Part shown: in pieces, positions 1 to 64,000 of the stretch | Layout of the letters: each line of letters opens with the position of its first letter | Position numbering within the stretch: the stretch's first letter is position 1 | Assembly (NCBI GenBank): GCA_001515945.1 | Contig: LOER01000036.1 | Span: forward strand, 62,001-126,000 | Source of the DNA: Desulfitibacter sp. BRH_c19 | GTDB taxonomy: Bacteria; Bacillota; DSM-16504; Desulfitibacterales; Desulfitibacteraceae | Reading direction: 5' to 3' | DNA: 64,000 nucleotides | Notes under the pieces: model-generated | What the model saw: the letters and a program-made list of their open reading frames with translations, nothing else | Database searches by the model: none | Told to the model about the DNA's origin: nothing | Translations under genes and position numbers: made by a program

Positions 1-1
1 A

Positions 2-964
2 CCTACCTGTGAGGTGGACTTTTTTGGGGGTGAGCCATTATTAAACTGGGGAACAGTCAAAAAACTTGTTGAATATGGAAAAGAAAAGGCCGCTTTAAAA
101 AATAAGAGATTTAGATTCACATTAACAACCAATGGATTACTCTTAAACCCTGAAAAAGAGGAATTTTTAAATAGGGAAAATATAAGTGTTGTTTTGAGCA
201 TAGATGGTAGAAAAGAGATCCATGACAAAATGCGGCCAGTAACTTCTGGAGTTGGAAGCTATGATTTGATTTCACCGAAAATCAAATCACTAGTTAAATC
301 TCGTGATGAACAAAATTATTACGTAAGAGGTACCTTTACTAGAGAAAACATGGATTTTACAGAGGATGTGGCGTTTCTTGCAGATGAAGGATACTCTGAA
401 ATCTCTCTTGAGCCAGTTGTTGCTGATCCTTTAGAGGATTATGCATTTAAAGAAGAGGATAGATCTCAATTAAAAGATGAGTATAAAAAGCTAGTCAAAG
501 AATATCTAAAGAGGAAAGAACTGGGAAAGCCATTCAACTTCTTTCATTTTAATGTAGATTTGGAGAATGGACCATGTCTGCCAAAGAGAATTACTGGTTG
601 TGGTGCAGGGTTTCAGTACCTGGCAGTAACACCTGAAGGACAGCTTTATCCTTGCCACCAATTTGTTGGCAAAGAAGAATACTTACTGGGAGACTTATCT
701 CGAGGAATAGTAAATAAGGAGTTAGTTGAAAAATTCAAACAAGCTCATATTTACAATAAAGAATGCAAGGTGTGTTGGGCAAGATATCTTTGTAGTGGTG
801 GTTGCCATGCAAACGCTGTTAATCACAATGGATTAATTGAAAAACCCTATGAAATGGGATGTTTTTTACAGAAGGTTAGGTTAGAAGCAGCAATTTACTT
901 GTTTGTAAAGAAAAAGCAAGAATTATCATGTCAAGCGTTTTTGAAAATGTCCCAAAAAAATTGA
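2..964 (+). CDS. scfB: SCIFF peptide radical SAM maturase, 5' end missing
   Basis: This is the C-terminal two thirds of a radical SAM/SPASM enzyme that forms thioether crosslinks in the Cys-rich SCIFF peptide. The reading frame is already open at base 2 (Pro-Thr-Cys-Glu-Val-Asp-Phe-Phe-Gly-Gly-Glu-Pro), so the real start lies outside the window and the GTG at 14 is an internal valine codon. The GGEP motif, the CGAG motif, the Cys-His pair in YPCHQF and the SPASM cysteines (ECKVCWARYLCSGGC) are visible. The final ten or so residues (after about base 929) are unlike the family and are encoded by the end of an inserted IS element; a second copy of this 3' end at 12602-12820 shows a different ending. 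Function is probably retained, because only the extreme C-terminus changed, but that is inference. Confidence 0.85.
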   Translation, partial: PTCEVDFFGGEPLLNWGTVKKLVEYGKEKAALKNKRFRFTLTTNGLLLNPEKEEFLNRENISVVLSIDGRKEIHDKMRPVTSGVGSYDLISPKIKSLVKSRDEQNYYVRGTFTRENMDFTEDVAFLADEGYSEISLEPVVADPLEDYAFKEEDRSQLKDEYKKLVKEYLKRKELGKPFNFFHFNVDLENGPCLPKRITGCGAGFQYLAVTPEGQLYPCHQFVGKEEYLLGDLSRGIVNKELVEKFKQAHIYNKECKVCWARYLCSGGCHANAVNHNGLIEKPYEMGCFLQKVRLEAAIYLFVKKKQELSCQAFLKMSQKN

Positions 965-2503
965 AACATTAGCACCAAATTTTTAGATGGTGCTTAAGGA
1001 TTTTAACAGGCATGTTCTGTTCGGTCAGTTTGTGCATTTAGATGCTTCTCAAAAGAAACTTGCCTCCAAGGATGGCTCATAGGTGGAATATATCTTTTTT
1101 TGGGTTTTATATCTGTTGTTGGGAAATCAAAATTTCTAGAGATCTGTTCATGCTCAAGGATTTCATCCAATGAATAGACCTTATCCCCTACACAAGCAAA
1201 AAGGTTTCCATCAAAGGCTTTAACGACCAACAGGAGGTGCCCTTGTAATAATAAACAGGGTATCCATTAGAGTCTAAAGGTTTAAAATACTTCTTATTGA
1301 AGCGAATGCAGTGACCATTGTCAATCTTACGTGGTGCAAGAATAGCAAGTGTAAGATTAATTTTTTCATCATCTGGTTGTCTTTCGAACACAGATTTGCT
1401 ATCATCTATAGGTAGAGCGAACTTGGCATTATATTCTTTTATGTAGGAGTTTAAGAATATATTTGCTTGCTCCAGGGTTGTTGCGCCTGCCAATCTTAAT
1501 TCGAGAGGCAGGCGTGATTGTAGAGTTTGAAACATCCTTTCTACACGGCCTTTAGCCTGTGGAATACTGCTTGTTTTGATTTCGACACCTAGTTGCTTAC
1601 AAGCATAACCGAATTGTGTAAAAGTATCCTCTTCAATCGAAGGGGATTTTTTCTGCTTATACTCAAACACAGTACGTCTGTCTGTATAAAACATATAGGG
1701 TATACCGTAACCTTTTAAAATCTGGTGGAAGACATGATAATACCCGTTTAAGGTCTCCTGGCGATCAAAGTAAGCACCTACAATCATGCCGGTAGAATCA
1801 TCAACAGCGATGTGCAGCTGAGACTTGTGTAATCCAAACCAATGATGGAGGGAAGCATCCATTTGAAGTATTTCACCAAAGAAAGCACAACGGGGTCTTC
1901 TTGGATGAGCATCCTCAATAGCAAGGATATTCTCTGCAATTTTGGCTATTTCATTTTTAGAGAAAGCATTCTTCCTTTGTTCTTCTAGTTGGGCTCTAAC
2001 TCTTTTTCTAGTTTTGCGCGTAGCCTTGGGAGATAGTATGAATTCCTGCATTAGAATAGAGCGAAGTGCACTAGGTGAAATAGAAAGCTTCTCGTACTTT
2101 AACAATAGATCGGAAAAATGTGCAAAATTTGCATCTTGGTATTTTGTTCGATATAAGTCAATGATGTCTTGTTTGATTTCAGGGGAAATTGCATGAACAG
2201 GTTGCTTACCCTGATTACCATGTATAAAAAATTCCTTTCCTCTTGCTTTGTATCCTTGGATCATACGGTTGACATGCCTTATGCTACAATTCAACTTCAA
2301 CGCAGCACTCTTCTTATTACCATTTGTCTCTAATAACTTCTTAATTAATTTGTATTTATATTCTTCTGTCATGTTTAGATCTACCTTTCTGATAATGAAC
2401 ACCTCAATCCTAATAATCTTATGAGGTTTCATCATACATGAAATTTTATATTTGGGACATAATCAAAAGTGGTATACTAGGACATTATCAAAAATTGCTT
2501 TTT
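929..2503 (-). mobile_element. Insertion sequence, ISNCY/IS1202-like, inserted in the scfB 3' end
   Basis: The left end begins TGTCAAGCG at 929 and continues TTTTTGAAAATGTCCC. The right end, read inwards from about 2503, gives GCAATTTTTGATAATGTCC, an imperfect inverted copy of about 18 bases. A second GGACATAATCAAAA copy sits just inside the right end (about 2456), a subterminal repeat pattern common in this IS group. The element carries one transposase gene on the minus strand. The outermost bases of the right end (the expected TTGACA) are not recognisable, so the right boundary is approximate and the element may be decayed. Confidence 0.7.
1003..2372 (-). pseudogene. IS transposase with integrase core, frameshifted
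   Basis: The protein has an N-terminal helix-turn-helix (about residues 5-50) and an rve-type DDE core: QMDAS-HHW for the first Asp, YTDRR for the second and a Glu in AKGRVERMFQTLQ. It resembles transposases of the ISNCY/IS1202 group, which are usually a single protein of 430-480 residues. Here the frame breaks near base 1230: the minus-strand frame ending ...YYYKGTS continues in another frame as LLVVKAFDGNLFACVGDKVYS, consistent with loss of one base. The most likely start is the ATG at 2372, preceded by an AAAGG site. A programmed frameshift is less likely because no slippery heptamer is obvious. I treat the gene as inactive. Confidence 0.75.
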
Positions 2504-2564
2504 TCTCAATGATTATAGCATTTAACTGTTGACTTTTTGATAAAAACATTCTAAAATGGTTTTA

Positions 2565-2588
2565 TAATAGTAAAACGCTTTACTATTA
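2565..2588. promoter_or_regulatory. Perfect 10-bp inverted repeat over a TATAAT box (likely operator)
   Basis: TAATAGTAAA and TTTACTATTA flank a 4-base centre (ACGC). The left arm overlaps a TATAAT sequence at 2563-2568. It lies 60 bases upstream of the XRE-cupin regulator gene, so the simplest reading is an autoregulatory operator. No well-spaced -35 box is clear (TTGATA is 20 bases upstream). Confidence 0.55.
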
Positions 2589-2646
2589 ATAAATAATTTT
2601 GACAAAAGTGAATGAATTTAGTAAAAAATAGACAGGTGGTGTCATA

Positions 2647-3186
2647 ATGGACATTGGAAGTAGGTTAAGGAGATTCAGGAACGCTAAACAAATGAGATTA
2701 TCAGATTTATCAGAAAAGGTTGGCTTGTCTGTTTCTTATTTAAGTCAAATAGAGAATGGAAGAGAGAGTATCTCTATATCAAAGTTGCAGCAAATAGCAA
2801 GTGCTTTGGATACAAAAGTGGCTGATCTGATCAGTACGCCGGATGAAGCTGATTATTGTATCATTAAGCATAAAGACCGTAAGTACTATTCTGATAGTAA
2901 TAATGGAATTAAAGAGGCACCATTATTTCCGTATAATGATTGTCAATTAGAGACAACTATAATAGAGATATCACCAAAAACAAGTATTCCAACTGCTTCT
3001 CGCCATGCAGGCGAAGAGTATACCTTTGTGATTGAAGGTTCAATACGTATATGGCTAGATAATCAGAGTTTTGATTTGGAAAAAGGAGATATTATATATT
3101 ACAAATCTGATTTAGGTCATCGCTGGGAAAACTATACAAATAAACAAAGCACATTACTTGTGACTAATACCCCAAAGACGTTTTAA
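2647..3186 (+). CDS. XRE-family regulator with C-terminal cupin domain
   Basis: A 179-residue transcription regulator. Residues about 5-60 form a classic helix-turn-helix of the XRE type (LSDLSEKVGLSVSYLSQIENG). Residues about 100-175 are a small cupin barrel (HAGEEYTFVIEG ... GDIIYYKSDLGHRWEN), which in this family usually senses a small ligand. The ATG at 2647 follows an AGGTGG site. It is the first gene of the island that carries a BMP-type transporter and three amidohydrolases, all on the same strand, so it probably controls them in response to the transported compound. Similar regulators elsewhere (PuuR-like) control amine and amino-acid catabolism; the ligand here is unknown. Confidence 0.9.
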   Translation: MDIGSRLRRFRNAKQMRLSDLSEKVGLSVSYLSQIENGRESISISKLQQIASALDTKVADLISTPDEADYCIIKHKDRKYYSDSNNGIKEAPLFPYNDCQLETTIIEISPKTSIPTASRHAGEEYTFVIEGSIRIWLDNQSFDLEKGDIIYYKSDLGHRWENYTNKQSTLLVTNTPKTF

Positions 3187-3346
3187 ATTAAAGATTTAAA
3201 ATAGCGCCTAAATATTCATAATATTTTAAACAATAGAAATTTTGACATAAAGCGTAGAAATTCAAGGATTATAAAATAGGGGGAGGGAAGAATAGTTTCT
3301 ATTTAGGGATTAACGATGAGGAGTAAATAAAAAAGGGGGACTTGCA

Positions 3347-4405
3347 ATGCAAAACAAGTTTATTAAGGTTTCAATATGTGCATTTATCTCTATGTGCATA
3401 TTAGCATTGATGTTTGGTTGTGGAGGAAATGATAATGGACAAGAAGTAGATCCGGAAAATCAAAGTAATGATCCTCAAGACACAATGAAAATTGCATTAC
3501 TTCTTCCTGGGGCGATAAGTGATGGTGGATGGAATGCTAGTGCTTATGAAGGATTGATGGAGCTTAAGGATGAAGGATATGAAGTTTCTTTTACAGAGAG
3601 TGTACCCGTTCCAAATATTGAAGAAATATTTAGAAACTATGCTGAACAAGATTACGATTTAATAATTGGACATGGTTTTGAATTTGGAGACCCTGCTTTA
3701 CGTGTTGCACCAAATTTTCCAGAATCAAATTTCTTTGTTAGTGGTAAAACACCACCTAATGCTCAAATAGAACCCAATGTTGGATTTATTGATCAAAAGG
3801 AATATGAAGGTGCATATTTAGCTGGGGTTTTAGCTGGACTAATGACTGAAACAAATAAAATTGGTTATGTTGGGGGCATGGAAATACCTCCTCAGCTAGC
3901 TAATTTAGCAGCTTTTACAAAGGGTGCTCAATCAGTTAATGAAGAAGTAGAGATATTGGGTGTAATAACAGGAACATTTGAAGATCCAGCAAAGGGAAAA
4001 GAAGCAGCAATAGCCCAGATAGATAATGGTGCAGATATTATTTGTCAAACTGCGGATAGTACAGGTATGGGAGCAATAGAAGCTGCAAAAGAAAAAGGCG
4101 TTTACTTGATAGGCTATGGTGGAGACCAATATGAAATGGCGCCAGACTTGATGCTGACTAGCATCATTGTTAGTATACCTATTGCTATAGAAATGCAAGT
4201 TGAGAGAATTAAAGATGGTACTTTTGGAGGAGTATGGATTGCAGGTATTGCTGAAGGCATAACCGACATAGCCCCGTATCATAATCTTGAGGATAAAATA
4301 CCTGAGGAAGTAAAACAAAAAGTTATGGAAGTTAGAGAGCAAATAATTAGCGGAGAATTTGAAGTTCCAGAAATCTATGAAAGAATAGATTCCAAGTTAC
4401 AGTAA
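3347..4405 (+). CDS. BMP/PnrA-family substrate-binding lipoprotein of an ABC importer
   Basis: A 352-residue extracytoplasmic solute-binding protein. The first 25 residues form a lipoprotein signal peptide ending in the lipobox LMFGC, with Cys25 as the lipid anchor. The rest matches the basic membrane protein (BMP) family, including IGYVGGMEIP, the aromatic and acidic ligand pocket regions, and a C-terminal AIEMQVERIKDGTFGG segment. BMP proteins with two LivM-like permeases usually carry nucleosides or other purine-like compounds. The ATG follows an AAGGGGGA site. Downstream lie the ATPase and permeases of the same transporter, separated by a terminator-like hairpin. Given the neighbouring deaminases, a purine-like or cyclic amide substrate is likely; this is inference. 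Confidence 0.9.
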   Translation: MQNKFIKVSICAFISMCILALMFGCGGNDNGQEVDPENQSNDPQDTMKIALLLPGAISDGGWNASAYEGLMELKDEGYEVSFTESVPVPNIEEIFRNYAEQDYDLIIGHGFEFGDPALRVAPNFPESNFFVSGKTPPNAQIEPNVGFIDQKEYEGAYLAGVLAGLMTETNKIGYVGGMEIPPQLANLAAFTKGAQSVNEEVEILGVITGTFEDPAKGKEAAIAQIDNGADIICQTADSTGMGAIEAAKEKGVYLIGYGGDQYEMAPDLMLTSIIVSIPIAIEMQVERIKDGTFGGVWIAGIAEGITDIAPYHNLEDKIPEEVKQKVMEVREQIISGEFEVPEIYERIDSKLQ

Positions 4406-4416
4406 ATCTACTAAAA

Positions 4417-4446
4417 ACGGGGAGGATTTCCCCTCCTCGTTTTTTA
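4417..4446 (+). terminator. Intra-operon terminator or attenuator
   Basis: A GC-rich stem (CGGGGAGG paired with CCTCCTCG, one G-T pair) is followed by six T residues, directly after the binding-protein stop codon and before the ATPase gene. Its position suggests that much transcription stops after the lipoprotein gene, giving more binding protein than membrane components. Confidence 0.75.
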
Positions 4447-4463
4447 ATAACGGGGTGTGTGTT

Positions 4464-5993
4464 ATGCCTATAAAGCTAAAAATGTCAGAAATAACAAAAA
4501 CCTTTGGGAACTTCAATGCGAATGATAATATCAACCTGGAAGTAGAAGAAGGGGAAATACACGCTATTCTAGGAGAAAATGGTGCTGGTAAAAGCACATT
4601 AATGAATATCTTATATGGCCTGTATAAGCCTACAAAGGGTCAAATTTTCTTAGGAAATAAAGAGGTGTCAATTGATACTCCGCTAAAGGCAATTAATTTA
4701 GGCATAGGGATGATTCATCAGCATTTTATGCTAATATCACCCTTTACTGTTACTGAAAATATAATTCTTGGTTTGAAGTCAGAGCAAGAACCATTTTTGG
4801 ATTTAGAGGGTGCTAAAAAGAGGATTAATATGATAGCACAAAAGCATGGTTTAGTTGTAGACCCAGACGCTATAATTAGCAGTTTGCCAGTAGGTTTGCA
4901 ACAAAGAGTAGAAATTCTTAAGGCCCTTTATAGGGAGGCGGACTTACTAATACTCGATGAACCAACTGGAGTGCTTACACCTCAAGAAACTGTTGAACTT
5001 TTTGAAACACTAAAATCATTGGCAAAAAAAGGGCATTCAATAATTTTTATTTCTCATAAACTTAATGAGGTTTTGGAAATTAGTGATAGAATATCGGTGC
5101 TGAGAAGGGGCAAAAAAGTAGCTACAGTAAATACCGATGAAGTATCAAAAAAAGAATTAGCTAAATTAATGGTTGGCAGAGAAGTAGTCTTTACCGTGGA
5201 AAAAGAAGATAAGGAGCCTGGTAAGACCATATTAGAGCTAAAAAAATTAAATGTTCAGGGACGTAGGCTGGTATCTTCATTGAAAAATGTTAGCTTTTGC
5301 ATCAAAGAAGGGGAAATTTTAGGAGTTGCAGGAATTGATGGAAACGGTCAAACAGAATTAATTGAGGCTATCTCCGGTCTAAGAAAAGTAGAATCTGGAG
5401 AAATTCTCTTAGACAATGTTAATATTGCCAATAAAACACCTGCAGAAATTTTTAAGAAAAAAGTATGTTTAGTGCCTGAAGATCGTAAAGAAGTAGGGTC
5501 AGTAAAGAAGTTTAATATACCAGATAATGCGGTACTTAGAAATCATTGTGAGAAGCCATATTTGAAAAACTACTTTCTAGATTATAAAGAGATTAATAAA
5601 CATACTGATAAATTAATTGAGAAATATGACATTAGAACAGCTGGAAGGCAAATTGAGGCTAGTTTACTTTCAGGAGGAAACTTACAGAAATTAATATTGG
5701 CAAGAGAAATAAGTGTTGGACCGAAAGTATTACTTGCAATGCATCCAACTAGAGGACTTGATGTTGGAGCTATTGAGTTTATACACAAACAGCTTTGCAT
5801 TGAAAGGCAAAAAGGTACTGCAATCATCCTAGTCTCAACTGAATTGGAGGAAATATTAAGTTTATCAGATAGGGTTTTAGTATTAAATAGTGGGGAAATA
5901 GCTGGAATTTTAAGCCAAAAAGACGCAACTAAAGAAATTATTGGAGAATTAATGTGCTTTTGCAAACAAGATGCTTACTGTGAGGTGAAATAA
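4464..5993 (+). CDS. ABC transporter ATPase with two nucleotide-binding domains (nucleoside-type)
   Basis: A sugar/nucleoside-type ATPase with tandem ATP-binding domains, like YufO/NupO. Domain 1 has Walker A GENGAGKST (about residues 37-45), a degenerate signature (SLPVGLQQRVEIL) and Walker B LLILDEPTG. Domain 2 has a degenerate Walker A (GIDGNGQTE), the signature LLSGGNLQK and a Walker B-like VLLAMHPTRGLD, typical of this family where the second site is modified. The ATG at 4464, nine bases after a GGGG site, is preferred over the upstream GTG. The stop codon overlaps the next start (TAATG), so it is translationally coupled to the first permease. Confidence 0.92.
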   Translation: MPIKLKMSEITKTFGNFNANDNINLEVEEGEIHAILGENGAGKSTLMNILYGLYKPTKGQIFLGNKEVSIDTPLKAINLGIGMIHQHFMLISPFTVTENIILGLKSEQEPFLDLEGAKKRINMIAQKHGLVVDPDAIISSLPVGLQQRVEILKALYREADLLILDEPTGVLTPQETVELFETLKSLAKKGHSIIFISHKLNEVLEISDRISVLRRGKKVATVNTDEVSKKELAKLMVGREVVFTVEKEDKEPGKTILELKKLNVQGRRLVSSLKNVSFCIKEGEILGVAGIDGNGQTELIEAISGLRKVESGEILLDNVNIANKTPAEIFKKKVCLVPEDRKEVGSVKKFNIPDNAVLRNHCEKPYLKNYFLDYKEINKHTDKLIEKYDIRTAGRQIEASLLSGGNLQKLILAREISVGPKVLLAMHPTRGLDVGAIEFIHKQLCIERQKGTAIILVSTELEEILSLSDRVLVLNSGEIAGILSQKDATKEIIGELMCFCKQDAYCEVK

Positions 5994-7117
5994 TGGAGAA
6001 TGGATTTGAGTTACTAAAAGGCTATTTTAGAAAATATCAATTAGATTTAACTATTATCATTCTAGCTATCATTTTAGCCTTCATAGTAAGTGGAATTTTC
6101 ATTGCATTTTTTGGGGCTAACCCATTTCTTGCTTTTTATTCGATGGGTAAAGGAGTTTTTGGAAGGGTAAATGGTATAGCGGAGATGATGGTAAAGGCAA
6201 CACCCTTACTTATAATTGCCCTTGGTGTGGCTATTGCCTTTAAAGGAGGATTGATAAACCTTGGTGGTGATGGGCAGTTTCATATGGGTGCCCTTGCGGC
6301 AACCTGGGTAGCCACTACTTTTATAGGCATTCCTCTTGTTTTACATATTATATTGATATTATTATCAGCTGCTATGGCAGGTGGTATATGGGGAGGAATT
6401 GCTGGATTTTTGAAGGCTAAACTTGGTACGAATGAAGTTATTATGACAATAATGATGAATTTTGTAGCACTTTACTTTATGAGCTATCTGGTGTATGGAC
6501 CACTAAAGGAGCCGGGGGCCTTTATTCCTCAAAGTAAACTGATTGCTTCTTCATTGAGATTATTTCCTATAATACCTAACACAAGGGCACATTTTGGAAT
6601 AGTAATCGCTATTGTACTTGCAGTTGTTGCATTTATTTTTATTTCCAAAACAGTCTGGGGATATAGAATTAATGCTGTAGGTTATTCCCCGAAGGCAGCA
6701 AATTACGCAGGCATAAATACAAAATTTTATACAACTCTAATACTGGCTTTGAGTGGTGCTTTTGCCGGATTGGCCGGAATGGTTGAGGTATTTGGTATAC
6801 ATTTTAGACTCCTTGATGGAATAAACCCCAGTTTTGGCTTTACTGCAATTGTTGTTGCACTTTTAGGTCGATTACATCCATTGGGTATTATTATAGCGAG
6901 TCTTTTTATGGGAGCTCTTACTGTAGGAGCCAATTCAATGCAGGTAACTATGGAAGTTCCAGTTTCAATTGTTTATATAATACAAAGCTTAGTTATTTTG
7001 TTCATGTTAATAGGTTTCAGCTTAAAACCCAAATTAGCATATCCTAAAAATGGAAAAATAATTAGTTCTTTGTTAGGGGTTAAGAAAGAAGGTGTCCGTG
7101 ATGAGCACCATATTTAA
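5993..7117 (+). CDS. ABC transporter permease 1 (nucleoside type, YufP-like)
   Basis: A 374-residue inner-membrane permease of the LivM/BPD_transp_2 class with about nine hydrophobic segments. The first transmembrane segment is at about residues 20-42, and motifs such as GEMM-KATPLLIIALGVAIAFK and NLGGDGQFHMGAL are characteristic of nucleoside-type systems paired with BMP lipoproteins. The start overlaps the ATPase stop by one base. It forms the translocation pore with the next gene product. The C-terminus overlaps the second permease start by 17 bases. Confidence 0.9.
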   Translation: MENGFELLKGYFRKYQLDLTIIILAIILAFIVSGIFIAFFGANPFLAFYSMGKGVFGRVNGIAEMMVKATPLLIIALGVAIAFKGGLINLGGDGQFHMGALAATWVATTFIGIPLVLHIILILLSAAMAGGIWGGIAGFLKAKLGTNEVIMTIMMNFVALYFMSYLVYGPLKEPGAFIPQSKLIASSLRLFPIIPNTRAHFGIVIAIVLAVVAFIFISKTVWGYRINAVGYSPKAANYAGINTKFYTTLILALSGAFAGLAGMVEVFGIHFRLLDGINPSFGFTAIVVALLGRLHPLGIIIASLFMGALTVGANSMQVTMEVPVSIVYIIQSLVILFMLIGFSLKPKLAYPKNGKIISSLLGVKKEGVRDEHHI

Positions 7118-8042
7118 TGAGATTTTTATAGTTACATTAATTGCAGCAAGTATAAGGATGGCTATTCCATTACTTTTGGCAGCAACGGGAGAGCTCATAG
7201 CAGAACGTTCGGGAGTTGTAAATATTAGCCTTGAGGGACAAATGTTAGTAGGTGCTTTCTTTGGATTTATAGGCACTTATTTTACAGGAAGCTTAATGTT
7301 TGGGGCTATGGTCGGTACAATATCAGGTGTTTTAATGTCTCTAGTTCTCAATTATATGTGTGTCACCTTAAAAACTGATCAAATTATTGTAGGAATCACT
7401 CTTAATATTTTCGCATTAGGTATTACCAGTTACTTCTATAGAGTTATTTTTGGTATAACTACAACGCCTCCTAGTGTTGCCATTTATAAGAATATATCGA
7501 TTCCATTTTTAAGTAAAATTCCATATTTAGGACCAATAGTTTTTGAACAAAGTATAATTGTTTATTTAAGTATTCTTATTGTTATTGTTGTTAATATTAT
7601 GCTATTTAAAACTAGCTTAGGCTTAAAAATTAGAGCAGCTGGAGAGTATCCAAGGGCAGCTGAAACAATGGGAGTTAATATAAATAAATTAAGATATCTA
7701 TCTGTAATGCTATGTGGTGCTTTAGCTGGATTAGGTGGATCTTATCTCTCATTAGGTATCCTAGGTAGATTTGTTGATAATCTATCTGCTGGAAGAGGTT
7801 TTATTGCTTTAGCAATAGTCATTTTTGGGAAATGGAGCCCATATAAAGTGTTGGGAGCTGCGTTGCTGTTTGGATTTGCAGATGCTTTGCAACTAAGATT
7901 ACAAGCTTTGGGTGTACAGCTTCCATACCAGTTTATGTTGATGTTTCCATATGCGATTACTATTATAGCTATGATTGTTACTGGTAAGAATTCAAAAGCT
8001 CCTCAAGCTTTAAGTGTCCCATATGATAGAGAAAAATTGTAA
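7101..8042 (+). CDS. ABC transporter permease 2 (nucleoside type, YufQ-like)
   Basis: The second permease, about 313 residues and eight or so membrane spans. Recognisable motifs are AATGELIAERSGVVNISLEGQ near the N-terminus and the conserved ALAIVIFGKWSP segment. The ATG at 7101 is chosen because a GAAGG site precedes it and the upstream GTG codons are poorly spaced. The gene overlaps the end of permease 1. The gene order lipoprotein-ATPase-permease-permease is that of bacterial nucleoside importers. Confidence 0.9.
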   Translation: MSTIFNEIFIVTLIAASIRMAIPLLLAATGELIAERSGVVNISLEGQMLVGAFFGFIGTYFTGSLMFGAMVGTISGVLMSLVLNYMCVTLKTDQIIVGITLNIFALGITSYFYRVIFGITTTPPSVAIYKNISIPFLSKIPYLGPIVFEQSIIVYLSILIVIVVNIMLFKTSLGLKIRAAGEYPRAAETMGVNINKLRYLSVMLCGALAGLGGSYLSLGILGRFVDNLSAGRGFIALAIVIFGKWSPYKVLGAALLFGFADALQLRLQALGVQLPYQFMLMFPYAITIIAMIVTGKNSKAPQALSVPYDREKL

Positions 8043-8136
8043 TAAAAGGAGGGCGTAATATTCCATTATTCTTAATAAAAGTTTGTTAATTAACAATTAA
8101 AGAAACTCAAAAAATATTAAAAGGGGGAATTTGTTC

Positions 8137-9378
8137 ATGGGAAACTTGGTTATTAAAAATATAGACAAGATTGTAAGCGGAGATTTTAATAAGGGAATTA
8201 TTGAAGGTGCTGACACTATTGTATGTAGGGATGGAAAGATATCACAAATTGGTAAAGAGTCTGAAGTTGATACTAGCGGTATTGACACAGTAGTAGATGC
8301 AAATCAACAAATAGCTATACCAGGTCTAATTGATGCTCACCTCCATAATACATTGGATGACTATGCTCCTCAAAGGCAGGCAGTAGGCTGTTATGGAGAT
8401 GCTTTATTATACGGTACAACAACAATGATATCAGAAGGAGAACAAGGTCCAGGTTGGCCGCGTTTTTATAATGATGCCATTGGGTGTAAAGCAGCGGCAA
8501 TCCTAGCTAAGAGAGTGTTTGATAAATTCAGACCAGGCGGAAATCTTAAAATGCATGGTGGTGCACTTGTATTAGTTGATGGATTAACAGAACAAGATTT
8601 TAAAGAAATGCATGAAGCTGGTGTATGGATCATAGCAGAAATTGGTGGAGGAGGATTATCTGATCCTGAGGTAGTAAAACCTATGGTTGAATGGGCAAGA
8701 AAATATGGTTTTTTTGTTTCATGTCACCTAGCCCCTCCTTCAATCCCTGGCTCTTCCTGGGTAACATCTGAAGCTATTTTGGACATTAAACCTGATAAAA
8801 TAGCGCACTTTAATGGGGGTTCAACCGGGGTTGCATTTGAACATATTCAAAAACTGATTGAAGAAAGTGATGCTGGATTGGAATTAGTTGTTAACGGAAA
8901 CTTTGTTAATTTTAATAAAGTATTGCAAATATTAAAGGAAAGAAATGAGTTGGACAGAGTAATTCTAGGAAGCGATGCTCCTACCGGGCAATCTTCCTTG
9001 CAAGGAGCAATCAATTTGGCAATTGTTAAAGCATCATCGCTGAATGATATTGCCCCTGAAAAGGTTATTGCAATGGCTACAGGCAATACCGCAGACTTAT
9101 ATAAACTAAACAAAGGAAAAATTGAAGTAGGTAGAGAGGCAGATATCGTTATAATAGATCATCCACCAGGATCAGTAGGAAAAGATGCATTAGAAGCTAT
9201 ACAAACAGGAGATCCATTTGGATGCTCATTGGTAGTTGTTGACGGCATAATATCTGGATTTAGAGGTAAGGATGGAAGACCAGTCGCGAGATATTGTAGT
9301 ATAAATGGAGTAGAAGAAAGGCTTAATAGTATAACAGAACATTTATTCTTCCCACCATATCCTGCAAGACATAATTAA
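8137..9378 (+). CDS. Enamidase-like metal-dependent amidohydrolase
   Basis: A cytoplasmic amidohydrolase-superfamily enzyme of about 413 residues. Along its length it closely recalls enamidase (6-oxo-1,4,5,6-tetrahydronicotinate hydrolase) of the nicotinate-fermenting Eubacterium barkeri: KNIDKIVSGD at the start, LKMHGGALVLVDGLTEQDF, VWIIAEIGGGG, SIPGSSWVTSEAI and LGSDAPTGQ. Metal-ligand candidates are the His-x-His of DAHLHN, the Glu in VWIIAEIG, the His in SCHLAP, the His in IAHFNGG and the Asp in GSDAP. The ATG at 8137 follows a GGGGG site. No other nicotinate-fermentation gene is nearby, so the substrate is probably a different cyclic amide or enamide that enters through the adjacent importer. 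The family match is by memory of motifs and needs an alignment. Confidence 0.82.
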   Translation: MGNLVIKNIDKIVSGDFNKGIIEGADTIVCRDGKISQIGKESEVDTSGIDTVVDANQQIAIPGLIDAHLHNTLDDYAPQRQAVGCYGDALLYGTTTMISEGEQGPGWPRFYNDAIGCKAAAILAKRVFDKFRPGGNLKMHGGALVLVDGLTEQDFKEMHEAGVWIIAEIGGGGLSDPEVVKPMVEWARKYGFFVSCHLAPPSIPGSSWVTSEAILDIKPDKIAHFNGGSTGVAFEHIQKLIEESDAGLELVVNGNFVNFNKVLQILKERNELDRVILGSDAPTGQSSLQGAINLAIVKASSLNDIAPEKVIAMATGNTADLYKLNKGKIEVGREADIVIIDHPPGSVGKDALEAIQTGDPFGCSLVVVDGIISGFRGKDGRPVARYCSINGVEERLNSITEHLFFPPYPARHN

Positions 9379-9390
9379 AAAATGACTAAC

Positions 9391-9426
9391 ATATAGTGAA
9401 GGAGCTAGCTTGCTTCTTCACTATAT
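9391..9426. other. 11-bp hairpin between the two amidohydrolase genes
   Basis: ATATAGTGAAG and CTTCACTATAT are perfect inverted arms; three more pairs (AGC with GCT) extend the stem inwards. There is no T-run, so it is not a standard terminator; it may be an mRNA processing or stability element or a regulator binding site ahead of the second enzyme gene. Confidence 0.5.
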
Positions 9427-9506
9427 TAACGAATTGAGGGATACTTAAATTATCTGTTTAATAGGGTTAACTTGCGGCCCTAACAACAAAATGAGAGGTG
9501 TTAGAT

Positions 9507-10859
9507 ATGTCAACAATTATGATAAAAAATGCACAGGCTATTATAACACTTGATAACGAAGATAGGGTACTAAAAAACCAAAATATCTTGATTGAAAATG
9601 AAAAAATAAAATATATTGGGAAAGAGACCTTTGATGCTGAGGAAATAATTAATGGATCATCTTCATTTGTTTACCCAGGACTAATAAACACACATCATCA
9701 TTTATATCAAACATTCACGCGTAATCTGCCACAAGTACAGAATATGGAGCTTTTCGATTGGTTGGTAACCCTGTATGAAATTTGGAGAAAGCTTAATAAT
9801 GATATAATTTATTACAGTTCTCTAGTAGGCATGGGTGAACTTTTGAAATATGGTTGTACAACTTGTTTTGATCATCATTATGTATTTCCTAAAAAAAAGT
9901 CTGACCAATTTATTGACATGCAGTTTGATGCAGCAGAAAAATTGGGTATACGATTTCATGCTTCAAGGGGCAGTATGTCTAGAGGGAAAAGTGATGGAGG
10001 TCTCCCACCAGATGATTTAGTACAAGGTGTTGCTGAAATATTGGATGATTGCAATAGACTAATTGAAAAATACCATAATCCAGATAATTTCTCAATGCAA
10101 CAAGTAGTTATTGCACCTTGTTCTCCGTTTAGTGTCACATCAGATTTGATGAAAGACGCTGCAAAATTAGCTAGAGAAAAAGGGGTGAGATTACATACCC
10201 ATTTAGCAGAAACAATGGATGAAAACAATTATTGTTTAGATAACTTTAATATGAGACCTCTTGATTATATGGAAAGCTTAGGGTGGCTTGGTGAAGATGT
10301 ATGGTTTGCCCATGGCATTCATTTTTCGGATGAAGAAATACGTAAGCTTGCAGAAACTCAAACAGGTGTCGCACACTGCCCTGTGTCAAATCAAAAATTA
10401 GCTTCAGGGGTCGCAAAGGTACCGTTAATGTTAGAAATGGGAGTGCCTTTAGGTCTTGCGGTTGATGGAAGTGCTAGCAATGATTGTTCAAACTTGCTTG
10501 CAGAGATAAGGGCCTCGTATTTGATACACAGATTACACTACAGTTCTAAAGCTCCTAGTGGATATGACATTTTAAAAATTGCAACAAAAGGAAGTGCTAA
10601 TGTACTAGGAAGAAAAGATATAGGTTCGTTGGAAGTTGGTAAAGCGGCTGATATGTTTGTTATAAATACAAATCGATTAGAATTGGCTGGTGCACACTTA
10701 GATCCTAAATCAATGTTAGGAACTGTAGGGTTTAATAGGCCTGTAGACTTTACAATAGTTAATGGAAAGATAGTAGTAAAAAATGGAGAATTATGCAATA
10801 TAGATGAAAACGAGGTTGTCCTAAAATCTAATAGTTTAGTAGAAAGAATGATACTTTAA
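9507..10859 (+). CDS. 8-oxoguanine-deaminase-like aminohydrolase (COG0402)
   Basis: An amidohydrolase-superfamily deaminase of 450 residues. The segments THHHLYQTFTRNLP, HASRGSMSRGKSDGGLPPD, VIAPCSPFSV, RLHTHLAET, WFAHGIHFSDEE and DGSASND match bacterial 8-oxoguanine deaminase and its relatives (hydroxyatrazine and cytosine deaminases). The metal-site residues are present: the His cluster near residue 68, His in LHTHLAE, His in FAHGIH, and Asp in VDGSAS. Typical products are the oxo-heterocycle and ammonia. ATG 9507 follows GAGAGGTG. It sits between an enamidase-like and a creatininase-like gene, which suggests a route that deaminates and then opens a purine-like or other N-heterocycle. Confidence 0.85.
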   Translation: MSTIMIKNAQAIITLDNEDRVLKNQNILIENEKIKYIGKETFDAEEIINGSSSFVYPGLINTHHHLYQTFTRNLPQVQNMELFDWLVTLYEIWRKLNNDIIYYSSLVGMGELLKYGCTTCFDHHYVFPKKKSDQFIDMQFDAAEKLGIRFHASRGSMSRGKSDGGLPPDDLVQGVAEILDDCNRLIEKYHNPDNFSMQQVVIAPCSPFSVTSDLMKDAAKLAREKGVRLHTHLAETMDENNYCLDNFNMRPLDYMESLGWLGEDVWFAHGIHFSDEEIRKLAETQTGVAHCPVSNQKLASGVAKVPLMLEMGVPLGLAVDGSASNDCSNLLAEIRASYLIHRLHYSSKAPSGYDILKIATKGSANVLGRKDIGSLEVGKAADMFVINTNRLELAGAHLDPKSMLGTVGFNRPVDFTIVNGKIVVKNGELCNIDENEVVLKSNSLVERMIL

Positions 10860-10879
10860 CAAAAAAGGGGTGTGCTCTT

Positions 10880-11653
10880 TTGAAGGCAGTATTTTTAAGT
10901 GAACTTACATGGGAAGAAACAGCTAAGCTAGATAAGGAAAAGACTTTTTGTATGATACCCATAAGTTCAATAGAACAACATGGATTACACTTGCCTTTAG
11001 GTACAGATGATATTATTTTAGAACATGTTTTAAAAAATATTAACAATTTAGATTTACCAGTGAATGCTTTAATACTAATACTTCCTGTTATAAAATATGG
11101 GAAAAGCATTGAACATTTAAACTTTCCTGGCACAATATCTTTACAATTATCAACATTAATTGCTATAACAGAAGATATTATAAAATCTATGAATTTTAAT
11201 GGTTTTAAACAATTTATACTTTTAAACTCTCATGGAGGTAATACAGCTACTCTACATTCAATCGTTCAAGACTTAAGGTTTAAATACAATGTAAAGATAT
11301 ATAATATTGATCTATGGGCATCTTCGTTTTTTAAAGGTGCAGATAGTTTAATTAAAACCAATATTAAAAATGATATACATGCTGGAGAGATTGAGACGTC
11401 ACTATTGAGTTATATAAACTTAGATTATATTAGAAAAAATATTTCACAAGAAAACTTATCTACGATTGTTGAGTTGAATGACTATAGTAATGATTGGTTA
11501 AGTTCAGATGTTTCTGAATCAGGTGTTATGGGAGATGCTACTAATATATCAGAAAAAACAGGGGAAGAAATATCGAATTATTTAATGGATAAGATAGAAG
11601 AAATCTTAAATCTAATAATGAACTCCTCCAAAAATTATGGCTCGGATTTTTAA
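10880..11653 (+). CDS. Creatininase-family amidohydrolase
   Basis: A 257-residue member of the creatininase family, whose members hydrolyse cyclic amides or formamides (creatinine, FAPy-type pyrimidines). Metal-binding motifs are visible: SSIEQHGLHLPLGTD (Glu, His and Asp ligands), LNSHGGN and IHAGEIETS (His and Glu). The TTG start at 10880 is preceded by AGGGGTGTG with good spacing, and no better start is present. It is the last gene of the island and is followed by a terminator. The exact substrate cannot be read from the sequence; together with the two upstream enzymes it implies stepwise hydrolysis of a nitrogen heterocycle. Confidence 0.85.
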   Translation: MKAVFLSELTWEETAKLDKEKTFCMIPISSIEQHGLHLPLGTDDIILEHVLKNINNLDLPVNALILILPVIKYGKSIEHLNFPGTISLQLSTLIAITEDIIKSMNFNGFKQFILLNSHGGNTATLHSIVQDLRFKYNVKIYNIDLWASSFFKGADSLIKTNIKNDIHAGEIETSLLSYINLDYIRKNISQENLSTIVELNDYSNDWLSSDVSESGVMGDATNISEKTGEEISNYLMDKIEEILNLIMNSSKNYGSDF

Positions 11654-11670
11654 ATCTGGGCTATTTTTTT
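11639..11670 (+). terminator. Terminator of the catabolic island
   Basis: GGCTCGGATTT pairs with AAATCTGGGC through G-T wobbles and is followed by seven T residues. The stem starts inside the last codons of the creatininase-family gene. Confidence 0.7.
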
Positions 11671-11801
11671 ATTAAAAGACACTCTATAATGGCACTAATA
11701 ACCTGGCTTTTACAGCAAAATCACAAAAAAATGGCCGCAACTCCTTGATATAAGGGCGATAGCGGCCTTAGTATTTTGTCATAAATATGTAGGGTAAAAC
11801 C

Positions 11802-12557
11802 TCATTTTTTGGCCTGCGCCAAATTTTTTTTTATATCCCCAAGACGGAGTCTTTTATTAGTGAAATCAATCCCCAGTACTTCCCCAATAGCATCAGAAAT
11901 CTCACTTCTGTAATCGAACAAGTAGATATTCTCATGTTCATTAAAACAGGATATTTTATTTAAACACTCAACAATCCTTTCAGCAGAGTAAAGCTTGCCA
12001 GTTTTCCTTTGAATGATTCGCATAATAGTAAGAGCTATGAAACAAGTCAGAAAGTGGGCGTTAATATGATCCTTAAGTGATACATATACCGGACGTGTTT
12101 CTAATACCCCCTTAGTAACGCGGAATGTCTCCTCAATCTCCCATAAGCCCCGATAAGTCTCAATAACTTCCATATCAGACATATCCATTTCACTTGTAAC
12201 AATAGCGTAGTACCCGTCATACTTTTCTTCCTCAACTACTTTTACGGAATTAAAGACAGGACGCTCTTTAACATCAAGAACTTCACCGGTTGCTTCATCA
12301 AACTTCAGGTTCTTCACATACTTAGCCGCGCCGTAAGACGTGGCCTTAGTATATTTTTGTGGATTAGCAGCCAGATCATGAGCCTTTTTTAAGACCTCCT
12401 CACGCTCTGCCTTAGCCTTTAAAGCATATTTTCTTCCCCAAAAAACTACCTGCTTTTCATACACCGTTTTCTTAACTTTTTTCCCGCTTGGCAGCGTCAC
12501 ATTAATATCACGTGCAATTCTCCTGCTCTTAACCTTAAAGTCCGTGTTCAGCCGCAA
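11802..12557 (-). pseudogene. IS4/IS1634-type transposase, 5' end missing
   Basis: A 251-residue C-terminal fragment of a DDE transposase. The YREK-type signature is clear (VIETYRGLWEIEETFRVTKG), with a preceding YYAIVTSEMDMSD segment typical of IS1634 relatives, which are normally 450-600 residues long. The N-terminal half, including the first catalytic Asp, is absent; upstream sequence runs straight into a fragment of scfB at about 12600. A GGCCGC/GCGGCC inverted pair at about 11733-11775 lies downstream of the stop and may mark the element's end or terminator. The element is a relic and cannot move by itself. Confidence 0.8.
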
Positions 12558-12601
12558 GGGTTTCAGGATTTATATTTTCGGTTAAGGTGTAAAAGAGACG
12601 T

Positions 12602-12820
12602 GAGCTAGTCCAGAGCTTCAAGAATGCGCATATTTATAATAAGGAATGTAAGGTTTGCTGGGCAAGATATCTTTGTAGTGGTGGCTGCCATGCTAATGCT
12701 GTGAATCACAATGAAGAGATTGAAAAGCCCTATGAGATGGGGTGCTTTTTACAGAAGATTAGATTAGAAGCAGCAATTTACTTGTTTGTACAAGAAAAGA
12801 CAAGAATTATCATTGAATAA
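12602..12820 (+). pseudogene. Duplicate 3' fragment of scfB
   Basis: The frame from 12602 encodes ELVQSFKNAHIYNKECKVCW and continues through the SPASM cysteines to ...YLFVQEKTRIIIE and a TAA. It is nearly identical in protein sequence to the end of scfB at the window start (most differences are at silent or variable sites), but lacks everything upstream. Its ending differs: here AATTATCATTGAATAA closes the gene, while in the first copy an IS begins right after AATTATCA. This fragment therefore shows what the undisturbed scfB C-terminus looked like. It abuts the truncated transposase. Confidence 0.85.
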
Positions 12821-12869
12821 TTATAGGGTACATGTTAAAATAAAGATAAATTAAATACTAATATTAAAT

Positions 12870-13018
12870 AAGTTTCCATGTTATATGGAATCGAGGGAAG
12901 CTGGTGAAAATCCAGCACGGTCCCGCCACTGTAATGGAGAGCCTTTTTACAAATGCCACTGGTTAAACTGGGAAGGCGTAAAAAATGGCTATGATCCTAA
13001 GTCAGGAAACCTGCTTGT
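12870..13018 (+). promoter_or_regulatory. Cobalamin riboswitch
   Basis: The core has the conserved order of elements: GGGAAGCTGGTGAAAATCC, AGCACGGTCCCGCCACTGTA, GCCACTGG, then the B12 box AAGTCAGGAAACCTGC. This is a class I cobalamin aptamer. It is followed at 13083 by an intrinsic terminator, so cobalamin binding should stop transcription of the cobalt-uptake operon downstream. Confidence 0.95.
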
Positions 13019-13082
13019 TTAATAATTTCTGAAATACCCACGGCGTATGGGTGATAGATTATTTTTTTTGAAATAATTTTAG

Positions 13083-13110
13083 CTCTATACCGTTAAGGTA
13101 TAGAGTTTTT
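13083..13110 (+). terminator. Riboswitch-controlled terminator
   Basis: A perfect 9-bp stem, CTCTATACC with GGTATAGAG around a GTTAA loop, is followed by TTTTT. It lies between the two cobalamin-type elements and is the likely expression platform of the first. Confidence 0.9.
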
Positions 13111-13129
13111 ATTAATTTAACAAAGGGTG

Positions 13130-13240
13130 CTTTTTTCTGAGGGATTGAGCTTAAAAAGAAATCGGTGAGAATCCGAGCCTATGACTGTAAGGGGAATATG
13201 CTTAAGAGGACTTAAGCATATGATGATACTATAGCCAGTA
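13130..13240 (+). promoter_or_regulatory. Second, reduced cobalamin-riboswitch-like element
   Basis: AAATCGGTGAGAATCCGAGC, then ATGACTGTAAGGGG and, after a long perfect stem (ATATGCTTAAG with CTTAAGCATAT), AGCCAGTAAGCAGCC. The order and wording mirror a cobalamin aptamer (GGTGAAAATCC, CACTGTAA, AGTCAGGAAACC) in shortened form. It ends about 100 bases upstream of cbiJ. It may be a variant aptamer that acts on translation or senses another cobamide; alternatively it is decayed. Confidence 0.55.
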
Positions 13241-13344
13241 AGCAGCCTATTCTAATACATCTTAATTGGAGGTGTTTAGTTTGGTGCTGTTTTTTTGTGC
13301 ATATTATTAACTGATTATAATCAATGGTTTGAGGTGAAGCAAAA

Positions 13345-14118
13345 ATGATTTTGCTAATCGTGGGAGTAAAAGAAGGAGTAGAAATTGCTGAAAAAATTGC
13401 TACAGAAGGATATTCTATAGGAATACTTGCCAAAAACAAAACCTGTCTTGAGAGGCTCAAAAAGTCTGCATGTAAGGACTTCTTGTTAAAAGGAAATGTA
13501 TTTCAAGACATGATTAATTCAGATGAAGCTTCGAAGATAAGTTGTATCATTGATGCTGATTTAGAAATTAGTAATAATTTTCAAAATATAGCCTGTAGCC
13601 TAAGTAAAAAACCCACCTATATACGCTACTTACGAGAAGAGCTTGAACTGCCTAAAGAACCGCTGATTAGAACCGTTTATTCTTTTGAAGAGGCAGTTGA
13701 CGAAGTAAGAGGCAAAGAAGTAGGTACGATTTTTTTAACAACAGGCAGCTATAATCTAGAGAAATTTATCAAAAGTGATTCATTAACGGACAGGAGAATA
13801 GTGGTTCGTGTTTTGCCTGACTGGAAAGTAATTAAAAAGTGTCAAGACATAGGTGTAGTTTCAAAAGATATTATTGCTATGCAGGGGCCATTTTCTGTCA
13901 GAATAAACAAAGCTACCTTTAAAATGTGCAATGCGGATATTATAGTAACCAGGGATAGTGGAAAATCTGGAGGTACGGATAATAAAATTGCAGCAGCTTT
14001 GGAACTTAAAATACCTATTGTAGTTATTAAAAGAAAATTATCTGATAGATATCTTACTGCTTATAACATTTCAGAGATATTAAAACTATTGAATAAAATG
14101 AAGGGGGATACTATATGA
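13345..14118 (+). CDS. cbiJ: Cobalt-precorrin-6A reductase
   Basis: A 257-residue CbiJ/CobK-family reductase that uses NADPH to reduce the corrin macrocycle in the anaerobic cobalamin pathway. Evidence: an N-terminal Rossmann-like stretch (ILLIVGVKEGVEIAEKI), the family segments TIFLTTGSYNLEKF, RVLPDW and IAMQGPFSVRINKATF, and the C-terminal VTRDSGKSGGTDNKIAAA block. It is the first gene of the riboswitch-controlled operon and overlaps cbiM by four bases. No other corrin-ring genes are in the window, so the rest of the pathway must lie elsewhere. The ATG follows GAGGTGAAG. Confidence 0.9.
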   Translation: MILLIVGVKEGVEIAEKIATEGYSIGILAKNKTCLERLKKSACKDFLLKGNVFQDMINSDEASKISCIIDADLEISNNFQNIACSLSKKPTYIRYLREELELPKEPLIRTVYSFEEAVDEVRGKEVGTIFLTTGSYNLEKFIKSDSLTDRRIVVRVLPDWKVIKKCQDIGVVSKDIIAMQGPFSVRINKATFKMCNADIIVTRDSGKSGGTDNKIAAALELKIPIVVIKRKLSDRYLTAYNISEILKLLNKMKGDTI

Positions 14119-14837
14119 ACATTTTAACTGGACTTGTAATACTATTGTGGTTGCTTATTACCCCTACGGATGCAGCTGCAATGCATATCATGGAAGGATT
14201 TCTACCCATTCAGTGGGCTGGATTTTGGTCAATTGTAACTTTGCCCTTTTTAATTATAGGGGTTAGACATATTAGTAAAATTGTTAAAGAAAACCCAAAA
14301 GCAATTCTACTCATTGCCTTCGCTGGAGCCTTTACATTTGTCTTGTCGGCACTAAAGCTTCCATCTATTACTGGCAGCTCATCACATGCTACTGGTGTAG
14401 GATTGGGTGCCATTCTTTTTGGACCCGCTATTATGGTTGTAATAGGACTGATTGTCCTTTTGTTTCAGGCCATTCTTTTAGCACATGGCGGAATAACCAC
14501 ATTAGGTGCAAATGTCTTTTCAATGGCTATAATTGGTCCATTTGTTACATACGGAGTTTATATACTTTTAAAAAGGCTTGGTGTTCCCAGAGGGGTATCG
14601 GTTTTTTCAGGAGCAGCTGTTGGAAGCTTTGCAACTTATATGGTTACAGCTTTTCAGCTAGCATTAGCCCATCCATCAGAGGTGGGGGGATTTTATGCAT
14701 CATGGATAAAATTTGTAGGTGTTTTTGGAGTTACCCAGATTCCCATTTCTATAATTGAAGGAATTTTAACGGTGATGGTTATAAACTTACTTTATGTTTA
14801 CAGTAAGCAAGAGATAGAGGGTCTAAATTTATCATAA
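14115..14837 (+). CDS. cbiM: Cobalt ECF transporter membrane component CbiM
   Basis: A 240-residue membrane protein, the substrate-specific part of a cobalt energy-coupling-factor importer. A hydrophobic N-terminal stretch ending DAAA precedes the conserved Met-His-Ile-Met-Glu-Gly-Phe-Leu-Pro, so cleavage of a signal peptide would expose the Met-His metal-binding N-terminus seen in this family. SSHATGVGLGAILFGP and ALLLAHGGITTLGAN-like segments carry further conserved histidines. It overlaps cbiJ (ATGA) and is followed immediately by cbiN. Confidence 0.95.
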   Translation: MNILTGLVILLWLLITPTDAAAMHIMEGFLPIQWAGFWSIVTLPFLIIGVRHISKIVKENPKAILLIAFAGAFTFVLSALKLPSITGSSSHATGVGLGAILFGPAIMVVIGLIVLLFQAILLAHGGITTLGANVFSMAIIGPFVTYGVYILLKRLGVPRGVSVFSGAAVGSFATYMVTAFQLALAHPSEVGGFYASWIKFVGVFGVTQIPISIIEGILTVMVINLLYVYSKQEIEGLNLS

Positions 14838-14852
14838 TGGGTGGGGAATTCT

Positions 14853-15140
14853 GTGTCTGTAAAGAAAAATTTACTATTACTTCTATTGGTAGTGATATTG
14901 ATTATAGTTCCATTGATAATGAATTTTGGTGTGGAGTTTGAAGGTGCTGATGGGATAGCAGAAGAAGCAGTTGGAGAAATAAACTCAAATTATGAACCCT
15001 GGTTTAATTCTGTATGGGAGCCTCCTGGTGGAGAAATAGAGAGTTTATTATTTGCACTTCAGGCCGCTTTAGGTGCTGGGTTCATATGTTTTTATATTGG
15101 TTACAAAATTGGTAAAAAAAAAGGAATAGGCGTGGTGTAA
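14853..15140 (+). CDS. cbiN: Cobalt ECF transporter accessory protein CbiN
   Basis: A 95-residue protein with two membrane segments (about residues 6-24 and 66-84) around an acidic loop containing FEGADGIAEEAV and the conserved YEPWFNSVWEPPGGEIES. CbiN works with CbiM in Co2+ loading. I choose the GTG at 14853, six bases after GGGTGGGG; the GTG at 14841 overlaps that ribosome site. Confidence 0.93.
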   Translation: MSVKKNLLLLLLVVILIIVPLIMNFGVEFEGADGIAEEAVGEINSNYEPWFNSVWEPPGGEIESLLFALQAALGAGFICFYIGYKIGKKKGIGVV

Positions 15141-15141
15141 C

Positions 15142-15915
15142 ATGATAAATATTGATCAATTTGCTCATTTTTCCCTTCTCCGGAATGTTCATCCCGGAGA
15201 AAAATTCATATTTGCAATTCTTACTATGTCTCTGGTACTTATTCTAAATTCCATTGCCATTTCTGTCTTTGTTATAATAGCAATGACAGTATTAGTAGTT
15301 ATTGCAGCTAAGATTAACTTTAAAATGTTTTTTAAATTAATGCTATTACCCATGGGTTTTCTGCTAGTTGGTTGTATGGCAATTGCAGTAAGTATTACTA
15401 CTGAATCTGTAAATTTTATTGTCTCATTTAAGGTGGGTTCTATATGGATTGGGGTGACCAATGAGTCTCTTTATACTTTTATAGGTTTATTTTTCAGAGC
15501 TTTGGCATCAGTAACCTGTTTATACTTCTTGGCACTTACCACACCAATTATCCAAATTATATATGTTCTTCGCAAGCTTAGGTTTCCAAATATTATAGTA
15601 GATTTAATGGTCCTTATTTATAATAATATTTTTGTATTTTTGAGGACGGCTAATCATATATACATATCACAATTATCTAGATGTGGATATAATGGCTTTA
15701 TAGGTAAGCTAAAATCATTATCTTGTTTATGTTCCAACCTATTTTTAAAGTGTCTGAACAATACAGATGAAACATACAATTCTCTTCTTTCTCGAGGTTT
15801 TAGTGGGGAATTAAGAGTTATTGAGGAAGAATACAAGCCTAAAAAACAGAACCTTGCAGGAATAATTGCTTTTGATAGCCTACTTGTTTTTATGTACATC
15901 ATTGGGAGGTTTTAA
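15142..15915 (+). CDS. cbiQ: Cobalt ECF transporter transmembrane coupling protein CbiQ
   Basis: The 257-residue T component that couples CbiMN to the ATPase. It has four or five membrane segments and the family's C-terminal coupling region, recognised here by TANHIYISQLSRCGYNG and by TYNSLLSRGFSG. The start follows cbiN's stop by one base, and the stop is one base before the TTG start of cbiO, so the whole set is translationally coupled. Confidence 0.93.
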   Translation: MINIDQFAHFSLLRNVHPGEKFIFAILTMSLVLILNSIAISVFVIIAMTVLVVIAAKINFKMFFKLMLLPMGFLLVGCMAIAVSITTESVNFIVSFKVGSIWIGVTNESLYTFIGLFFRALASVTCLYFLALTTPIIQIIYVLRKLRFPNIIVDLMVLIYNNIFVFLRTANHIYISQLSRCGYNGFIGKLKSLSCLCSNLFLKCLNNTDETYNSLLSRGFSGELRVIEEEYKPKKQNLAGIIAFDSLLVFMYIIGRF

Positions 15916-15916
15916 T

Positions 15917-16768
15917 TTGACAAAATTTATATTAGAGGCAAAAGATATATTCTACCAATATGGTGATGGAACAAAAGCACTTAATGATGTAAATATGGCA
16001 GTAGAAATTAATAGTAAGGCAGCTATACTAGGACCAAACGGTGCAGGCAAATCAACACTCCTTTTACACCTAAATGGCTTATTAAAACCCACCTCTGGAG
16101 GAATGTATTATAATGGAAAGCAATATATATATCAAAAGAGCTTTTTAAACAATCTAAAGAGAACTGTAGGAGTTCTTTTTCAAAATCCTGATAATCAGCT
16201 TTTTTCGGCAAGTGTGATACAGGATATTTCCTTTGGTTTAATGAATATAGGAGTATCTAAAGAGATTGCTTTAAAGAAGATACATCAGATTGGGGAACAG
16301 CTGGGTATAAGCAATTTATATAATAAGCCTACACATTTCTTGAGTGTTGGTCAAAAAAAAATGGTAGCTTTGGCAGGTGTATTGGTTATGGAACCAGAAG
16401 TAATAGTGTGTGATGAACCTACTGCAGGTCTTGATCCATATAATGCTAAGATAATGGTTGATGTCCTAAATCAGCTTCAAATAAATGGGACAACAGTTCT
16501 TATATCAACCCATGATGTTGACCTTGCATATTCATGGGCAGATACAGTATTTATACTTGATAGTGGACAAATTGTAGAAGAGGGTAATCCAAGTAGAGTC
16601 TTTTCAAATGATTCAATTTTAATTAGTTCACATCTTGAAACACCTTTAATACTTGAAATATGGTTACAGCTAAAGGGATGTGGTTTAGTAAAACCAGACT
16701 CAGAACCCCCAAAAAATAAAGAAGATCTTTTTGAGGCGTTTGTTGGAATAAAAAATAATATTAATTAA
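15917..16768 (+). CDS. cbiO: Cobalt ECF transporter ATPase CbiO
   Basis: A 283-residue ATPase with Walker A GPNGAGKST, Q-loop LFQNPDNQLF, signature LSVGQKKMVALAG (a slightly altered LSGGQ, Gly to Val), Walker B VIVCDEPTAGLDP and switch histidine STHDVDLAY. The TTG at 15917 is chosen because GGGAGG lies seven bases upstream and the frame begins TKFILEAKDIFYQYGDG, which aligns with CbiO N-termini. It energises cobalt import and ends the operon. Confidence 0.93.
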   Translation: MTKFILEAKDIFYQYGDGTKALNDVNMAVEINSKAAILGPNGAGKSTLLLHLNGLLKPTSGGMYYNGKQYIYQKSFLNNLKRTVGVLFQNPDNQLFSASVIQDISFGLMNIGVSKEIALKKIHQIGEQLGISNLYNKPTHFLSVGQKKMVALAGVLVMEPEVIVCDEPTAGLDPYNAKIMVDVLNQLQINGTTVLISTHDVDLAYSWADTVFILDSGQIVEEGNPSRVFSNDSILISSHLETPLILEIWLQLKGCGLVKPDSEPPKNKEDLFEAFVGIKNNIN

Positions 16769-16928
16769 GCGACAATATCCGAGATTTTTTTCTTCAGATA
16801 TTTATCAATTTATGTTATACTTTCTATGTAGAAATTTCATCTTTTAGAAAAGTTAGGACAATATGGACAGGCTCAGATGCATAATATAGATAAGGGGACT
16901 GTAAAATTGTAAAATCTCGAAGGGGAGG

Positions 16929-18356
16929 ATGTGTGGGGGTATAGTGTCACCAACGAGTAGAGAAGAGATGGACAATTCAGGTTTTGGAGGATTAAAGATA
17001 AAAAACTTCAATAGATATAAGGGAGTAATTGGAGCGTTATTTGTAATAATTATAATAGGTGTATTTTCATTCAATATATATGCCCAACCAAATGCAGTTA
17101 GTGTTAAAGTTGATGGTTCAGTTATTGGTATAGCAAAAGGCCAGCAACAGGTTGAAGAAATAGTAGAGGCTCTGCATAAGGAAAAAGAAGTAGATGGTTT
17201 AAGTTTAAGTTGTATTAGTACTATTGAATTTGAACCCATAAAAGCAAAAAAAGATGAAATAATGGAAGAGGATCAGGCAGCTAGTGTTTTAGAGGAAACT
17301 TTAGTGTTCCATTATGGAGCTTTTGGTATTTTTGTTGATGGTCAAGAAAAAGTAATATTAGAGGATATGAAGCTAGCCGAAAAGGTTGTACAAGATGTAA
17401 AAGAAAGTTATTTACCTGCTAATAGTGATAGCGATGAAATAAATATTTTAGAGTTAAAAGCAGCAGAAAAAATTACTATTGAGCCAGTAGAGGTTGATAA
17501 GGAAGATATAGTAAGTTATGAAGACGCTTTAGAAGCTCTCAAATTTGGCGAAGAAGAGGTCACTTATTATCAAGTTGAATCAGGTGACTCACTCTGGACC
17601 ATTGCTGAAAAGAATGGGATGAGAGTTTCAGAATTAGAGGAAGCTAACCCAGAAATAAATGGAACTTTGTTGAATATTGGGCAAGATGTGAGACTAATAA
17701 AGCCCGAACCTGCATTTAATGTTCAAGTAAAATATGAGCAGGTTGCAGAGCAGGCAATATCATCTCCAGTAAAGTATGTTAACACAGACTCACTTTTTAG
17801 GGGTCAACAAAAGGTTCAGGAAGCAGGATCGAGTGGTAAAAAAGAAGTTACATACTTTATAGAGGTTGAAAACGGGAAAATTTTAGAAAAGAAAATAGTG
17901 GATGAAGTGGTAATTGAAGAACCTAAAACCAAGGTGGTTTCTGTTGGAACTAAAGTGATGACAGCTTCCAGGGGTGGAGGTGGGTCAGGCCCCCTCGCTT
18001 GGCCTATAAGGGGTTCAATTACATCACCCTATGGATATAGAAGTGGTGGGTTCCATACAGGTATAGATATTAGTGGTAAAACAGGGGATCCAATTTATTC
18101 AGCCGAAGCGGGAAGTGTTATATTCTCAGGTTGGAGAGGTGGATATGGCAACTTGGTTATTGTTGACCATGGTGATGGTGTTACTACCTATTATGCTCAT
18201 GCATCTCAGAGATTAGTTAGTTCTGGAGCCCAGGTAAAAAGAGGAGATTTAGTTGCAAAGGTTGGGAGTACAGGAAATAGTACAGGACCCCATTTGCACT
18301 TTGAGGTAAGAATTAATGGCCAACCGGATAATCCCACAAAATACGTGAGAAACTAG
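16929..18356 (+). CDS. Membrane-anchored LysM-G5-M23 peptidoglycan endopeptidase
   Basis: A cell-envelope protein of up to 475 residues. One transmembrane segment near residues 35-55 anchors it. Then comes a LysM domain (YYQVESGDSLWTIAEKNGM, about residues 215-260), a G5-like domain (about 265-340) and an M23/LytM peptidase domain at the C-terminus. The zinc ligands are visible: HTGIDISG (His and Asp), HASQ and GPHLHFEVR. It should cleave peptide crosslinks in the wall. The start is uncertain: the ATG at 16929 touches its GGGGAGG site, so GTG 16944 or ATG 16968 may be used. A terminator follows. Confidence 0.9.
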   Translation: MCGGIVSPTSREEMDNSGFGGLKIKNFNRYKGVIGALFVIIIIGVFSFNIYAQPNAVSVKVDGSVIGIAKGQQQVEEIVEALHKEKEVDGLSLSCISTIEFEPIKAKKDEIMEEDQAASVLEETLVFHYGAFGIFVDGQEKVILEDMKLAEKVVQDVKESYLPANSDSDEINILELKAAEKITIEPVEVDKEDIVSYEDALEALKFGEEEVTYYQVESGDSLWTIAEKNGMRVSELEEANPEINGTLLNIGQDVRLIKPEPAFNVQVKYEQVAEQAISSPVKYVNTDSLFRGQQKVQEAGSSGKKEVTYFIEVENGKILEKKIVDEVVIEEPKTKVVSVGTKVMTASRGGGGSGPLAWPIRGSITSPYGYRSGGFHTGIDISGKTGDPIYSAEAGSVIFSGWRGGYGNLVIVDHGDGVTTYYAHASQRLVSSGAQVKRGDLVAKVGSTGNSTGPHLHFEVRINGQPDNPTKYVRN

Positions 18357-18360
18357 ATTT

Positions 18361-18387
18361 AAGCCCCGGATAATATGCCGGGGCTTT
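18361..18387 (+). terminator. GC-rich hairpin terminator
   Basis: AAGCCCCGG and CCGGGGCTT form a perfect 9-bp stem with an 8-base loop, just after the M23 peptidase gene. The T-run is short (TTTGCT), so termination may be partial. Confidence 0.75.
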
Positions 18388-18418
18388 GCTATAATATAAG
18401 AGGGATGTGAGATATATT

Positions 18419-18802
18419 ATGGATCTAAGTAATATTAAAACAATTGCAGTAGTGGGTGTTTCTAATAAACCATCTAGGGATAGCCATATGGTTGCAAAAT
18501 ATCTAATGGATGCAGGGTTTGAAGTTATTCCTGTAAATCCAAAATTAGAGGAGTTTTTAGGTATTAAAGCATACCCAGACCTTTTATCAATACCTGCTGA
18601 GAAAAAAGTCGATATAGTTAATATCTTTAGAAAGTCATCAGAAGTAATGCCTGTAATAGAAAAAGCGATTAAGATTGATGCTAAAAGTATATGGATGCAA
18701 TTAGGCATTGTTAATGAGGAGGCAGCAGACGTTGCCAAAAAGGCAGGATTAGAAGTAGTGATGGACCAATGCATAAAGATTGCCCATGGTTGTCAAAAAT
18801 AA
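18419..18802 (+). CDS. CoA-binding domain protein (YccU-like)
   Basis: A 127-residue single-domain protein with a Rossmann-like CoA-binding fold: TIAVVGVSNKPSRDSHMVAKYL near the N-terminus, GFEVIPVNPK, and IWMQLGIVNEEAADVAKKAG. These proteins are common small companions of redox genes; the specific role is unknown. The ATG at 18419 follows AGGGATGTGAG. It is upstream of trxB with an 80-base gap. Confidence 0.88.
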   Translation: MDLSNIKTIAVVGVSNKPSRDSHMVAKYLMDAGFEVIPVNPKLEEFLGIKAYPDLLSIPAEKKVDIVNIFRKSSEVMPVIEKAIKIDAKSIWMQLGIVNEEAADVAKKAGLEVVMDQCIKIAHGCQK

Positions 18803-18884
18803 CATAGAGTCATTTTATTTTCCGTGGAAGAGTTGAGTTTTTGTGCGATAAAATTTTGGAAATTCTCAAATGAGGTGAATTTAA

Positions 18885-19793
18885 ATGCATGATGTAGCAA
18901 TAGTTGGGGGAGGGCCTGCAGGGTTGACTGCTGCTCTTTATACTGCTAGAAGTGGTAGGAAAACAATTATTATTGAAAAGAGTATGCCTGGTGGACAAGC
19001 GGCTTTAACTAGCTGGATAGAAAATTTTCCTGGATTTCCAGAAGGAGTATCCGGGCCTGATTTAATGATGAAGTTTTATCAACAAGCTACCCAGTTTGGT
19101 GCAGAAATGATAATAGAAGATGTACTGAACGTAGATTTACATGATGATATTAAGAAAATAAAAACAACCAATAATAATATTGAGGCAATGTCCGTGATTA
19201 TAGCTTCAGGAGCACAAGCTAGAAAATTAGGTGTGCAAGGTGAAGGAAAATTCCAGGGTAGAGGGGTCTCTTATTGCGCCACCTGTGATGGAGCCTTTTT
19301 TAAGGGTAAAAAAGTTGCAGTAGTAGGTGGGGGAGATTCTGCTGTTGAAGAGGCTATCTTTTTAACAAAGTTTGCTAGTCAAGTACAAATTATACATAGG
19401 CGCGATGAGTTAAGGGCAACGAAAATTCTTCAGGAAAGAGCCATAAATAATCCTAAAATAAAGTTTGTATATAGTACTGTTGTTGAGGAAATCAAGGGTA
19501 ACAAGGGTGTAGAAAAAATAGTTGTAAAAGATATAAAAACAGGAGTGGGAAGAGAAGAAGATATAGATGGCGTTTTTGTATTTATTGGGACAGTACCAAA
19601 TACAGAATGGCTTGAGGGTTTAGATTTGAACGAAAATGGCTATATCCAGACAGATAGTTTTTTAACTACAAATCTGCCTGGAGTATTTGCAGCTGGAGAT
19701 GTTAGAGAGAAATTTTTTCGTCAAGTATCTACTGCAGTCGGAGATGGAGCAACAGCTGCAATGTCTGCAGAAAGATATCTTGGTGAGAAGTAA
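18885..19793 (+). CDS. trxB: Thioredoxin-disulfide reductase
   Basis: A 302-residue flavoprotein that passes electrons from NAD(P)H to thioredoxin. It has the FAD-binding [15 protein letters not shown] at the N-terminus, the redox-active CATCDG pair, the second dinucleotide motif [12 protein letters not shown] and the C-terminal FAD motif [11 protein letters not shown]. The second-domain motif [13 protein letters not shown] has the basic residues usual for NADPH binding. Length is normal. The ATG follows GAGGTGAA. Confidence 0.95.
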
Positions 19794-19798
19794 ATCAA

Positions 19799-20566
19799 TC
19801 ATCTGATATTAGGTTTAGTGTACTGATCTTTGTTCCAGAAGTTTTCTAAAGCTACATTTTGGACAGCACATAAGAATTTATAGCGAATATCAGAATAATC
19901 CTCGCTTAAGCTAGAGACAAGTTTTTTGATTTCTTCTCTTTTTGTCTTTTTGTTTGCTGGACAGGGATTTTTTACAACAGGAATGTTTTTAGTTGTAACG
20001 ATCTTAATAATTGTACTTTCTTCAAGAGAAATTAACGGTCTGATAAGAGTAATATCAGTTCTATCTAGATAAGATTTAGGTTGAAAAATACCCATCTGTC
20101 CATTAAAGATTAGATTCATGAAAAATGTTTCAATGGCATCATCTAGGTGATGTCCAAGGGCAACCTTATTGCAATTTAACTTTTTTGCTGTCTCATAAAG
20201 TGCTCCCCTTCTAAGGTTAGCACATAGAGCACAGGGATTTTTCTCTTGCCTAATGTCAAATACAATTTTAGCTATCAGCGTAGGTTCAATGTTAAGCTTT
20301 TCTTCTAAACTTGAAACAAAGTTTATTAAGGGTGTAATATCCATATCATCAAAACCTAGTGTAAGTGTGATTGGTACTAAGTCAAACTTAATAGGCAGCT
20401 GTTTTTGGAGGGCTGACAGAATATAAAAGAGGGTTGAACTATCTTTGCCCCCTGATAAACCTACTGCAACTCTGTCCCCGTCCTCAATCATTTGATAATT
20501 ATAGATATTCTTTTTAACTGGCGTAAGAAACCATTTCCTGTCAGTTCTTTTTATGTTTAATGTCAC
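19799..20566 (-). CDS. TtcA-like PP-loop ATPase (tRNA 2-thiolation family)
   Basis: A 255-residue adenylating enzyme with the PP-loop motif VGLSGGKDSS (residues about 33-42), the CALCANLRRG motif that supplies two conserved cysteines, LGHHLDDAIET, and a further Cys in NPCPANKKTKRE. This matches the TtcA/TtuA group that thiolates tRNA with help of an iron-sulfur cluster. It lies convergent to trxB with only five bases between the stop codons. Its exact tRNA target cannot be told from sequence alone. Confidence 0.88.
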   Translation of the reverse strand: MTLNIKRTDRKWFLTPVKKNIYNYQMIEDGDRVAVGLSGGKDSSTLFYILSALQKQLPIKFDLVPITLTLGFDDMDITPLINFVSSLEEKLNIEPTLIAKIVFDIRQEKNPCALCANLRRGALYETAKKLNCNKVALGHHLDDAIETFFMNLIFNGQMGIFQPKSYLDRTDITLIRPLISLEESTIIKIVTTKNIPVVKNPCPANKKTKREEIKKLVSSLSEDYSDIRYKFLCAVQNVALENFWNKDQYTKPNIR

Positions 20567-20805
20567 AATAAAAGCTCCTTTATTAAAGAATAGTAACTAA
20601 GATTCCTGCTCTAGACTATTAATACAAACAAAATGGGTGGAAGTATATTTCATTATTATAGCAAAAACAAAGTTATTTTGCATAGGTCCACTATCAAATG
20701 TGTAAATTAAGCTTACACCTATAACTTAAGGTTTGTCATGGGCCAGATTTTATATAATAATTAATAGGGTGAAAACGAAGCTATTAAAATAGGAGGTGAT
20801 TTTAA

Positions 20806-21030
20806 GTGGGTAATGACAAAGGATTACAATCTATCACTATAAGTATTGAAGGTATGTCATGCGGCCATTGTAAAAAAGCAGTAGAGGATGCGTTAAGAAC
20901 TTTAGATGGAGTTAGTGAGGCTGAGGTAAACCTTGAAGCAAATAATGCAACTGTATCATTTGAAAAAGACAAAATTACTGAAGAAAAAATCAAGGAAGCT
21001 GTAACAGAAGCAGGCTACGAAGTTAAGTAA
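20806..21030 (+). CDS. Heavy-metal-associated (HMA) domain protein, CopZ-like
   Basis: A 74-residue single HMA domain with the metal-binding GMSCGHCKKAVEDAL motif, the two cysteines binding Cu(I) or a similar soft metal. The fold pattern beta-alpha-beta-beta-alpha-beta fits a copper chaperone. No copper ATPase or repressor gene is adjacent, so it stands alone. The GTG start follows a strong AGGAGGTGA site. A hairpin terminator follows. Confidence 0.9.
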   Translation: MGNDKGLQSITISIEGMSCGHCKKAVEDALRTLDGVSEAEVNLEANNATVSFEKDKITEEKIKEAVTEAGYEVK

Positions 21031-21043
21031 GGTCAAGTAGGAG

Positions 21044-21070
21044 TCAACCATATGGTTGGCTTTCTTTCAT
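21044..21070 (+). terminator. Terminator after the HMA protein
   Basis: TCAACCATATGGTTGGC forms a short stem (CAACC with GGTTG) followed by a TTTCTTT run. Confidence 0.65.
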
Positions 21071-21226
21071 GCGACTATTTTGACATAGTTTCACAATATT
21101 ATTCAAAATGATTGAGCTAGATTATATATTATCAGTCACTTGAAGGATTTTAAGGAAAAATATAGAAAAAATTAAGAACAGAACCAAATATAGGTTACTA
21201 TTACTGATGCTACTAAGAAAGGTTTG

Positions 21227-21553
21227 ATGATTATGATACCTATGGAATCGGAAACAATACCACTACTTATTGGTGCTTATACTATTGTAATCTCCATAGC
21301 TTTAGGTACTGTTTTGAGGTTATGGTTTAAAAGTAAGGAAAATGCTTTTATTTGGCTAATAGCCCATTTTATAATATTTTCCTTTGCCGTTGTAAAATGG
21401 ATAAATGTAATTACTGGTGCTACTTTATTGCCTGGTACCACCATGTCATCTGAAAATACGTCTCTTCAAATTGGGCAGGCTGGAATCATATGGGCAATAA
21501 GTATCATTTTTTTATTGATTGGTATTTCAAGACTTAGTAAGAAGAAAGATTAA
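21227..21553 (+). CDS. Small membrane protein of unknown function, three spans
   Basis: About 108 residues with three hydrophobic segments (about 10-28, 40-60 and 85-102) and a lysine-rich C-terminus, so an integral membrane protein. I do not recognise a family. AAGAAAGG lies just upstream; either of the ATG codons at 21227 or 21233 could start it. It precedes the sigma factor gene by about 115 bases. Confidence 0.6.
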   Translation: MIMIPMESETIPLLIGAYTIVISIALGTVLRLWFKSKENAFIWLIAHFIIFSFAVVKWINVITGATLLPGTTMSSENTSLQIGQAGIIWAISIIFLLIGISRLSKKKD

Positions 21554-21668
21554 TTACTGCGTATTTTCTATAATCTTTTAGAGAAATTGTCCAAGAGTAT
21601 ACTGCTATGAGCTATCTCACTATATTAGTGGTGAAAAGTACAAAGATAACGTGGATAAGGGGTATTAT

Positions 21669-22451
21669 ATGAAAAGTAATGTGAAAACAAATGATTTAAT
21701 AGTAAAGCTTGAGAGTATTTTTGATGATAGCTATGAGAAACTGTATTCATGTGTATATAGAATGATTGGAAACCATCAAGATGCTGAAGATGTTTTGCAG
21801 AATTCATTTTTAAGAGCCTATAAAAATATTCAAAAATTTAAGGGTGAATCAGAGTTATATACATGGATATATAGAATTGTAATCAATGAAAGTAATACAT
21901 TTTTTCAATATATTGATAGGTTGCCAGTGACTAGGATTACTGAAGATTTAAGAATTAGTGAAAAAGAGTTTTTTGATAGTATTAGTTATACTCCTCATTA
22001 TGATGATAATTTGATCATTGATGAGATGCGAGAAAAATGCTTACAAGGCTTTTTGAACTGTTTGCCTAAGAATCAAAGAATATGTTTCTTATTAAAGACC
22101 TGCATGAAGCTTAAAAATCAAGAAATTGCTGAGGTCTTAGATATATCTCTTGAAAATGTTAAGGTGACTCTTCACAGAGGCAGAAAAAAGCTTCAAGAGT
22201 TGTTTGAAATGCGCTGTAATTTGATTGACCCTGAGAAACCATGCAAGTGCTATTTATGGATTAAGTTTATGAGAGATCATAATTTGGAAATACCTATGGG
22301 ACATTATCAAGCAAAAACAGAAGAACTCAAAAAAGATCATTTTAGAAATCTATCTGTACTGAGGAAGATTGATTATTTATATAATGTTGAAGCAATATGG
22401 ACGAAAGATGAGTTTATTAATAAATTAAAGGGAGCAGTAGAAATAATGTAA
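21669..22451 (+). CDS. ECF-type RNA polymerase sigma factor with Cys-containing C-terminal tail
   Basis: A 260-residue sigma-70-family protein. Region 2 (about residues 15-85) reads YEKLYSCVYRMIGNHQDAEDVLQNSFLRAYKNI, and region 4 (about 120-180) has LPKNQRICFLLKTCMKLKNQEIAEVLDISLENVKVTLHRGRKKL. Beyond region 4 there is an extra 75 residues with a conserved-looking CNLIDPEKPCKCYLW, which could bind a metal or respond to redox state. No anti-sigma gene is next to it. ATG 21669 follows AAGGGG. Target genes are unknown; the ccm cluster starts 670 bases downstream. Confidence 0.85.
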   Translation: MKSNVKTNDLIVKLESIFDDSYEKLYSCVYRMIGNHQDAEDVLQNSFLRAYKNIQKFKGESELYTWIYRIVINESNTFFQYIDRLPVTRITEDLRISEKEFFDSISYTPHYDDNLIIDEMREKCLQGFLNCLPKNQRICFLLKTCMKLKNQEIAEVLDISLENVKVTLHRGRKKLQELFEMRCNLIDPEKPCKCYLWIKFMRDHNLEIPMGHYQAKTEELKKDHFRNLSVLRKIDYLYNVEAIWTKDEFINKLKGAVEIM

Positions 22452-22517
22452 CCCTTTTGTCTAAGTAAATGTCTAAGTAAATGAAAGACAAACAAATTTA
22501 AACGGGGGGCATTTACT

Positions 22518-22952
22518 ATGAAACAAAAAATTATAGCACCATGTGGTATTGATTGCTTTAACTGTGAGCTTTTTGAAGACAATGTAACAGAGGAACTGCA
22601 AACTAGATTATCATCCAGCACAAAAATACCTAAAGATAAAATAACTTGTAACGGTTGTATTGACGGCAACGTATGTTTGTTCCTGAAAATTCAAGGCAAG
22701 AGCTGCAAAACACGTGATTGCGCTAACGAAAAAGGAGTAAATTATTGTTTTAACTGTGATACTTTCCCTTGCGAATATTTGATGCCACTTGCTGACGGTG
22801 CAGATAGATTTCCTCACAATATAAAGCTATATAATCTTTGTTTAATGAAAACAATTGGTATTGATGCTTGGGTCGAAAAAGCTAGTGATATTAGGAAAAC
22901 GTATTTTACTAAAAGAATTGTAATTGGTGAGGGTGGAAGTAAAGAAGAATAG
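22518..22952 (+). CDS. DUF3795-family cysteine-rich protein
   Basis: A 144-residue cytoplasmic protein with many cysteines arranged as CGIDCFNCELF, CNGCIDGNVC, CKTRDC and CFNCDTFPC. This is the pattern of the DUF3795 family, which probably binds zinc or an iron-sulfur cluster. Function is unknown. The ATG follows a GGGGGGC site. It ends at a hairpin terminator. Confidence 0.8.
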   Translation: MKQKIIAPCGIDCFNCELFEDNVTEELQTRLSSSTKIPKDKITCNGCIDGNVCLFLKIQGKSCKTRDCANEKGVNYCFNCDTFPCEYLMPLADGADRFPHNIKLYNLCLMKTIGIDAWVEKASDIRKTYFTKRIVIGEGGSKEE

Positions 22953-22982
22953 GGCATAGGGAATAAGTTTATATATACTATT

Positions 22983-23020
22983 AAATACCCAGGGCATTTT
23001 TTACCTCCTGGGTATTTCTT
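22983..23020 (+). terminator. Terminator after the DUF3795 gene
   Basis: AAATACCCAGG and CCTGGGTATTT form a perfect 11-bp stem followed by CTTTG; the symmetric ends allow action in both directions. Confidence 0.8.
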
Positions 23021-23120
23021 TGCATTATATGCACAATTATTAAAAATTCTTTTTAACAAATATTATTTTATAGTAAATAAAAATCTCATAACTAGTAAAT
23101 AATGGTTAAGAGGTGATAAT

Positions 23121-23498
23121 GTGAAACTTTCAAAAATACTACTAGTTTTTATCCTGTTGTCTATATCCTCTTACACGCTATTTACATTTTCACAGAATGT
23201 ACAGGTTAGCTATGAGACTTCCTTCGCTAACCTTATAGAAGAGGAAGTTGTAGATAGACAACTTATGCTGGTAGGGTTAGCTGACCCAGATTCAGTACAG
23301 TGGGATAGTTCACTTCAAGAGCTAAGTTTTTATCTAACTGACGGTGAATACTCGATACCTGTTGTATATAACAAGCCTATTAGTACTGTTATGGATTTGG
23401 ATGAGGTAGAAATTATGGTGGAAGGTTATTACCGAGAAGGCGTTTTTAATGCTAATAAATTGCAAACGCGTTGTCCTTCAAAATATGATGCAAAGTAA
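23121..23498 (+). CDS. ccmE: Haem chaperone CcmE, CXXXY variant
   Basis: A 125-residue membrane-anchored periplasm-side protein (one N-terminal span, about residues 5-24) with an OB-fold domain. CcmE carries haem from CcmABCD to CcmF. The haem-binding motif near the C-terminus is CPSKY (Cys118 to Tyr122) rather than the HXXXY of proteobacteria. The Cys variant is known from archaea and some sulfate reducers and goes with systems that lack CcmH. That agrees with the genes present here. The start follows AAGAGGTGATA; ccmF begins 12 bases downstream. Confidence 0.9.
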   Translation: MKLSKILLVFILLSISSYTLFTFSQNVQVSYETSFANLIEEEVVDRQLMLVGLADPDSVQWDSSLQELSFYLTDGEYSIPVVYNKPISTVMDLDEVEIMVEGYYREGVFNANKLQTRCPSKYDAK

Positions 23499-23509
23499 TG
23501 AGGTGAATT

Positions 23510-25423
23510 ATGGGATCTTTAGGAAGCTTTTCTTTAGGAATAGGATTACTGATAGCAGTTATGAGTGTAATCTTACTCGTACAGGGATGCTACAGCCAAA
23601 AGAAATTATGGGTAAAAAGCGTACAGAGGTTATCCATAGCAACAGTTATCTGTATTGGAATATCATGTTTTGCGCTTTTATCCATACTTATTAAAGGTGA
23701 TTATGGAGTTGTTTATGCTTATACCTACACGAGTGATTATTTGCCCTTAATATATAAAATAAGTGCATTTTGGGCAGGTGATGCTGGTTCGCTTCTTTTT
23801 TGGACAGGACTTTTAGGGTTAGTTCTCGTAATATACTTGTTTTCTGAAAGAAAGAGAAAAGACTATACAAGCCTACCTGTTATTGGTGTTATTATCTTTA
23901 ATATTTGTCTCTTTTTACTTATCCTGCTTGCTAAATCTAATCCATTTTCTTTAATGGAAGTACAGGCACAGCAAGGGGTGGGGCTAAATCCAATGTTAAG
24001 AAATGCCTATATGATTTCTCATCCATTTACCCTTTTTGTTGGTTATGGCTTACTGGTGGTACCCTTTGGGTTAGCTATATCCTACTTAATATTTCCCACA
24101 AAAAAGACTTGGACTGATAAGGCTAGAGTTTGGATATTAGCGAGTTGGATATTTTTAACCCTTGGAAATTTGTTAGGAGCCATGTGGGCCTATCAGGAGC
24201 TAGGGTGGGGTGGTTATTGGGCGTGGGATCCAGTAGAGAATGCTTCCTTTGTACCATGGCTACTTGTGACTGCACTTTTACATACTGTACATCTTGAAAG
24301 AAAATTTTCTATTTATAAGGCATGGAATATATTTCTAATTGCTTCTGCGTACCTTGTGACTATTTTTGGAACTTTCATTGTGAGAAGCGGTATTTTACAG
24401 TCAGTTCATGCCTTTAGCGATACTGGTTCGGGAATATATTTTTTAACTTATATAATTTTGGTAATAGTAGTGCTTGTTTATCTTGTATATCGGTCAAAGG
24501 TTATAGGTGATACAACAAAAAAAGATACTATCGGAATTAATATTTTGGTTGGGGGAGCTTTAATATTATCCATTACTGGGTTTTTAGTATGGATTGCCAC
24601 TATCTACCCACTATTTACCCCATTTATTACTGGAGATAAGATAAACCTTACTCAGGAATTTTTTAATACTATTACAGCTCCATTATTTGCAACAACTATA
24701 CTTCTAATGGGAATTTGGCCTGCTATAGGTTATGGAAATAAAATTAGCACAAAACAAATAAAATGGATAGTAATCCTGTTAACGATCTCCTTTGGAGTGG
24801 GAGGTCTGATTTACTATTTCGCCAAGGGACCTATCACAGCCGTAATCGGTTATATAGTCTGTGTATTAGCATTTATATCCATTTTCAAAGAAACTATGAG
24901 TATGATAGTCAAAAGACTTAAAGAAGGTAAGATTAAGTATGGTAATCTATTTTATAAAACGCCTATTGGTGCACACGTGGTACATTTAGGTATTGTAATA
25001 CTTGCAGTTGGAGTAATTACAACTCAAGTTTATTCACAGGATTATACCAAAACACTTACCTATGGAGAAACAACAGAAGTATCTGGTTACCATATTACTT
25101 ATGAAGGATTAAATAATGTTCCAGATATTGCTGAAATGACTGTTTATGCCAGTTTGCCTGTATCTAATGGAGAGGAAATCCTTTATGATTTGAAGCCTAG
25201 TAGGGCTTTCTATGAAAATTGGCAGCCTATTTCTAGGGTTGCTATTGATGGAAACTGGGCTAAAGATGTCTATGTGCAAATGGCAGGATGGGATGAACTG
25301 GGTCAACAGGCAACATTTATAATACACATCAACCCACTTATGCGAATGATTTGGTTTGGAGGATTTTTATTAGCTTTCGGAGGTTTTATAGCCTTTTTAA
25401 AATCTAGGAAGGAACTAAAATGA
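23510..25423 (+). CDS. ccmF: Cytochrome c-type biogenesis protein CcmF
   Basis: A 637-residue polytopic membrane protein that attaches haem to apocytochrome c. The tryptophan-rich WWD-type motif is WGGYWAWDPVENASFVPWL (about residue 235). Conserved histidines flank it in MISHPFTLFVGYGLL and in LLHTVHLERKF. About 14 or 15 membrane spans and a normal length. It overlaps ccmA (ATGA). Confidence 0.95.
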   Translation: MGSLGSFSLGIGLLIAVMSVILLVQGCYSQKKLWVKSVQRLSIATVICIGISCFALLSILIKGDYGVVYAYTYTSDYLPLIYKISAFWAGDAGSLLFWTGLLGLVLVIYLFSERKRKDYTSLPVIGVIIFNICLFLLILLAKSNPFSLMEVQAQQGVGLNPMLRNAYMISHPFTLFVGYGLLVVPFGLAISYLIFPTKKTWTDKARVWILASWIFLTLGNLLGAMWAYQELGWGGYWAWDPVENASFVPWLLVTALLHTVHLERKFSIYKAWNIFLIASAYLVTIFGTFIVRSGILQSVHAFSDTGSGIYFLTYIILVIVVLVYLVYRSKVIGDTTKKDTIGINILVGGALILSITGFLVWIATIYPLFTPFITGDKINLTQEFFNTITAPLFATTILLMGIWPAIGYGNKISTKQIKWIVILLTISFGVGGLIYYFAKGPITAVIGYIVCVLAFISIFKETMSMIVKRLKEGKIKYGNLFYKTPIGAHVVHLGIVILAVGVITTQVYSQDYTKTLTYGETTEVSGYHITYEGLNNVPDIAEMTVYASLPVSNGEEILYDLKPSRAFYENWQPISRVAIDGNWAKDVYVQMAGWDELGQQATFIIHINPLMRMIWFGGFLLAFGGFIAFLKSRKELK

Positions 25424-26121
25424 CACTTGAAATTGAAAACATTTCAAAGACCGTAAACGGAATTCAAATACTGAATAATATAAAATTCGCAGTACCAAAG
25501 GGGACCTTGACAATTTTATCAGGTCATAATGGTGCCGGTAAATCAACCTTGCTAAGGATTCTAGGATGCCTTACACGACCCACTCGGGGAAGCATTGTAT
25601 GGCAATCCAAGCCCTGTACATATGACTCTTCATATAGGAAGGTAGTTGGATACTCTGGTCATGAATTGATGCTTTATGAAAACTTGACTGTGAGAGAGAA
25701 CTTACTTTTATTTGCACGGTTATATAATGTAAAGGACTTTTCTGATGAAATAGAAAGGTTGGAAAAAAGTATAGGATTTATGACTTATATAGATCAAGCG
25801 GTAGCTGAGCTTTCAAAAGGAATGAAGCAAAAGGCTTCTATTGCTCGAGCATTGATGCATCGACCTGAAATTGTTATATTAGATGAACCACTTACAGGTC
25901 TAGATATTAAGACTCAAGAAAAAGTTGTTAAGTTTATCAAGGAACTGTTAATCCAAGAAAAATATATAATCATTGCACTTCATGATGTGGACAGGTTCAT
26001 TTCCATAGCTCATCAAATTGTAGTATTAAAAAAAGGTTCCGTAAGTCAGATTGAGTTTCCTTGTGAGGATACCGAAGTTGACCAAAATAGAAAAATAGTT
26101 GTTAGTGGTGGTAGGGTTTAA
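25420..26121 (+). CDS. ccmA: Haem-release ABC ATPase CcmA
   Basis: A 233-residue ATPase with Walker A SGHNGAGKST, a signature ELSKGMKQKASIARAL, Walker B IVILDEPLTGLD and a switch histidine in ALHDVDRF. It powers release of holo-CcmE from CcmC in the CcmABCD complex. Its stop overlaps the CcmB start by one base. Confidence 0.92.
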   Translation: MTLEIENISKTVNGIQILNNIKFAVPKGTLTILSGHNGAGKSTLLRILGCLTRPTRGSIVWQSKPCTYDSSYRKVVGYSGHELMLYENLTVRENLLLFARLYNVKDFSDEIERLEKSIGFMTYIDQAVAELSKGMKQKASIARALMHRPEIVILDEPLTGLDIKTQEKVVKFIKELLIQEKYIIIALHDVDRFISIAHQIVVLKKGSVSQIEFPCEDTEVDQNRKIVVSGGRV

Positions 26122-26795
26122 TGGAATTTATAAGAGAAGTATCAGTTTTGATAGAAAAAGAAATTCTACTAGAAAAGAAACAAAAAACAGTCATAGGCTT
26201 AGGCATGTTTTTTGCCTTTTTACTGGCTTTTGTTTTTTCCATAATTTTTATAGATACTACAATAGATAGAAGGCTCTTTGCTGGACTCCTATGGATAGCA
26301 ATTACTTTTACTGTAATACTTGTAGTTAACCGGTCCATTTATGTAGATCAAGAAAATAACTGTATTGCAGCAATATTCATGTCTCCTGTAAGCAAACAAG
26401 CTGTATTTTGGGGGAAGAGTTTAGCAATATTTTTTATGTTAACAATCCTCCAGGTATTCATGGTATTGATGTTCATGGTCTTTTTCCAAATAAGCCTTGA
26501 GACAAGTTCAATGGGCAAATTATTTCTTGTTCACCTCTTGGGGGCCCACGCATTAAGTGCTATTACTATTCTTGTTGGTCTAATGGTAATACGGATTAAA
26601 GGTGGAGAAATCCTATTGCCTGTTATCCTCTTACCATTATTAATTCCCTTATTAATAAGTTTAGTGGAGGCAAGTAATCTAGTTTTAATTGGTAGCGAGG
26701 AACAATTATCTCAGTGGTTAAAAATTATACTTTTTTATAATGTTGGAGTAATTATTGTTCCTAGTCTTTTTATAGAAAATTTAACCGATGAATGA
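26121..26795 (+). CDS. ccmB: Haem-exporter membrane protein CcmB
   Basis: A 224-residue membrane protein with six spans. Its start (FIREVSVLIEKEILLEKKQK) and the segments NRSIYVDQENNCIAAIFMSP and VLLFPLL-type hydrophobic runs fit CcmB. It pairs with CcmA. Two pieces of context support this: tight coupling to ccmA and ccmC 15 bases downstream. Confidence 0.92.
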   Translation: MEFIREVSVLIEKEILLEKKQKTVIGLGMFFAFLLAFVFSIIFIDTTIDRRLFAGLLWIAITFTVILVVNRSIYVDQENNCIAAIFMSPVSKQAVFWGKSLAIFFMLTILQVFMVLMFMVFFQISLETSSMGKLFLVHLLGAHALSAITILVGLMVIRIKGGEILLPVILLPLLIPLLISLVEASNLVLIGSEEQLSQWLKIILFYNVGVIIVPSLFIENLTDE

Positions 26796-26810
26796 GAAGG
26801 AGGTGGCAAA

Positions 26811-27485
26811 ATGGATAAAAAATTACGTATTTTGATATTTGTAGGTATGGCCTTAGCTATAACAACAGTATTTCTTTACGCTCCTGAAGAAAGAGTAATG
26901 GGACCAATTCAAAAGATATTCTACTTTCATGTAGCTTCTGCCTGGACAGGTTTTTTTGCGTTCTTCGTTGTTTTTCTTAGTAGCATGTTATTCTTAATTA
27001 CTAAGGATTCAAAATTTGATAGAGTTGCGGCATCATCTGCTGAACTGGGCACCCTCTTTATTACTATTGTGCTTCTTACGGGACCAATTTGGGCTAGAGT
27101 TGCCTGGGGAACTTGGTGGACTTGGGAACCAAAGTTAACTACCACTCTTATATTGTGGTTTATTTATATAGCCTATCTTGTTGTCAGAAGCTCAGCAACA
27201 AATGAGACGGGTAAACAGAGTATTGCAGCAATTTTTGGTATAGTAGGCTTTTTAAATGTTCCCCTTGTGTATTTTTCAGTAGAATGGTGGGGGCGCAGGC
27301 TCCATCCTCCAATAGTAACAGGTGGAGGATTAACTGGAGAAATGGTCTTTACATTAGTATTTACTCTAGTTAGCTTTAGTTTGCTTTATTTTTACATGTT
27401 AAAACAGTCCTACGACCTACTGCAGATCAAAGACACTCTGGCTATTCGAAAAAGGGAAGCAATTAATCTTATTACTTGGGAGTGA
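26811..27485 (+). CDS. ccmC: Haem-loading protein CcmC
   Basis: A 224-residue six-span membrane protein that loads haem on CcmE. The haem-handling WWD motif is WGTWWTWEPKLT (residues about 103-114), and the flanking histidines are seen in FYFHVASAWTG and in WWGRRLHPPIV. The ATG follows a GGAGGTGG site. Confidence 0.95.
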   Translation: MDKKLRILIFVGMALAITTVFLYAPEERVMGPIQKIFYFHVASAWTGFFAFFVVFLSSMLFLITKDSKFDRVAASSAELGTLFITIVLLTGPIWARVAWGTWWTWEPKLTTTLILWFIYIAYLVVRSSATNETGKQSIAAIFGIVGFLNVPLVYFSVEWWGRRLHPPIVTGGGLTGEMVFTLVFTLVSFSLLYFYMLKQSYDLLQIKDTLAIRKREAINLITWE

Positions 27486-27490
27486 TTATA

Positions 27491-27700
27491 TTGATATATT
27501 TATGGGTAGCATGTCTGGTTATCTGGGCAAGCATTAGTACTTATTTGCTTATTTTAAGTAGAAGGGAGAAGAACATTAGAGAGGAATTGGAATTTTTATC
27601 AAAATTACTTAAAGAATATGAGCATGAGTCAAATAGTGTGGAATTACTTGAGGAAAAGGGAAACGAAAAATACCATGGAGCTAGAGTTAAGCCAAGTTGA
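27491..27700 (+). CDS. ccmD: CcmD-like small membrane protein
   Basis: A 69-residue protein with one N-terminal membrane span (IYLWVACLVIWASISTYLLIL) and a charged cytoplasmic tail, the layout of CcmD, which holds CcmE to CcmABC. Sequence identity in CcmD is low, so the call rests on position and topology. I choose TTG 27491, eight bases after GGGAG at the end of ccmC. No ccmG, ccmH or ccmI follows. Confidence 0.7.
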   Translation: MIYLWVACLVIWASISTYLLILSRREKNIREELEFLSKLLKEYEHESNSVELLEEKGNEKYHGARVKPS

Positions 27701-27728
27701 TAAAAATTCAACATGTTTAATATAATTA

Positions 27729-27777
27729 GCCAAGGAGACTAAAACCATTTTAGGTTTACGTTTCTAAGGCTTTTTTA
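27729..27777 (+). terminator. Probable terminator of the ccm operon
   Basis: GCC with GGC and AAACC with GGTTT are paired across an imperfect stem; TTTTTTATTT follows. Confidence 0.55.
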
Positions 27778-27938
27778 TTTCACTATCAAAAACCATACTA
27801 AAACCCAATACTATAATATTTTCCAATGATATTGGAGCTAGAATCATAGTATAATTTAATGTGCCCAGAAGTTCACTGGTTAACAAGAACTTTATTTCAA
27901 TAGTGGCTGCAAGTTAGCAATAGGGGGAGGGGCTAACC

Positions 27939-28823
27939 ATGCTGCAAAAGGCTGATTTATTACAGCTGACGAGAAGGTTATTTAGGTTGTGTATAAACAT
28001 TGCATTGACATTTATTCTTATTTTAATGTCATTATCAATTAAAAGTCCTGCTTTACCAAAATCCATTGCGTATAGCTTTGTGAGAGAAACTGCTAAAAAA
28101 GATATAGAATTTAAAACAAGAGATTGGAATTCCCTTAGGGATAAACAGTTTTTTCTTAAATATCAAGAGCAGGATGCAGATAAAATAGATCTAGTACTTG
28201 ATACAATAAAAATGGATTTCGAGAAAGTAAATGAAATTTTGGATTACTCAGATGAAAGCAAAGTACCCATTGTTGTTTACCCTAATAGTGAAAGTCTTGG
28301 AAAGAGCTTTGGTTGGGATGCTGATGAAAGTGCCATGGGTGTTTATTGGGCAGGTGTAATAAGAATCCTATCACCAAATGAATGGCTAGATGATGATTTG
28401 TCCGACGATAAAGCCAAGGAGAAGTTTCGTAAGAATGGGCCAATGGTTCATGAATATGCCCATCTAGTAGTTGATTACAGGACAAGAGGAAACTACACTC
28501 GATGGTTTACTGAAGGTATTGCCCAGTTAATCGAAAAAGAGATAACAGGATTTCAATTTGACAATGTGGCATTAGAAACTGATAAGTCGGATTGGTATGA
28601 TTTTAAACACATGGATAGAGATTTTGATAAATTACCAAATCAATCACTTGCTTACAGTCAATCACTACTTATGATTGAATGGCTTGTGGACCAGTATGGT
28701 TATCAAGGATTAAACACAATTTTAAATAACCTAGGTACCGGTAAAACACTAAACCAAGCATTTCAAATTGCAACTGGAAAAACTTTAAGACAGTTTGAAG
28801 AAATATCTAAAACTTCATATTAA
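27939..28823 (+). CDS. Membrane-anchored peptidase MA-like zinc metalloprotease
   Basis: A 294-residue protein with one N-terminal hydrophobic segment (about 15-37), then an extracytoplasmic domain. The zincin motif is MVHEYAHLVV (HExxH, about residues 170-174), and a downstream Glu in RWFTEGIAQLIE supplies the likely third zinc ligand, as in the peptidase MA/gluzincin group. Substrate is unknown. The ATG follows a GGGGGAGG site. Both neighbours are separated by more than 200 bases, so it is probably a single-gene unit. Confidence 0.85.
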   Translation: MLQKADLLQLTRRLFRLCINIALTFILILMSLSIKSPALPKSIAYSFVRETAKKDIEFKTRDWNSLRDKQFFLKYQEQDADKIDLVLDTIKMDFEKVNEILDYSDESKVPIVVYPNSESLGKSFGWDADESAMGVYWAGVIRILSPNEWLDDDLSDDKAKEKFRKNGPMVHEYAHLVVDYRTRGNYTRWFTEGIAQLIEKEITGFQFDNVALETDKSDWYDFKHMDRDFDKLPNQSLAYSQSLLMIEWLVDQYGYQGLNTILNNLGTGKTLNQAFQIATGKTLRQFEEISKTSY

Positions 28824-29115
28824 TTTTAAATTTACTTCACAGTTACTTCATATTTATGTTTTAAGATATATGTAACTCCTTTAACTGACCTCCAATATAT
28901 AAAACCCCACGTTAAAAGCCAAATAAGGCTTTTAAAAGCAACAGGTCCTTGGTAAGACTAAAAACTGCCTTCTTTTTTTGCATAGAATTCATTAACTTGC
29001 TATCTTCGAATAACCTTCATGATATAGAGGTAAAATATTTAGTGACGCAAGTTCAAAAAGTATTGTTATGTTAGGTAGGTTAAACAAACAATTAATAACA
29101 GGGAGGTAGACCTGA

Positions 29116-29976
29116 ATGAAATTAAATGACTCCCAAGTGAAGGATGCAATAATGACAGCCTTAATGAAGGACGGGATGTCCGATATAAATGTTAATGTTC
29201 GTAAGGGCATTGCATCTGTGTCAGGGGTAGTTGATGTTTTAAATGATAGAACTAAAGTGGAAAGTGTAGTTAGAAAAATTCCTGGGGTTAAAAAAGTTGA
29301 AAACAATCTAGTTATTTCTACTGATGGTGAAATCGGCGATGACAAGGTTACTGAAATGATAGAGAAAAAACTGATTGTGAAGCCAGATTTAGATGGAATA
29401 AGTGTAGAGGTTCATAAAGGAATAGTTCTGCTCATGGGCAATATTAAAAACATAGCTCAAGAAAGAAAGGCCATGATGCTTGCTACAAAGGTTTTAGGTG
29501 TTAAGGAAGTAATAAGTAAATTGAAACTTAAAGATGAATTTAAGAAGGATGATGCATCCTTAGTAAATGAGATTGAAAGATTATTCTCTCTTGAGGAGAA
29601 GCTGGATGCGCAAGATATACAAACAGAGGTAAAGGAAGGAAAGGTTATTCTAAATGGAACAGTAGATAATGCTAATCAAGCAGTACTTGCAGAAGAAATC
29701 TCTTCAGCAGTAGATGGGGTTAGGAAGATTTTGAATAAATTACATGCAGCAGAAAGCGGTGTGCAAGATAATAGATTTACAAAAAGAATAAGAATATTGC
29801 TATCTCAGCAACCACATATTAACGATGAAAATATTTCGGCTTTTGTTGTTGCGGGTACAGCTTACCTAAGTGGTGAGGTTTATACCCCTAGCTCAAAAAA
29901 AGCGGCAGAAGTATTGGCGGCATCCGTTCCTGGAATTTTAAGGGTAATTAATAATATACATATTACATATCATTAA
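29116..29976 (+). CDS. Protein with four BON domains
   Basis: A 286-residue protein made of tandem BON-like modules (about residues 5-70, 75-140, 148-215 and 220-286), each with the pattern V-x-V-x-x-G-x-V-x-L-x-G-x-V and a closing G-V-x-x-V-x-N segment (for example IPGVKKVENNLVI). BON domains often bind membranes or other envelope components, but here no signal peptide is visible, so it is probably cytoplasmic. Specific role unknown. The start follows GGGAGGTAG. Confidence 0.82.
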   Translation: MKLNDSQVKDAIMTALMKDGMSDINVNVRKGIASVSGVVDVLNDRTKVESVVRKIPGVKKVENNLVISTDGEIGDDKVTEMIEKKLIVKPDLDGISVEVHKGIVLLMGNIKNIAQERKAMMLATKVLGVKEVISKLKLKDEFKKDDASLVNEIERLFSLEEKLDAQDIQTEVKEGKVILNGTVDNANQAVLAEEISSAVDGVRKILNKLHAAESGVQDNRFTKRIRILLSQQPHINDENISAFVVAGTAYLSGEVYTPSSKKAAEVLAASVPGILRVINNIHITYH

Positions 29977-30039
29977 TGCAGGAATACTCGCAGATTCCTC
30001 GAATATCTATTAACAAATAGAGGGTAAGCGGGTGATCCT

Positions 30040-31290
30040 ATGAAAAGGGCTATTGTAAATGGCGGGGAAACTCTAAAAGGTAACGTTTATATTAGTGGCT
30101 CTAAAAATGCTAGTATTGCTATTATTGCTGCTTGTCTTCTTGTTAATGGAGAAATAGTCCTTGATAATGTACCAAGGGTTAATGATGTAAATGTAATGCT
30201 CAATGTTGCAGAGAGTATAGGCGTGAAATATAAATGGGTTAATACCAATCAACTTTCTATAGATTGCTCGGATTTAAATTCTAGTACAATTGGCTATAAT
30301 TATTCTAAAGAGCTTCATGCATCTATTCTATTCTTAGGACCTTTAGTTGGGAGATTCGGTGAGTCATCCATATCCCTACCTGGAAATGATAATCTTGGGC
30401 CAAGACCGGTTGATCTTCATTTAAAAGGTTTTAATTTAAAAGGTATTCATGCAGACATAGAAAATGGTCAAATTAAAGTTATAGGACATAACAAAAGGGA
30501 TAGTAAGATTTATTTAGACTATCCTAGTGTTGGTGCTACTGAGAACCTTATATTAAATTCAGTATTGGGTGACTGTGTGACTGTAATAGAAGGCGCAGCA
30601 AAAGATCCGGAGATAGTGAACATGGCAAGTTTTTTAACATTTATGGGTGCTAAAATAAGGGGAGCAGGAACTGATAGTGTTAAGATTAAGGGTGTTTCTG
30701 CATTAAATCCTGTTAGGTATACAATTATGCCTGATAGAATGGAAGCAGGTACTTTTATGATAATGGCAGCTACAAATAGGAATGATATTACTCTAAATGG
30801 AATTGTAAACAGACATCTTAAGCCAGTAACAGCCAAAATAAGAGAAGCTGGAGCAGAAGTAATAGAAAGTGAGGGGGCTGTCAGAGTCATAGGTGCCCAC
30901 AGATTGAAATCCATCAATGTAAAAGCAACACCGTACCCCGGTTTTCCAACTGATCTTCAGCCTACTATTACTGCTGTATTGACTACAGCATTAAATACAA
31001 GTATAATTTCAGAAAAAGTATTTAAAAGTAGGTTTCAACATATAGGTGAATTACGAAGGCTTGGTGCAAAAATTAAAGTGGAAGGTAATACAGCAGTTAT
31101 ATCAGGGATTGAGAAGTTGTTGGGAGCATCTGTAAATGCAAATGATAGTAGGGGAGCAGCGGCACTTATAACAGCTGGTTTATTGGCACATGGAAAAACA
31201 GAAATCAGTAATGCACAATTCATAGACAATGGGTATGAAAGTTGGTTGGAAAAGCTTACTGCTTTAAAGGCAGATGTTAAGTTAGTTTAG
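30040..31290 (+). CDS. murA: MurA-type UDP-GlcNAc enolpyruvyl transferase with Asp at the catalytic Cys position
   Basis: A 416-residue EPSP-synthase-fold enzyme that transfers enolpyruvate to UDP-GlcNAc in peptidoglycan synthesis. SGSKNAS (Lys22, Asn23), RPVDLH and PTDLQ are present. Two active-site positions differ from E. coli: ungapped alignment of SLPGNDNLGPRPVD puts Asp117 where Cys115 normally sits, and His replaces the Arg of the usual (M)RAS motif in ELHASILFLGPL. Asp at this position is known to make MurA insensitive to fosfomycin. The divergence could also mark a MurA paralogue with a special role; whether another murA exists cannot be seen here. Start: ATG after GCGGGTGA. Confidence 0.88.
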   Translation: MKRAIVNGGETLKGNVYISGSKNASIAIIAACLLVNGEIVLDNVPRVNDVNVMLNVAESIGVKYKWVNTNQLSIDCSDLNSSTIGYNYSKELHASILFLGPLVGRFGESSISLPGNDNLGPRPVDLHLKGFNLKGIHADIENGQIKVIGHNKRDSKIYLDYPSVGATENLILNSVLGDCVTVIEGAAKDPEIVNMASFLTFMGAKIRGAGTDSVKIKGVSALNPVRYTIMPDRMEAGTFMIMAATNRNDITLNGIVNRHLKPVTAKIREAGAEVIESEGAVRVIGAHRLKSINVKATPYPGFPTDLQPTITAVLTTALNTSIISEKVFKSRFQHIGELRRLGAKIKVEGNTAVISGIEKLLGASVNANDSRGAAALITAGLLAHGKTEISNAQFIDNGYESWLEKLTALKADVKLV

Positions 31291-31325
31291 TAGTTAATAT
31301 AACACTAGAGAAACGGGGGATTTAA

Positions 31326-32465
31326 ATGGGTCACTTTTCTAATTATGATAGTGGTAGCAGAAGGCCCGGATTTTTATTCTTAATTATCCTAAGTATTTTA
31401 AGTGCTTTATTGGGGGGGATATTTGTTCTGTTTATGGCACCTTCTTTTTTAACATTGGAACAACCACCACAAGTAACTGAACCAGGACAGGATTATTCCG
31501 AATTACCCGTTGTTCCATTTAATGTGGAAGATTCGCCAGTAATTTCTATTGCAGAAACTGTTGGTCCTGCAGTAGTTGGTATTACTAATATGAGGGGACA
31601 TGATTTTTTTAACAATCCTATCATGAGTTCCGGTTCAGGTGTTATTTTCGATAAGAATAATGGGTATATAGTAACAAACTTTCATGTGGTTGATGGAGCT
31701 ACTAATTTGCAAGTAACTCTTGATGATGGCAATCATTATGAAGCAGAACTTATAGGTTTTGATAGAGATACCGATATGGCGGTTTTACAGATTGATGCTG
31801 ATGACTTACCTGAAGCAAAGTTTGGAGATTCTTCTAAACTAAGAGTGGGAGAAATGGCAGTAGCTATAGGAAATCCTCTGGGTAAAGATTTTGCTAGATC
31901 AGTAACAGTAGGAGTAATTAGTGCATTAGATAGAGAAATTACTGTTGCAGGATCTACTGGTGAGGAAATTACCCTGTCAGTTATTCAAACTGATGCAGCT
32001 ATTAATCCTGGAAACTCTGGAGGAGCACTAGTTAATTCGCGGGGTGAAGTAATAGGAATAAATAGCGTTAAAATAGCCAGGGCAGATGTAGAAGGAATGG
32101 GTTTTGCAATTCCTGCGCATGTTGTAAGGCCTATTATTGATCAGTTAATTGATAAAGGATATGTAAGCAGACCTTTTATCGGAATATTTGACTTCAGAGA
32201 AATTACTCCACAAATGTCAGAGTGGTATAATCTTCCCGAAGGTATTTATGTTGGTGGTGTTGTATCTGGAGGGCCTGCAGCAGGTGCTGGCATGAAACCA
32301 GGAGATGTCATAGTAGAAATAAAAGGGAAAACAATTCAGACATATGATGATTTACAGCAAATTTTAAGAAACAGCGAAGTCGGGGATGAAACCAAGATTG
32401 TTGTCATAAGAGACAATAAAAGAATGGAATTTAATGTTAAACTAGGTGAAATGCCTAGACAATAA
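31326..32465 (+). CDS. htrA: HtrA/DegP-family serine protease with PDZ domain
   Basis: A 379-residue membrane-anchored protease. One N-terminal span (about 16-38) is followed by a trypsin-like domain with the triad His in NFHVVDG, Asp in DTDMAVLQ and Ser in NPGNSGGAL, then one PDZ domain (about residues 285-375). It degrades misfolded envelope proteins. A good terminator follows. The order htrA, CxxH/CxxC protein, rlmH is common in Firmicutes and marks this as core chromosome. Confidence 0.95.
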   Translation: MGHFSNYDSGSRRPGFLFLIILSILSALLGGIFVLFMAPSFLTLEQPPQVTEPGQDYSELPVVPFNVEDSPVISIAETVGPAVVGITNMRGHDFFNNPIMSSGSGVIFDKNNGYIVTNFHVVDGATNLQVTLDDGNHYEAELIGFDRDTDMAVLQIDADDLPEAKFGDSSKLRVGEMAVAIGNPLGKDFARSVTVGVISALDREITVAGSTGEEITLSVIQTDAAINPGNSGGALVNSRGEVIGINSVKIARADVEGMGFAIPAHVVRPIIDQLIDKGYVSRPFIGIFDFREITPQMSEWYNLPEGIYVGGVVSGGPAAGAGMKPGDVIVEIKGKTIQTYDDLQQILRNSEVGDETKIVVIRDNKRMEFNVKLGEMPRQ

Positions 32466-32477
32466 AAAACATTAAAC

Positions 32478-32502
32478 AAGGCAGGGGATGATCTCCTGCC
32501 TT
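32478..32502 (+). terminator. Terminator after htrA
   Basis: AAGGCAGG and CCTGCCTT form a perfect 8-bp stem, followed by ATATTTTG. Confidence 0.8.
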
Positions 32503-32734
32503 ATATTTTGTACTATCAGAAAATATAAGTTCAAACAAGGTAGATAGTATTCACAAAGACTAAGGCTTCCGCCTGCGTCTAAGGACTTGGCGCACTATAG
32601 TACTGGTATTTCTACGCATTGCAAAAGACACAGTGCTAGAACTACTGGCGCAAGCCAAGTTTTGTTTTATCGTAGTTGCTAAAATGAGTATAGAATGTTA
32701 GAATTTACCCATCAACTAAAAGTAGGTGAAATAT

Positions 32735-32902
32735 ATGTACGTGGTGTGTGACGAGCATATTGAAACTGCAATAGATGAATTTGTAGAAGTTTATGAAATG
32801 CCTCCAGACATATATCTTTTGGACAAGATATCCTTTACTGATTGGACCGCCCCACAGCACTGTGATATGTGCAGTAATTCTCCAAAATATCTTGTTGTTT
32901 GA
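32735..32902 (+). CDS. CxxH/CxxC small protein (BA_5709 family)
   Basis: A 55-residue protein beginning MYVVCDEH (CxxH) and ending with HCDMCSNSPKYLVV (CxxC), the two halves of a probable zinc site. The CxxH/CxxC family is found next to rlmH across Firmicutes. The ATG at 32735 is preceded by AGGTGAAAT. It ends nine bases before rlmH, so the two are probably co-transcribed. Function unknown. Confidence 0.9.
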   Translation: MYVVCDEHIETAIDEFVEVYEMPPDIYLLDKISFTDWTAPQHCDMCSNSPKYLVV

Positions 32903-32911
32903 GGTGCTTAT

Positions 32912-33391
32912 ATGCAGATTGATATTATTGCCGTAGGAAAAATAAAAGAAAACTTCATACAAAAGGGGTTACAGGAGTATCTAAAGAGGCTTGGTCTCTA
33001 CGCAAAGATTAATATTATTGAGGTAAACGATGAAAAAACTCCTGCAAATGCATCTTTAGCAGAAGAAGAAGGTATTAGGCAAAAAGAAGGGGAAAAGGTT
33101 TTAGCCAAAATAAAACCAGATAGTTTTATAATTACTTTAGATATTGATGGTGAACTTCTAACCTCTGAAAAATTAGCAAAAAGAGTAGAAAAACTAATGG
33201 TAGGGGGCAGAAGCCACCTTACTTTTATTATTGGGGGAAGTTTAGGTTTATCCAAAGAAGTCTCTAAAAAGGCAGACATGAAGCTATCCTTTGGACGTCT
33301 TACATACCCTCACCAGCTAATGCGTCTAATTCTATTAGAGCAGATATACAGATGTTTTCGAATAATCAAAGGTGAACCCTACCATAAGTAA
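32912..33391 (+). CDS. rlmH: 23S rRNA (pseudouridine1915-N3)-methyltransferase RlmH
   Basis: A 159-residue SPOUT methyltransferase that methylates pseudouridine 1915 in helix 69 of 23S rRNA. The knotted C-terminal part shows LTFIIGGSLGLSKEV, LSFGRLTYPHQLMR and the terminal GEPYHK. Length is exactly that of the family. The last codons (GAA CCC TAC CAT AAG TAA) and the next few bases form the repeat also found at 39.9, 45.1 and 54.7 kb. This gene end is the attachment site of SCC cassettes in staphylococci, where the same residues YHK are encoded. Confidence 0.97.
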   Translation: MQIDIIAVGKIKENFIQKGLQEYLKRLGLYAKINIIEVNDEKTPANASLAEEEGIRQKEGEKVLAKIKPDSFIITLDIDGELLTSEKLAKRVEKLMVGGRSHLTFIIGGSLGLSKEVSKKADMKLSFGRLTYPHQLMRLILLEQIYRCFRIIKGEPYHK

Positions 33392-33403
33392 CGGCGGTTT
33401 TTT
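33371..33403 (+). repeat. SCC-like attachment site A, at the rlmH 3' end
   Basis: GGTGAACCCTACCATAAGTA plus ACGGCGGTTTTTT. The inner 15 bases TACCATAAGTAACGG are found unchanged at site D (54741). Staphylococcal SCC attachment sites have the equivalent TATCATAA core in the same rlmH codons, followed by GCGGTTTTTT. Confidence 0.85.
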
Positions 33404-33935
33404 GATGATAATCCTTATATACTGGGGTTTGGAGTCTTTGCACTAAAGTGACATGGTTTCATTTTTTACTGTGTCTGACCAAGATTTTTATTGATACATA
33501 AAGGCTTAAGATATTTAGGCTATGGTATGGTAGACCGTATCATAACCTAAATATTTTTATTAAAATTGATTATTACATTAGCCTGTAGGAAATTATACTA
33601 TCGAAAATTAGATGTTTAGTAAACACTTGCAGGAATTGGATAAGGATTTAAACGGTTTGCTTCATAGACGTTTGCAAAACGGTATTCTTGTTGACCTAAT
33701 GAACGTGCAAAACATCCCCTTCCATAGTTATGGTAAAAACATTAGTATCGGGCAAAACTAGAATATCGCTGTAAGCAGCTAATTTACTGGGTTTCTGTTG
33801 TTGAGGGTGGTATTATTTTCAAACTAAAAACCAGGATTAGCATATCCTAGTTTAAATTTGGACAATTATCTTTGATTGCTAACATTATAATTAGTGCCTA
33901 GGACCGGGATGGGTCTGAATGCTAACTATTATACC
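33404..33935. other. Gene-free left part of cassette I
   Basis: No convincing open reading frame. It contains one long imperfect inverted repeat (33511-33554), and otherwise AT-rich sequence without recognisable features. Confidence 0.5.
33511..33554. repeat. 21-bp near-perfect inverted repeat with 2-base loop
   Basis: Left arm ATATTTAGGCTATGGTATGGT, bases 33511-33531; right arm 33534-33554 differs at three positions, two of which keep G-T pairing on the plus strand. TTTTATT follows the right arm, so it could serve as a terminator, or it is the foldback core of a small element. Confidence 0.6.
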
Positions 33936-34496
33936 TTAGTAGACTGTCAAATTATTAAATGCAGTTCTATTCAAATATGTTTCTATCAACTTTTCTAAAA
34001 CTAATCCATAAACTAGTTTTCCATTATAGGCGTGTCCTATATTTCTCACCAAAGACCTGAAGTCATTGGTATTATAATGAACAAATAAAACTCTTAAACG
34101 CCAAGCAAAAACTCTTGAGTTATAATCCCACATAAAACATTTGATTATTATTATTGCTTGTTCTAATGTTACATTATATATTTCCTTAGAGTAAACATTT
34201 GCATTGGTATATCCATAATAACTAATTATTGTACCTAATCCAATCTGACATTTCCCAATTGTATAGTTTTTTATTGGAACTTTAAACAATACAGATAATA
34301 TTAATCTAAACACAACAACTATATACTCACCAATTCTATAGTAAGTTGGTCTATAAGTAATTTCGATTAAATAAATTCCATAAAGAACCTCTGAAGGTAG
34401 ATCATATTCCTTAGATAAAAGGTAAAGGCGGTTAGCATCTTCTTTTGTTATATTGATTTTGCTAGTAATTTTATTTAAATGCTTCTGTAAGTTCAC
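33936..34496 (-). CDS. Hypothetical protein, third gene of an unknown operon, possibly lysozyme-like
   Basis: A 186-residue protein I do not recognise by name. One hydrophobic stretch (about residues 58-75, IVVVFRLILSVLFKV) may sit in a membrane. The pattern GIYLIEITYRP followed by YTIGKCQIGLGTI faintly recalls the catalytic Glu and the following glycine-rich turn of lysozyme-like transglycosylases, but this is weak. Its start overlaps the stop of the gene before it by four bases (ATGA), so it is translationally coupled. As the last of three coupled genes just inside an SCC-like cassette, it is a candidate effector of a defence or toxin system. Confidence 0.6.
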   Translation of the reverse strand: MNLQKHLNKITSKINITKEDANRLYLLSKEYDLPSEVLYGIYLIEITYRPTYYRIGEYIVVVFRLILSVLFKVPIKNYTIGKCQIGLGTIISYYGYTNANVYSKEIYNVTLEQAIIIIKCFMWDYNSRVFAWRLRVLFVHYNTNDFRSLVRNIGHAYNGKLVYGLVLEKLIETYLNRTAFNNLTVY

Positions 34497-34918
34497 AGCT
34501 TTTTTAAGAGTAGATTAATATATTCTTTATGATTGTCTAACTGACCTTCGATTATAAATGCAAGTTCTATTAACTTAGATTGATTTTCTTGCTGCCTATT
34601 TAATTCCGCAATACTTGAGTCTTTGTGGCTTTGAACTGCCAATATGTAATAGTATTTTTCATTACCTTTAAACTTTAGAATATACACATATCCATTTTCG
34701 ATTTCAGCAAAATATGATTCATATTGTTCAAGATAATAACTCCTATAATTATTTGTATTGTAGAAGTTTCTTTCTTGTAAAAGAACATAATTTTTGAGCA
34801 TAAAGTTACTAATTTCACTTGAATTAAACAAATTTGACAATTTACCCCATCTTAACTTGTTAGTTTTAGTTGAGGACGTTAATTTTTCAATCAGCTCCAC
34901 TAAATTTAACTCACTCAT
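34493..34918 (-). CDS. Hypothetical protein, middle gene of an unknown operon
   Basis: A 141-residue protein with no membrane segment. It is rich in Tyr, Asn and Glu, with a predicted beta strand pair (YFAEIENGYVYILKFKGNEKYYYILAVQ) between helical ends. No family recognised. It overlaps both neighbours by four bases, which means all three proteins are made from one message in fixed proportions. It could be a sensor or a regulatory partner of the flanking gene products; that is a guess from position. Confidence 0.65.
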   Translation of the reverse strand: MSELNLVELIEKLTSSTKTNKLRWGKLSNLFNSSEISNFMLKNYVLLQERNFYNTNNYRSYYLEQYESYFAEIENGYVYILKFKGNEKYYYILAVQSHKDSSIAELNRQQENQSKLIELAFIIEGQLDNHKEYINLLLKKL

Positions 34919-35313
34919 ATGAAAAACTCTCCTTTCTTATTACAGGTTGCTTTTAATTGTGCAAGACTGTCTGATAATATAATTTTATCAAGGTTTTCCC
35001 CTTTAGATAACTCTGACCTAGCGTTTTTAATTGCCTTCTTAGTTTTTTCATTTAAGATAAGAGAGTAATTGTCTAATTCCAGTATATGCACTTGTATTGT
35101 AGATAGTAATCTTCCTTCTAATTTTTCACTATTTAATAAACTAATATCCGCCTCAAACTGGTTACTCATAGCAATCCTTTTTTCATTATATTCATCAGTA
35201 TCAGATTTTCTCCTGATTGTTTCAATAACTTTTTTAGAAATATAAATTAAATATAGTGAAACGAAAAATGCAGCGATACTAAGGATCTGAGAAATAGTAC
35301 TAAGAATTTCCAT
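34915..35313 (-). CDS. Hypothetical membrane-anchored protein, first gene of an unknown operon
   Basis: A 132-residue protein with one N-terminal membrane span (about residues 8-27, ISQILSIAAFFVSLYLIYIS) followed by a cytoplasmic helical domain, likely coiled in part. No family recognised. AGTGAGGATTTTTATG precedes the gene on the minus strand, giving a GAGG ribosome site. Membrane-anchored small proteins of this shape often accompany anti-phage effectors, but there is no direct evidence of function. Confidence 0.65.
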   Translation of the reverse strand: MEILSTISQILSIAAFFVSLYLIYISKKVIETIRRKSDTDEYNEKRIAMSNQFEADISLLNSEKLEGRLLSTIQVHILELDNYSLILNEKTKKAIKNARSELSKGENLDKIILSDSLAQLKATCNKKGEFFI

Positions 35314-36087
35314 TCATAAAAATCCTCACTTGTGTTTTTGTATATATTTCTTCAAAATACAAGAAATTCCTTTATTTGTTTAAATGAATTTCTTTTTCTT
35401 TCATTTATTTTTAAATGAAAAGTTGGTCCGCTCTTTTCTAACTTATTCTCCCTAAGCTTGTAGAATATACAAAGTTTCCTCTATTGTTCGATAATTCATT
35501 ACTGCTCCCAATGAAAAAATTAAATCACAAACTTGATTAAGAATCTTTGGGTATCTCCAGTTTTAATTTTTATTAGATCCCACTTTCTTTTCGTCTTCCA
35601 CCTACAAAACATTTTCACCAGAAGGTGCTTTCGATTGTAACCAGTTGTCCAGTTAGAAAAAGCCAAAGACAAACATCTTCTACCCTAATAATTTTAAAAA
35701 TCTTTTAGGACTTCTCTTCTTAATTGAAACTCAACTCTCCAGACAGGTTTTTCTTCATTCCATCTGTTTTCTTCCCAAAGTTGTTTACTTTGGTTTTATC
35801 ATATATTGTAAAATAGGGTATCTACTGAGGAGCAAGCATCGACCTGATTACAGTTGATAAGGATAGAAAGCTTGGAAAAATAAAGATGAATTTTACTGAG
35901 GAAACACAAAAGCATTTTATAAAACATGCCCCTTCTGGAGAAAATCCGGAAGGGGCTTTTTCTATTTCTAAGGAGTTTTAACCTAACGTGTCTTTCCAGA
36001 TTTCTTTGTAAAAGATCATATGAAATGAGACTATTGATGTAAAGAAATGGTAATAATTTAAAGACTAAGTAGTTGAGGAGGAAGAAT
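35314..36087. other. Gene-poor stretch with a coding remnant
   Basis: No intact gene. The plus-strand frame at 35841-35982 reads IDLITVDKDRKLGKIKMNF and continues to a TAA, with no start codon or ribosome site, and looks like the tail of a lost gene. A strong hairpin terminator lies inside it (35928-35961). The rest is AT-rich and featureless. Confidence 0.45.
35928..35961 (+). terminator. Strong intrinsic terminator
   Basis: GCCCCTTC and GAAGGGGC form a perfect 8-bp stem around a 13-base loop, followed by TTTTTC. Confidence 0.85.
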
Positions 36088-36177
36088 ATGACTCCTATAG
36101 ATTTATTTGCAGCTGGTGTAATCTTTGGAATATATGCTTATTCACAAGCTCGCAAAAAAAATAAAGGGGGTAGATAA
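36088..36177 (+). CDS. Tiny single-span membrane protein
   Basis: ATG after a strong GAGGAGGAAG site encodes 29 residues: MTPIDLFAAGVIFGIYAYSQ then a basic tail ARKKNKGGR. One membrane span with a positively charged cytoplasmic end. Its stop is four bases from the start of another tiny membrane protein. The shape fits a type I toxin, holin-like peptide or small regulatory subunit; no homologue is recognised. Confidence 0.55.
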   Translation: MTPIDLFAAGVIFGIYAYSQARKKNKGGR

Positions 36178-36181
36178 AAAA

Positions 36182-36268
36182 ATGGTATATTTTGTATTTG
36201 GGGTAGCTGTCGGTGTTGGAATATGTGTTTTGGCTGACGGTATTGAAGAATCAAGGAGTTATGCATAA
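36182..36268 (+). CDS. Second tiny single-span membrane protein
   Basis: 28 residues: MVYFVFGVAVGVGICVLADG then IEESRSYA, a glycine-rich hydrophobic helix with an acidic tail. The GGGGG at the end of the previous gene serves as its ribosome site (11-base spacing). The acidic tail here and the basic tail of its partner could pair. A terminator follows at 36302. Confidence 0.5.
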   Translation: MVYFVFGVAVGVGICVLADGIEESRSYA

Positions 36269-36301
36269 CTTAATAAGGCTATTTTGAGGTTATTTCAGAA
36301 T

Positions 36302-36345
36302 AAAAATTCCTTCTGGAAAGTTAGCATCTAGAAGGAATTTTTATT
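36302..36345 (+). terminator. Terminator of the tiny membrane protein pair
   Basis: AAAAATTCCTTCT and AGAAGGAATTTTT form a perfect 13-bp stem ending in a T-run (bidirectional in form). Confidence 0.85.
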
Positions 36346-36583
36346 ATTTATAGAAATTGATAGTGGTGAAATATTTTTCCACACTAAACTTAGAGATATT
36401 AAAAAGCCTATTGCGAACTGGAGGCTGAAGGAAGCTATCATTATTAATGTTCAGTAGTATGTCAAAGATTTCAACAATAATCTATAACTTTAGCTGCCCC
36501 TGGAAGTAATACAGAGGCAGCTATCATGCATAAATATGGCAAATATAAAGAAAAATGTGAAAATGGCAGGAATATTGTAGGTT
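36346..36583. other. Gap before the UDG-like gene
   Basis: With the preceding terminator this makes a gene-free stretch of just over 300 bases. Nothing recognisable beyond short broken frames. Confidence 0.4.
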
Positions 36584-37300
36584 ATGTGGAACTATTTACT
36601 AGAATCATTTAGGCAGGCAAATGTAGAGAAACGGTTTTTTGTTGACCAACAATTATCATGGGAGGTATCTTTGAAAAACTATCAATTTGGTTATCCAACA
36701 AGATGCAATGCATGTATAAGTATTTCAGAATGTGAATTGAAAGTACAGCCTTATTTCAAAAATGGAGGCCATATTAAATTAATGTTAGTTGGTCAGGACC
36801 CAACTATATTTAAAAAACCTGAACGGGTTAAACATGTATTGATGTTGGACCAAGAAAATAGTCAGCTTTCTCGTTGGCTAAAAGGCATTTTTGGGTTAAA
36901 GACCTTTAGTAATTTGACTATTTATGCTACTAATCTTGTAAAGTGTTCGTTTTTAGAGCCTCCATCATTAAAAGATAAAGGAGGTCTCAGTTTTCTTAAG
37001 CCACATTTTGAGAACTGCAAAGAACATTTAAAAAAGGAACTTAGTCTTTATAGACCTACACTGGTCCTAACTCTAGGTGGACCAACTCATAAACTATTTA
37101 GAACAGCCCTGGATGATCCAGAAAAAGCAAAAGAGACTATGAAGGAATCATTTTCTGGAAGTTTTCTGAGAGTAAGGGTAAATGGTTTCGAATTTGATTA
37201 TTCTCCATGTCTACATATTAAGACATTTAGAGTTGCAGAAGTGTATGGGGATAGTGTTAAGATATTTAAGGGTGGTTTGAAAAAAATTTTAAAGAAATAA
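36584..37300 (+). CDS. Uracil-DNA-glycosylase-superfamily-like protein
   Basis: A 238-residue protein with the motif set of the UDG superfamily: LMLVGQDPTIFKKPE (motif 1), NLVKC (about residue 126) and, near the C-terminus, YSPCLHIKT as the motif with the catalytic-loop His. An N-terminal CNACISISEC and the Cys residues of NLVKC and SPCLH could form an iron-sulfur site as in family 4/5 enzymes. DNA glycosylases of this fold are known to act against phages with modified DNA, so a defence role is possible here in cassette I. Start ATG 36584 has only a weak GTAGG site. Confident in the fold, not the substrate. Confidence 0.7.
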   Translation: MWNYLLESFRQANVEKRFFVDQQLSWEVSLKNYQFGYPTRCNACISISECELKVQPYFKNGGHIKLMLVGQDPTIFKKPERVKHVLMLDQENSQLSRWLKGIFGLKTFSNLTIYATNLVKCSFLEPPSLKDKGGLSFLKPHFENCKEHLKKELSLYRPTLVLTLGGPTHKLFRTALDDPEKAKETMKESFSGSFLRVRVNGFEFDYSPCLHIKTFRVAEVYGDSVKIFKGGLKKILKK

Positions 37301-37406
37301 TGGGATAGAGGTTTATCCAACTGTTGTCTTAAGTGAAGGGGGAGTATTTCGAGGGGATTGAACTAATCTCATATGTTTAACCTATCAATGAATAGAGGGG
37401 TAAGTA

Positions 37407-37967
37407 GTGGATGAACAAAAGAACGATTATGAGAAGAGTTTTAATATAAGCTTAGAAACTAGAAATTTTGAAATTGAATTATTTTGGAAGAGATCCATTT
37501 TCTTTTGGGGTTTTATAACAGCCTCGTTCATTGCATTTGCTCAATTGTATAAAATTAATTCCGGCTTTGCCGTTATAATAGCAAATTTCGGATTTATTTG
37601 CTCATTGGCATGGACATTGGCGAACAGGGGAAGTAAGTTTTGGCAAGAAAATTGGGAACAAAAAGTAGCCGAGTATGAAAAGAATATTGATTTGGATTTA
37701 TTTAGTAGAATTGAAAAAATCCAAATGCACAAATTTTGTATATTACGAGCTAGAAAGTATTCTGTTGGTAAGCTGGCAATTTGCCTAAGCGACTATACTA
37801 CAATTTTTTGGTTTCTTACTTCTTTGGTATTATTACTTAACGAACTGAATCCATCTTTTATTCAAATTCATAAAGTTGTAGGGATAATATCTTTTTGGGT
37901 ATTCACATTTATTTATTTTTTATACGTAATAATATTTGCAAAGACTACTGAAAAGTTAGACGATTAA
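37407..37967 (+). CDS. RipA-like membrane protein
   Basis: A 186-residue protein with four membrane spans: two near residues 30-70 and two near 125-175, with a cytoplasmic loop between. The sequence ETRNFEIELFWKRSIFFWGF resembles the N-terminus of the RipA-family octameric membrane proteins that often sit in mobile and defence regions. Role unknown. GTG 37407 follows AGAGGGGTAAG. It lies just upstream of the DUF262 gene, with which it may work as a pair. Confidence 0.65.
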   Translation: MDEQKNDYEKSFNISLETRNFEIELFWKRSIFFWGFITASFIAFAQLYKINSGFAVIIANFGFICSLAWTLANRGSKFWQENWEQKVAEYEKNIDLDLFSRIEKIQMHKFCILRARKYSVGKLAICLSDYTTIFWFLTSLVLLLNELNPSFIQIHKVVGIISFWVFTFIYFLYVIIFAKTTEKLDD

Positions 37968-38083
37968 AATCAATCTATCTACAATTTTACTTTCTAATTG
38001 AAATTGATCACCAATAATTATACAGCTCATAACGAATATACGAATTACGGAATAAACTTTATCAAAATAAAGGGGTGGATGAA

Positions 38084-39760
38084 ATGGGAATAAAAAATTT
38101 CGGCTTTGAAACTGTAGAAACATATCTACAAAAGGCTATATATTTCATTCCAGATTACCAAAGGGAATACTCTTGGATAAAAGATGAACAAGTTGATGAT
38201 TTCTGGACGGACTTGGAATTAGCTATATCTGAAGAACGAAATAAACATTTTTTTGGGCAAGTCGTAATTCACGAAGATACTACTGTAAATAGGAAATATA
38301 TAATTGATGGACAACAAAGGACAACAACTTCGGTAATATTTTTAGCAGTACTTCGAGATTTTTTTGAAGCAATTTTCTCTGATTCAGAACACCTAGGAGC
38401 CAGAAATAAGTATGAGGATATTCGATTAAAATATATAGGTAGATGGACTGAAGATGAAAATGAATTAAGACTTACCTTAGGGAAGGTTGATCAAATCTAT
38501 TTTAGGGATAATATTCAAATTGTTAAACCGATCGAAACTCCTTTAGAACAATCTCATGTCAGAATTATGGAGGCATATGAGTATTTTGACAGTAATTTAC
38601 GTAAAAAGTTAGCTATTCTTAGTTCATACCAAGAAAAATATGAACTTTTATTAAAGTATTACAACAAGTTACTTAAAGATTTTCAGTTAATGTACGTTGA
38701 AACTGATGATATGAATGAAGCATTTATCATATTCGAAACTTTAAATGCTAGGGGGAAAGATTTAGAAACAGCAGATTTATTAAAAAATCACTTATTTAGA
38801 ACATCAGGTTCACTCATTGAAAATGTTAAAAATGATTGGGTTAAGACTGTTGAAAATCTAGAAAATATTGATGTTACTAAATTCCTTAGACATTACTGGA
38901 ATTCCAAATATCCTTTTTCTCGTGAAAAAGATTTATATAAGAGAATTAGAAATACTGTTGATACACCAAGAAAATGTATAGCTTTTGTTAAAAGTCTTGA
39001 TGAAATGTCGGGCGTCTATAAAACACTCGTAAATCCTCAGGAAGAATTTTATTTTACAGATACAGATATAAATTTGTCTTTACAACATTTAAAAAATCTA
39101 AGTGCCAGCTCATTTTATCCAGTTGTTTTATCCATGTGTGAAAATGAGTATGAAGACAGGGATATTAATTTAATTATATCTCTGATAGAAACACTTATTT
39201 TTCGAAATTGTGTTATTGCGGGTAGAGTTGCTAACAAATACGAAAAATTATTTTCTAACGTAGCACTAGACATTGCAGAGAGGGAGATCACAACTGTTGA
39301 TAAAATTTATAAAAGAATTAAAGACGAAATTGTTACCGATGATGAGTTAGAGAACTTATTTAAATTCTATAGTGTAAAATCCACAGCTGTAGCTAAGTAT
39401 ATTCTTAGGGAAATAAACAATTATTTAGATAATGAGGTACAGGTAATAAATGATAACTATAAGATCCATTTAGAGCATGTAATGCCACAGAAATTAGGAT
39501 GCCATTGGAACATTGATGCAGAAATTCATAAAAAATATTTAAATCGTATAGGAAATTTGACCCTACTAGGGCAAGAATACAATAGAAACCTAAAAAATAG
39601 AGCATTTGATGTCAAAGGGCAGGTATATCATTCATCTAATCTGAAAATCACCAAAAGTATAGCAATTAACTATACTACTTGGGATGAAAAGTCCATAGAA
39701 AAAAGACAGGATGAATTATTTGTCCATGTAAAGAAACGTTGGAACATAGATGCATTTTAA
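38084..39760 (+). CDS. DUF262/DUF1524 protein (GmrSD-like, probable restriction or defence nuclease)
   Basis: A 558-residue protein. The N-terminal DUF262 domain has FIPDYQREYSW and the nucleotide-hydrolysis motif IIDGQQRTTT, with IFETLNARGKDL further on. The C-terminal DUF1524 domain is HNH-like: HLEHVMPQKLG, then NRIGNLTLLGQEYN. This pairing is found in type IV restriction enzymes that cut glycosylated phage DNA (GmrSD) and in SspE-type effectors. ATG 38084 is preceded by AAAGGGGTGG. It is the last gene of cassette I and ends 117 bases before site B. Confidence 0.85.
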   Translation: MGIKNFGFETVETYLQKAIYFIPDYQREYSWIKDEQVDDFWTDLELAISEERNKHFFGQVVIHEDTTVNRKYIIDGQQRTTTSVIFLAVLRDFFEAIFSDSEHLGARNKYEDIRLKYIGRWTEDENELRLTLGKVDQIYFRDNIQIVKPIETPLEQSHVRIMEAYEYFDSNLRKKLAILSSYQEKYELLLKYYNKLLKDFQLMYVETDDMNEAFIIFETLNARGKDLETADLLKNHLFRTSGSLIENVKNDWVKTVENLENIDVTKFLRHYWNSKYPFSREKDLYKRIRNTVDTPRKCIAFVKSLDEMSGVYKTLVNPQEEFYFTDTDINLSLQHLKNLSASSFYPVVLSMCENEYEDRDINLIISLIETLIFRNCVIAGRVANKYEKLFSNVALDIAEREITTVDKIYKRIKDEIVTDDELENLFKFYSVKSTAVAKYILREINNYLDNEVQVINDNYKIHLEHVMPQKLGCHWNIDAEIHKKYLNRIGNLTLLGQEYNRNLKNRAFDVKGQVYHSSNLKITKSIAINYTTWDEKSIEKRQDELFVHVKKRWNIDAF

Positions 39761-40116
39761 TAGTAAATTGATGGGCAAGGGTACAGGTGCATTGACTTAG
39801 AAAGAGTTACATCTGTATTTACTTAATAGTACCATTACTTAATAAACATATAAAAAACCGCTGTTATACTCGTTACGGTGAGCCGTACCATAAGTAATGG
39901 TGGTTTTTACTTGGAGGTTAATGAAATTATAATAATAAGTATTTAAGAGTAATTAATACAGTATTTCCAAAAATATTAAAGGAAGTAAGAGTAGGTTATA
40001 TAACTTATAAGTATAAAACAAATATTAACTATAATAATAAAAAAATCATAGTACAATGAAAAAACTTTAAAAGCATTTATGCAAACCTAAGAACTAGAGG
40101 GTAAGGGGGAATTAAA
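39761..40116. other. Cassette I/II junction, no gene
   Basis: Contains attachment site B and the promoter region of the cassette II operon. No open reading frame of note. Confidence 0.5.
39853..39907 (+). repeat. SCC-like attachment site B with flanking inverted repeat
   Basis: The core at 39877, GGTGAGCCGTACCATAAGTA followed by ATGGTGGTTTTT, would still read Gly-Glu-Pro-Tyr-His-Lys-stop; it differs from rlmH in these codons only at silent third positions (GAA to GAG, CCC to CCG). AAAAACCGCTGTTA at 39853 is an imperfect inverted copy of the right end TAATGGTGGTTTTT, and TACGG/CCGTA form an inner stem. Confidence 0.8.
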
Positions 40117-40806
40117 ATAAATAAAGTTTTAATTGTTGAAGATGATATTGCATTAAACAATGGTATTGTTTTGAGCCTAAAACAAGAGGACTATGAGTTT
40201 ATACAGAGTTTTACGTTTAAAGAAGCAGAAAATCATCTATCAGAAACAGAATTCGACTTAATTATATTAGATGTAAATTTACCTGATGGAAATGGTTTTG
40301 ATTTGTGTAAACAAATAAGGCAATATTCTTCTATACCAATTATTTTTTTAACTGCTAATGATATGGAAATTGATGAGGTAACTGGCTTAGAGCTTGGAGG
40401 AGATGACTATCTCACTAAACCATTCAGTTTAATGATACTGCGTGCAAGAGTTTCTGTATTGCTGCGACGCGTAAAACAAGTGATTAAGAATGAAAAAATC
40501 ACGATTAGACATTTTGAATTTGATTTTGATACTATGAAGTTTTATAATAATGGTGTTAAAATTGAATTAAGTAAGACAGAACAAAAACTCCTTAAAATCC
40601 TAGTGAAAAATAAAGGAAATGTGCTTAAGAGATCAACCTTAATAGATAAAGTTTGGTCAGAGGGTTCAGAATTTGTAGATGAAAATGCTTTATCAGTTAC
40701 TATAAAACGCTTACGAAATAAATTAGAAGATAATCCTGTAAAACCAAAATACATACAAACTGTATATGGAATAGGATACATATGGATGGTAGATGTGGAT
40801 GGATAA
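40117..40806 (+). CDS. OmpR-family response regulator without a normal start codon
   Basis: A two-component regulator of about 229 residues. The receiver domain begins NKVLIVEDDIALNNG with the acidic pair, the phosphorylated Asp is in LIILDVNLPDGNG, Lys in LTKPFS; the C-terminal half is a winged helix (VLKRSTLIDKVWSEG ... TVYGIGY). The reading frame starts after a TAA at 40102 and contains no ATG, GTG or TTG until 40171, which would delete the acidic pair. The best-placed codon, six bases after AAGGGGGA, is ATA at 40117, where ATG would be expected. Either a mutation reduced translation, an ATA/ATT start is used, or there is a base error. Overlaps the kinase gene by 14 bases. Confidence 0.85.
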   Translation: MNKVLIVEDDIALNNGIVLSLKQEDYEFIQSFTFKEAENHLSETEFDLIILDVNLPDGNGFDLCKQIRQYSSIPIIFLTANDMEIDEVTGLELGGDDYLTKPFSLMILRARVSVLLRRVKQVIKNEKITIRHFEFDFDTMKFYNNGVKIELSKTEQKLLKILVKNKGNVLKRSTLIDKVWSEGSEFVDENALSVTIKRLRNKLEDNPVKPKYIQTVYGIGYIWMVDVDG

Positions 40807-41713
40807 AACAAATATTATTTTTCTTATACTTGCTATTGTCTTTATTTTTACTTCTACCATTTTTACCATTGTAAATAGATACAAAACAAAAAATACCATT
40901 AATAGATTAAATCATATGTTGGATAGTGCAATAAGTGGTAATTTTTCAGAATCTACCTATGATGAATCAATGTTATCAGCATTGGAGGTAAAGTTGGGTA
41001 GATTTTTAAGTATGTCTTTATTTGCTGAGAATAATCTTTCTACAGAGAAAGAAAGAATTAAAGCTTTAATCTCTGATATTTCTCACCAAACAAAAACACC
41101 TATTTCTAATATAATTCTTTACTCACAGCTATTAAATGAGCAGAAACAACTTCCTAATAATAGTTTGGAAATGATAAAACAGATTACAGTACAATCAGAA
41201 AAGCTTGATTTTCTTATAAAAGCTTTGATAAAAACATCAAGACTTGAAACAGATATAATATCTGTGGTACCAAAAGCTGACTCTGTTTTGGACTTAGTTA
41301 ATGATGTTTATTATAAAATAAAGAAAAACGCAGAAGAAAAGAACATTAAAATTCAAACAATATGTGAAGAGTGTAAAGCTGTTTTCGATAAGAAATGGAC
41401 AGAGGAAGCACTATATAATATTTTAGATAATGCTCTTAAGTATACACCAAATGGAGGTAATATTTCAGTATCAGTTATTCCTTATGAGATGTTTTGTAGA
41501 ATTGATATTGTGGACAATGGCATTGGTATTAGAGAGGGAGATATTAATTCTATCTTTATGCGGTTTTATCGTTCTATAGATGTAAACCAATATGAGGGTG
41601 TAGGTATTGGATTATTTCTTGCAAGAGAGATTGTTACTAAACAAGGAGGATATATTAAAGTTACTTCTACTATAGGAAAAGGCTCAACTTTTTCTATCTT
41701 CCTGCCAAAATAA
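40793..41713 (+). CDS. Sensor histidine kinase
   Basis: A 306-residue kinase with one short membrane segment at the N-terminus (about residues 5-25) and almost no extracellular domain, so it probably senses through its partner ABC transporter or within the membrane. The phosphorylated His is in SDISHQTKTPISN; ATP-binding motifs are NILDNALKYTPNGG (N box), IDIVDNGIGI (G1) and GVGIGLFLAREI (G2). Kinases of this small type pair with ABC transporters that detect or remove antimicrobial peptides. It overlaps the regulator gene and precedes the ABC genes. Confidence 0.9.
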   Translation: MWMDKTNIIFLILAIVFIFTSTIFTIVNRYKTKNTINRLNHMLDSAISGNFSESTYDESMLSALEVKLGRFLSMSLFAENNLSTEKERIKALISDISHQTKTPISNIILYSQLLNEQKQLPNNSLEMIKQITVQSEKLDFLIKALIKTSRLETDIISVVPKADSVLDLVNDVYYKIKKNAEEKNIKIQTICEECKAVFDKKWTEEALYNILDNALKYTPNGGNISVSVIPYEMFCRIDIVDNGIGIREGDINSIFMRFYRSIDVNQYEGVGIGLFLAREIVTKQGGYIKVTSTIGKGSTFSIFLPK

Positions 41714-41821
41714 AGCAAATCTTTCAAAACTGTTATATTTGAGAAAGATTCTAGAAAGATTCGTTTATTATAGTTTATACCATAAGAGGGTGTAAGCTAT
41801 ATTTTTTATGGAGGTTATTTT

Positions 41822-42499
41822 GTGAATATATTAGAAACAGATAATTTAATTAAGCATTACGGTAAAGCCCCAAATCTAGTAAAAGCTTTAGATGGTGTAA
41901 ATCTATCAGTAGAACGTGGAGAGTTTGTTTCAATTGTAGGTACATCGGGTAGTGGGAAATCTACTTTGTTACACATGCTTGGAGGGCTTGATCGAGCAAC
42001 TGAAGGAACAGTAAAGGTAGATGGAGAAGAACTTTTTTCTTTAAAAAAAGATGAATTAACTATCTTTAGAAGGAGAAATATAGGATTTATATTTCAAAGC
42101 TACAATCTCGTACCTATATTAAATGTATATGAAAATATTACTCTACCTATTGAACTAGATGGTAATAAAATTGATAAAGACTATATTAATCAAATTGTTA
42201 ATACTTTAGGTTTAGAAACTAAGCTTAAAAATTTACCAAATAATCTCTCTGGTGGCCAACAACAACGTGTGGCTATTGCAAGAGCTTTAGCTACTAAGCC
42301 TACAATTATCCTTGCGGATGAACCTACTGGAAATTTGGATAGCAAAACTAGTCTTGATGTTTTGGGATTATTAAAAGTAACCAGTACACGCTTTAACCAA
42401 ACTATTGTAATGATAACTCATAACGAAGAAATTGCACAAATGGCTGATCGTATCATTCGAATTGAGGATGGTAAAATAGTAAGTGGTGATCACAAATGA
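41822..42499 (+). CDS. ABC transporter ATPase (MacB/BceA type)
   Basis: A 225-residue ATPase with Walker [11 protein letters not shown]-loop [10 protein letters not shown], signature [16 protein letters not shown], Walker [13 protein letters not shown] and switch His in MITHNEEI. It belongs to the LolD/MacB/BceA group that drives mechanotransmission rather than bulk transport. The GTG start follows GGAGG with seven-base spacing. It overlaps the permease gene (ATGA). Confidence 0.93.
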
Positions 42500-45045
42500 T
42501 TAAGGTACAAAATAAAAAAGTGATCCATGGACTTGCATTTAAAAGTCTTAAAGCAAGTAAAACTAAAAACATAATGGCTATTATTGCAATAGCATTGACT
42601 ACAATTTTATTTACCAGTCTTTTTACCATTGGTATTGGTATGATAGAATCCTTTCAAAATCAAACGGTAAGGCAGTCTGGTGGAGACGGGCATGCTGTTT
42701 TAAAATATATAACTGATGAGCAGTATAACAACATGAAGGAACATCCTTTAATTAAAGAAATAAGCTATAATAAAATAATTGCAGATAGTGTAGATAACCC
42801 TGAGTTCTTAAAACGTCGTGTAGAAATGTATTATATGGATGAAACTGCTATGAAACTTGGGTTTAGCGAACCTACTACAGGAGATGTTCCAATAAATGAA
42901 AATGAAATAATTACAGATACTAAAACATTGGATTTATTAGGGGTTCCTCATGAAATTGGCGCTAAAGTATCTCTCAAATATACAATAAAGGAAGAGCAGA
43001 TACAAACAGATTTCGTATTATCTGGCTTTTGGGAAAGTGACCCTGTTTTTAATGTAGGGTTTGCAATTGTTTCCATTGAGTTTATGAAATCACATGCTAC
43101 TAAGCTTGAAAACACATACAAGGTAGACGGTAATACCACAGGAGCTATTAACTCTTATATTATGTTTAAAAATAGTTTTAATTTGCAGGAAAAATTAGTT
43201 AAGGTAATTACTGATAGTGGATATACAGTTCTTGATGGTAGAGAAAGAAGTGAAGTATTACCTACAGATATAGCTAGTAATGTAAACTGGGCCTATCTAT
43301 CAAGTAATTTTTCACACTCAGATCCAGTAACTATTATATCTGTGATTATGTTAGTAGTATTAATAATATTTACAGGTTATCTGATTATATATAATATTTT
43401 TCAAATATCTGTTATAAAAGATATCAAGTTATTTGGGTTGCTAAAAACTATTGGAACAACATCAAAACAAATTAAAAGCATTATTTCACAGCAGGCTATT
43501 ATATTATCAATCATTGGTATTCCAATTGGCCTTTTTATAGGGTTTTTTCTGGGTAAGGCTTTACTTCCATTAACTATGGGAATTACAAGCTATGGTGGGA
43601 ATAATGCAGTTGTTTCCGTTAATCCTATAATATTTATAGGGGCCTCAATATTTGCTTTAGTTACAGTATTTATAAGCACTCACAAACCTAGTAAAATTGC
43701 CGGAAAGGTTTCACCGGTGGAGGCAGTACGATACAGCGGTGGTAGTGAACAAATAAGAAAAAAAACCAAATGCTCTACAGATGGTGGGAAGTTATGGAAG
43801 ATGGCACTTTCCAACCTAGGTAGAAATAAAAAGCGAACAATAATTGCTATCATATCTATGACACTAAGTTTAGTATTGCTTAACTCAGTATTTACAGTTT
43901 CTAACGGTTTCGATATGGATAAATTTGTTTCAAAATTTGTGGAAACTGATTTTCTTATTGGTCATGCTAATTATTTTAACATGAACCATTTTCGATCTCA
44001 AGAGGATGAGCTTAGTGAAAGCTTTATATCTAATGTAGAAAAGCAAGAGGGTTTTCAAGCAGGAGGTAGGATTTACTATAATATTGATGTTGGTGATTGT
44101 TCGATATACCGTGAGAAGCCTAATGAACTTAGTTATTTTGGTCATCCTCTAAACAAAGCAAGGGATGGGCAGCCAAGCTTAGATTTATATGGTATGGAGG
44201 ATTTTCCTCTTTCACGATTAGATATTGTTGAAGGAAAATGGGATATAGAAAAATTGAAAAGTGGAAGATACATTATTGAAGGAGTCCATGAAGGTGACCA
44301 CGGTGATATACTTTGGGATACCTCACATTATGAAATAGGAAACACTATGGAGATAACAGTAGATGGGGAAAAATATGAATACGAAGTTATGGCAAAAGTT
44401 AGAATAAAAACCTATTCTATGTCTACCCGTAGATTTGATGAATTTGCTATGTACTTACCTGAAGAGGAATACTTAAAGATAGTTTCAAAACCTATTGTGA
44501 TGACTTATGCATTTAATGTTGAGGATGATAAGGAAGCAGATATGGAATCTTTTATAAAGCAATACACCAAAAAAGTAGAGCCTCTTATGAATTATGAATC
44601 TAAGAAAACCTATGTAGATGGTTTTAAGGATCTTCAGAATATATTAATTACGGTTGGTGGTATTCTTAGCTTTATAATCGGTTTAATAGGGATTCTAAAC
44701 TTTATAAACTCAATGTTTACGAGTATATGGGGAAGACGACAGGAGTTTGCCATGCTACAGAGCATAGGTATGACAGGCAAGCAACTGAACAGAATGTTGT
44801 GTTTTGAAGGCTTATATTATGCAGTCAACACAATTATACTATCACTAGTATTAGGAATTATGTTTTCTGTTGTCATTATTGGAGGAGTTATTAGTGAGTT
44901 ATGGTTCTTTAGTTATAAATTTATTCTAACTCCATTACTAATTACCTACCCAATAATGATAGTACTATCATTAATAGTACCTTATGTGGCATATCGCAGC
45001 ATTAGAAAAGGAAGTATTGTAGAAAGGTTAAGAGAAATAGAATGA
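42496..45045 (+). CDS. FtsX-like ABC permease
   Basis: An 849-residue permease with two FtsX-type domains. Hydrophobic segments lie near residues 28-50, then three near 280-400, one near 450, and three at the C-terminal end (about 715-840). Large extracytoplasmic portions follow spans one and five. The pattern fits bacterial exporters paired with a two-component system, which protect against membrane-active peptides. It ends cassette II about 70 bases before site C. Confidence 0.9.
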   Translation: MIKVQNKKVIHGLAFKSLKASKTKNIMAIIAIALTTILFTSLFTIGIGMIESFQNQTVRQSGGDGHAVLKYITDEQYNNMKEHPLIKEISYNKIIADSVDNPEFLKRRVEMYYMDETAMKLGFSEPTTGDVPINENEIITDTKTLDLLGVPHEIGAKVSLKYTIKEEQIQTDFVLSGFWESDPVFNVGFAIVSIEFMKSHATKLENTYKVDGNTTGAINSYIMFKNSFNLQEKLVKVITDSGYTVLDGRERSEVLPTDIASNVNWAYLSSNFSHSDPVTIISVIMLVVLIIFTGYLIIYNIFQISVIKDIKLFGLLKTIGTTSKQIKSIISQQAIILSIIGIPIGLFIGFFLGKALLPLTMGITSYGGNNAVVSVNPIIFIGASIFALVTVFISTHKPSKIAGKVSPVEAVRYSGGSEQIRKKTKCSTDGGKLWKMALSNLGRNKKRTIIAIISMTLSLVLLNSVFTVSNGFDMDKFVSKFVETDFLIGHANYFNMNHFRSQEDELSESFISNVEKQEGFQAGGRIYYNIDVGDCSIYREKPNELSYFGHPLNKARDGQPSLDLYGMEDFPLSRLDIVEGKWDIEKLKSGRYIIEGVHEGDHGDILWDTSHYEIGNTMEITVDGEKYEYEVMAKVRIKTYSMSTRRFDEFAMYLPEEEYLKIVSKPIVMTYAFNVEDDKEADMESFIKQYTKKVEPLMNYESKKTYVDGFKDLQNILITVGGILSFIIGLIGILNFINSMFTSIWGRRQEFAMLQSIGMTGKQLNRMLCFEGLYYAVNTIILSLVLGIMFSVVIIGGVISELWFFSYKFILTPLLITYPIMIVLSLIVPYVAYRSIRKGSIVERLREIE

Positions 45046-45116
45046 TTATTTATTTAATTCTCGTCTTAATCTTTGCTGTTTTTTATAGTAGTATAGTAGT
45101 ATAGTAGTCTAAATAA

Positions 45117-45160
45117 AAACCGCCCCGTTACGGTGAACCGTACCATAAGTACGACGGTTT
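45117..45160 (+). repeat. SCC-like attachment site C with flanking inverted repeat
   Basis: The core GGTGAACCGTACCATAAGTA at 45132 matches rlmH codons with one silent change (CCC to CCG), then has lost one base (CGACGGTTT). TACGGTGAACCGTA is a perfect inner inverted repeat and AAACCG/CGGTTT an outer one. A short run of the 8-base unit TAGTAGTA lies just upstream (about 45084-45109). Confidence 0.75.
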
Positions 45161-45295
45161 ACTCTTTAATGAGGAGATTATTATGGATATACTAATTTCA
45201 CTACCTCCGGTGCCACCCATACACTATTTCTAAAGGAAAGGTGCTTTATATATAGCACATTGGATTAAACTTAAAAAATAGGGGAGGTAAGATCA

Positions 45296-46612
45296 GTGTG
45301 TGATACCCTGGTGGCTTTAGGCAATTCTACGTCAGACGGATCAGTCATTTTTGCCAAGAATAGTGACCGTAGTCCCAATGAACCATTAATTACTATAAGG
45401 ATACCCCAGAAGAAATATCAAAAGGGAGCTAAGCTGAAGTGTACTTATATTGAGATTGACCAGACCGAGGAGACTTACGAAGTACTCCTGATGAAGCCCT
45501 CGTGGATGTGGGGAGCGGAGATGGGTTTTAATGAATTCGGCCTCAATATTGGAAACGAAGCTGTGTTTACCCGGGAGAAATACGGTAAAGAGAAGCTTTT
45601 GGGCATGGATATGCTACGTATTGCCCTTGAGCGATGCAAAACAAGCAACGAGGCTCTAGAAATGATAGTAAGTCTGTTGGAAAAATACGGACAGGGTGGT
45701 AACTGTGGGTATGATCATAAATTTACATACCATAATTCTTTCCTCATCGCCGATAAAAGTTCTGCCTGGGTTTTGGAAACGGCAGGTGAATATTGGGCAG
45801 CCGAATATGTCAGAGATGTAAGGAATATTTCAAATCGCCTAAGTATTGGCAGTAAATATGATAGAGCCCACCCTAATCTGGTCAGAAACGCTGTTGATAA
45901 GGGATGGTGCAAAAGCGAAAAAGACTTTCATTTTGCCCGTTGCTATAGCGACTTTCTATATACAAGGCTTAGCGGATCATTGCAAAGGTATAGCGCAGGC
46001 AAGTGCATCCTGGAAGTAGAAAAAGGCCGAATTAATGCCGATACGATGAAAAAAATTCTGAGAAGCCATGACCCTAAAATAGAAGGGAAGCAGTTTACCA
46101 AACACTCTCTGCAAAGTGTTTGTATGCATGCCGGCTTCCTGTTTGGCGACCATACCACCGGTAGCTATATTGCAACTCTCAGTCAAAATATTTGTACCTA
46201 TCAGATAACTGGCAGCTCCACACCCTGCCTAGCTGTTTTTAAACCCTACTGGATGATAGAAGGAGAGTCATTTTCCTTTGCGGAAAGTACAAAAGATGCA
46301 GCCGTGGAATATTGGCACAAACGAGAGAAACTTCACAGACTTGTCATAGAAAACAGAATCCCCGATTTTGGGGCGTACCTGTTACAAAAAGACAGTCTGG
46401 AAAAAAAATTTAATGAAATGATATCTTCAGTTGATTTGGAAACCGCAGATAGTGATCGTCATCTTCTGGAGATCATGAATCAAGCTATGGCCTCCGAAGA
46501 AGAACTTGTTGAAAGAACCATAAATTCAGCGAAATACAGCCAGTCCAGAATAATTGGCGGAATGTACTTCCGCCATTATTGGAAAAACAAGACCAAAGCC
46601 ATGAAGAAGTAA
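45296..46612 (+). CDS. C69-family dipeptidase
   Basis: A 438-residue Ntn-hydrolase of the peptidase C69 (PepD) family. The sequence begins Met-Cys-Asp-Thr-Leu-Val-Ala-Leu-Gly-Asn: Cys2 is the nucleophile after Met removal. IFAKNSDRSPNEP and FNEFGLNIGNEAV are further family segments. It lacks a signal peptide, so it is cytoplasmic. The GTG start follows GGGAGGTAAG. Codon use is visibly richer in G and C than the neighbours, especially in the first 800 bases, suggesting recent acquisition from another genome. First gene of cassette III. Confidence 0.9.
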   Translation: MCDTLVALGNSTSDGSVIFAKNSDRSPNEPLITIRIPQKKYQKGAKLKCTYIEIDQTEETYEVLLMKPSWMWGAEMGFNEFGLNIGNEAVFTREKYGKEKLLGMDMLRIALERCKTSNEALEMIVSLLEKYGQGGNCGYDHKFTYHNSFLIADKSSAWVLETAGEYWAAEYVRDVRNISNRLSIGSKYDRAHPNLVRNAVDKGWCKSEKDFHFARCYSDFLYTRLSGSLQRYSAGKCILEVEKGRINADTMKKILRSHDPKIEGKQFTKHSLQSVCMHAGFLFGDHTTGSYIATLSQNICTYQITGSSTPCLAVFKPYWMIEGESFSFAESTKDAAVEYWHKREKLHRLVIENRIPDFGAYLLQKDSLEKKFNEMISSVDLETADSDRHLLEIMNQAMASEEELVERTINSAKYSQSRIIGGMYFRHYWKNKTKAMKK

Positions 46613-47028
46613 GTAGGTAGACGTAAATTTATACTTGGCGAAAACTGTCGTTAGTGTAGTTAAAGGTTATTTGGGAAGTTTTATAGTTCTAAACAAACGA
46701 TATTAATCTACAAAGCTACGTAACCTCATTTAAGCTGAGCAAAGCTAAAATAATACCTTTAAAAAACCCTCAGGTTAATTCTAATAACTTTCCATCAGTA
46801 GGAGAGATTAAATGGAATTGTCGAAATAGAGATTTAGTACAAGGGTACAGTTCACTTACGCACCCTTGTACTTTTTTGAGTATTAAACCAGACAAATATA
46901 TGTTGAAGCAAGATTTTATTTGAAATATAAAGGTTTAAGCTGATTTGGGTATGAAATATTTTAATTAAAGTTAAGCACTACTTTTAGCCTATATGAAGAT
47001 TATATTATTGCAAGGAGATTTAAATTAT
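46613..47028. other. Intergenic stretch with one terminator
   Basis: No gene. A perfect hairpin at 46836-46877 is the only clear feature. Confidence 0.5.
46836..46877 (+). terminator. Intrinsic terminator
   Basis: AGTACAAGGGT and ACCCTTGTACT form a perfect 11-bp stem followed by TTTTT. It stands 225 bases beyond the C69 gene. Confidence 0.85.
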
Positions 47029-48966
47029 TTATCCAAGAATAAAGTAATTCCATCCAATCAATAATGCAAACAATAAAATTAGCATAAAAATTGTTACAAT
47101 ATACATCACTTTACGTTTAGGTGTAATTAGAGCTTTTCGCATTGAATTGACAGAGAATATTCCTACAAAAATTGTTCCAAAAAGTAAAGGGTAATTCAAC
47201 AAAATATGTGGTTTTACTTCTGCAAAAGTTATGAAAGTGGTCATCATAATCTTAGCAGAAGGGATGAAATTATTTATGATAGTAACCGTACCACATAGTA
47301 CTAATATTGAATGATATAGATTAAATCTTCTATTTTCAGGTTCTACTTGTTTCTTCCTATTTCTAACTGCAGCAATGAGCAGAATAATTGGTGCTATAAG
47401 AAAGAATAGTGAACTAATTATTAATACTACTAAACTAGTAATTAAAAAGGGTATTGTTCTGCCTTGTGGTAATGCAGATAAATCCATTCCATGTCCTACA
47501 ATAACCTGTTTTACAGTATCATTTTCCATCTTAAATCGTAAAATAGGATAAGCATTTCTGAAGATAGGTAGATTATCATCAACTATTTCATAGTAGTATG
47601 GCTTGGTCTGGATATAAGTACCCTCATATGGTCCTAAGGTCATTGAAATTTCATTTGTATCAGTAGCATTAATTTTATACAAGCCTATGTATTTTGCAAA
47701 ATCTACAAAATTACCTTCTTGTCGTTCCATTGGTACATAATGACCAGCTACTTCACTAGAAGAAGGTAACTCTTCCTCAAGTGATTTGAGTTCCTTATCT
47801 TCCTTTCCGAGTAAAAGATCTTGTAATCCAAAGAGAATATTCATTTCAAGGTAAGCATTTGTAAGTATTACAATCCCAAAACGTTCCTCTGGTACTATTG
47901 TAAATTGGTTTGAGAATGCAGCTGTGTTACCACCGTGACCCAAGGTGCGATATTCACCTACATATTCAAAGAACCCATGGGCGGTTCCTATCATGTCTCC
48001 ATCTAGATTATAACTCGGTGAAAGCATAGTGTTTATAGTATCTGAATTTGTAAACAAGGGTGATTGTTCTTCTCCGTTAGGAGTAAGAGCAATAGCATAT
48101 CGTGCCAGGTCTTCCGCTGTACCATTGATAGAACCAGCTGGAAGGTGAGAAATATAGGACCAATTACCAAGTATGAATCCTCCTTTTTGGTCAGGCAGGT
48201 ACCCCTTTGCTTTTGATTCTAGAATTTTCTTATTGTCAGCAAATGTAGGGTGGGCAGAAGTATTATTCATTGAGAGTACATTAAAAATATGTTCCCTTTC
48301 ATAATCCTGAAAAGGCTGTTTGCTAATATGTTGCACTACATAGCCAGCAAGAGATGCTGCATAGTTACTATAGGCGCTAGCAGTACCCACTTTGTAATAT
48401 TGTTTTGGTTTATCTCGTAGTATAGCTTCTTCTAAAGAAACTAACTTGTCTGGAGAAAAGACTATAGTATTAAAAGCATAATCTCCAAAACCCGCAGCAT
48501 GATTCATAATATCCCGCATTGTAATTTTTTGTTTAAGGTTAAGCTTTCTAGCAAATTCTGGTGGAAGGTATGTTTTAATATCTGCATCTAAATCTAGTTT
48601 ATCCTGTTCAACTAGTTGCATTACAGATGCCCAGGTGAACAATTTACTTACAGATGCCCATTCAAAAACTGTGTTTTTTGGGTTAACAGGGATCTGTTTT
48701 TCTATATCTGCATAGCCGTACCCTTTCAAAAAAATAATTTCGCCATCTTTTACAACTGCAACTGAAGCACCTGGTGTTGTTTTCCCAATATACTCTGATA
48801 CATATTGATCAATAGTTTCTTCCATCTTATTAAATGGAATACCTGAAGGGGTTTCGCCTTTAGGTATATTTAGATTAGAAGCAAAAACAGATGTTGTAAA
48901 TGTTCCAAAAGCAATAACAACCATAATAATACTAGCAAGTGATAACAACAATACTCTTCTTTTCAT
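47029..48966 (-). CDS. Beta-lactamase-family serine hydrolase with C-terminal membrane domain
   Basis: A 645-residue protein. A signal peptide or anchor (residues about 7-29) precedes an extracytoplasmic class C beta-lactamase/PBP-like domain with the SVSK, YSN and HGG motifs (S-x-x-K, Y-x-N and H-x-G). After about residue 500 there are four membrane spans. Proteins of this architecture act as esterases or D-Ala peptidases on cell-wall or peptide substrates and often sit beside TetR regulators. The upstream TetR gene is on the same strand, and a TetR-type palindrome lies between them. Start ATG 48966 follows AGGAGGATT. Confidence 0.9.
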   Translation of the reverse strand: MKRRVLLLSLASIIMVVIAFGTFTTSVFASNLNIPKGETPSGIPFNKMEETIDQYVSEYIGKTTPGASVAVVKDGEIIFLKGYGYADIEKQIPVNPKNTVFEWASVSKLFTWASVMQLVEQDKLDLDADIKTYLPPEFARKLNLKQKITMRDIMNHAAGFGDYAFNTIVFSPDKLVSLEEAILRDKPKQYYKVGTASAYSNYAASLAGYVVQHISKQPFQDYEREHIFNVLSMNNTSAHPTFADNKKILESKAKGYLPDQKGGFILGNWSYISHLPAGSINGTAEDLARYAIALTPNGEEQSPLFTNSDTINTMLSPSYNLDGDMIGTAHGFFEYVGEYRTLGHGGNTAAFSNQFTIVPEERFGIVILTNAYLEMNILFGLQDLLLGKEDKELKSLEEELPSSSEVAGHYVPMERQEGNFVDFAKYIGLYKINATDTNEISMTLGPYEGTYIQTKPYYYEIVDDNLPIFRNAYPILRFKMENDTVKQVIVGHGMDLSALPQGRTIPFLITSLVVLIISSLFFLIAPIILLIAAVRNRKKQVEPENRRFNLYHSILVLCGTVTIINNFIPSAKIMMTTFITFAEVKPHILLNYPLLFGTIFVGIFSVNSMRKALITPKRKVMYIVTIFMLILLFALLIGWNYFILG

Positions 48967-49000
48967 TGCAAAATCCTCCTTGTATACTAATATTAGAAAC

Positions 49001-49075
49001 CGTTAGCCAGGGGCTTAGTACCACTTATCTCCCACCTAAAGAGGTGGAGTCTTAGTGGTAGTTAGCCATCGGATA
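49001..49075 (+). ncRNA. IS200/IS605 (TnpB) right-end or guide-RNA-like remnant, copy 1
   Basis: TTAG, then TACCAC/GTGGTA (49019 and 49055) enclosing TTATC and a second stem CCACCT/AGGTGG (49032 and 49042), closing with CTTAG and a downstream CGGATAA. The same skeleton occurs at 61689-61755 with different stem sequences but preserved pairing, which points to a structured RNA. It resembles the scaffold at the right end of IS605-type elements. No tnpB gene is adjacent. Confidence 0.45.
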
Positions 49076-49088
49076 AAATTTTTAATAG

Positions 49089-49105
49089 ACTGACTAAAAG
49101 TCAGT
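49089..49105. promoter_or_regulatory. TetR-type operator
   Basis: ACTGACT AAA AGTCAGT, a perfect 7-bp inverted repeat with 3-base spacing, upstream of the serine hydrolase gene and just downstream of the TetR gene on the same strand. Confidence 0.6.
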
Positions 49106-49115
49106 AATAAGGCGT

Positions 49116-49154
49116 AAATCATTCCAATAGCCGGTTTTACTATTGGAATGATTT
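49116..49154. terminator. 14-bp hairpin after the TetR gene
   Basis: AAATCATTCCAATA and TATTGGAATGATTT form a perfect stem with an 11-base loop, overlapping the end of the TetR coding sequence. The flanking A/T runs are short, so termination may be modest. Confidence 0.65.
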
Positions 49155-49773
49155 ATACTTCAAACAATTCTTCTTCTGACCCTAACGTGTGATTGAGTAA
49201 TTTTTTAAATGCATTTAGATAATCTTTAGCCTTTTCAATATTATTATTGTGGAAATGATTATCACCAATTACAAACATATAGGCAGTCATTAGGTATGCC
49301 GATACTTCTTCTGGATATTCTACATGAAATACTCCTGCTTCATTTCCTTGTTGTATAATTTCACTAAAATAATCTGTCATAGTATATGCTAGTTTGTGAT
49401 TAATTTGATCCATCATAAAAGAATTTTCAGGTAACTGAATGACCTCTTTTAAAGAATAATCTTTTTCAGCCACAGATGACTCAGATATAATTGTGCTGTT
49501 TAAAAATAAAACCACCTTTTCCTTAGCGGAAAGTTTTATATCATAGGTAATTAATTTTAATCGTGAAAGAATAGGTTCAATCTGTCTTTTAACAATATAA
49601 AACAGAATATCTTCTTTAGATTTAAAATGATAATATAATAATCCTCTTGAAATCTTCAAACTATCAATGATGTCTTGTGTTGTTGTTTGTAAATAGCCCT
49701 TTGCATAAAATAGATCTTTTGCAGCTTCTATTATTTCTGTTTTACGAACCTCAGGATCTTTGACCTCTCGCAC
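49153..49773 (-). CDS. TetR-family regulator
   Basis: A 206-residue repressor. Residues about 10-55 form the TetR helix-turn-helix (IIEAAKDLFYAKGYLQTTTQDIIDSLKISRGLLYYHFKSKEDIL). The C-terminal half is a ligand-binding helical bundle with no recognisable ligand class. It lies 186 bases upstream of the serine hydrolase gene on the same strand. ATG 49773 follows GGAGGTG. It probably controls itself and the hydrolase. Confidence 0.92.
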   Translation of the reverse strand: MREVKDPEVRKTEIIEAAKDLFYAKGYLQTTTQDIIDSLKISRGLLYYHFKSKEDILFYIVKRQIEPILSRLKLITYDIKLSAKEKVVLFLNSTIISESSVAEKDYSLKEVIQLPENSFMMDQINHKLAYTMTDYFSEIIQQGNEAGVFHVEYPEEVSAYLMTAYMFVIGDNHFHNNNIEKAKDYLNAFKKLLNHTLGSEEELFEV

Positions 49774-49981
49774 TTTGGCACCTCCTCACAAAAACAATCT
49801 AACACTTAACTGACACTTTGTCAATAGAATTTATGACTTAAATTATAAATTTATTAGCGTGTGTGTAGGATAATTTTTAACGCAAAAATCATGTAAATAA
49901 CATCAAAAATTTCTTAAGTAGCTTTACGAGGTGATGGACCTTGAGAGGAAGGATGTGAAACATGATGAAAAGATAAGTTCT

Positions 49982-50494
49982 CTAATCGTCATCGTTGGTT
50001 GATATTAAAGGCAGCTTATTTTCACCTTTGCCTTCTTTATCAGGAAAGAGACTATCATCACCAAGTTTTGATACTAAGAATCCTGTTAGAGAGCCAAAAA
50101 TCAGATGGTCTGCAAGAGACAGGATGGGTGATAAAGGTCTCTTAGATTTAATCTTTAGCCCAAGGTTAGAAACTAACCCATTGATCATTATCCAAGATAT
50201 CGCTGCTACTCCCATTCCTTTAACTACAGCCTTATCACGACCAGTTGCTGAAAGAAGATAGCTTATTACAACACCAACTGAGCTTACATTAATGTTATTA
50301 ACAAATGCAGCTAAAAGTTTGCCCTCAGTGGAATTAGTTTTGTTTTTGGGGATAAACAGACTGGAGGCAAGATGATTGTATCTTAAATCAGTATAACCTG
50401 CCCTATACTCTGCTGAGTTAATCAATCTACCTGGAATACCAGCTATTAGTCCAGATACCATTCCTAGAATAATTCTGTCAGTAATCTTTCTCAT
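49982..50494 (-). CDS. Hypothetical membrane protein
   Basis: A 170-residue protein with glycine-rich hydrophobic stretches near residues 8-25, 70-85 and 130-145 and an acidic end (STNDDD). It looks like an integral membrane protein with three or four spans. I do not recognise a specific family. ATG 50494 follows GGAGATG on the minus strand. Function unknown. Confidence 0.65.
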   Translation of the reverse strand: MRKITDRIILGMVSGLIAGIPGRLINSAEYRAGYTDLRYNHLASSLFIPKNKTNSTEGKLLAAFVNNINVSSVGVVISYLLSATGRDKAVVKGMGVAAISWIMINGLVSNLGLKIKSKRPLSPILSLADHLIFGSLTGFLVSKLGDDSLFPDKEGKGENKLPLISTNDDD

Positions 50495-50629
50495 ATGATA
50501 AACATCTCCTATAGTAATCCTATTTATAGGTTGTCTTAATAAGCCTTTATTATAACTGGATTATTAAGACAAAAAGTTCCATTATTTATCCACAAAAACA
50601 ACATTATTCTTTAACATAGCCTAAAATAT

Positions 50630-50668
50630 AAACACCTCATTCCACTTCGACTATGGAATGAGGTGTTT
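50630..50668. terminator. Bidirectional terminator
   Basis: AAACACCTCATTCCA and TGGAATGAGGTGTTT form a perfect 15-bp stem. It lies just downstream of the minus-strand gene at 50680. Confidence 0.85.
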
Positions 50669-50679
50669 AAAACTAAATT

Positions 50680-51078
50680 TTAAGGAAACACTTGACCTTG
50701 AAGTATTATATCACCTATACGGTCAAATCCTAGTTGAGGTCTAACTGAAACGTTTATACTAGGTAATGTTCCTCCAAAATCTAACAAAGTTGTGGCTACC
50801 CAATTCAGATTATCCTCTGTGGGTATTAAAGGTAATGTAGCTAATGGTTCAATGGAATCTGGAATTGTAAGATAAGCTACATAGGTATCGTAAGGACCGA
50901 AGGTACCTGGTGCTGGTAAGTTAATGCCTAAGATAGTAACACGCTGAACTGGAGGTGTAAATATTGTTATTTCAAAGACCGAAACTCCTGCTATAAACAG
51001 TTGTTCAGCAGGTCCCGTAGCATCTAAAGGGTGAGTTACAATAAAACTTTGATTATTTTGGCGTTCATTATTTCCCAT
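50680..51078 (-). CDS. Hypothetical protein, beta-rich
   Basis: A 132-residue protein without a signal peptide or membrane segment. It is rich in Pro, Thr, Val and Ile, and probably a small beta-sandwich (VFEITIFTPPVQRVTILGINL). No family recognised; sporulation-coat proteins can look like this. ATG 51078 follows AGGAGGAATATT. Own terminator. Confidence 0.6.
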   Translation of the reverse strand: MGNNERQNNQSFIVTHPLDATGPAEQLFIAGVSVFEITIFTPPVQRVTILGINLPAPGTFGPYDTYVAYLTIPDSIEPLATLPLIPTEDNLNWVATTLLDFGGTLPSINVSVRPQLGFDRIGDIILQGQVFP

Positions 51079-51240
51079 AATATTCCTCCTTTGCTTATAT
51101 ATACTATATATTATGCAATTTAATTAAAGGGGTGTGCATAAACAATGGGATTGTAGAGAAATGTGAGTGTATAGTGAAAAAATAGTCAAGAATTCTTGTC
51201 GTGCAAGCGATTTTAAAAACACAAAAAAGTAAAAACGTAC

Positions 51241-51290
51241 TTGACAAAAGCAAGAGCATTACCTTACAATTAATTTAAACGCCGTTCAAA
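51241..51290 (+). promoter_or_regulatory. Promoter and likely operator of the second TetR unit
   Basis: TTGACA at 51241 and TACAAT at 51265 are 18 bases apart. TTTAAACGCCGTTCAAA (51274-51290), a near-perfect palindrome, lies immediately downstream at the expected transcription start, a natural position for repression. Confidence 0.7.
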
Positions 51291-51343
51291 ATACTAAACA
51301 ATGTTTAAAGAGCTTATGTTCAAAATCGAAGGGTGGTGAAATT

Positions 51344-51967
51344 ATGGTAAAAAAAGAACACCAATTGCGAAAACAGGAAGAAACTAAAAAGAAAATCTTA
51401 GATGTGGCTCGGAATATAATTTCTGAGGAAGGTATCAAAGGGATATCGATACGTAAAATAACCAAAGCGCTAGATTACTCTCCAGGTATTATCTATCATT
51501 ACTTTAAAGACAAAAATGAGATTGTTGAAACCTTAGTAGGGGAGGGTTATGGTCGAATCCTTGCGTCAGTTAAGTCCGTAAAGCGAAATGAAGCTGAACC
51601 GGAAAAGGAAATAGAGGAAGCATTTACCAACTATATTAAGGCCGCTTTAGAGTCCTCTGAATACTATAAGGCTGTTATGCTTAGTGATGACCCTTCTATA
51701 TTAAAAAAGACGGGTTTGCTGGAGCAAGGGGTTTCTAAAAAAAATCCGGCTATAAATATACTATCTGAGAATATCGAAAGAGGGATTAGCAGAAATCGTT
51801 ATGCAGCATGGGATTCTGAACTTACGGCTCAGATCATCTGGACATCTACCTTTGGTTTGGTTTTAAGACTAATGACTGAAAAGGATATTTCTCAAGAGCA
51901 GGTAAATCGCTTAATTGATCATCATTTCAATGTATTACTTAAAGGTCTTATTGTACGAAAGGAATAG
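51344..51967 (+). CDS. TetR-family regulator
   Basis: A 207-residue repressor. The helix-turn-helix is at residues about 14-60 (ILDVARNIISEEGIKGISIRKITKALDYSPGIIYHYFKDK). It is followed on the same strand by a DUF6544 gene and a flavodoxin-like gene, so the three probably form one autoregulated operon. The ligand-binding half is not recognisable beyond the fold. The ATG follows GGGTGGTG. Confidence 0.92.
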   Translation: MVKKEHQLRKQEETKKKILDVARNIISEEGIKGISIRKITKALDYSPGIIYHYFKDKNEIVETLVGEGYGRILASVKSVKRNEAEPEKEIEEAFTNYIKAALESSEYYKAVMLSDDPSILKKTGLLEQGVSKKNPAINILSENIERGISRNRYAAWDSELTAQIIWTSTFGLVLRLMTEKDISQEQVNRLIDHHFNVLLKGLIVRKE

Positions 51968-52045
51968 TAACTTAAAATCTTACAGATTAATTTAGAAAAT
52001 AATTATACTGTGTAGCAGTATAGGATTTTATAGGGAGGGGCTAAT

Positions 52046-52897
52046 ATGTCAAAATTAACACTTGTGTTAATTATTATTGCAGTACTTTTGGTTTTATTTA
52101 TAGCAGGTTCATTTATAGCAAAATTTCTATTTAACCAAAGTGTAGAAAAGGAAGTTGAAGATTTTTTTAGCAAAGTAGAAAATAAAGGTGAAATTGTGAC
52201 TAAGGGGGATATAGTAGGATTACCACAAAATGTTCAAAAGTGGCTTGAATGCTCCGGAATTATTGGAAAAGAAAGAATAACAGCTGTTCGTTTAAAACAA
52301 AAAGCAGATATGAGATTGGAAAAAGATAAGTCATGGATGCCAGTTCAAGCAGAACAATATTTTACCTCAGAAGAGCCGGGATTTATCTGGAAGGCAAATA
52401 TTAAGGCAGCTCCGCTAATCCACATTGTAGGGAGAGATAAATATGAGGGCGGAAAAGGAAATATGCTCATTAAAGTTCTTTCATTATTTACTGTTGCCGA
52501 TTCCGAAGGGAAAGAAACTGATCAGGGTACCTTGTTAAGATATCTTGCTGAGACGATATGGTTTCCTAGTGCAGCTTTAAATGAATACTTAACATGGGAA
52601 GAAATAGATGCAGATAATGCTAAAGCAACCATGACCTATGGAGAGATAACGGCCTCGGGAGTATTTACGTTTAATGATAAGGGTGAGGTTATTAATTTCG
52701 AGGCGGAAAGGTACGGGGAATTTGATGGGGAGACTAGATTAGAGACATGGTCAATTCCTGTGCGGGAGTATAAAGAATTTGAAGGAATAAGGGTTCCTAC
52801 CAAAGGAGACGTCACCTGGAAATTAGATACCGGAGATTTTAATTGGTATAATTTTGAGGTTACAGAAATTGAATATAATAAATCGGTACCATACTAG
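52046..52897 (+). CDS. DUF6544-like membrane-anchored protein
   Basis: A 283-residue protein with one N-terminal span (about 4-26) and a large, probably outward-facing beta-rich domain. Family features include LPQNVQKWLECSGIIGKE, ETIWFPSAALN and GVFTFNDKGEVINFEAERYG, which I associate with the DUF6544 group. Function unknown; often next to TetR regulators. The ATG follows GGGAGGGG. Confidence 0.75.
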   Translation: MSKLTLVLIIIAVLLVLFIAGSFIAKFLFNQSVEKEVEDFFSKVENKGEIVTKGDIVGLPQNVQKWLECSGIIGKERITAVRLKQKADMRLEKDKSWMPVQAEQYFTSEEPGFIWKANIKAAPLIHIVGRDKYEGGKGNMLIKVLSLFTVADSEGKETDQGTLLRYLAETIWFPSAALNEYLTWEEIDADNAKATMTYGEITASGVFTFNDKGEVINFEAERYGEFDGETRLETWSIPVREYKEFEGIRVPTKGDVTWKLDTGDFNWYNFEVTEIEYNKSVPY

Positions 52898-52929
52898 TTA
52901 ATAATTCTAAATTTTTTGGAGGGGTAATA

Positions 52930-53430
52930 ATGAACATATCAATTGTTTATTTTTCTTCCCGTGGGACAACGGAAAAGGCAGCACGAATACTTAAGGAATA
53001 TCTTGACGGAGAAGTAAAACTAGTAAATTTAAGAAAAAGCAACGAGCTAGATATAACAGACTTTGATGCAGTCATTATAGGTGGATCTATTCATGCAGGT
53101 TCAATGCAAGGTAAGGTTCAAAAGTTTATAAAAAATAATCAAAATCTCCTGATCAGCAAAAAACTAGGCCTTTTTCTGTGCTGTATGAGGGAAGGGGAAG
53201 AAGCAAAAGAGCAATTTGAAAATGCTTTTCCTAAAGAACTTAAAGATATAGCTATAGTTCAGGGACTTTTTGGTGGGGAATTTATTTTTTCTAAAATGAA
53301 CTTTATTGAGCGGCAAATCGTTAAAAAGGTTAGTGGTGTAACAGAAGATACCTCTACTTTTAATGAAAATGCTATAAAGGATTTTGCTAATAATTTTACT
53401 GAGCTGGTAAAGCATAATTCAAAATCTTAA
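52930..53430 (+). CDS. Flavodoxin-domain protein (HemG-like)
   Basis: A 166-residue FMN-binding protein. The phosphate-binding loop is YFSSRGTTEKAA (residues about 7-18), followed by AVIIGGSIHAGSM, typical of the protoporphyrinogen-oxidase-like flavodoxin group. It is likely to move electrons in the cytoplasm; a haem role is not supported by context. The ATG follows a GGAGGGG site. Confidence 0.88.
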   Translation: MNISIVYFSSRGTTEKAARILKEYLDGEVKLVNLRKSNELDITDFDAVIIGGSIHAGSMQGKVQKFIKNNQNLLISKKLGLFLCCMREGEEAKEQFENAFPKELKDIAIVQGLFGGEFIFSKMNFIERQIVKKVSGVTEDTSTFNENAIKDFANNFTELVKHNSKS

Positions 53431-53458
53431 AGGAAATAAGTATTGTATAATGTAAATG

Positions 53459-53510
53459 AGCCTCATAATGTTTGAGTTAATTCTTATTGGACTCACTCAT
53501 GGATGAGGCT
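53459..53510. terminator. Bidirectional terminator between convergent genes
   Basis: AGCCTCAT and ATGAGGCT form a perfect 8-bp outer stem, with GAGT/ACTC inside. Sits between the flavodoxin-like gene and the pentapeptide-repeat gene, which converge. Confidence 0.6.
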
Positions 53511-53515
53511 TAAAT

Positions 53516-54103
53516 CTACTTTATAACAAAGTCGAAATACTGTAAAAGTGATATTGCATCAGGTAACGTAACTATAGTTTTCTTTGTTTTATTATTTAGT
53601 GGATTTATTCTATAATCCTTAGCAAAAGAAAAATCTGCCTTTGATAAATTTGAATCACTAAATTTTGTTCCAGTTAAGATTGAATATGTAAAGTTACTTT
53701 CTGATAAGTCAGTATTGATGAAGTCACTTTCTAGTATCCTGCATTGTTGAAACATGCTTTTCTTTAAGTTAAGATTAGAAAAATTACAATTTTGAATTAA
53801 ACAATCCTTGAAGTTTATACCAATAATAAAGGAATCAATCTTGTTAAAGCTTATACCTAATAACTTGCAGTTTTCAAACTCAACATTTCTTAACTTTGCA
53901 TCTTTAAATTGTGATAAGCTTAAATTACACTCTTTAAATAAGCAATCTTCAAAAAATGCTAAAGAAAAATCTGCATGTGAGAAGTCACAGCTTGTAAATT
54001 GACAATTCGCAAATATTTTATTGGTCATATTTTGGTCAATGGCCTTTATACTTGTAAAAGCCATATCGTTATGTTCACTTTCGCATAATAATATATCTAT
54101 CAT
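53516..54103 (-). CDS. Pentapeptide-repeat protein
   Basis: A 195-residue right-handed beta-helix made of A(D/N)LXX-type repeats, here with many Phe and Cys: FTSCDFSHADFSLAFFEDC, then FKECNLSLSQFKDAKLRNVE. Qnr-like proteins with this fold mimic DNA and protect gyrase; others have no known role. Presence in an accessory cassette fits a resistance or protection function, but this is inference. ATG 54103 follows AAGGAGAATAACA. Confidence 0.88.
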   Translation of the reverse strand: MIDILLCESEHNDMAFTSIKAIDQNMTNKIFANCQFTSCDFSHADFSLAFFEDCLFKECNLSLSQFKDAKLRNVEFENCKLLGISFNKIDSFIIGINFKDCLIQNCNFSNLNLKKSMFQQCRILESDFINTDLSESNFTYSILTGTKFSDSNLSKADFSFAKDYRINPLNNKTKKTIVTLPDAISLLQYFDFVIK

Positions 54104-54367
54104 TGTTATTCTCCTTTTTGCTTTCGATATCGTTTAGATTACATTTGTTGAAACATATCTCCTGTTAATTATATGATATTGAGTATTTCACCTAATTTTG
54201 TAGATCTCCTTTTATTATATACAGTAAACAAAAAAATTGACACCGCCTCGTCTGATCACCTCTAATGGTTTTGTTCCATTCATTGGTTTATCTTCAGGTA
54301 ATGTTCACGATGGGGCACTTTCGGGTATTCCTGTTTCTATAGTGTGGTGGAAGGAAGTGTGATTGGT

Positions 54368-54571
54368 ATGTCAGCGTTTGTCGTAGAAAAATTGTGCCAA
54401 GGTTGCCAGAGATGTATCAATGCTTGCCCAAATTGTGCAATTAGAATGCTTGCGGGCTTGGCAACTGTTGATCCCGAGAACTGTACAGAGTGTGAAGAGT
54501 GTATAGAAGTTTGTATGCATGGGGCTATCACATTTCGTAGAGATATAGGAGTTGAACAAAAAAATGGCTAA
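54368..54571 (+). CDS. Small two-cluster ferredoxin
   Basis: A 67-residue protein with two 4Fe-4S motifs, CQGCQRCINACP and CTECEECIEVCMHG, spaced as in bacterial 2[4Fe-4S] ferredoxins (the second lacks the usual final proline). ATG 54368 is chosen over the upstream GTG because the protein then starts at the normal distance from the first cysteine. It overlaps the next gene by eight bases. Confidence 0.85.
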   Translation: MSAFVVEKLCQGCQRCINACPNCAIRMLAGLATVDPENCTECEECIEVCMHGAITFRRDIGVEQKNG

Positions 54572-54752
54572 AAAAGAATTAGAACAATTAGAGAAGGAAT
54601 TGCAGGAAGTGGAAAATCAATTGAAGGATTTAAAGGCTCGATGGCCTGCCCATTCTTTAAAACCTGTGATGTTTGCTCAGTTAGAGGATTTAGAAGAAGA
54701 AAGAGACAGGCTAAAGCGGTTAGTAAAATCTATTAAACTTTACCATAAGTAA
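54564..54752 (+). CDS. Small coiled-coil protein ending in att sequence
   Basis: A 62-residue, highly charged helical protein (two helices around RWPAHSLKPVMFAQLEDLEEE) coupled to the ferredoxin gene. AGGAG lies 12 bases upstream of the ATG at 54564. Its last codons TAC CAT AAG TAA and the following CGG are the core of repeat D, identical to the end of rlmH, so the C-terminal YHK may have been supplied by recombination. Function unknown; perhaps a partner of the ferredoxin. Confidence 0.7.
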   Translation: MAKKELEQLEKELQEVENQLKDLKARWPAHSLKPVMFAQLEDLEEERDRLKRLVKSIKLYHK

Positions 54753-54755
54753 CGG
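54741..54755 (+). repeat. SCC-like attachment site D
   Basis: TACCATAAGTAACGG, identical over 15 bases to site A in rlmH. The outer flanks differ (AAACTT before, TGAATT after), as expected at the far end of an inserted element or an old junction. Confidence 0.7.
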
Positions 54756-54842
54756 TGAATTGAGCAGATTAGAGGAGCTTGTAAACCATATATAGAATTA
54801 CTTATAGGAGCAAAATTTGTCTGTCATACATGAGGTGAAATA

Positions 54843-55919
54843 GTGGACATAAAAGTTGTTGATAGAAGAGCAATTGGTGAATATTTATCTTTATATAAAG
54901 GGGTATATAAAGATAATATCTATTTTAGAGATAGTATGAGCATTGTTTTAAAAGGTATATTGACAGGAAAATCCTTGATATGTAAAAGCAGCATAGTAAA
55001 ACCGATTATAGTGATGGAATCGGGGAAGGTAGTAGCTGCTTGTATTTTTGCCATAGTTGATCGGATGAAAGATACCTTACAGCTCACCTTTTTTGAAGCT
55101 TTATCAAATCAGGAGAATGCGGTAGAGAAAATGATCGATTATGGAAGGAGGCTTGCACGGGAACAGGGTATTAATAAGATTTTAGTAGGATTAAATTTTC
55201 ATGTTAATTATGGGCTGGGGTTATTGGCCGATAATTATAATTCTTTGCAAGGCTTTGGTACACAATATAATCCTCCCTATTATATTGACTATTTTAAAAA
55301 ATATGCTACAGAAGAAATCAAACTTGTTAACTATATCGGTAAAATGGATAAATTTGATAGTATTCTTAACCATGAACTGTTAAACAGAATTGAGGATAAA
55401 TATAGTGTTAGAAAGGCAGATTTTAGAAATATAGAAAAAGATGTGCAAATTTATACAGATCTAAATAATCAAGCCTTTAGTAATCATAAATTCTATTATG
55501 GAAGAAGAGTAGAAGAAGATGTCGAGCTATTTAAAGATTTAAGGCTGCTACTAAAAGAAGAAAATCTACTAATATTAGAATATGAAGGAACTCCAATAGG
55601 ATTTATGCTATGGTATCCTGATTTTAATCAACTTATTAAGCCAGGTGAGCCCATAGGGATTAAAACTGTAATTAAGAATAAATTCTTTTCTCATAAAATA
55701 AAAACATTTAAGATTGTAGAATTAGGAGTACTGCCTGAATTTCAGAAAAAGGGAGGCGTACTCGCACTATTTAATAAATGCAGACATTTGGTTAAAGACC
55801 GATACGAATTTTGCGAATCAGGATGGGTACTAGAGGACAATCTTGATTCCAAAGGTTTTGGCCTTCGATGGGCGGATAAAGAGTACAAGCATTATAAAGT
55901 ATTTCTTATTAACTTATGA
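54843..55919 (+). CDS. GNAT-type acyltransferase-like protein
   Basis: A 358-residue protein with the shape of a two-domain GNAT enzyme. The C-terminal domain has the acyl-CoA-binding motif VELGVLPEFQKKGGVLALF (about residues 297-315). The N-terminal half has a partial GNAT fold (VMESGKVVAACIFAIVDRM). It starts the coupled seven-gene cluster with radical SAM enzymes; its stop overlaps the next start (ATGA). It may attach an acyl group to the pathway's scaffold. GTG at 54843 follows GAGGTGAAA. Confidence 0.75.
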   Translation: MDIKVVDRRAIGEYLSLYKGVYKDNIYFRDSMSIVLKGILTGKSLICKSSIVKPIIVMESGKVVAACIFAIVDRMKDTLQLTFFEALSNQENAVEKMIDYGRRLAREQGINKILVGLNFHVNYGLGLLADNYNSLQGFGTQYNPPYYIDYFKKYATEEIKLVNYIGKMDKFDSILNHELLNRIEDKYSVRKADFRNIEKDVQIYTDLNNQAFSNHKFYYGRRVEEDVELFKDLRLLLKEENLLILEYEGTPIGFMLWYPDFNQLIKPGEPIGIKTVIKNKFFSHKIKTFKIVELGVLPEFQKKGGVLALFNKCRHLVKDRYEFCESGWVLEDNLDSKGFGLRWADKEYKHYKVFLINL

Positions 55920-56971
55920 AAGGCAATGGATATATGTTTAAAGTTTATCATAATGCGAGTAAATTACCCGATATATGGGATGAGATTGTTGCTGAAAACA
56001 GAGATGGAGAAAATATTTTTTTAAAAAAGCAAATCTTAGAAAAACTAGAGAAATTCAACCCTTGTGGTCAATTGTATCATCTTAATCTTGGAGAAAGGGT
56101 TGTTTTTGTTTCTTATCAGCTTAAGCTGAATATTTTAACCTTTGCTAAGTATCCTTGTATAAATGTCCCAACTAATATTATCGGGTTGCCAATCTCAGTT
56201 GCAAAAACAGGGTATTCAATTTGCAAAGAAGATAATACAGATGCTATGGTAGAATATATTAAGTGTCTTAAGGGGTTTTATATCATTCTCAATTCGGATG
56301 ATATTTTTAATCTTGCTCAAGGCAATACTCTCTCCACCTGTAAAATGGATATTTACTGGAATTCCTTCGAGCAATATCTGTTGAGTATGAGAAGCCACTA
56401 TAGTTACAGAATTAGGAAAGCCTTGAGAAGATTTTCTAATATAAAGGTGGAAGAGCTAGAGGATAACAATTTATTTGATCAGGCGATGTATCATCTATAT
56501 GAAGATGTTTATGAGCACTCAAGCGAAAAACTGGAAAAACAGCCTATTGATTTTTTTAAAAAGTTTCCCGCGAAAATTATAAAATTTTCGCTTTGTGGAG
56601 ATATAATTGCTTTCGTTCAGCTAGTGGAAGATAAGGATGAGTTGATATTTTTATTCGGTGGCTTTAAGTATAGCATGAATAAAAAATATGATTTATATAT
56701 AAATATGCTTTTGCAAATCATTAGCTACGGTCTTAATAAGAAAGGTATCAAACGGATCGATTTCGGGCAGACGGCAGAGGAGACAAAGCTCAAACTAGGG
56801 GCTATACAGCATCCTAAATCTTTATATATTCATCATAGCAACCCCATAATAAATGGGATTTTAAGCAAGGTTGTCCATAAGTTTTCCTATAAACCATATA
56901 TGATTGAGCATAATGTATTTAACGATTTTGAGGGGGATAGAAATGAAGGTTCTACTAGTGAAATGCCATAA
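55916..56971 (+). CDS. FemAB/GNAT-like acyltransferase protein
   Basis: A 351-residue protein of the BioF2/FemAB-like GNAT group: SYRIRKALRRF, then a long helical linker and a second half-domain with IAFVQLVEDKDELIFLFGGF and KGIKRIDFGQTAEETKLKLGA, which resembles the acyl-CoA N-acyltransferase half of these proteins. Substrate unknown. ATG 55916 overlaps the previous stop; ATG 55934 after AAAGG is an alternative. The 3' end overlaps the following radical SAM gene by 29 bases. Confidence 0.72.
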   Translation: MKGNGYMFKVYHNASKLPDIWDEIVAENRDGENIFLKKQILEKLEKFNPCGQLYHLNLGERVVFVSYQLKLNILTFAKYPCINVPTNIIGLPISVAKTGYSICKEDNTDAMVEYIKCLKGFYIILNSDDIFNLAQGNTLSTCKMDIYWNSFEQYLLSMRSHYSYRIRKALRRFSNIKVEELEDNNLFDQAMYHLYEDVYEHSSEKLEKQPIDFFKKFPAKIIKFSLCGDIIAFVQLVEDKDELIFLFGGFKYSMNKKYDLYINMLLQIISYGLNKKGIKRIDFGQTAEETKLKLGAIQHPKSLYIHHSNPIINGILSKVVHKFSYKPYMIEHNVFNDFEGDRNEGSTSEMP

Positions 56972-58265
56972 AAAGACTCTTTTCTCTATCTTCGAGCCAA
57001 TTGTAACGGAACCCTTAGAATTGGAATATCTCTCTGGACTCTTAACAAAGATGGACATCCATCATAGAATATTTAATTCGCTGATGGAGGATAGCACTTT
57101 TGAAAAGGTAATGGAAGAATATCATCCAGATGTCTTAGTGTTAACTGGATATATAACTGCAGTGGAAACCATGATTAGTTTCTCCCAATATGCAAAGAGC
57201 CTGGACAGGAATATGAAAGTAATCGTTGGCGGTGTTCATGCGGAAATAAATTACGAGGATTTTTTTGTTGAGACAATAGATTTTATTGTCCATTCTGATC
57301 CCATTCATACATTCGAGAAGCTGATAAACAATCATTTTTGCAAAGTAGAAGCTGAGAGTATTCAAGGGATAGCGTTTTATGATGGAAAGAAGTGGCAGGT
57401 TAACAGTAAGAGTCTAACTAAACTTGAGGATCTTCCATTTCCTAACCGAACTTATTTTAAAAAGTATAAGCATAAGACCAAGTATCTGCAGTATAGCCCG
57501 ATAGCTATTATAAAAACGGCATTATCTTGTCCATTTCAATGTAATTTTTGTTATTGTAGGTTACTGAATATGGGAACTTATTCTAATAGAACAATTCGAT
57601 CTGTAGTAGAGGAAATTAAAACTATCGATGCGGAGTATATCTGGATTGTGGATGATACATTTCTTTTGGATAGGGAAAGAATAGTAGATTTTATCCATGA
57701 AACAAAAAACCATAAACTTCATAAGAAATTTATTGCCTATTCAAGGGTAGATTTTGTGGCTAAAAATGAGGATATTATAAAGAAATTAGCAGAAATCGGT
57801 TTTGTCGAACTAATTATAGGGATGGAAGCCATAGAGGATCAAAAGCTGGAAATGCTTAATAAACAAAGCTCCTCAGATGAAAATATCCGGGCAGTAGAAA
57901 TTCTTCGAAAATATGGTATTCGATTAACGGCATTGTTCATTGTGGGAATAGATTTTACTTTCACAGATTTTCGGAGACTTAGAAAATGGATTCGAACAAT
58001 TGGTTTATGCTGTTATGCTGTTTCAATATTCACACCACTTAAGGGGACAGATCTCTATAAGGCTTATAAAGATAAAATTATTAATAATAAGTACGCCAGC
58101 TATGATTTTTTACATCTAACAATTAAGCCGACCAAAATACCTGCCGTTATTTTCTGTTTTCTTTTTTATCTGCTTTATGTTGAGCAATTCTTTAGGAGTA
58201 GCTATATTAGGGGTGCTATGATGAAAACGTTAAGAAGCATATTTGTTACTGGAGGAAAGCCATGA
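56943..58265 (+). CDS. Cobalamin-binding-type radical SAM enzyme 1
   Basis: A 440-residue protein: an N-terminal B12-binding-like Rossmann domain (residues about 1-130; VKVLLV-type start, VIVGGVHAEI) without a DxHxxG motif, then a radical SAM barrel. The 4Fe-4S ligands are Cys196, Cys200 and Cys203 in CPFQCNFCYC, followed by VDDTFL and GMEAIEDQKLEML. Related enzymes methylate or cyclise unactivated carbons. ATG 56943 after GAGGGGG is preferred over an upstream in-frame start. Coupled to the methyltransferase downstream (ATGA). Confidence 0.88.
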   Translation: MKVLLVKCHKKTLFSIFEPIVTEPLELEYLSGLLTKMDIHHRIFNSLMEDSTFEKVMEEYHPDVLVLTGYITAVETMISFSQYAKSLDRNMKVIVGGVHAEINYEDFFVETIDFIVHSDPIHTFEKLINNHFCKVEAESIQGIAFYDGKKWQVNSKSLTKLEDLPFPNRTYFKKYKHKTKYLQYSPIAIIKTALSCPFQCNFCYCRLLNMGTYSNRTIRSVVEEIKTIDAEYIWIVDDTFLLDRERIVDFIHETKNHKLHKKFIAYSRVDFVAKNEDIIKKLAEIGFVELIIGMEAIEDQKLEMLNKQSSSDENIRAVEILRKYGIRLTALFIVGIDFTFTDFRRLRKWIRTIGLCCYAVSIFTPLKGTDLYKAYKDKIINNKYASYDFLHLTIKPTKIPAVIFCFLFYLLYVEQFFRSSYIRGAMMKTLRSIFVTGGKP

Positions 58266-58912
58266 GTAGGCAGGAAATTTGGGATTTTTGGGCAAAGGCT
58301 TATGAAAGTCTATGGGTACAGAAGTACTCTTTAGAACCTACTAGGGGGAAAATTTTGCAGTACTTAAGAGAATATTTAGATCCAGATAAAGCCTATCGAA
58401 TTCTCGACATTGGTTGTGGTACTGGACAGCTCCTTAGAGAAATAAGGGTAGAGTTTTCAGGATACAAGCTTGAACTACTAGGTATAGATTATTCTAAGCA
58501 AATGGTTAAGGTGGCAGAGGAGCATGGTGGAGGAATTGATTACCAACAAATGAATGTTAGCCAGATAGGTAATATATTAGGCAAGTTTGATATTATAATA
58601 TGTACCCATTCATTTCCATATTATGAGGACCAAGCAAAGGCCATTGTCCAAATTAATGGTCTTCTGGATGTGGGAGGATACTTACTTTTAGCACAAGCTT
58701 CGCAAAACAATCTATATGATGGCATTGCCATGTTTTTTGTAAAGCTAACTACTGGTAAGGCAAAATACCTAAGTGTCAAGGAAGTTCAGCATATAACGGA
58801 AGAATGCTTTCAATGTGAAGATTTGATTAAGATTAAAGAAAGCCCTTATATGCCGTCTATCTATTTTTTCATATTAGCGAAAAGAGAATTTAAAGGAGAC
58901 TATAAAGGATGA
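58262..58912 (+). CDS. Class I SAM-dependent methyltransferase
   Basis: A 216-residue methyltransferase. It starts EIWDFWAKAYESLW, a type 11 methyltransferase entry, and motif I is ILDIGCGTGQLL (residues about 45-56), followed by LLGIDYSKQMVKVAEEHG. It should methylate a small molecule or a lipid head rather than DNA. It overlaps both neighbouring genes by four bases, so it acts in the same pathway as the radical SAM enzymes. Confidence 0.88.
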   Translation: MSRQEIWDFWAKAYESLWVQKYSLEPTRGKILQYLREYLDPDKAYRILDIGCGTGQLLREIRVEFSGYKLELLGIDYSKQMVKVAEEHGGGIDYQQMNVSQIGNILGKFDIIICTHSFPYYEDQAKAIVQINGLLDVGGYLLLAQASQNNLYDGIAMFFVKLTTGKAKYLSVKEVQHITEECFQCEDLIKIKESPYMPSIYFFILAKREFKGDYKG

Positions 58913-60309
58913 ATGTTCTGCTGATTAGACCTAAACCTGACAAAGAAACTATTGGATTACAACATGTTATGGTCTGTGAACCCCTTGAACTTGAATATTT
59001 AGCTGCTAATATGGAACAAACTGATGCAAATATAGAAATTTTAGATATGATCTTAGAGAAAAAGCCTCTAGAATACTTCATGGAAAAATATAAGCCGGAT
59101 GTTGTAGGGATGAGTGGCTATATTACCCATGTGAATGTTATCAAGGATTATGCATGTAGAATTAAGAGGGTGATTCCTCATTGCAGGATTGTTGTTGGCG
59201 GTGTCTATGCTGAAGTGGTGCCTGAGGATTTTATCAGTATCCATATAGACTTTATTGTTGAGGCCAATGGGCCAATAACCTTTAATGCCGTACTAAAACA
59301 TCTAGATAAGAAAGAGCAAAGCATTGAAAAAAACATAGAGAAAAGCATTACAGATATAGATATCCAGGGGACGTATAAACCAGGGAGAAGGAGCTTAAAG
59401 GATACGTCTTTTCTCTATCTTTTCCCAGATCGCCAAAAGGTTGAACGCTATAGGCATAAGTATTATTATATGTTTCATAATCCATGTGCTTTAGTAAAAA
59501 CAGCTTATGGTTGTCCCTATAATTGCAGTTTTTGCTTTTGCAAAGAGATTACTGATGGCAAGTACTTTACTAGGACCATTGATTCGGTAATTGAAGAACT
59601 AAAGGAAATACCCGAACCAGAAATCTATATCGTTGATGATGACTTTCTTTTTTCTAGAGAACGAATTTTAGAGTTTTGCCACAAACTAGCTGAAAATAAA
59701 ATCAATAAGAAATTTCTTGTTTATGGGAGAACAGATTTCGTTAGCAAGAATGAAGATGTGATAAAAACTTTTCGCGATCATGGCTTGCGTGCTGTTATTG
59801 TTGGGCTGGAATCATTTAAAAATGAAGATTTAGATAAATACAATAAAATGACAAGTATCTATGAAAATGAAGCGGCTATTAGCATCTTAAAAAAATATGA
59901 TATTGAGGTATATGGAACTTTAATACTAGGAATGGACTTTTCAAAAGAAGATTTTGTCCATCTATATCAATGGTTAAAAAAAATTGACATAACCTTTGTT
60001 AATTTACAACCACTTACCCCACTATATGGGACAGGAATTTTTCAAGAGTACGAAAAGGATTTAGTTATAGCTCGAGAAGAGTTTGAAAAATGGGATTTGG
60101 CCCATCTTGTACTAAAACCTCAGAAGATGAGTGTCCGCAGATATTATTTTGAAATGGTAAAGCTTTATTATAAAATAACCATGCGTCCTAAAAACATACT
60201 AAGACTTATTCGTAAATATGGATTATCTGAGGTATTGAAGTTGTCTATAGGTAGTAGTGCTGTGACTATCCAGTATATGCAAAAAATATTAAGAGGTAAA
60301 TCAAGATGA
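58909..60309 (+). CDS. Cobalamin-binding-type radical SAM enzyme 2
   Basis: A 466-residue relative of enzyme 1 with the same two domains. Residues 95-102 (IVVGGVYAE) belong to the B12-binding-like domain. The 4Fe-4S ligands are Cys202, Cys206 and Cys209 in CPYNCSFCFC, followed by VDDDFLF and VGLESFKNEDL. The C-terminal tail (MSVRRYYFEMVKLYY, then RLIRKYGLSEVLKL) is shared with enzyme 4, so the two probably arose by duplication. Overlaps on both sides. Confidence 0.88.
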   Translation: MNVLLIRPKPDKETIGLQHVMVCEPLELEYLAANMEQTDANIEILDMILEKKPLEYFMEKYKPDVVGMSGYITHVNVIKDYACRIKRVIPHCRIVVGGVYAEVVPEDFISIHIDFIVEANGPITFNAVLKHLDKKEQSIEKNIEKSITDIDIQGTYKPGRRSLKDTSFLYLFPDRQKVERYRHKYYYMFHNPCALVKTAYGCPYNCSFCFCKEITDGKYFTRTIDSVIEELKEIPEPEIYIVDDDFLFSRERILEFCHKLAENKINKKFLVYGRTDFVSKNEDVIKTFRDHGLRAVIVGLESFKNEDLDKYNKMTSIYENEAAISILKKYDIEVYGTLILGMDFSKEDFVHLYQWLKKIDITFVNLQPLTPLYGTGIFQEYEKDLVIAREEFEKWDLAHLVLKPQKMSVRRYYFEMVKLYYKITMRPKNILRLIRKYGLSEVLKLSIGSSAVTIQYMQKILRGKSR

Positions 60310-61622
60310 AAAAACTGCTCCTAATTCAATCGACTCCCTATGATTTAAATAGAAAACCCATAAAAAAGAAAAAGTTATATTTTGTTGGTTTAGCGCTGCC
60401 ACTTCTAGCTGCATTAACACCCCAAGATTGGCAAGTAGAAATCGTTTTAGAAACCATTGAAGATATTCCATTTGACACAGATGCTGATCTTATTGCTATC
60501 GGATCTATGGGCCATGCCATTATCCGTACAATTGATATTGCTGAAGAGTTTAAGAAAAGGGGTAAGACAGTAATCTTAGGAGGATATATGGTTAGCCTCA
60601 TGGCAGAGGAAGCAGGTAAATACTGTGATAGTGTAGTTATTGGAGATGCTGAGAATGTTTGGGGTAGGGTAATTGAAGATTATCAAAAAGGTGAATTAAA
60701 AAGCTCCTATAAAGAAGAATTGACTTGCCTTAAGACTCCACTTCCCAGATTTGACTTGATTCTTAAAAAGAATATTGGTGATTTCCTGCCCATACAGGCA
60801 GGTAGAGGATGTCCCAATTCTTGTAGCTTCTGCTCTGTGTACTGCTTATACAAAAACAAGTATCTAAAAAGAGAGATTGCTGATGTTATTCGAGATATTA
60901 CACAGATAAAGGAACTGGGATTTAGTAAATTTTTATTATTAGATGATAATATTATTGCTGATAGGATGTATCTATTAGAGCTATGTGGAGAAATTAAGAA
61001 GCTGAACATGCAGTGGGCATCACAGTGCTCTATAAAAATTGGTGATGATAAAGAATTATTAGAAATTGTTGCTGATAGTGGTTGCCTAGCGTTAAGTTTT
61101 GGCCTGGAGAGTATTTCAGTAGAAAGTCTAAAATACATGGATAAATCATGGGCAAAGCCCAAAGAGTACCCCGAACGCATTAAGAATATACAAGCAGCAG
61201 GGATTGATGTATCTACAGAAATGGTGGTGGGTGCCGATGGAGACACCCTCCAATCTATTCAGGATACAGCTAAATTTATTAGTGATAATAAAATTGTTAT
61301 CCCGAGATTTTATATCCTTACTCCTATACCCGGAACTAAATATTATGAGGATTTAAGAGCCCATCATCGAATATATAAAGAGGATATCTATTCCTATAAT
61401 GGAAGTGAGGCAGTTCATATTCCTAAACATATGACTCCTGAGGAATTAACAAAGGCATATTGGGATTTATACAATGAAGTATTTTCTATTTCATCAATTG
61501 CAAAGCGTACACTATTTAGAAAAGATTTTTTTACAAAAATGGACAGATATATATTTTATTTCATGATTAATATATATTACAGATATCAGATTAAGCGAAA
61601 GATAACACCGAATATCATATAG
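60306..61622 (+). CDS. Radical SAM enzyme 3, HpnR/GrsA-like
   Basis: A 438-residue protein. N-terminal B12-binding-like domain: LLAALTPQDWQVEIVLE, VILGGYMVSLMAEEA and DSVVIGDAENVW. The cluster-binding cysteines are 169, 173 and 176 in GCPNSCSFCSVYC. FGLESISVESLKYMDK and the LTPIPGTKYYEDL segment recall hopanoid and tetraether-lipid modifying enzymes (HpnR, HpnJ, GrsA), which act on lipid hydrocarbon chains. It differs from the other three in its C-terminus. Likely role: carbon-centre modification of the cluster's product. Confidence 0.85.
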   Translation: MKKLLLIQSTPYDLNRKPIKKKKLYFVGLALPLLAALTPQDWQVEIVLETIEDIPFDTDADLIAIGSMGHAIIRTIDIAEEFKKRGKTVILGGYMVSLMAEEAGKYCDSVVIGDAENVWGRVIEDYQKGELKSSYKEELTCLKTPLPRFDLILKKNIGDFLPIQAGRGCPNSCSFCSVYCLYKNKYLKREIADVIRDITQIKELGFSKFLLLDDNIIADRMYLLELCGEIKKLNMQWASQCSIKIGDDKELLEIVADSGCLALSFGLESISVESLKYMDKSWAKPKEYPERIKNIQAAGIDVSTEMVVGADGDTLQSIQDTAKFISDNKIVIPRFYILTPIPGTKYYEDLRAHHRIYKEDIYSYNGSEAVHIPKHMTPEELTKAYWDLYNEVFSISSIAKRTLFRKDFFTKMDRYIFYFMINIYYRYQIKRKITPNII

Positions 61623-61755
61623 AGTGAAACTTCTATCAGTAGGGGGAACTTCATATCCTACTGAAGATTAGTTGAACTAATCGGGGTGTTAGCGTCCGTT
61701 ATCCACCACTTTAGATATTGAAGTGGGGCCCTTACGAACGATCGCACCGGGATAA
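61622..61755 (+). ncRNA. IS200/IS605 (TnpB) right-end or guide-RNA-like remnant, copy 2
   Basis: A CAGTAGG/CCTACTG stem and a TTAGTT/AACTAA stem lead into GTTAG, CGTCCGT/ACGAACG (61693 and 61734, one mismatch) around TTATC and a second stem CCACTT/AAGTGG (61706 and 61721), closing near CCGGGATAA. It shares the skeleton of copy 1 at 49001. It separates radical SAM genes 3 and 4 with no tnpB gene nearby, so it is a relic insertion or an adopted RNA element. Confidence 0.45.
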
Positions 61756-61768
61756 TGAGGAGAAGTGA

Positions 61769-63130
61769 ATGAAAGTACTTTTAGTAAGACCTCCAAGAAT
61801 TAAACAAGCAATTACACTAGGAGAATTCATGTATAGTGAGCCTATTGGTCTAGAAATTATCTACGCCATGCTAGAACATAGGCATCAAGTGGAAATTTTA
61901 GACCTAATGTCCGATAAAGTGAAAATTGAGGATAAGCTAAAAGAATATAAACCCCAAGTAGTGGGCATCACCACACTATGCATAGATGTTCCAATAGTCA
62001 ATGCTATAACAGAAGAAGTTAAGAAGTATGACCCAGCCATAGTGACACTCATAGGAGGAACCCAGGCTTTTTTGAATCCTCAGGCATTTTTCATTAGTTC
62101 TGTTGATCATGTCATGAAATATACTACTACTAAAAACATAACAGAGCTGTTTTATTATCTTGAAAACTGGGCTAATGTACCACTTATTGACGGTATCTTT
62201 AGTCGTGGAAATAATTTCGAAGCTACCAATTCTCAAGGAATTAACGAATACATTCATCCTAACAGGACAGCAACCGCCAAATATAGAAATTACTATTCCT
62301 ACTTTGGATATAGACCTGCTGCTATTATGGCAACTGCTCAAGGATGCTCGAAAACATGTCGCTTTTGCTTAAGGTGGAAAATTGAAGGACATAGAGAAAA
62401 GTATTTTCCTATGGATTTTGTGATGGAAGAAATTCGCAGTATTAAAGAAGGAACTATTATGGTTTTTGATAATGATTTTCTACATAATGCAGATAGGATC
62501 AACACACTCTGTGATTTTCTTGAAAGCGAGAATATTAAGAAGAAGTTTATCTGTTATGCTAGTGTGCACAGTATCCTAAAAAATAAAAATATGGTAAGAA
62601 GATTCAAAAGCTTAGGCTTAAAGGCAGTATTGGTCGGATATGAATCTTTTAATGATGAAGAAATGCAGAGCTATCAGAAGAAATCAACAATTGAGGATAA
62701 CTTTGAGGCAAGTAAATTCATGAAATCAATTGGTCTTGATGTATGGGCCTCCTTTATGTTTCATCCCGATTGGACTGGCGCAGATTTCAAAGCATTTAGA
62801 AGATATATACAACTCTTAAGTCCTGAGCTTAGTTCTCTTTCACCACTTACACCTTTTCCTAATTTGCCACTATATAAAGAATATAAAGATAGAGTGCTAG
62901 TAAAGAAGGAGGACTACGAAAAATGGAGCTTCGGACAAGTTACAATTATACCTTCCAACATGAGCTTAAGAAGATATTATTTTGAAATTTTAAAAACCAA
63001 CCTATATGTCAATATACCATTAAAGAATGTTGCTTATATGGTGAGAAAATTCGGGTTTTTAACAGTATTTAGGCTCTTTAAGGGATCATCTAACTTATTT
63101 ATGAGGTATGTTAAGATAATGATTGAATAA
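61769..63130 (+). CDS. Cobalamin-binding-type radical SAM enzyme 4
   Basis: A 453-residue protein. B12-binding-like domain residues about 1-130 (VEILDLMSD, LIGGTQAFLNP). The 4Fe-4S ligands are Cys193, Cys197 and Cys200 in GCSKTCRFCLRW; FDNDFLH and VGYESFNDEEM follow. The C-terminal end (MSLRRYYFEILKTNLY, then VRKFGFLTVFRLFKGSS) closely parallels enzyme 2. It has its own GAGGAGA ribosome site, because an RNA-like insertion separates it from gene 3. It completes the cluster. Confidence 0.88.
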   Translation: MKVLLVRPPRIKQAITLGEFMYSEPIGLEIIYAMLEHRHQVEILDLMSDKVKIEDKLKEYKPQVVGITTLCIDVPIVNAITEEVKKYDPAIVTLIGGTQAFLNPQAFFISSVDHVMKYTTTKNITELFYYLENWANVPLIDGIFSRGNNFEATNSQGINEYIHPNRTATAKYRNYYSYFGYRPAAIMATAQGCSKTCRFCLRWKIEGHREKYFPMDFVMEEIRSIKEGTIMVFDNDFLHNADRINTLCDFLESENIKKKFICYASVHSILKNKNMVRRFKSLGLKAVLVGYESFNDEEMQSYQKKSTIEDNFEASKFMKSIGLDVWASFMFHPDWTGADFKAFRRYIQLLSPELSSLSPLTPFPNLPLYKEYKDRVLVKKEDYEKWSFGQVTIIPSNMSLRRYYFEILKTNLYVNIPLKNVAYMVRKFGFLTVFRLFKGSSNLFMRYVKIMIE

Positions 63131-63175
63131 AGTCGGTAGCGTAAAAAATTTTCTCTAAGGAGATTACTAAAGAAT

Positions 63176-64000
63176 ATGAATATTGATAAAGAATTTAAAA
63201 TATTACAACCAAAATATTATAGTAGGTTTCAGTGTGACCCAATCAAATGTCATGAGACCTGTTGTGAACGATGGAAGATAATCGTGGATAAAAGTACTTT
63301 TGAGAAATATTTCCAGAGTGAAAATGCGACCATTAAAGAGATTGTAAAAACAGGACTTTCTATAAATGAAACATCTATCAATGACGATGACTTTGCCATC
63401 ATCAATCTAAATAACGAAATGGTGTGTCCGTTTTTAAATCAGAATAATCTTTGCGAAATATTTATCAACATGGGAGAGAGCAGTTTGTCAAAAACATGCA
63501 AAAATTACCCTCGAACAATCATCTTAGTAAACGATGTGATGGAACGTGGATTAGAAATGTCTTGTTCGGTTGCTGCTGAACGGGCTTTGCTAGATGAGAA
63601 TGGTATAGAATTCGAGCACGTTTTGGATACTGTAAAGTTGAATGACATTTATGTAGTTTCACCTAGTATTGAAGACTTGAAGCAAATAGAAATCGTCAAA
63701 GAAATCAGAACAACGGTTATTGACCTCTTGCAAACTCGAACAATTGAGTTAAGTGACCGAGTAGCACTTGTAGGTTATTTTTTGAATCAAGTCATAGGTG
63801 ACATTGATTTTTCAGATCTCCATTACGAAGAAGCACTATTCAGAATAAAAGAGGCAAAACTTCTCATTAACTTGCAAAACAGCCGTCAGTTTCATCATTT
63901 AAATACAATACTTTCAATGAAGTTTAAAGAAGGCGACAGTATCAGTTTTTTTTCGAAGCGATACATAGAATGTTTAATGCAAGTCTTAGATGTCTTCGCA
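63176..64000 (+). CDS. fliB: FliB-like protein lysine-N-methylase, 3' end cut by the window
   Basis: The first 275 residues of a FliB-family protein, running off the window end. It starts with a Cys-rich motif, YSRFQCDPIKCHETCCERWK, which with MVCPFLNQNNLCEIF and SKTCKNYPR makes the Cys clusters typical of flagellin lysine methylases and their CxxCxxCC relatives. FliB methylates surface lysines of flagellin; other family members lie far from flagellar genes, as here. ATG 63176 follows AAGGAGA. Confidence 0.8.
   Translation, partial: MNIDKEFKILQPKYYSRFQCDPIKCHETCCERWKIIVDKSTFEKYFQSENATIKEIVKTGLSINETSINDDDFAIINLNNEMVCPFLNQNNLCEIFINMGESSLSKTCKNYPRTIILVNDVMERGLEMSCSVAAERALLDENGIEFEHVLDTVKLNDIYVVSPSIEDLKQIEIVKEIRTTVIDLLQTRTIELSDRVALVGYFLNQVIGDIDFSDLHYEEALFRIKEAKLLINLQNSRQFHHLNTILSMKFKEGDSISFFSKRYIECLMQVLDVFA

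Follow-up and report, generated by a model that had tools for sequence, protein, structure and literature searches.

Analysis of the window (the whole 64,000-nucleotide stretch of DNA under study) revealed seven genes at 54843-63130, all on the same strand, that almost certainly form a real, conserved operon; gene set and order are kept in most of 80 loci besides the window. On balance we give about even weight to the view that it represents a new and widespread class of anaerobe natural product or lipid, made without an NRPS, a PKS or a ribosomal precursor, in which acyl- and aminoacyl-transferring GNATs act first and an expanding, HpnR-related family of B12 radical SAM enzymes then modifies two to six unactivated positions. 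The cluster is not a product of chance, for the set reappears in numerous genomes at protein identities of about 30-80%. Four coencoded B12 radical SAM enzymes without scaffold-building machinery are unusual; such enzymes perform C-H methylations that are hard for chemistry, and only for a few of them is the substrate known.

The coordinates, strand, and gene order proposed by the first-pass annotation proved right. The plus-strand cluster opens with GNAT1, a putative tandem-GNAT acyltransferase (54843-55919; 358 aa, GTG start after GAGGTG), and GNAT2, a putative FemX/MprF-type double-GNAT transferase (55916-56971; 351 aa), followed by the HpnR-like B12-type radical SAM protein rS1 (56943-58265), the BioC-like class I SAM-dependent methyltransferase MT (58262-58912; 216 aa), a second HpnR-like B12-type protein, rS2 (58909-60309), the radical SAM protein rS3, which is of the PhpK/BchE/HpnJ-like type with a weak B12 domain (60306-61622), and a third HpnR-like B12-type protein, rS4 (61769-63130). 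The genes overlap at five junctions by 4, 29, 4, 4, and 4 bases, and a 146-bp gap precedes rS4. What had been described as an RNA-like insert in this gap turned out to be a dispersed structured repeat (61623-61765; fold z-score, -2.9) that gave no Rfam match and has further copies elsewhere in its own genome and in another genome with the same gene order (G003). Most same-order relatives have only about 9 to 16 bp between rS3 and rS4 and hence lack the repeat, which is probably an incidental insert outside the pathway. GC content is 0.340 in both cluster and window, giving no signal of recent acquisition. Control by a cobalamin riboswitch was rejected, since none was found in 14 cluster loci; the only one in the window lies at 12853, remote from the cluster.

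Whole or in part, the gene set occurs in about 80 mostly anaerobic bacterial genomes or species from seven phyla, the majority of them Clostridia, and it has spread between phyla as an operon-like unit. The first-pass annotation had named absence from other genomes, or membership of the single genes in separate known pathways, as findings that would speak against an uncharacterized biosynthetic operon with four radical SAM enzymes; neither holds, as the set is conserved and its genes travel together, and the reading as an uncharacterized biosynthetic operon is supported. Among untruncated clusters, GNAT1 and GNAT2 are each present in 52 of 55, MT in 39 of 55, and rS4 in 34 of 55, and one relative (G082) carries all seven genes at 56-79% identity. 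The distribution is sporadic and apparently horizontal: a clear cluster was seen in only about 6 of the 399 genomes sampled from the phylum and in neither of the two same-genus genomes searched. No description of the gene set was found in the literature covered, which mostly leaves out subscription journals.

All four radical SAM proteins score far over the Pfam cut-off for Radical_SAM (52.6-68.2 bits; rS1, 68.2; rS2, 60.7), and the B12-binding domain (PF02310; cut-off, 32.1 bits) was detected in rS1 (36.5), rS2 (58.2), and rS4 (44.4), with rS3 under the cut-off at 27.7 bits and its membership doubtful. The CxxxCxxC motif is kept in every aligned orthologue of rS1 to rS4 (91/91, 82/82, 70/70, and 43/43, respectively), and the His-on motif DxHxxG occurs in 0 of 286 radical SAM sequences. 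rS1, rS2, and rS4 have a clear N-terminal B12-binding domain and no DxHxxG; by motif and domain, the four proteins fit class 1 of the cobalamin-dependent radical SAM enzymes, doubtfully in the case of rS3, and as members they would bind cobalamin and transfer a methyl group.

HpnR, the hopanoid C-3 methylase (TIGR04367), is the top-scoring NCBIfam model for rS1, rS2, and rS4; it covers nearly their full length and shares their N-terminal B12-binding and radical SAM architecture. Its scores are 143.8, 183.4, and 164.7 bits for these proteins and 50.9 bits for rS3, a likeness read from curated-model scores. It is thus enzymes 1, 2, and 4 that are HpnR-like and not enzyme 3, as had been suggested earlier; rS3 bears the least resemblance to HpnR and is nearer to PhpK, ApyD, BchE, and HpnJ. 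PhpK, BchE, and HpnJ are among its top curated models (101, 75, and 74 bits), but rS3 falls far under their cut-offs (600, 481, and 578), and phosphinate and bacteriochlorophyll genes are absent nearby. Methylation of hopanoids as HpnR performs it, for which the top rank of the HpnR model speaks, is scarcely credible and was rejected: the scores of 144-183 bits lie far under the cut-off of 650. The system also differs from HpnR in lacking a hopanoid pathway and in grouping three paralogues in a single operon. The reading is largely refuted by the missing cyclase. Squalene-hopene cyclase gave no match in G082 despite its complete gene set, and only a weak partial match in the window genome; among seven carrier genomes there was none in G082, G014, and G368, and the remaining four gave no more than weak, partial hits.

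rS2 and rS4 had been taken for duplicates acting in series, but they share only 31% identity (rS1 and rS2, 37%), and in the tree rS1, rS2, and rS4 form three old clades that together are separate from single HpnR-like paralogues. rS1 is the most diversified member, with one to three copies per cluster; rS3 shows the strongest conservation of all the cluster's proteins (58-82% identity with relatives) and forms a conserved pair with rS2. In rS2, Tyr71 and His74 are found in 99% and 98% of aligned orthologues. The counterpart of the residue found beneath cobalt in characterized enzymes appears to vary: it is Tyr in rS2, in most cases also Tyr in rS1, Leu or Cys in rS4, and MGH in rS3. This apparent difference argues for different chemistry among the four. 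The rS2-rS3 pair is also present in cable bacteria, and in Desulfobulbaceae contigs it stands without GNATs nearby, which counts against our best reading.

GNAT1 (PF00583, 22.7 bits) is predicted to be a tandem GNAT by an AlphaFold2 model with a pLDDT of 94.7, whose top PDB folds are the glucosamine N-acetyltransferase 5kgh/5kga and clavulanate ORF14 2wpw/2wpx; a degenerate CoA-type loop lies near residues 300 to 306. These top folds are acetyl transferases, not long-chain transferases, which counts against our best reading. GNAT2 (PF13480, 19.3 bits, slightly below the cut-off) is confidently modeled (pLDDT, 93.2) as a double-GNAT aminoacyl-tRNA-transferase fold with a FemX-like C-terminal domain. 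Its top folds are the aminoacyl-tRNA-dependent peptide synthases Sbb17/Sba18, A-PGS, FemX, and MprF (Foldseek E values of 1.6e-10 to 9wqx and 1e-8 to FemX), and hhalign against FemX proteins gave 85.5% with an E value of 5.7e-6. Aminoacyl-tRNA use by the FemX/MprF/Sbb17 fold has been reviewed (PMC12945691). GNAT2 shares the double-GNAT fold with FemX, MprF, Sbb17/Sba18, VlmA, DhpH, and PacB but differs from these transferases in having no sequence-level match to PDB chains and no membrane-domain fusion. K291, G295, and GQT284-286 are invariant in 72 sequences, and K291 lies near the expected place of the FemX-Wv catalytic Lys305; the hhalign match ends at residue 284 and so leaves K291 unpaired with the FemX lysine, a point against our best reading. 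MT (PF13847, 57.8 bits) scores 69 bits with BioC against a cut-off of 185.

The same folds would suit a water-soluble aminoacylated specialized metabolite rather than a lipid. GNAT2, with the streptothrisamine peptide synthases Sbb17/Sba18 as top folds, would place an amino acid from aminoacyl-tRNA on an amino-sugar or amino-acid core, as with streptothricin, dehydrophos, and pacidamycin; GNAT1, whose top folds are a glucosamine N-acetyltransferase of clostridial origin and the tandem GNAT of clavulanate, would N-acetylate that core, either as tailoring or to protect the producer; and C-methylation or rearrangement of the core would fall to the radical SAM enzymes. The sporadic, apparently horizontal spread is typical of specialized metabolites. 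However, no dedicated family of export, resistance, or regulatory genes recurs beside most clusters, and genes recruited in relatives indicate acyl chains; we regard this alternative as rather unlikely.

Acyl-amide functions were recruited independently by three lineages. About ten Lachnospiraceae clusters have an acyl-AMP ligase and an acyl carrier protein (ACP) directly upstream from GNAT1, and in L094 these genes are relocated beside rS1-GNAT2; the ligase is nearer to acyl-CoA ligases than to NRPS adenylation domains (172 versus 90 bits). Four clusters have a FeeM-like synthase with a phosphatidylserine (PS) decarboxylase, and a Fibrobacteria cluster has a FeeM-like synthase with a PLP decarboxylase of the DAP/ornithine type. 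In L056 and L088, an additional GNAT of small size matches the FeeM Pfam at 33-43 bits; FeeM/OlsB-type enzymes use acyl-ACP (PMC11631085). These genes strengthen the earlier suggestion of an acylated lipid or amine, although each set is confined to one lineage, amounting to three events and not dozens. Ligase, ACP, FeeM-like gene, and decarboxylase are all absent from the window cluster, and the window genome has no PF13444 match, so that relatives are the source from which the acyl reading is taken. XrtA/PEP-CTERM acyl sets (acyl ligase, ACP, TIGR03694 acyltransferase, PLP decarboxylase, and FemAB-like protein) have analogous functions in some relatives, namely, the FeeM-like synthase, PLP decarboxylase, and FemX-like GNAT, but the curated models score far under cut-off there. 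An exosortase link was rejected, as PF09721 was found in 0 of 7 carrier genomes and matched in a control genome; the exosortase gene set is not known to include B12 radical SAM enzymes. The absence of a ribosomal peptide precursor, NRPS, and PKS stands as first noted: 2,661 small open reading frames (18 to 90 aa) around clusters yielded no candidate family for a conserved precursor peptide, the sole operon-linked small protein being the ACP of one lineage, and a RiPP cluster was rejected.

Alternatively, the radical SAM enzymes might methylate, cross-link, or cyclize the chains of bulk phospholipids or ether lipids while the GNATs alter head groups by MprF-like aminoacylation. The HpnR-like enzymes, the MprF and A-PGS folds of GNAT2, the PS decarboxylase in four clusters, and the lack of a recurrent exporter are consistent with this, as are the methyl-branched membrane-spanning lipids produced by Bacillota (PMC13274423). 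The rarity of the cluster in the phylum, its absence from both same-genus genomes searched, and the lack of the MprF membrane domain in GNAT2 make membrane-lipid modification unlikely. Modification of peptidoglycan, flagellin, or another surface polymer by a FemX-like protein and B12 radical SAM enzymes is more improbable still: GNAT2 resembles FemX, and FliB (178 bits), a flagellin lysine N-methylase, is encoded 3' of rS4, but FliB adjoins the cluster in the window and not in relatives, no target protein is conserved, and ordinary FemX proteins are encoded elsewhere in the genome. FliB was rejected as a pathway member.

The reading that we prefer, with confidence evenly divided, is a compact pathway, free of any assembly line, that yields a small amine bearing an acyl or aminoacyl group, with B12 radical enzymes methylating or cyclizing its skeleton. 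With acyl-CoA or acyl-ACP as donor, GNAT1 would acylate an amine; GNAT2 would add an aminoacyl group drawn from aminoacyl-tRNA, and MT would place a methyl group on a heteroatom or a carboxylate. rS1, rS2, and rS4 may methylate, and in part perhaps cyclize, unactivated scaffold carbons, like HpnR-related enzymes, and rS3 would carry out a separate radical reaction linked to the one that rS2 performs. Some lineages might secure their own substrate supply through the ligase and ACP or through an N-acyl amino acid synthase and an amino acid decarboxylase. Up to six B12 radical enzymes could reshape the molecule, and duplication or loss of rS1 and rS4 would diversify the product. A conserved core pair accompanied by a varying complement of extra copies offers a natural experiment on the division of labor among such enzymes acting on one scaffold.

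Carriers in culture make the question of the product testable now. Cultured anaerobes with the gene set include Geosporobacter, Anaerovirgula, Alkaliphilus, Sedimentibacter, Acidaminobacter, Acetivibrio, and Acetoanaerobium; rumen Lachnospiraceae and Desulfopila are further carriers. An HpnR-like plasmid match in Streptantibioticus was unrelated, and the plasmid collection held one full cluster, that of Acetoanaerobium noterae.

Seven genes on the forward strand (54843-63130) make up what is, close to certainly, a real, conserved and uncharacterised biosynthetic operon. ORF calling gave, in order, two acyltransferase-like proteins (GNAT1 and GNAT2), the radical SAM protein rS1, a class I SAM-dependent methyltransferase (MT) and the radical SAM proteins rS2, rS3 and rS4, with plausible ribosome-binding sites and start codons; the junctions overlap by 4, 29, 4, 4 and 4 bases, the sole open one being rS3-rS4 (146 bp). 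The GC content is ordinary relative to the window. Pfam returned weak GNAT matches for GNAT1 and GNAT2, a class I methyltransferase match for MT and a Radical_SAM domain in rS1 to rS4; the B12-binding domain was above the cut-off in rS1, rS2 and rS4 and slightly below it in rS3. Just 5' of GNAT1 are a small 2[4Fe-4S] ferredoxin-like ORF (54368-54571), a possible electron donor for the radical SAM proteins, and a 62-aa coiled-coil-like ORF (54564-54752); neither recurs beside the cluster in other genomes. Directly 3' (63176-64000) lies FliB, flagellin lysine-N-methylase (178 bits against a cut-off of 85; 401 aa at full length in locus L061), which was not found in the same-genus genomes searched.

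A search of 399 genomes from the phylum found rS2 at 48-75% identity in six apart from the own genome, and all six possess a matching cluster that encodes the two GNATs along with MT, rS1 and rS3; a search of two same-genus genomes did not find the cluster. When GTDB was scanned with an rS2 alignment, 114 relatives came up, and 80 loci were kept. GNAT1, GNAT2 and rS1 each occur in 52 of the 55 untruncated clusters (the window included), rS3 in 54, MT in 39 and rS4 in 34, rS2 being present by construction as the query; exactly four radical SAM genes are found in 39 of the 55 (range, two to six). Of the carriers, 70 belong to Bacillota and 5 to Thermodesulfobacteriota; Calditrichota, Fibrobacterota, Kiritimatiellota, Lentisphaerota and Melainabacteria contribute one each. 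The tree nests the non-Bacillota rows within Clostridia, which suggests horizontal transfer, with the caution that metagenome contigs may be mis-binned. Three loci (L099, L100 and L133; Desulfobulbaceae, Candidatus Electrothrix) have only the rS2-rS3 pair, with no GNATs nearby; in L133 the two lie 3.4 kb apart with other genes between. We found no account of the gene set in the open literature, weak evidence for novelty as subscription papers were mostly outside the search.

The first-pass annotation had likened rS3 to HpnR. Among NCBIfam models, HpnR instead scores best against rS1, rS2 and rS4, yet their 144-183 bits fall far short of its 650-bit cut-off; rS3 is nearest to PhpK (101 bits), followed by ApyD, BchE and HpnJ, all far under their cut-offs. 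In a FastTree phylogeny (support 98-100), rS1, rS2 and rS4 form three clades, jointly separate from the HpnR-like paralogues that other Clostridia carry singly; the sequence L088_rS2_15797, on a long branch, is a stray and not an orthologue. Because of these separate clades, and with 31% identity between rS2 and rS4 versus 37% between rS1 and rS2, the proposal that rS2 and rS4 are duplicates does not hold for a recent pair. rS1 is duplicated, up to threefold. In known class 1 enzymes, a residue in the loop after strand 3 lies under the cobalt (PMC13331322). With the loop placed by inference from resemblance to a known MetH-type sequence, the putative position is Tyr71 in rS2 (99%), mostly Tyr in rS1, Leu or Cys in rS4 and an invariant MGH in rS3. 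The sequences hint that the four enzymes share no single common reaction. Elsewhere in the genome (C33:35372-36902), a further B12-type radical SAM gene adjoins a short ORF with a weak squalene-hopene-cyclase C-terminal match.

Predicted models of the GNAT proteins are confident (pLDDT 94.7 for GNAT1, 93.2 for GNAT2); GNAT1 matches tandem GNATs using acetyl-CoA on amines, and GNAT2 matches FemX, A-PGS/MprF and streptothricin-type aminoacyl-tRNA peptide synthases. Profile comparison of GNAT2 with FemX proteins of carrier genomes gave 85.5% probability (E 5.7e-6) over residues 143-284. Lys305 of FemX-Wv maps onto the K in the FemX FKKGF motif, and an invariant K291 of GNAT2 falls near the place of the motif lysine. 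GNAT2 shares fold and profile similarity with FemX, but K291 lies beyond the aligned part; the protein likely works like a FemX-type transferase and is a candidate member of the family. FemX-type, aminoacyl-tRNA-dependent transferases of this kind work in natural-product pathways (PMC12945691).

Our best reading of the product, held with about even confidence, is a small acylated or aminoacylated amine, carbon-altered by B12 radical chemistry. The main ground for an acyl-amine comes from three separate additions to relatives' clusters, each of which provides activated acyl groups, amino-acid acylation or an amine. Immediately upstream of GNAT1, about 10 Lachnospiraceae clusters have an AMP-forming ligase together with a discrete acyl carrier protein (in L094 the pair adjoins rS1 and GNAT2 rather than GNAT1). 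In four loci of Thermincola and relatives, a phosphatidylserine-decarboxylase-family protein (155 bits) accompanies a FeeM-like N-acyl amino acid synthase, the two lying between rS3 and rS1 in three of the four. The Fibrobacteria locus encodes a FeeM-like protein of its own, with a DAP/ornithine-type PLP decarboxylase 3' of rS4. Both decarboxylase types require a free alpha-amine, so in those loci decarboxylation would precede N-acylation or the acyl group would sit on the side chain. The window has no ligase, acyl carrier protein, FeeM-like or decarboxylase gene of these kinds, and no PF13444 protein was found in the genome, which would leave acylation to GNAT1. In two relatives' clusters (L084, 14116-16207; L090, 7305-9435), genes for an ABC-type ATPase, a HypB/CobW-like GTPase and a 4Fe-4S protein follow one another and may encode an ATP-driven system for reductive activation of the B12 enzymes. 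Three Peptostreptococcaceae clusters (L078, 6916-7737; L083; L085) encode a membrane-anchored, metallophosphoesterase-looking protein between rS4 and rS1.

The insert between rS3 and rS4 (61623-61765) is a dispersed structured element, with at least six further partial copies in the own genome (including C46:164371, C3:61195, C26:265229, C32:83512 and one on C16), six in the same-order genome G003 (C20:167157 and others) and none in the other 39 relatives searched. Common to the copies are GTGAAACTTCWATCAGT, a length-variable hairpin and TTAGTTGAAC...TTAGC.TCCGTTA; the stem differs between copies with pairing kept (T-A versus A-T next to ATCAGT/ACTGAT), and the fold beats 200 of 200 shuffles (z -2.9). 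It matches no Rfam family; a structured RNA and a small mobile element are both possible identities, and it probably lies outside the pathway. In most relatives with the same gene order, the rS3-rS4 site spans about 9-16 bp.
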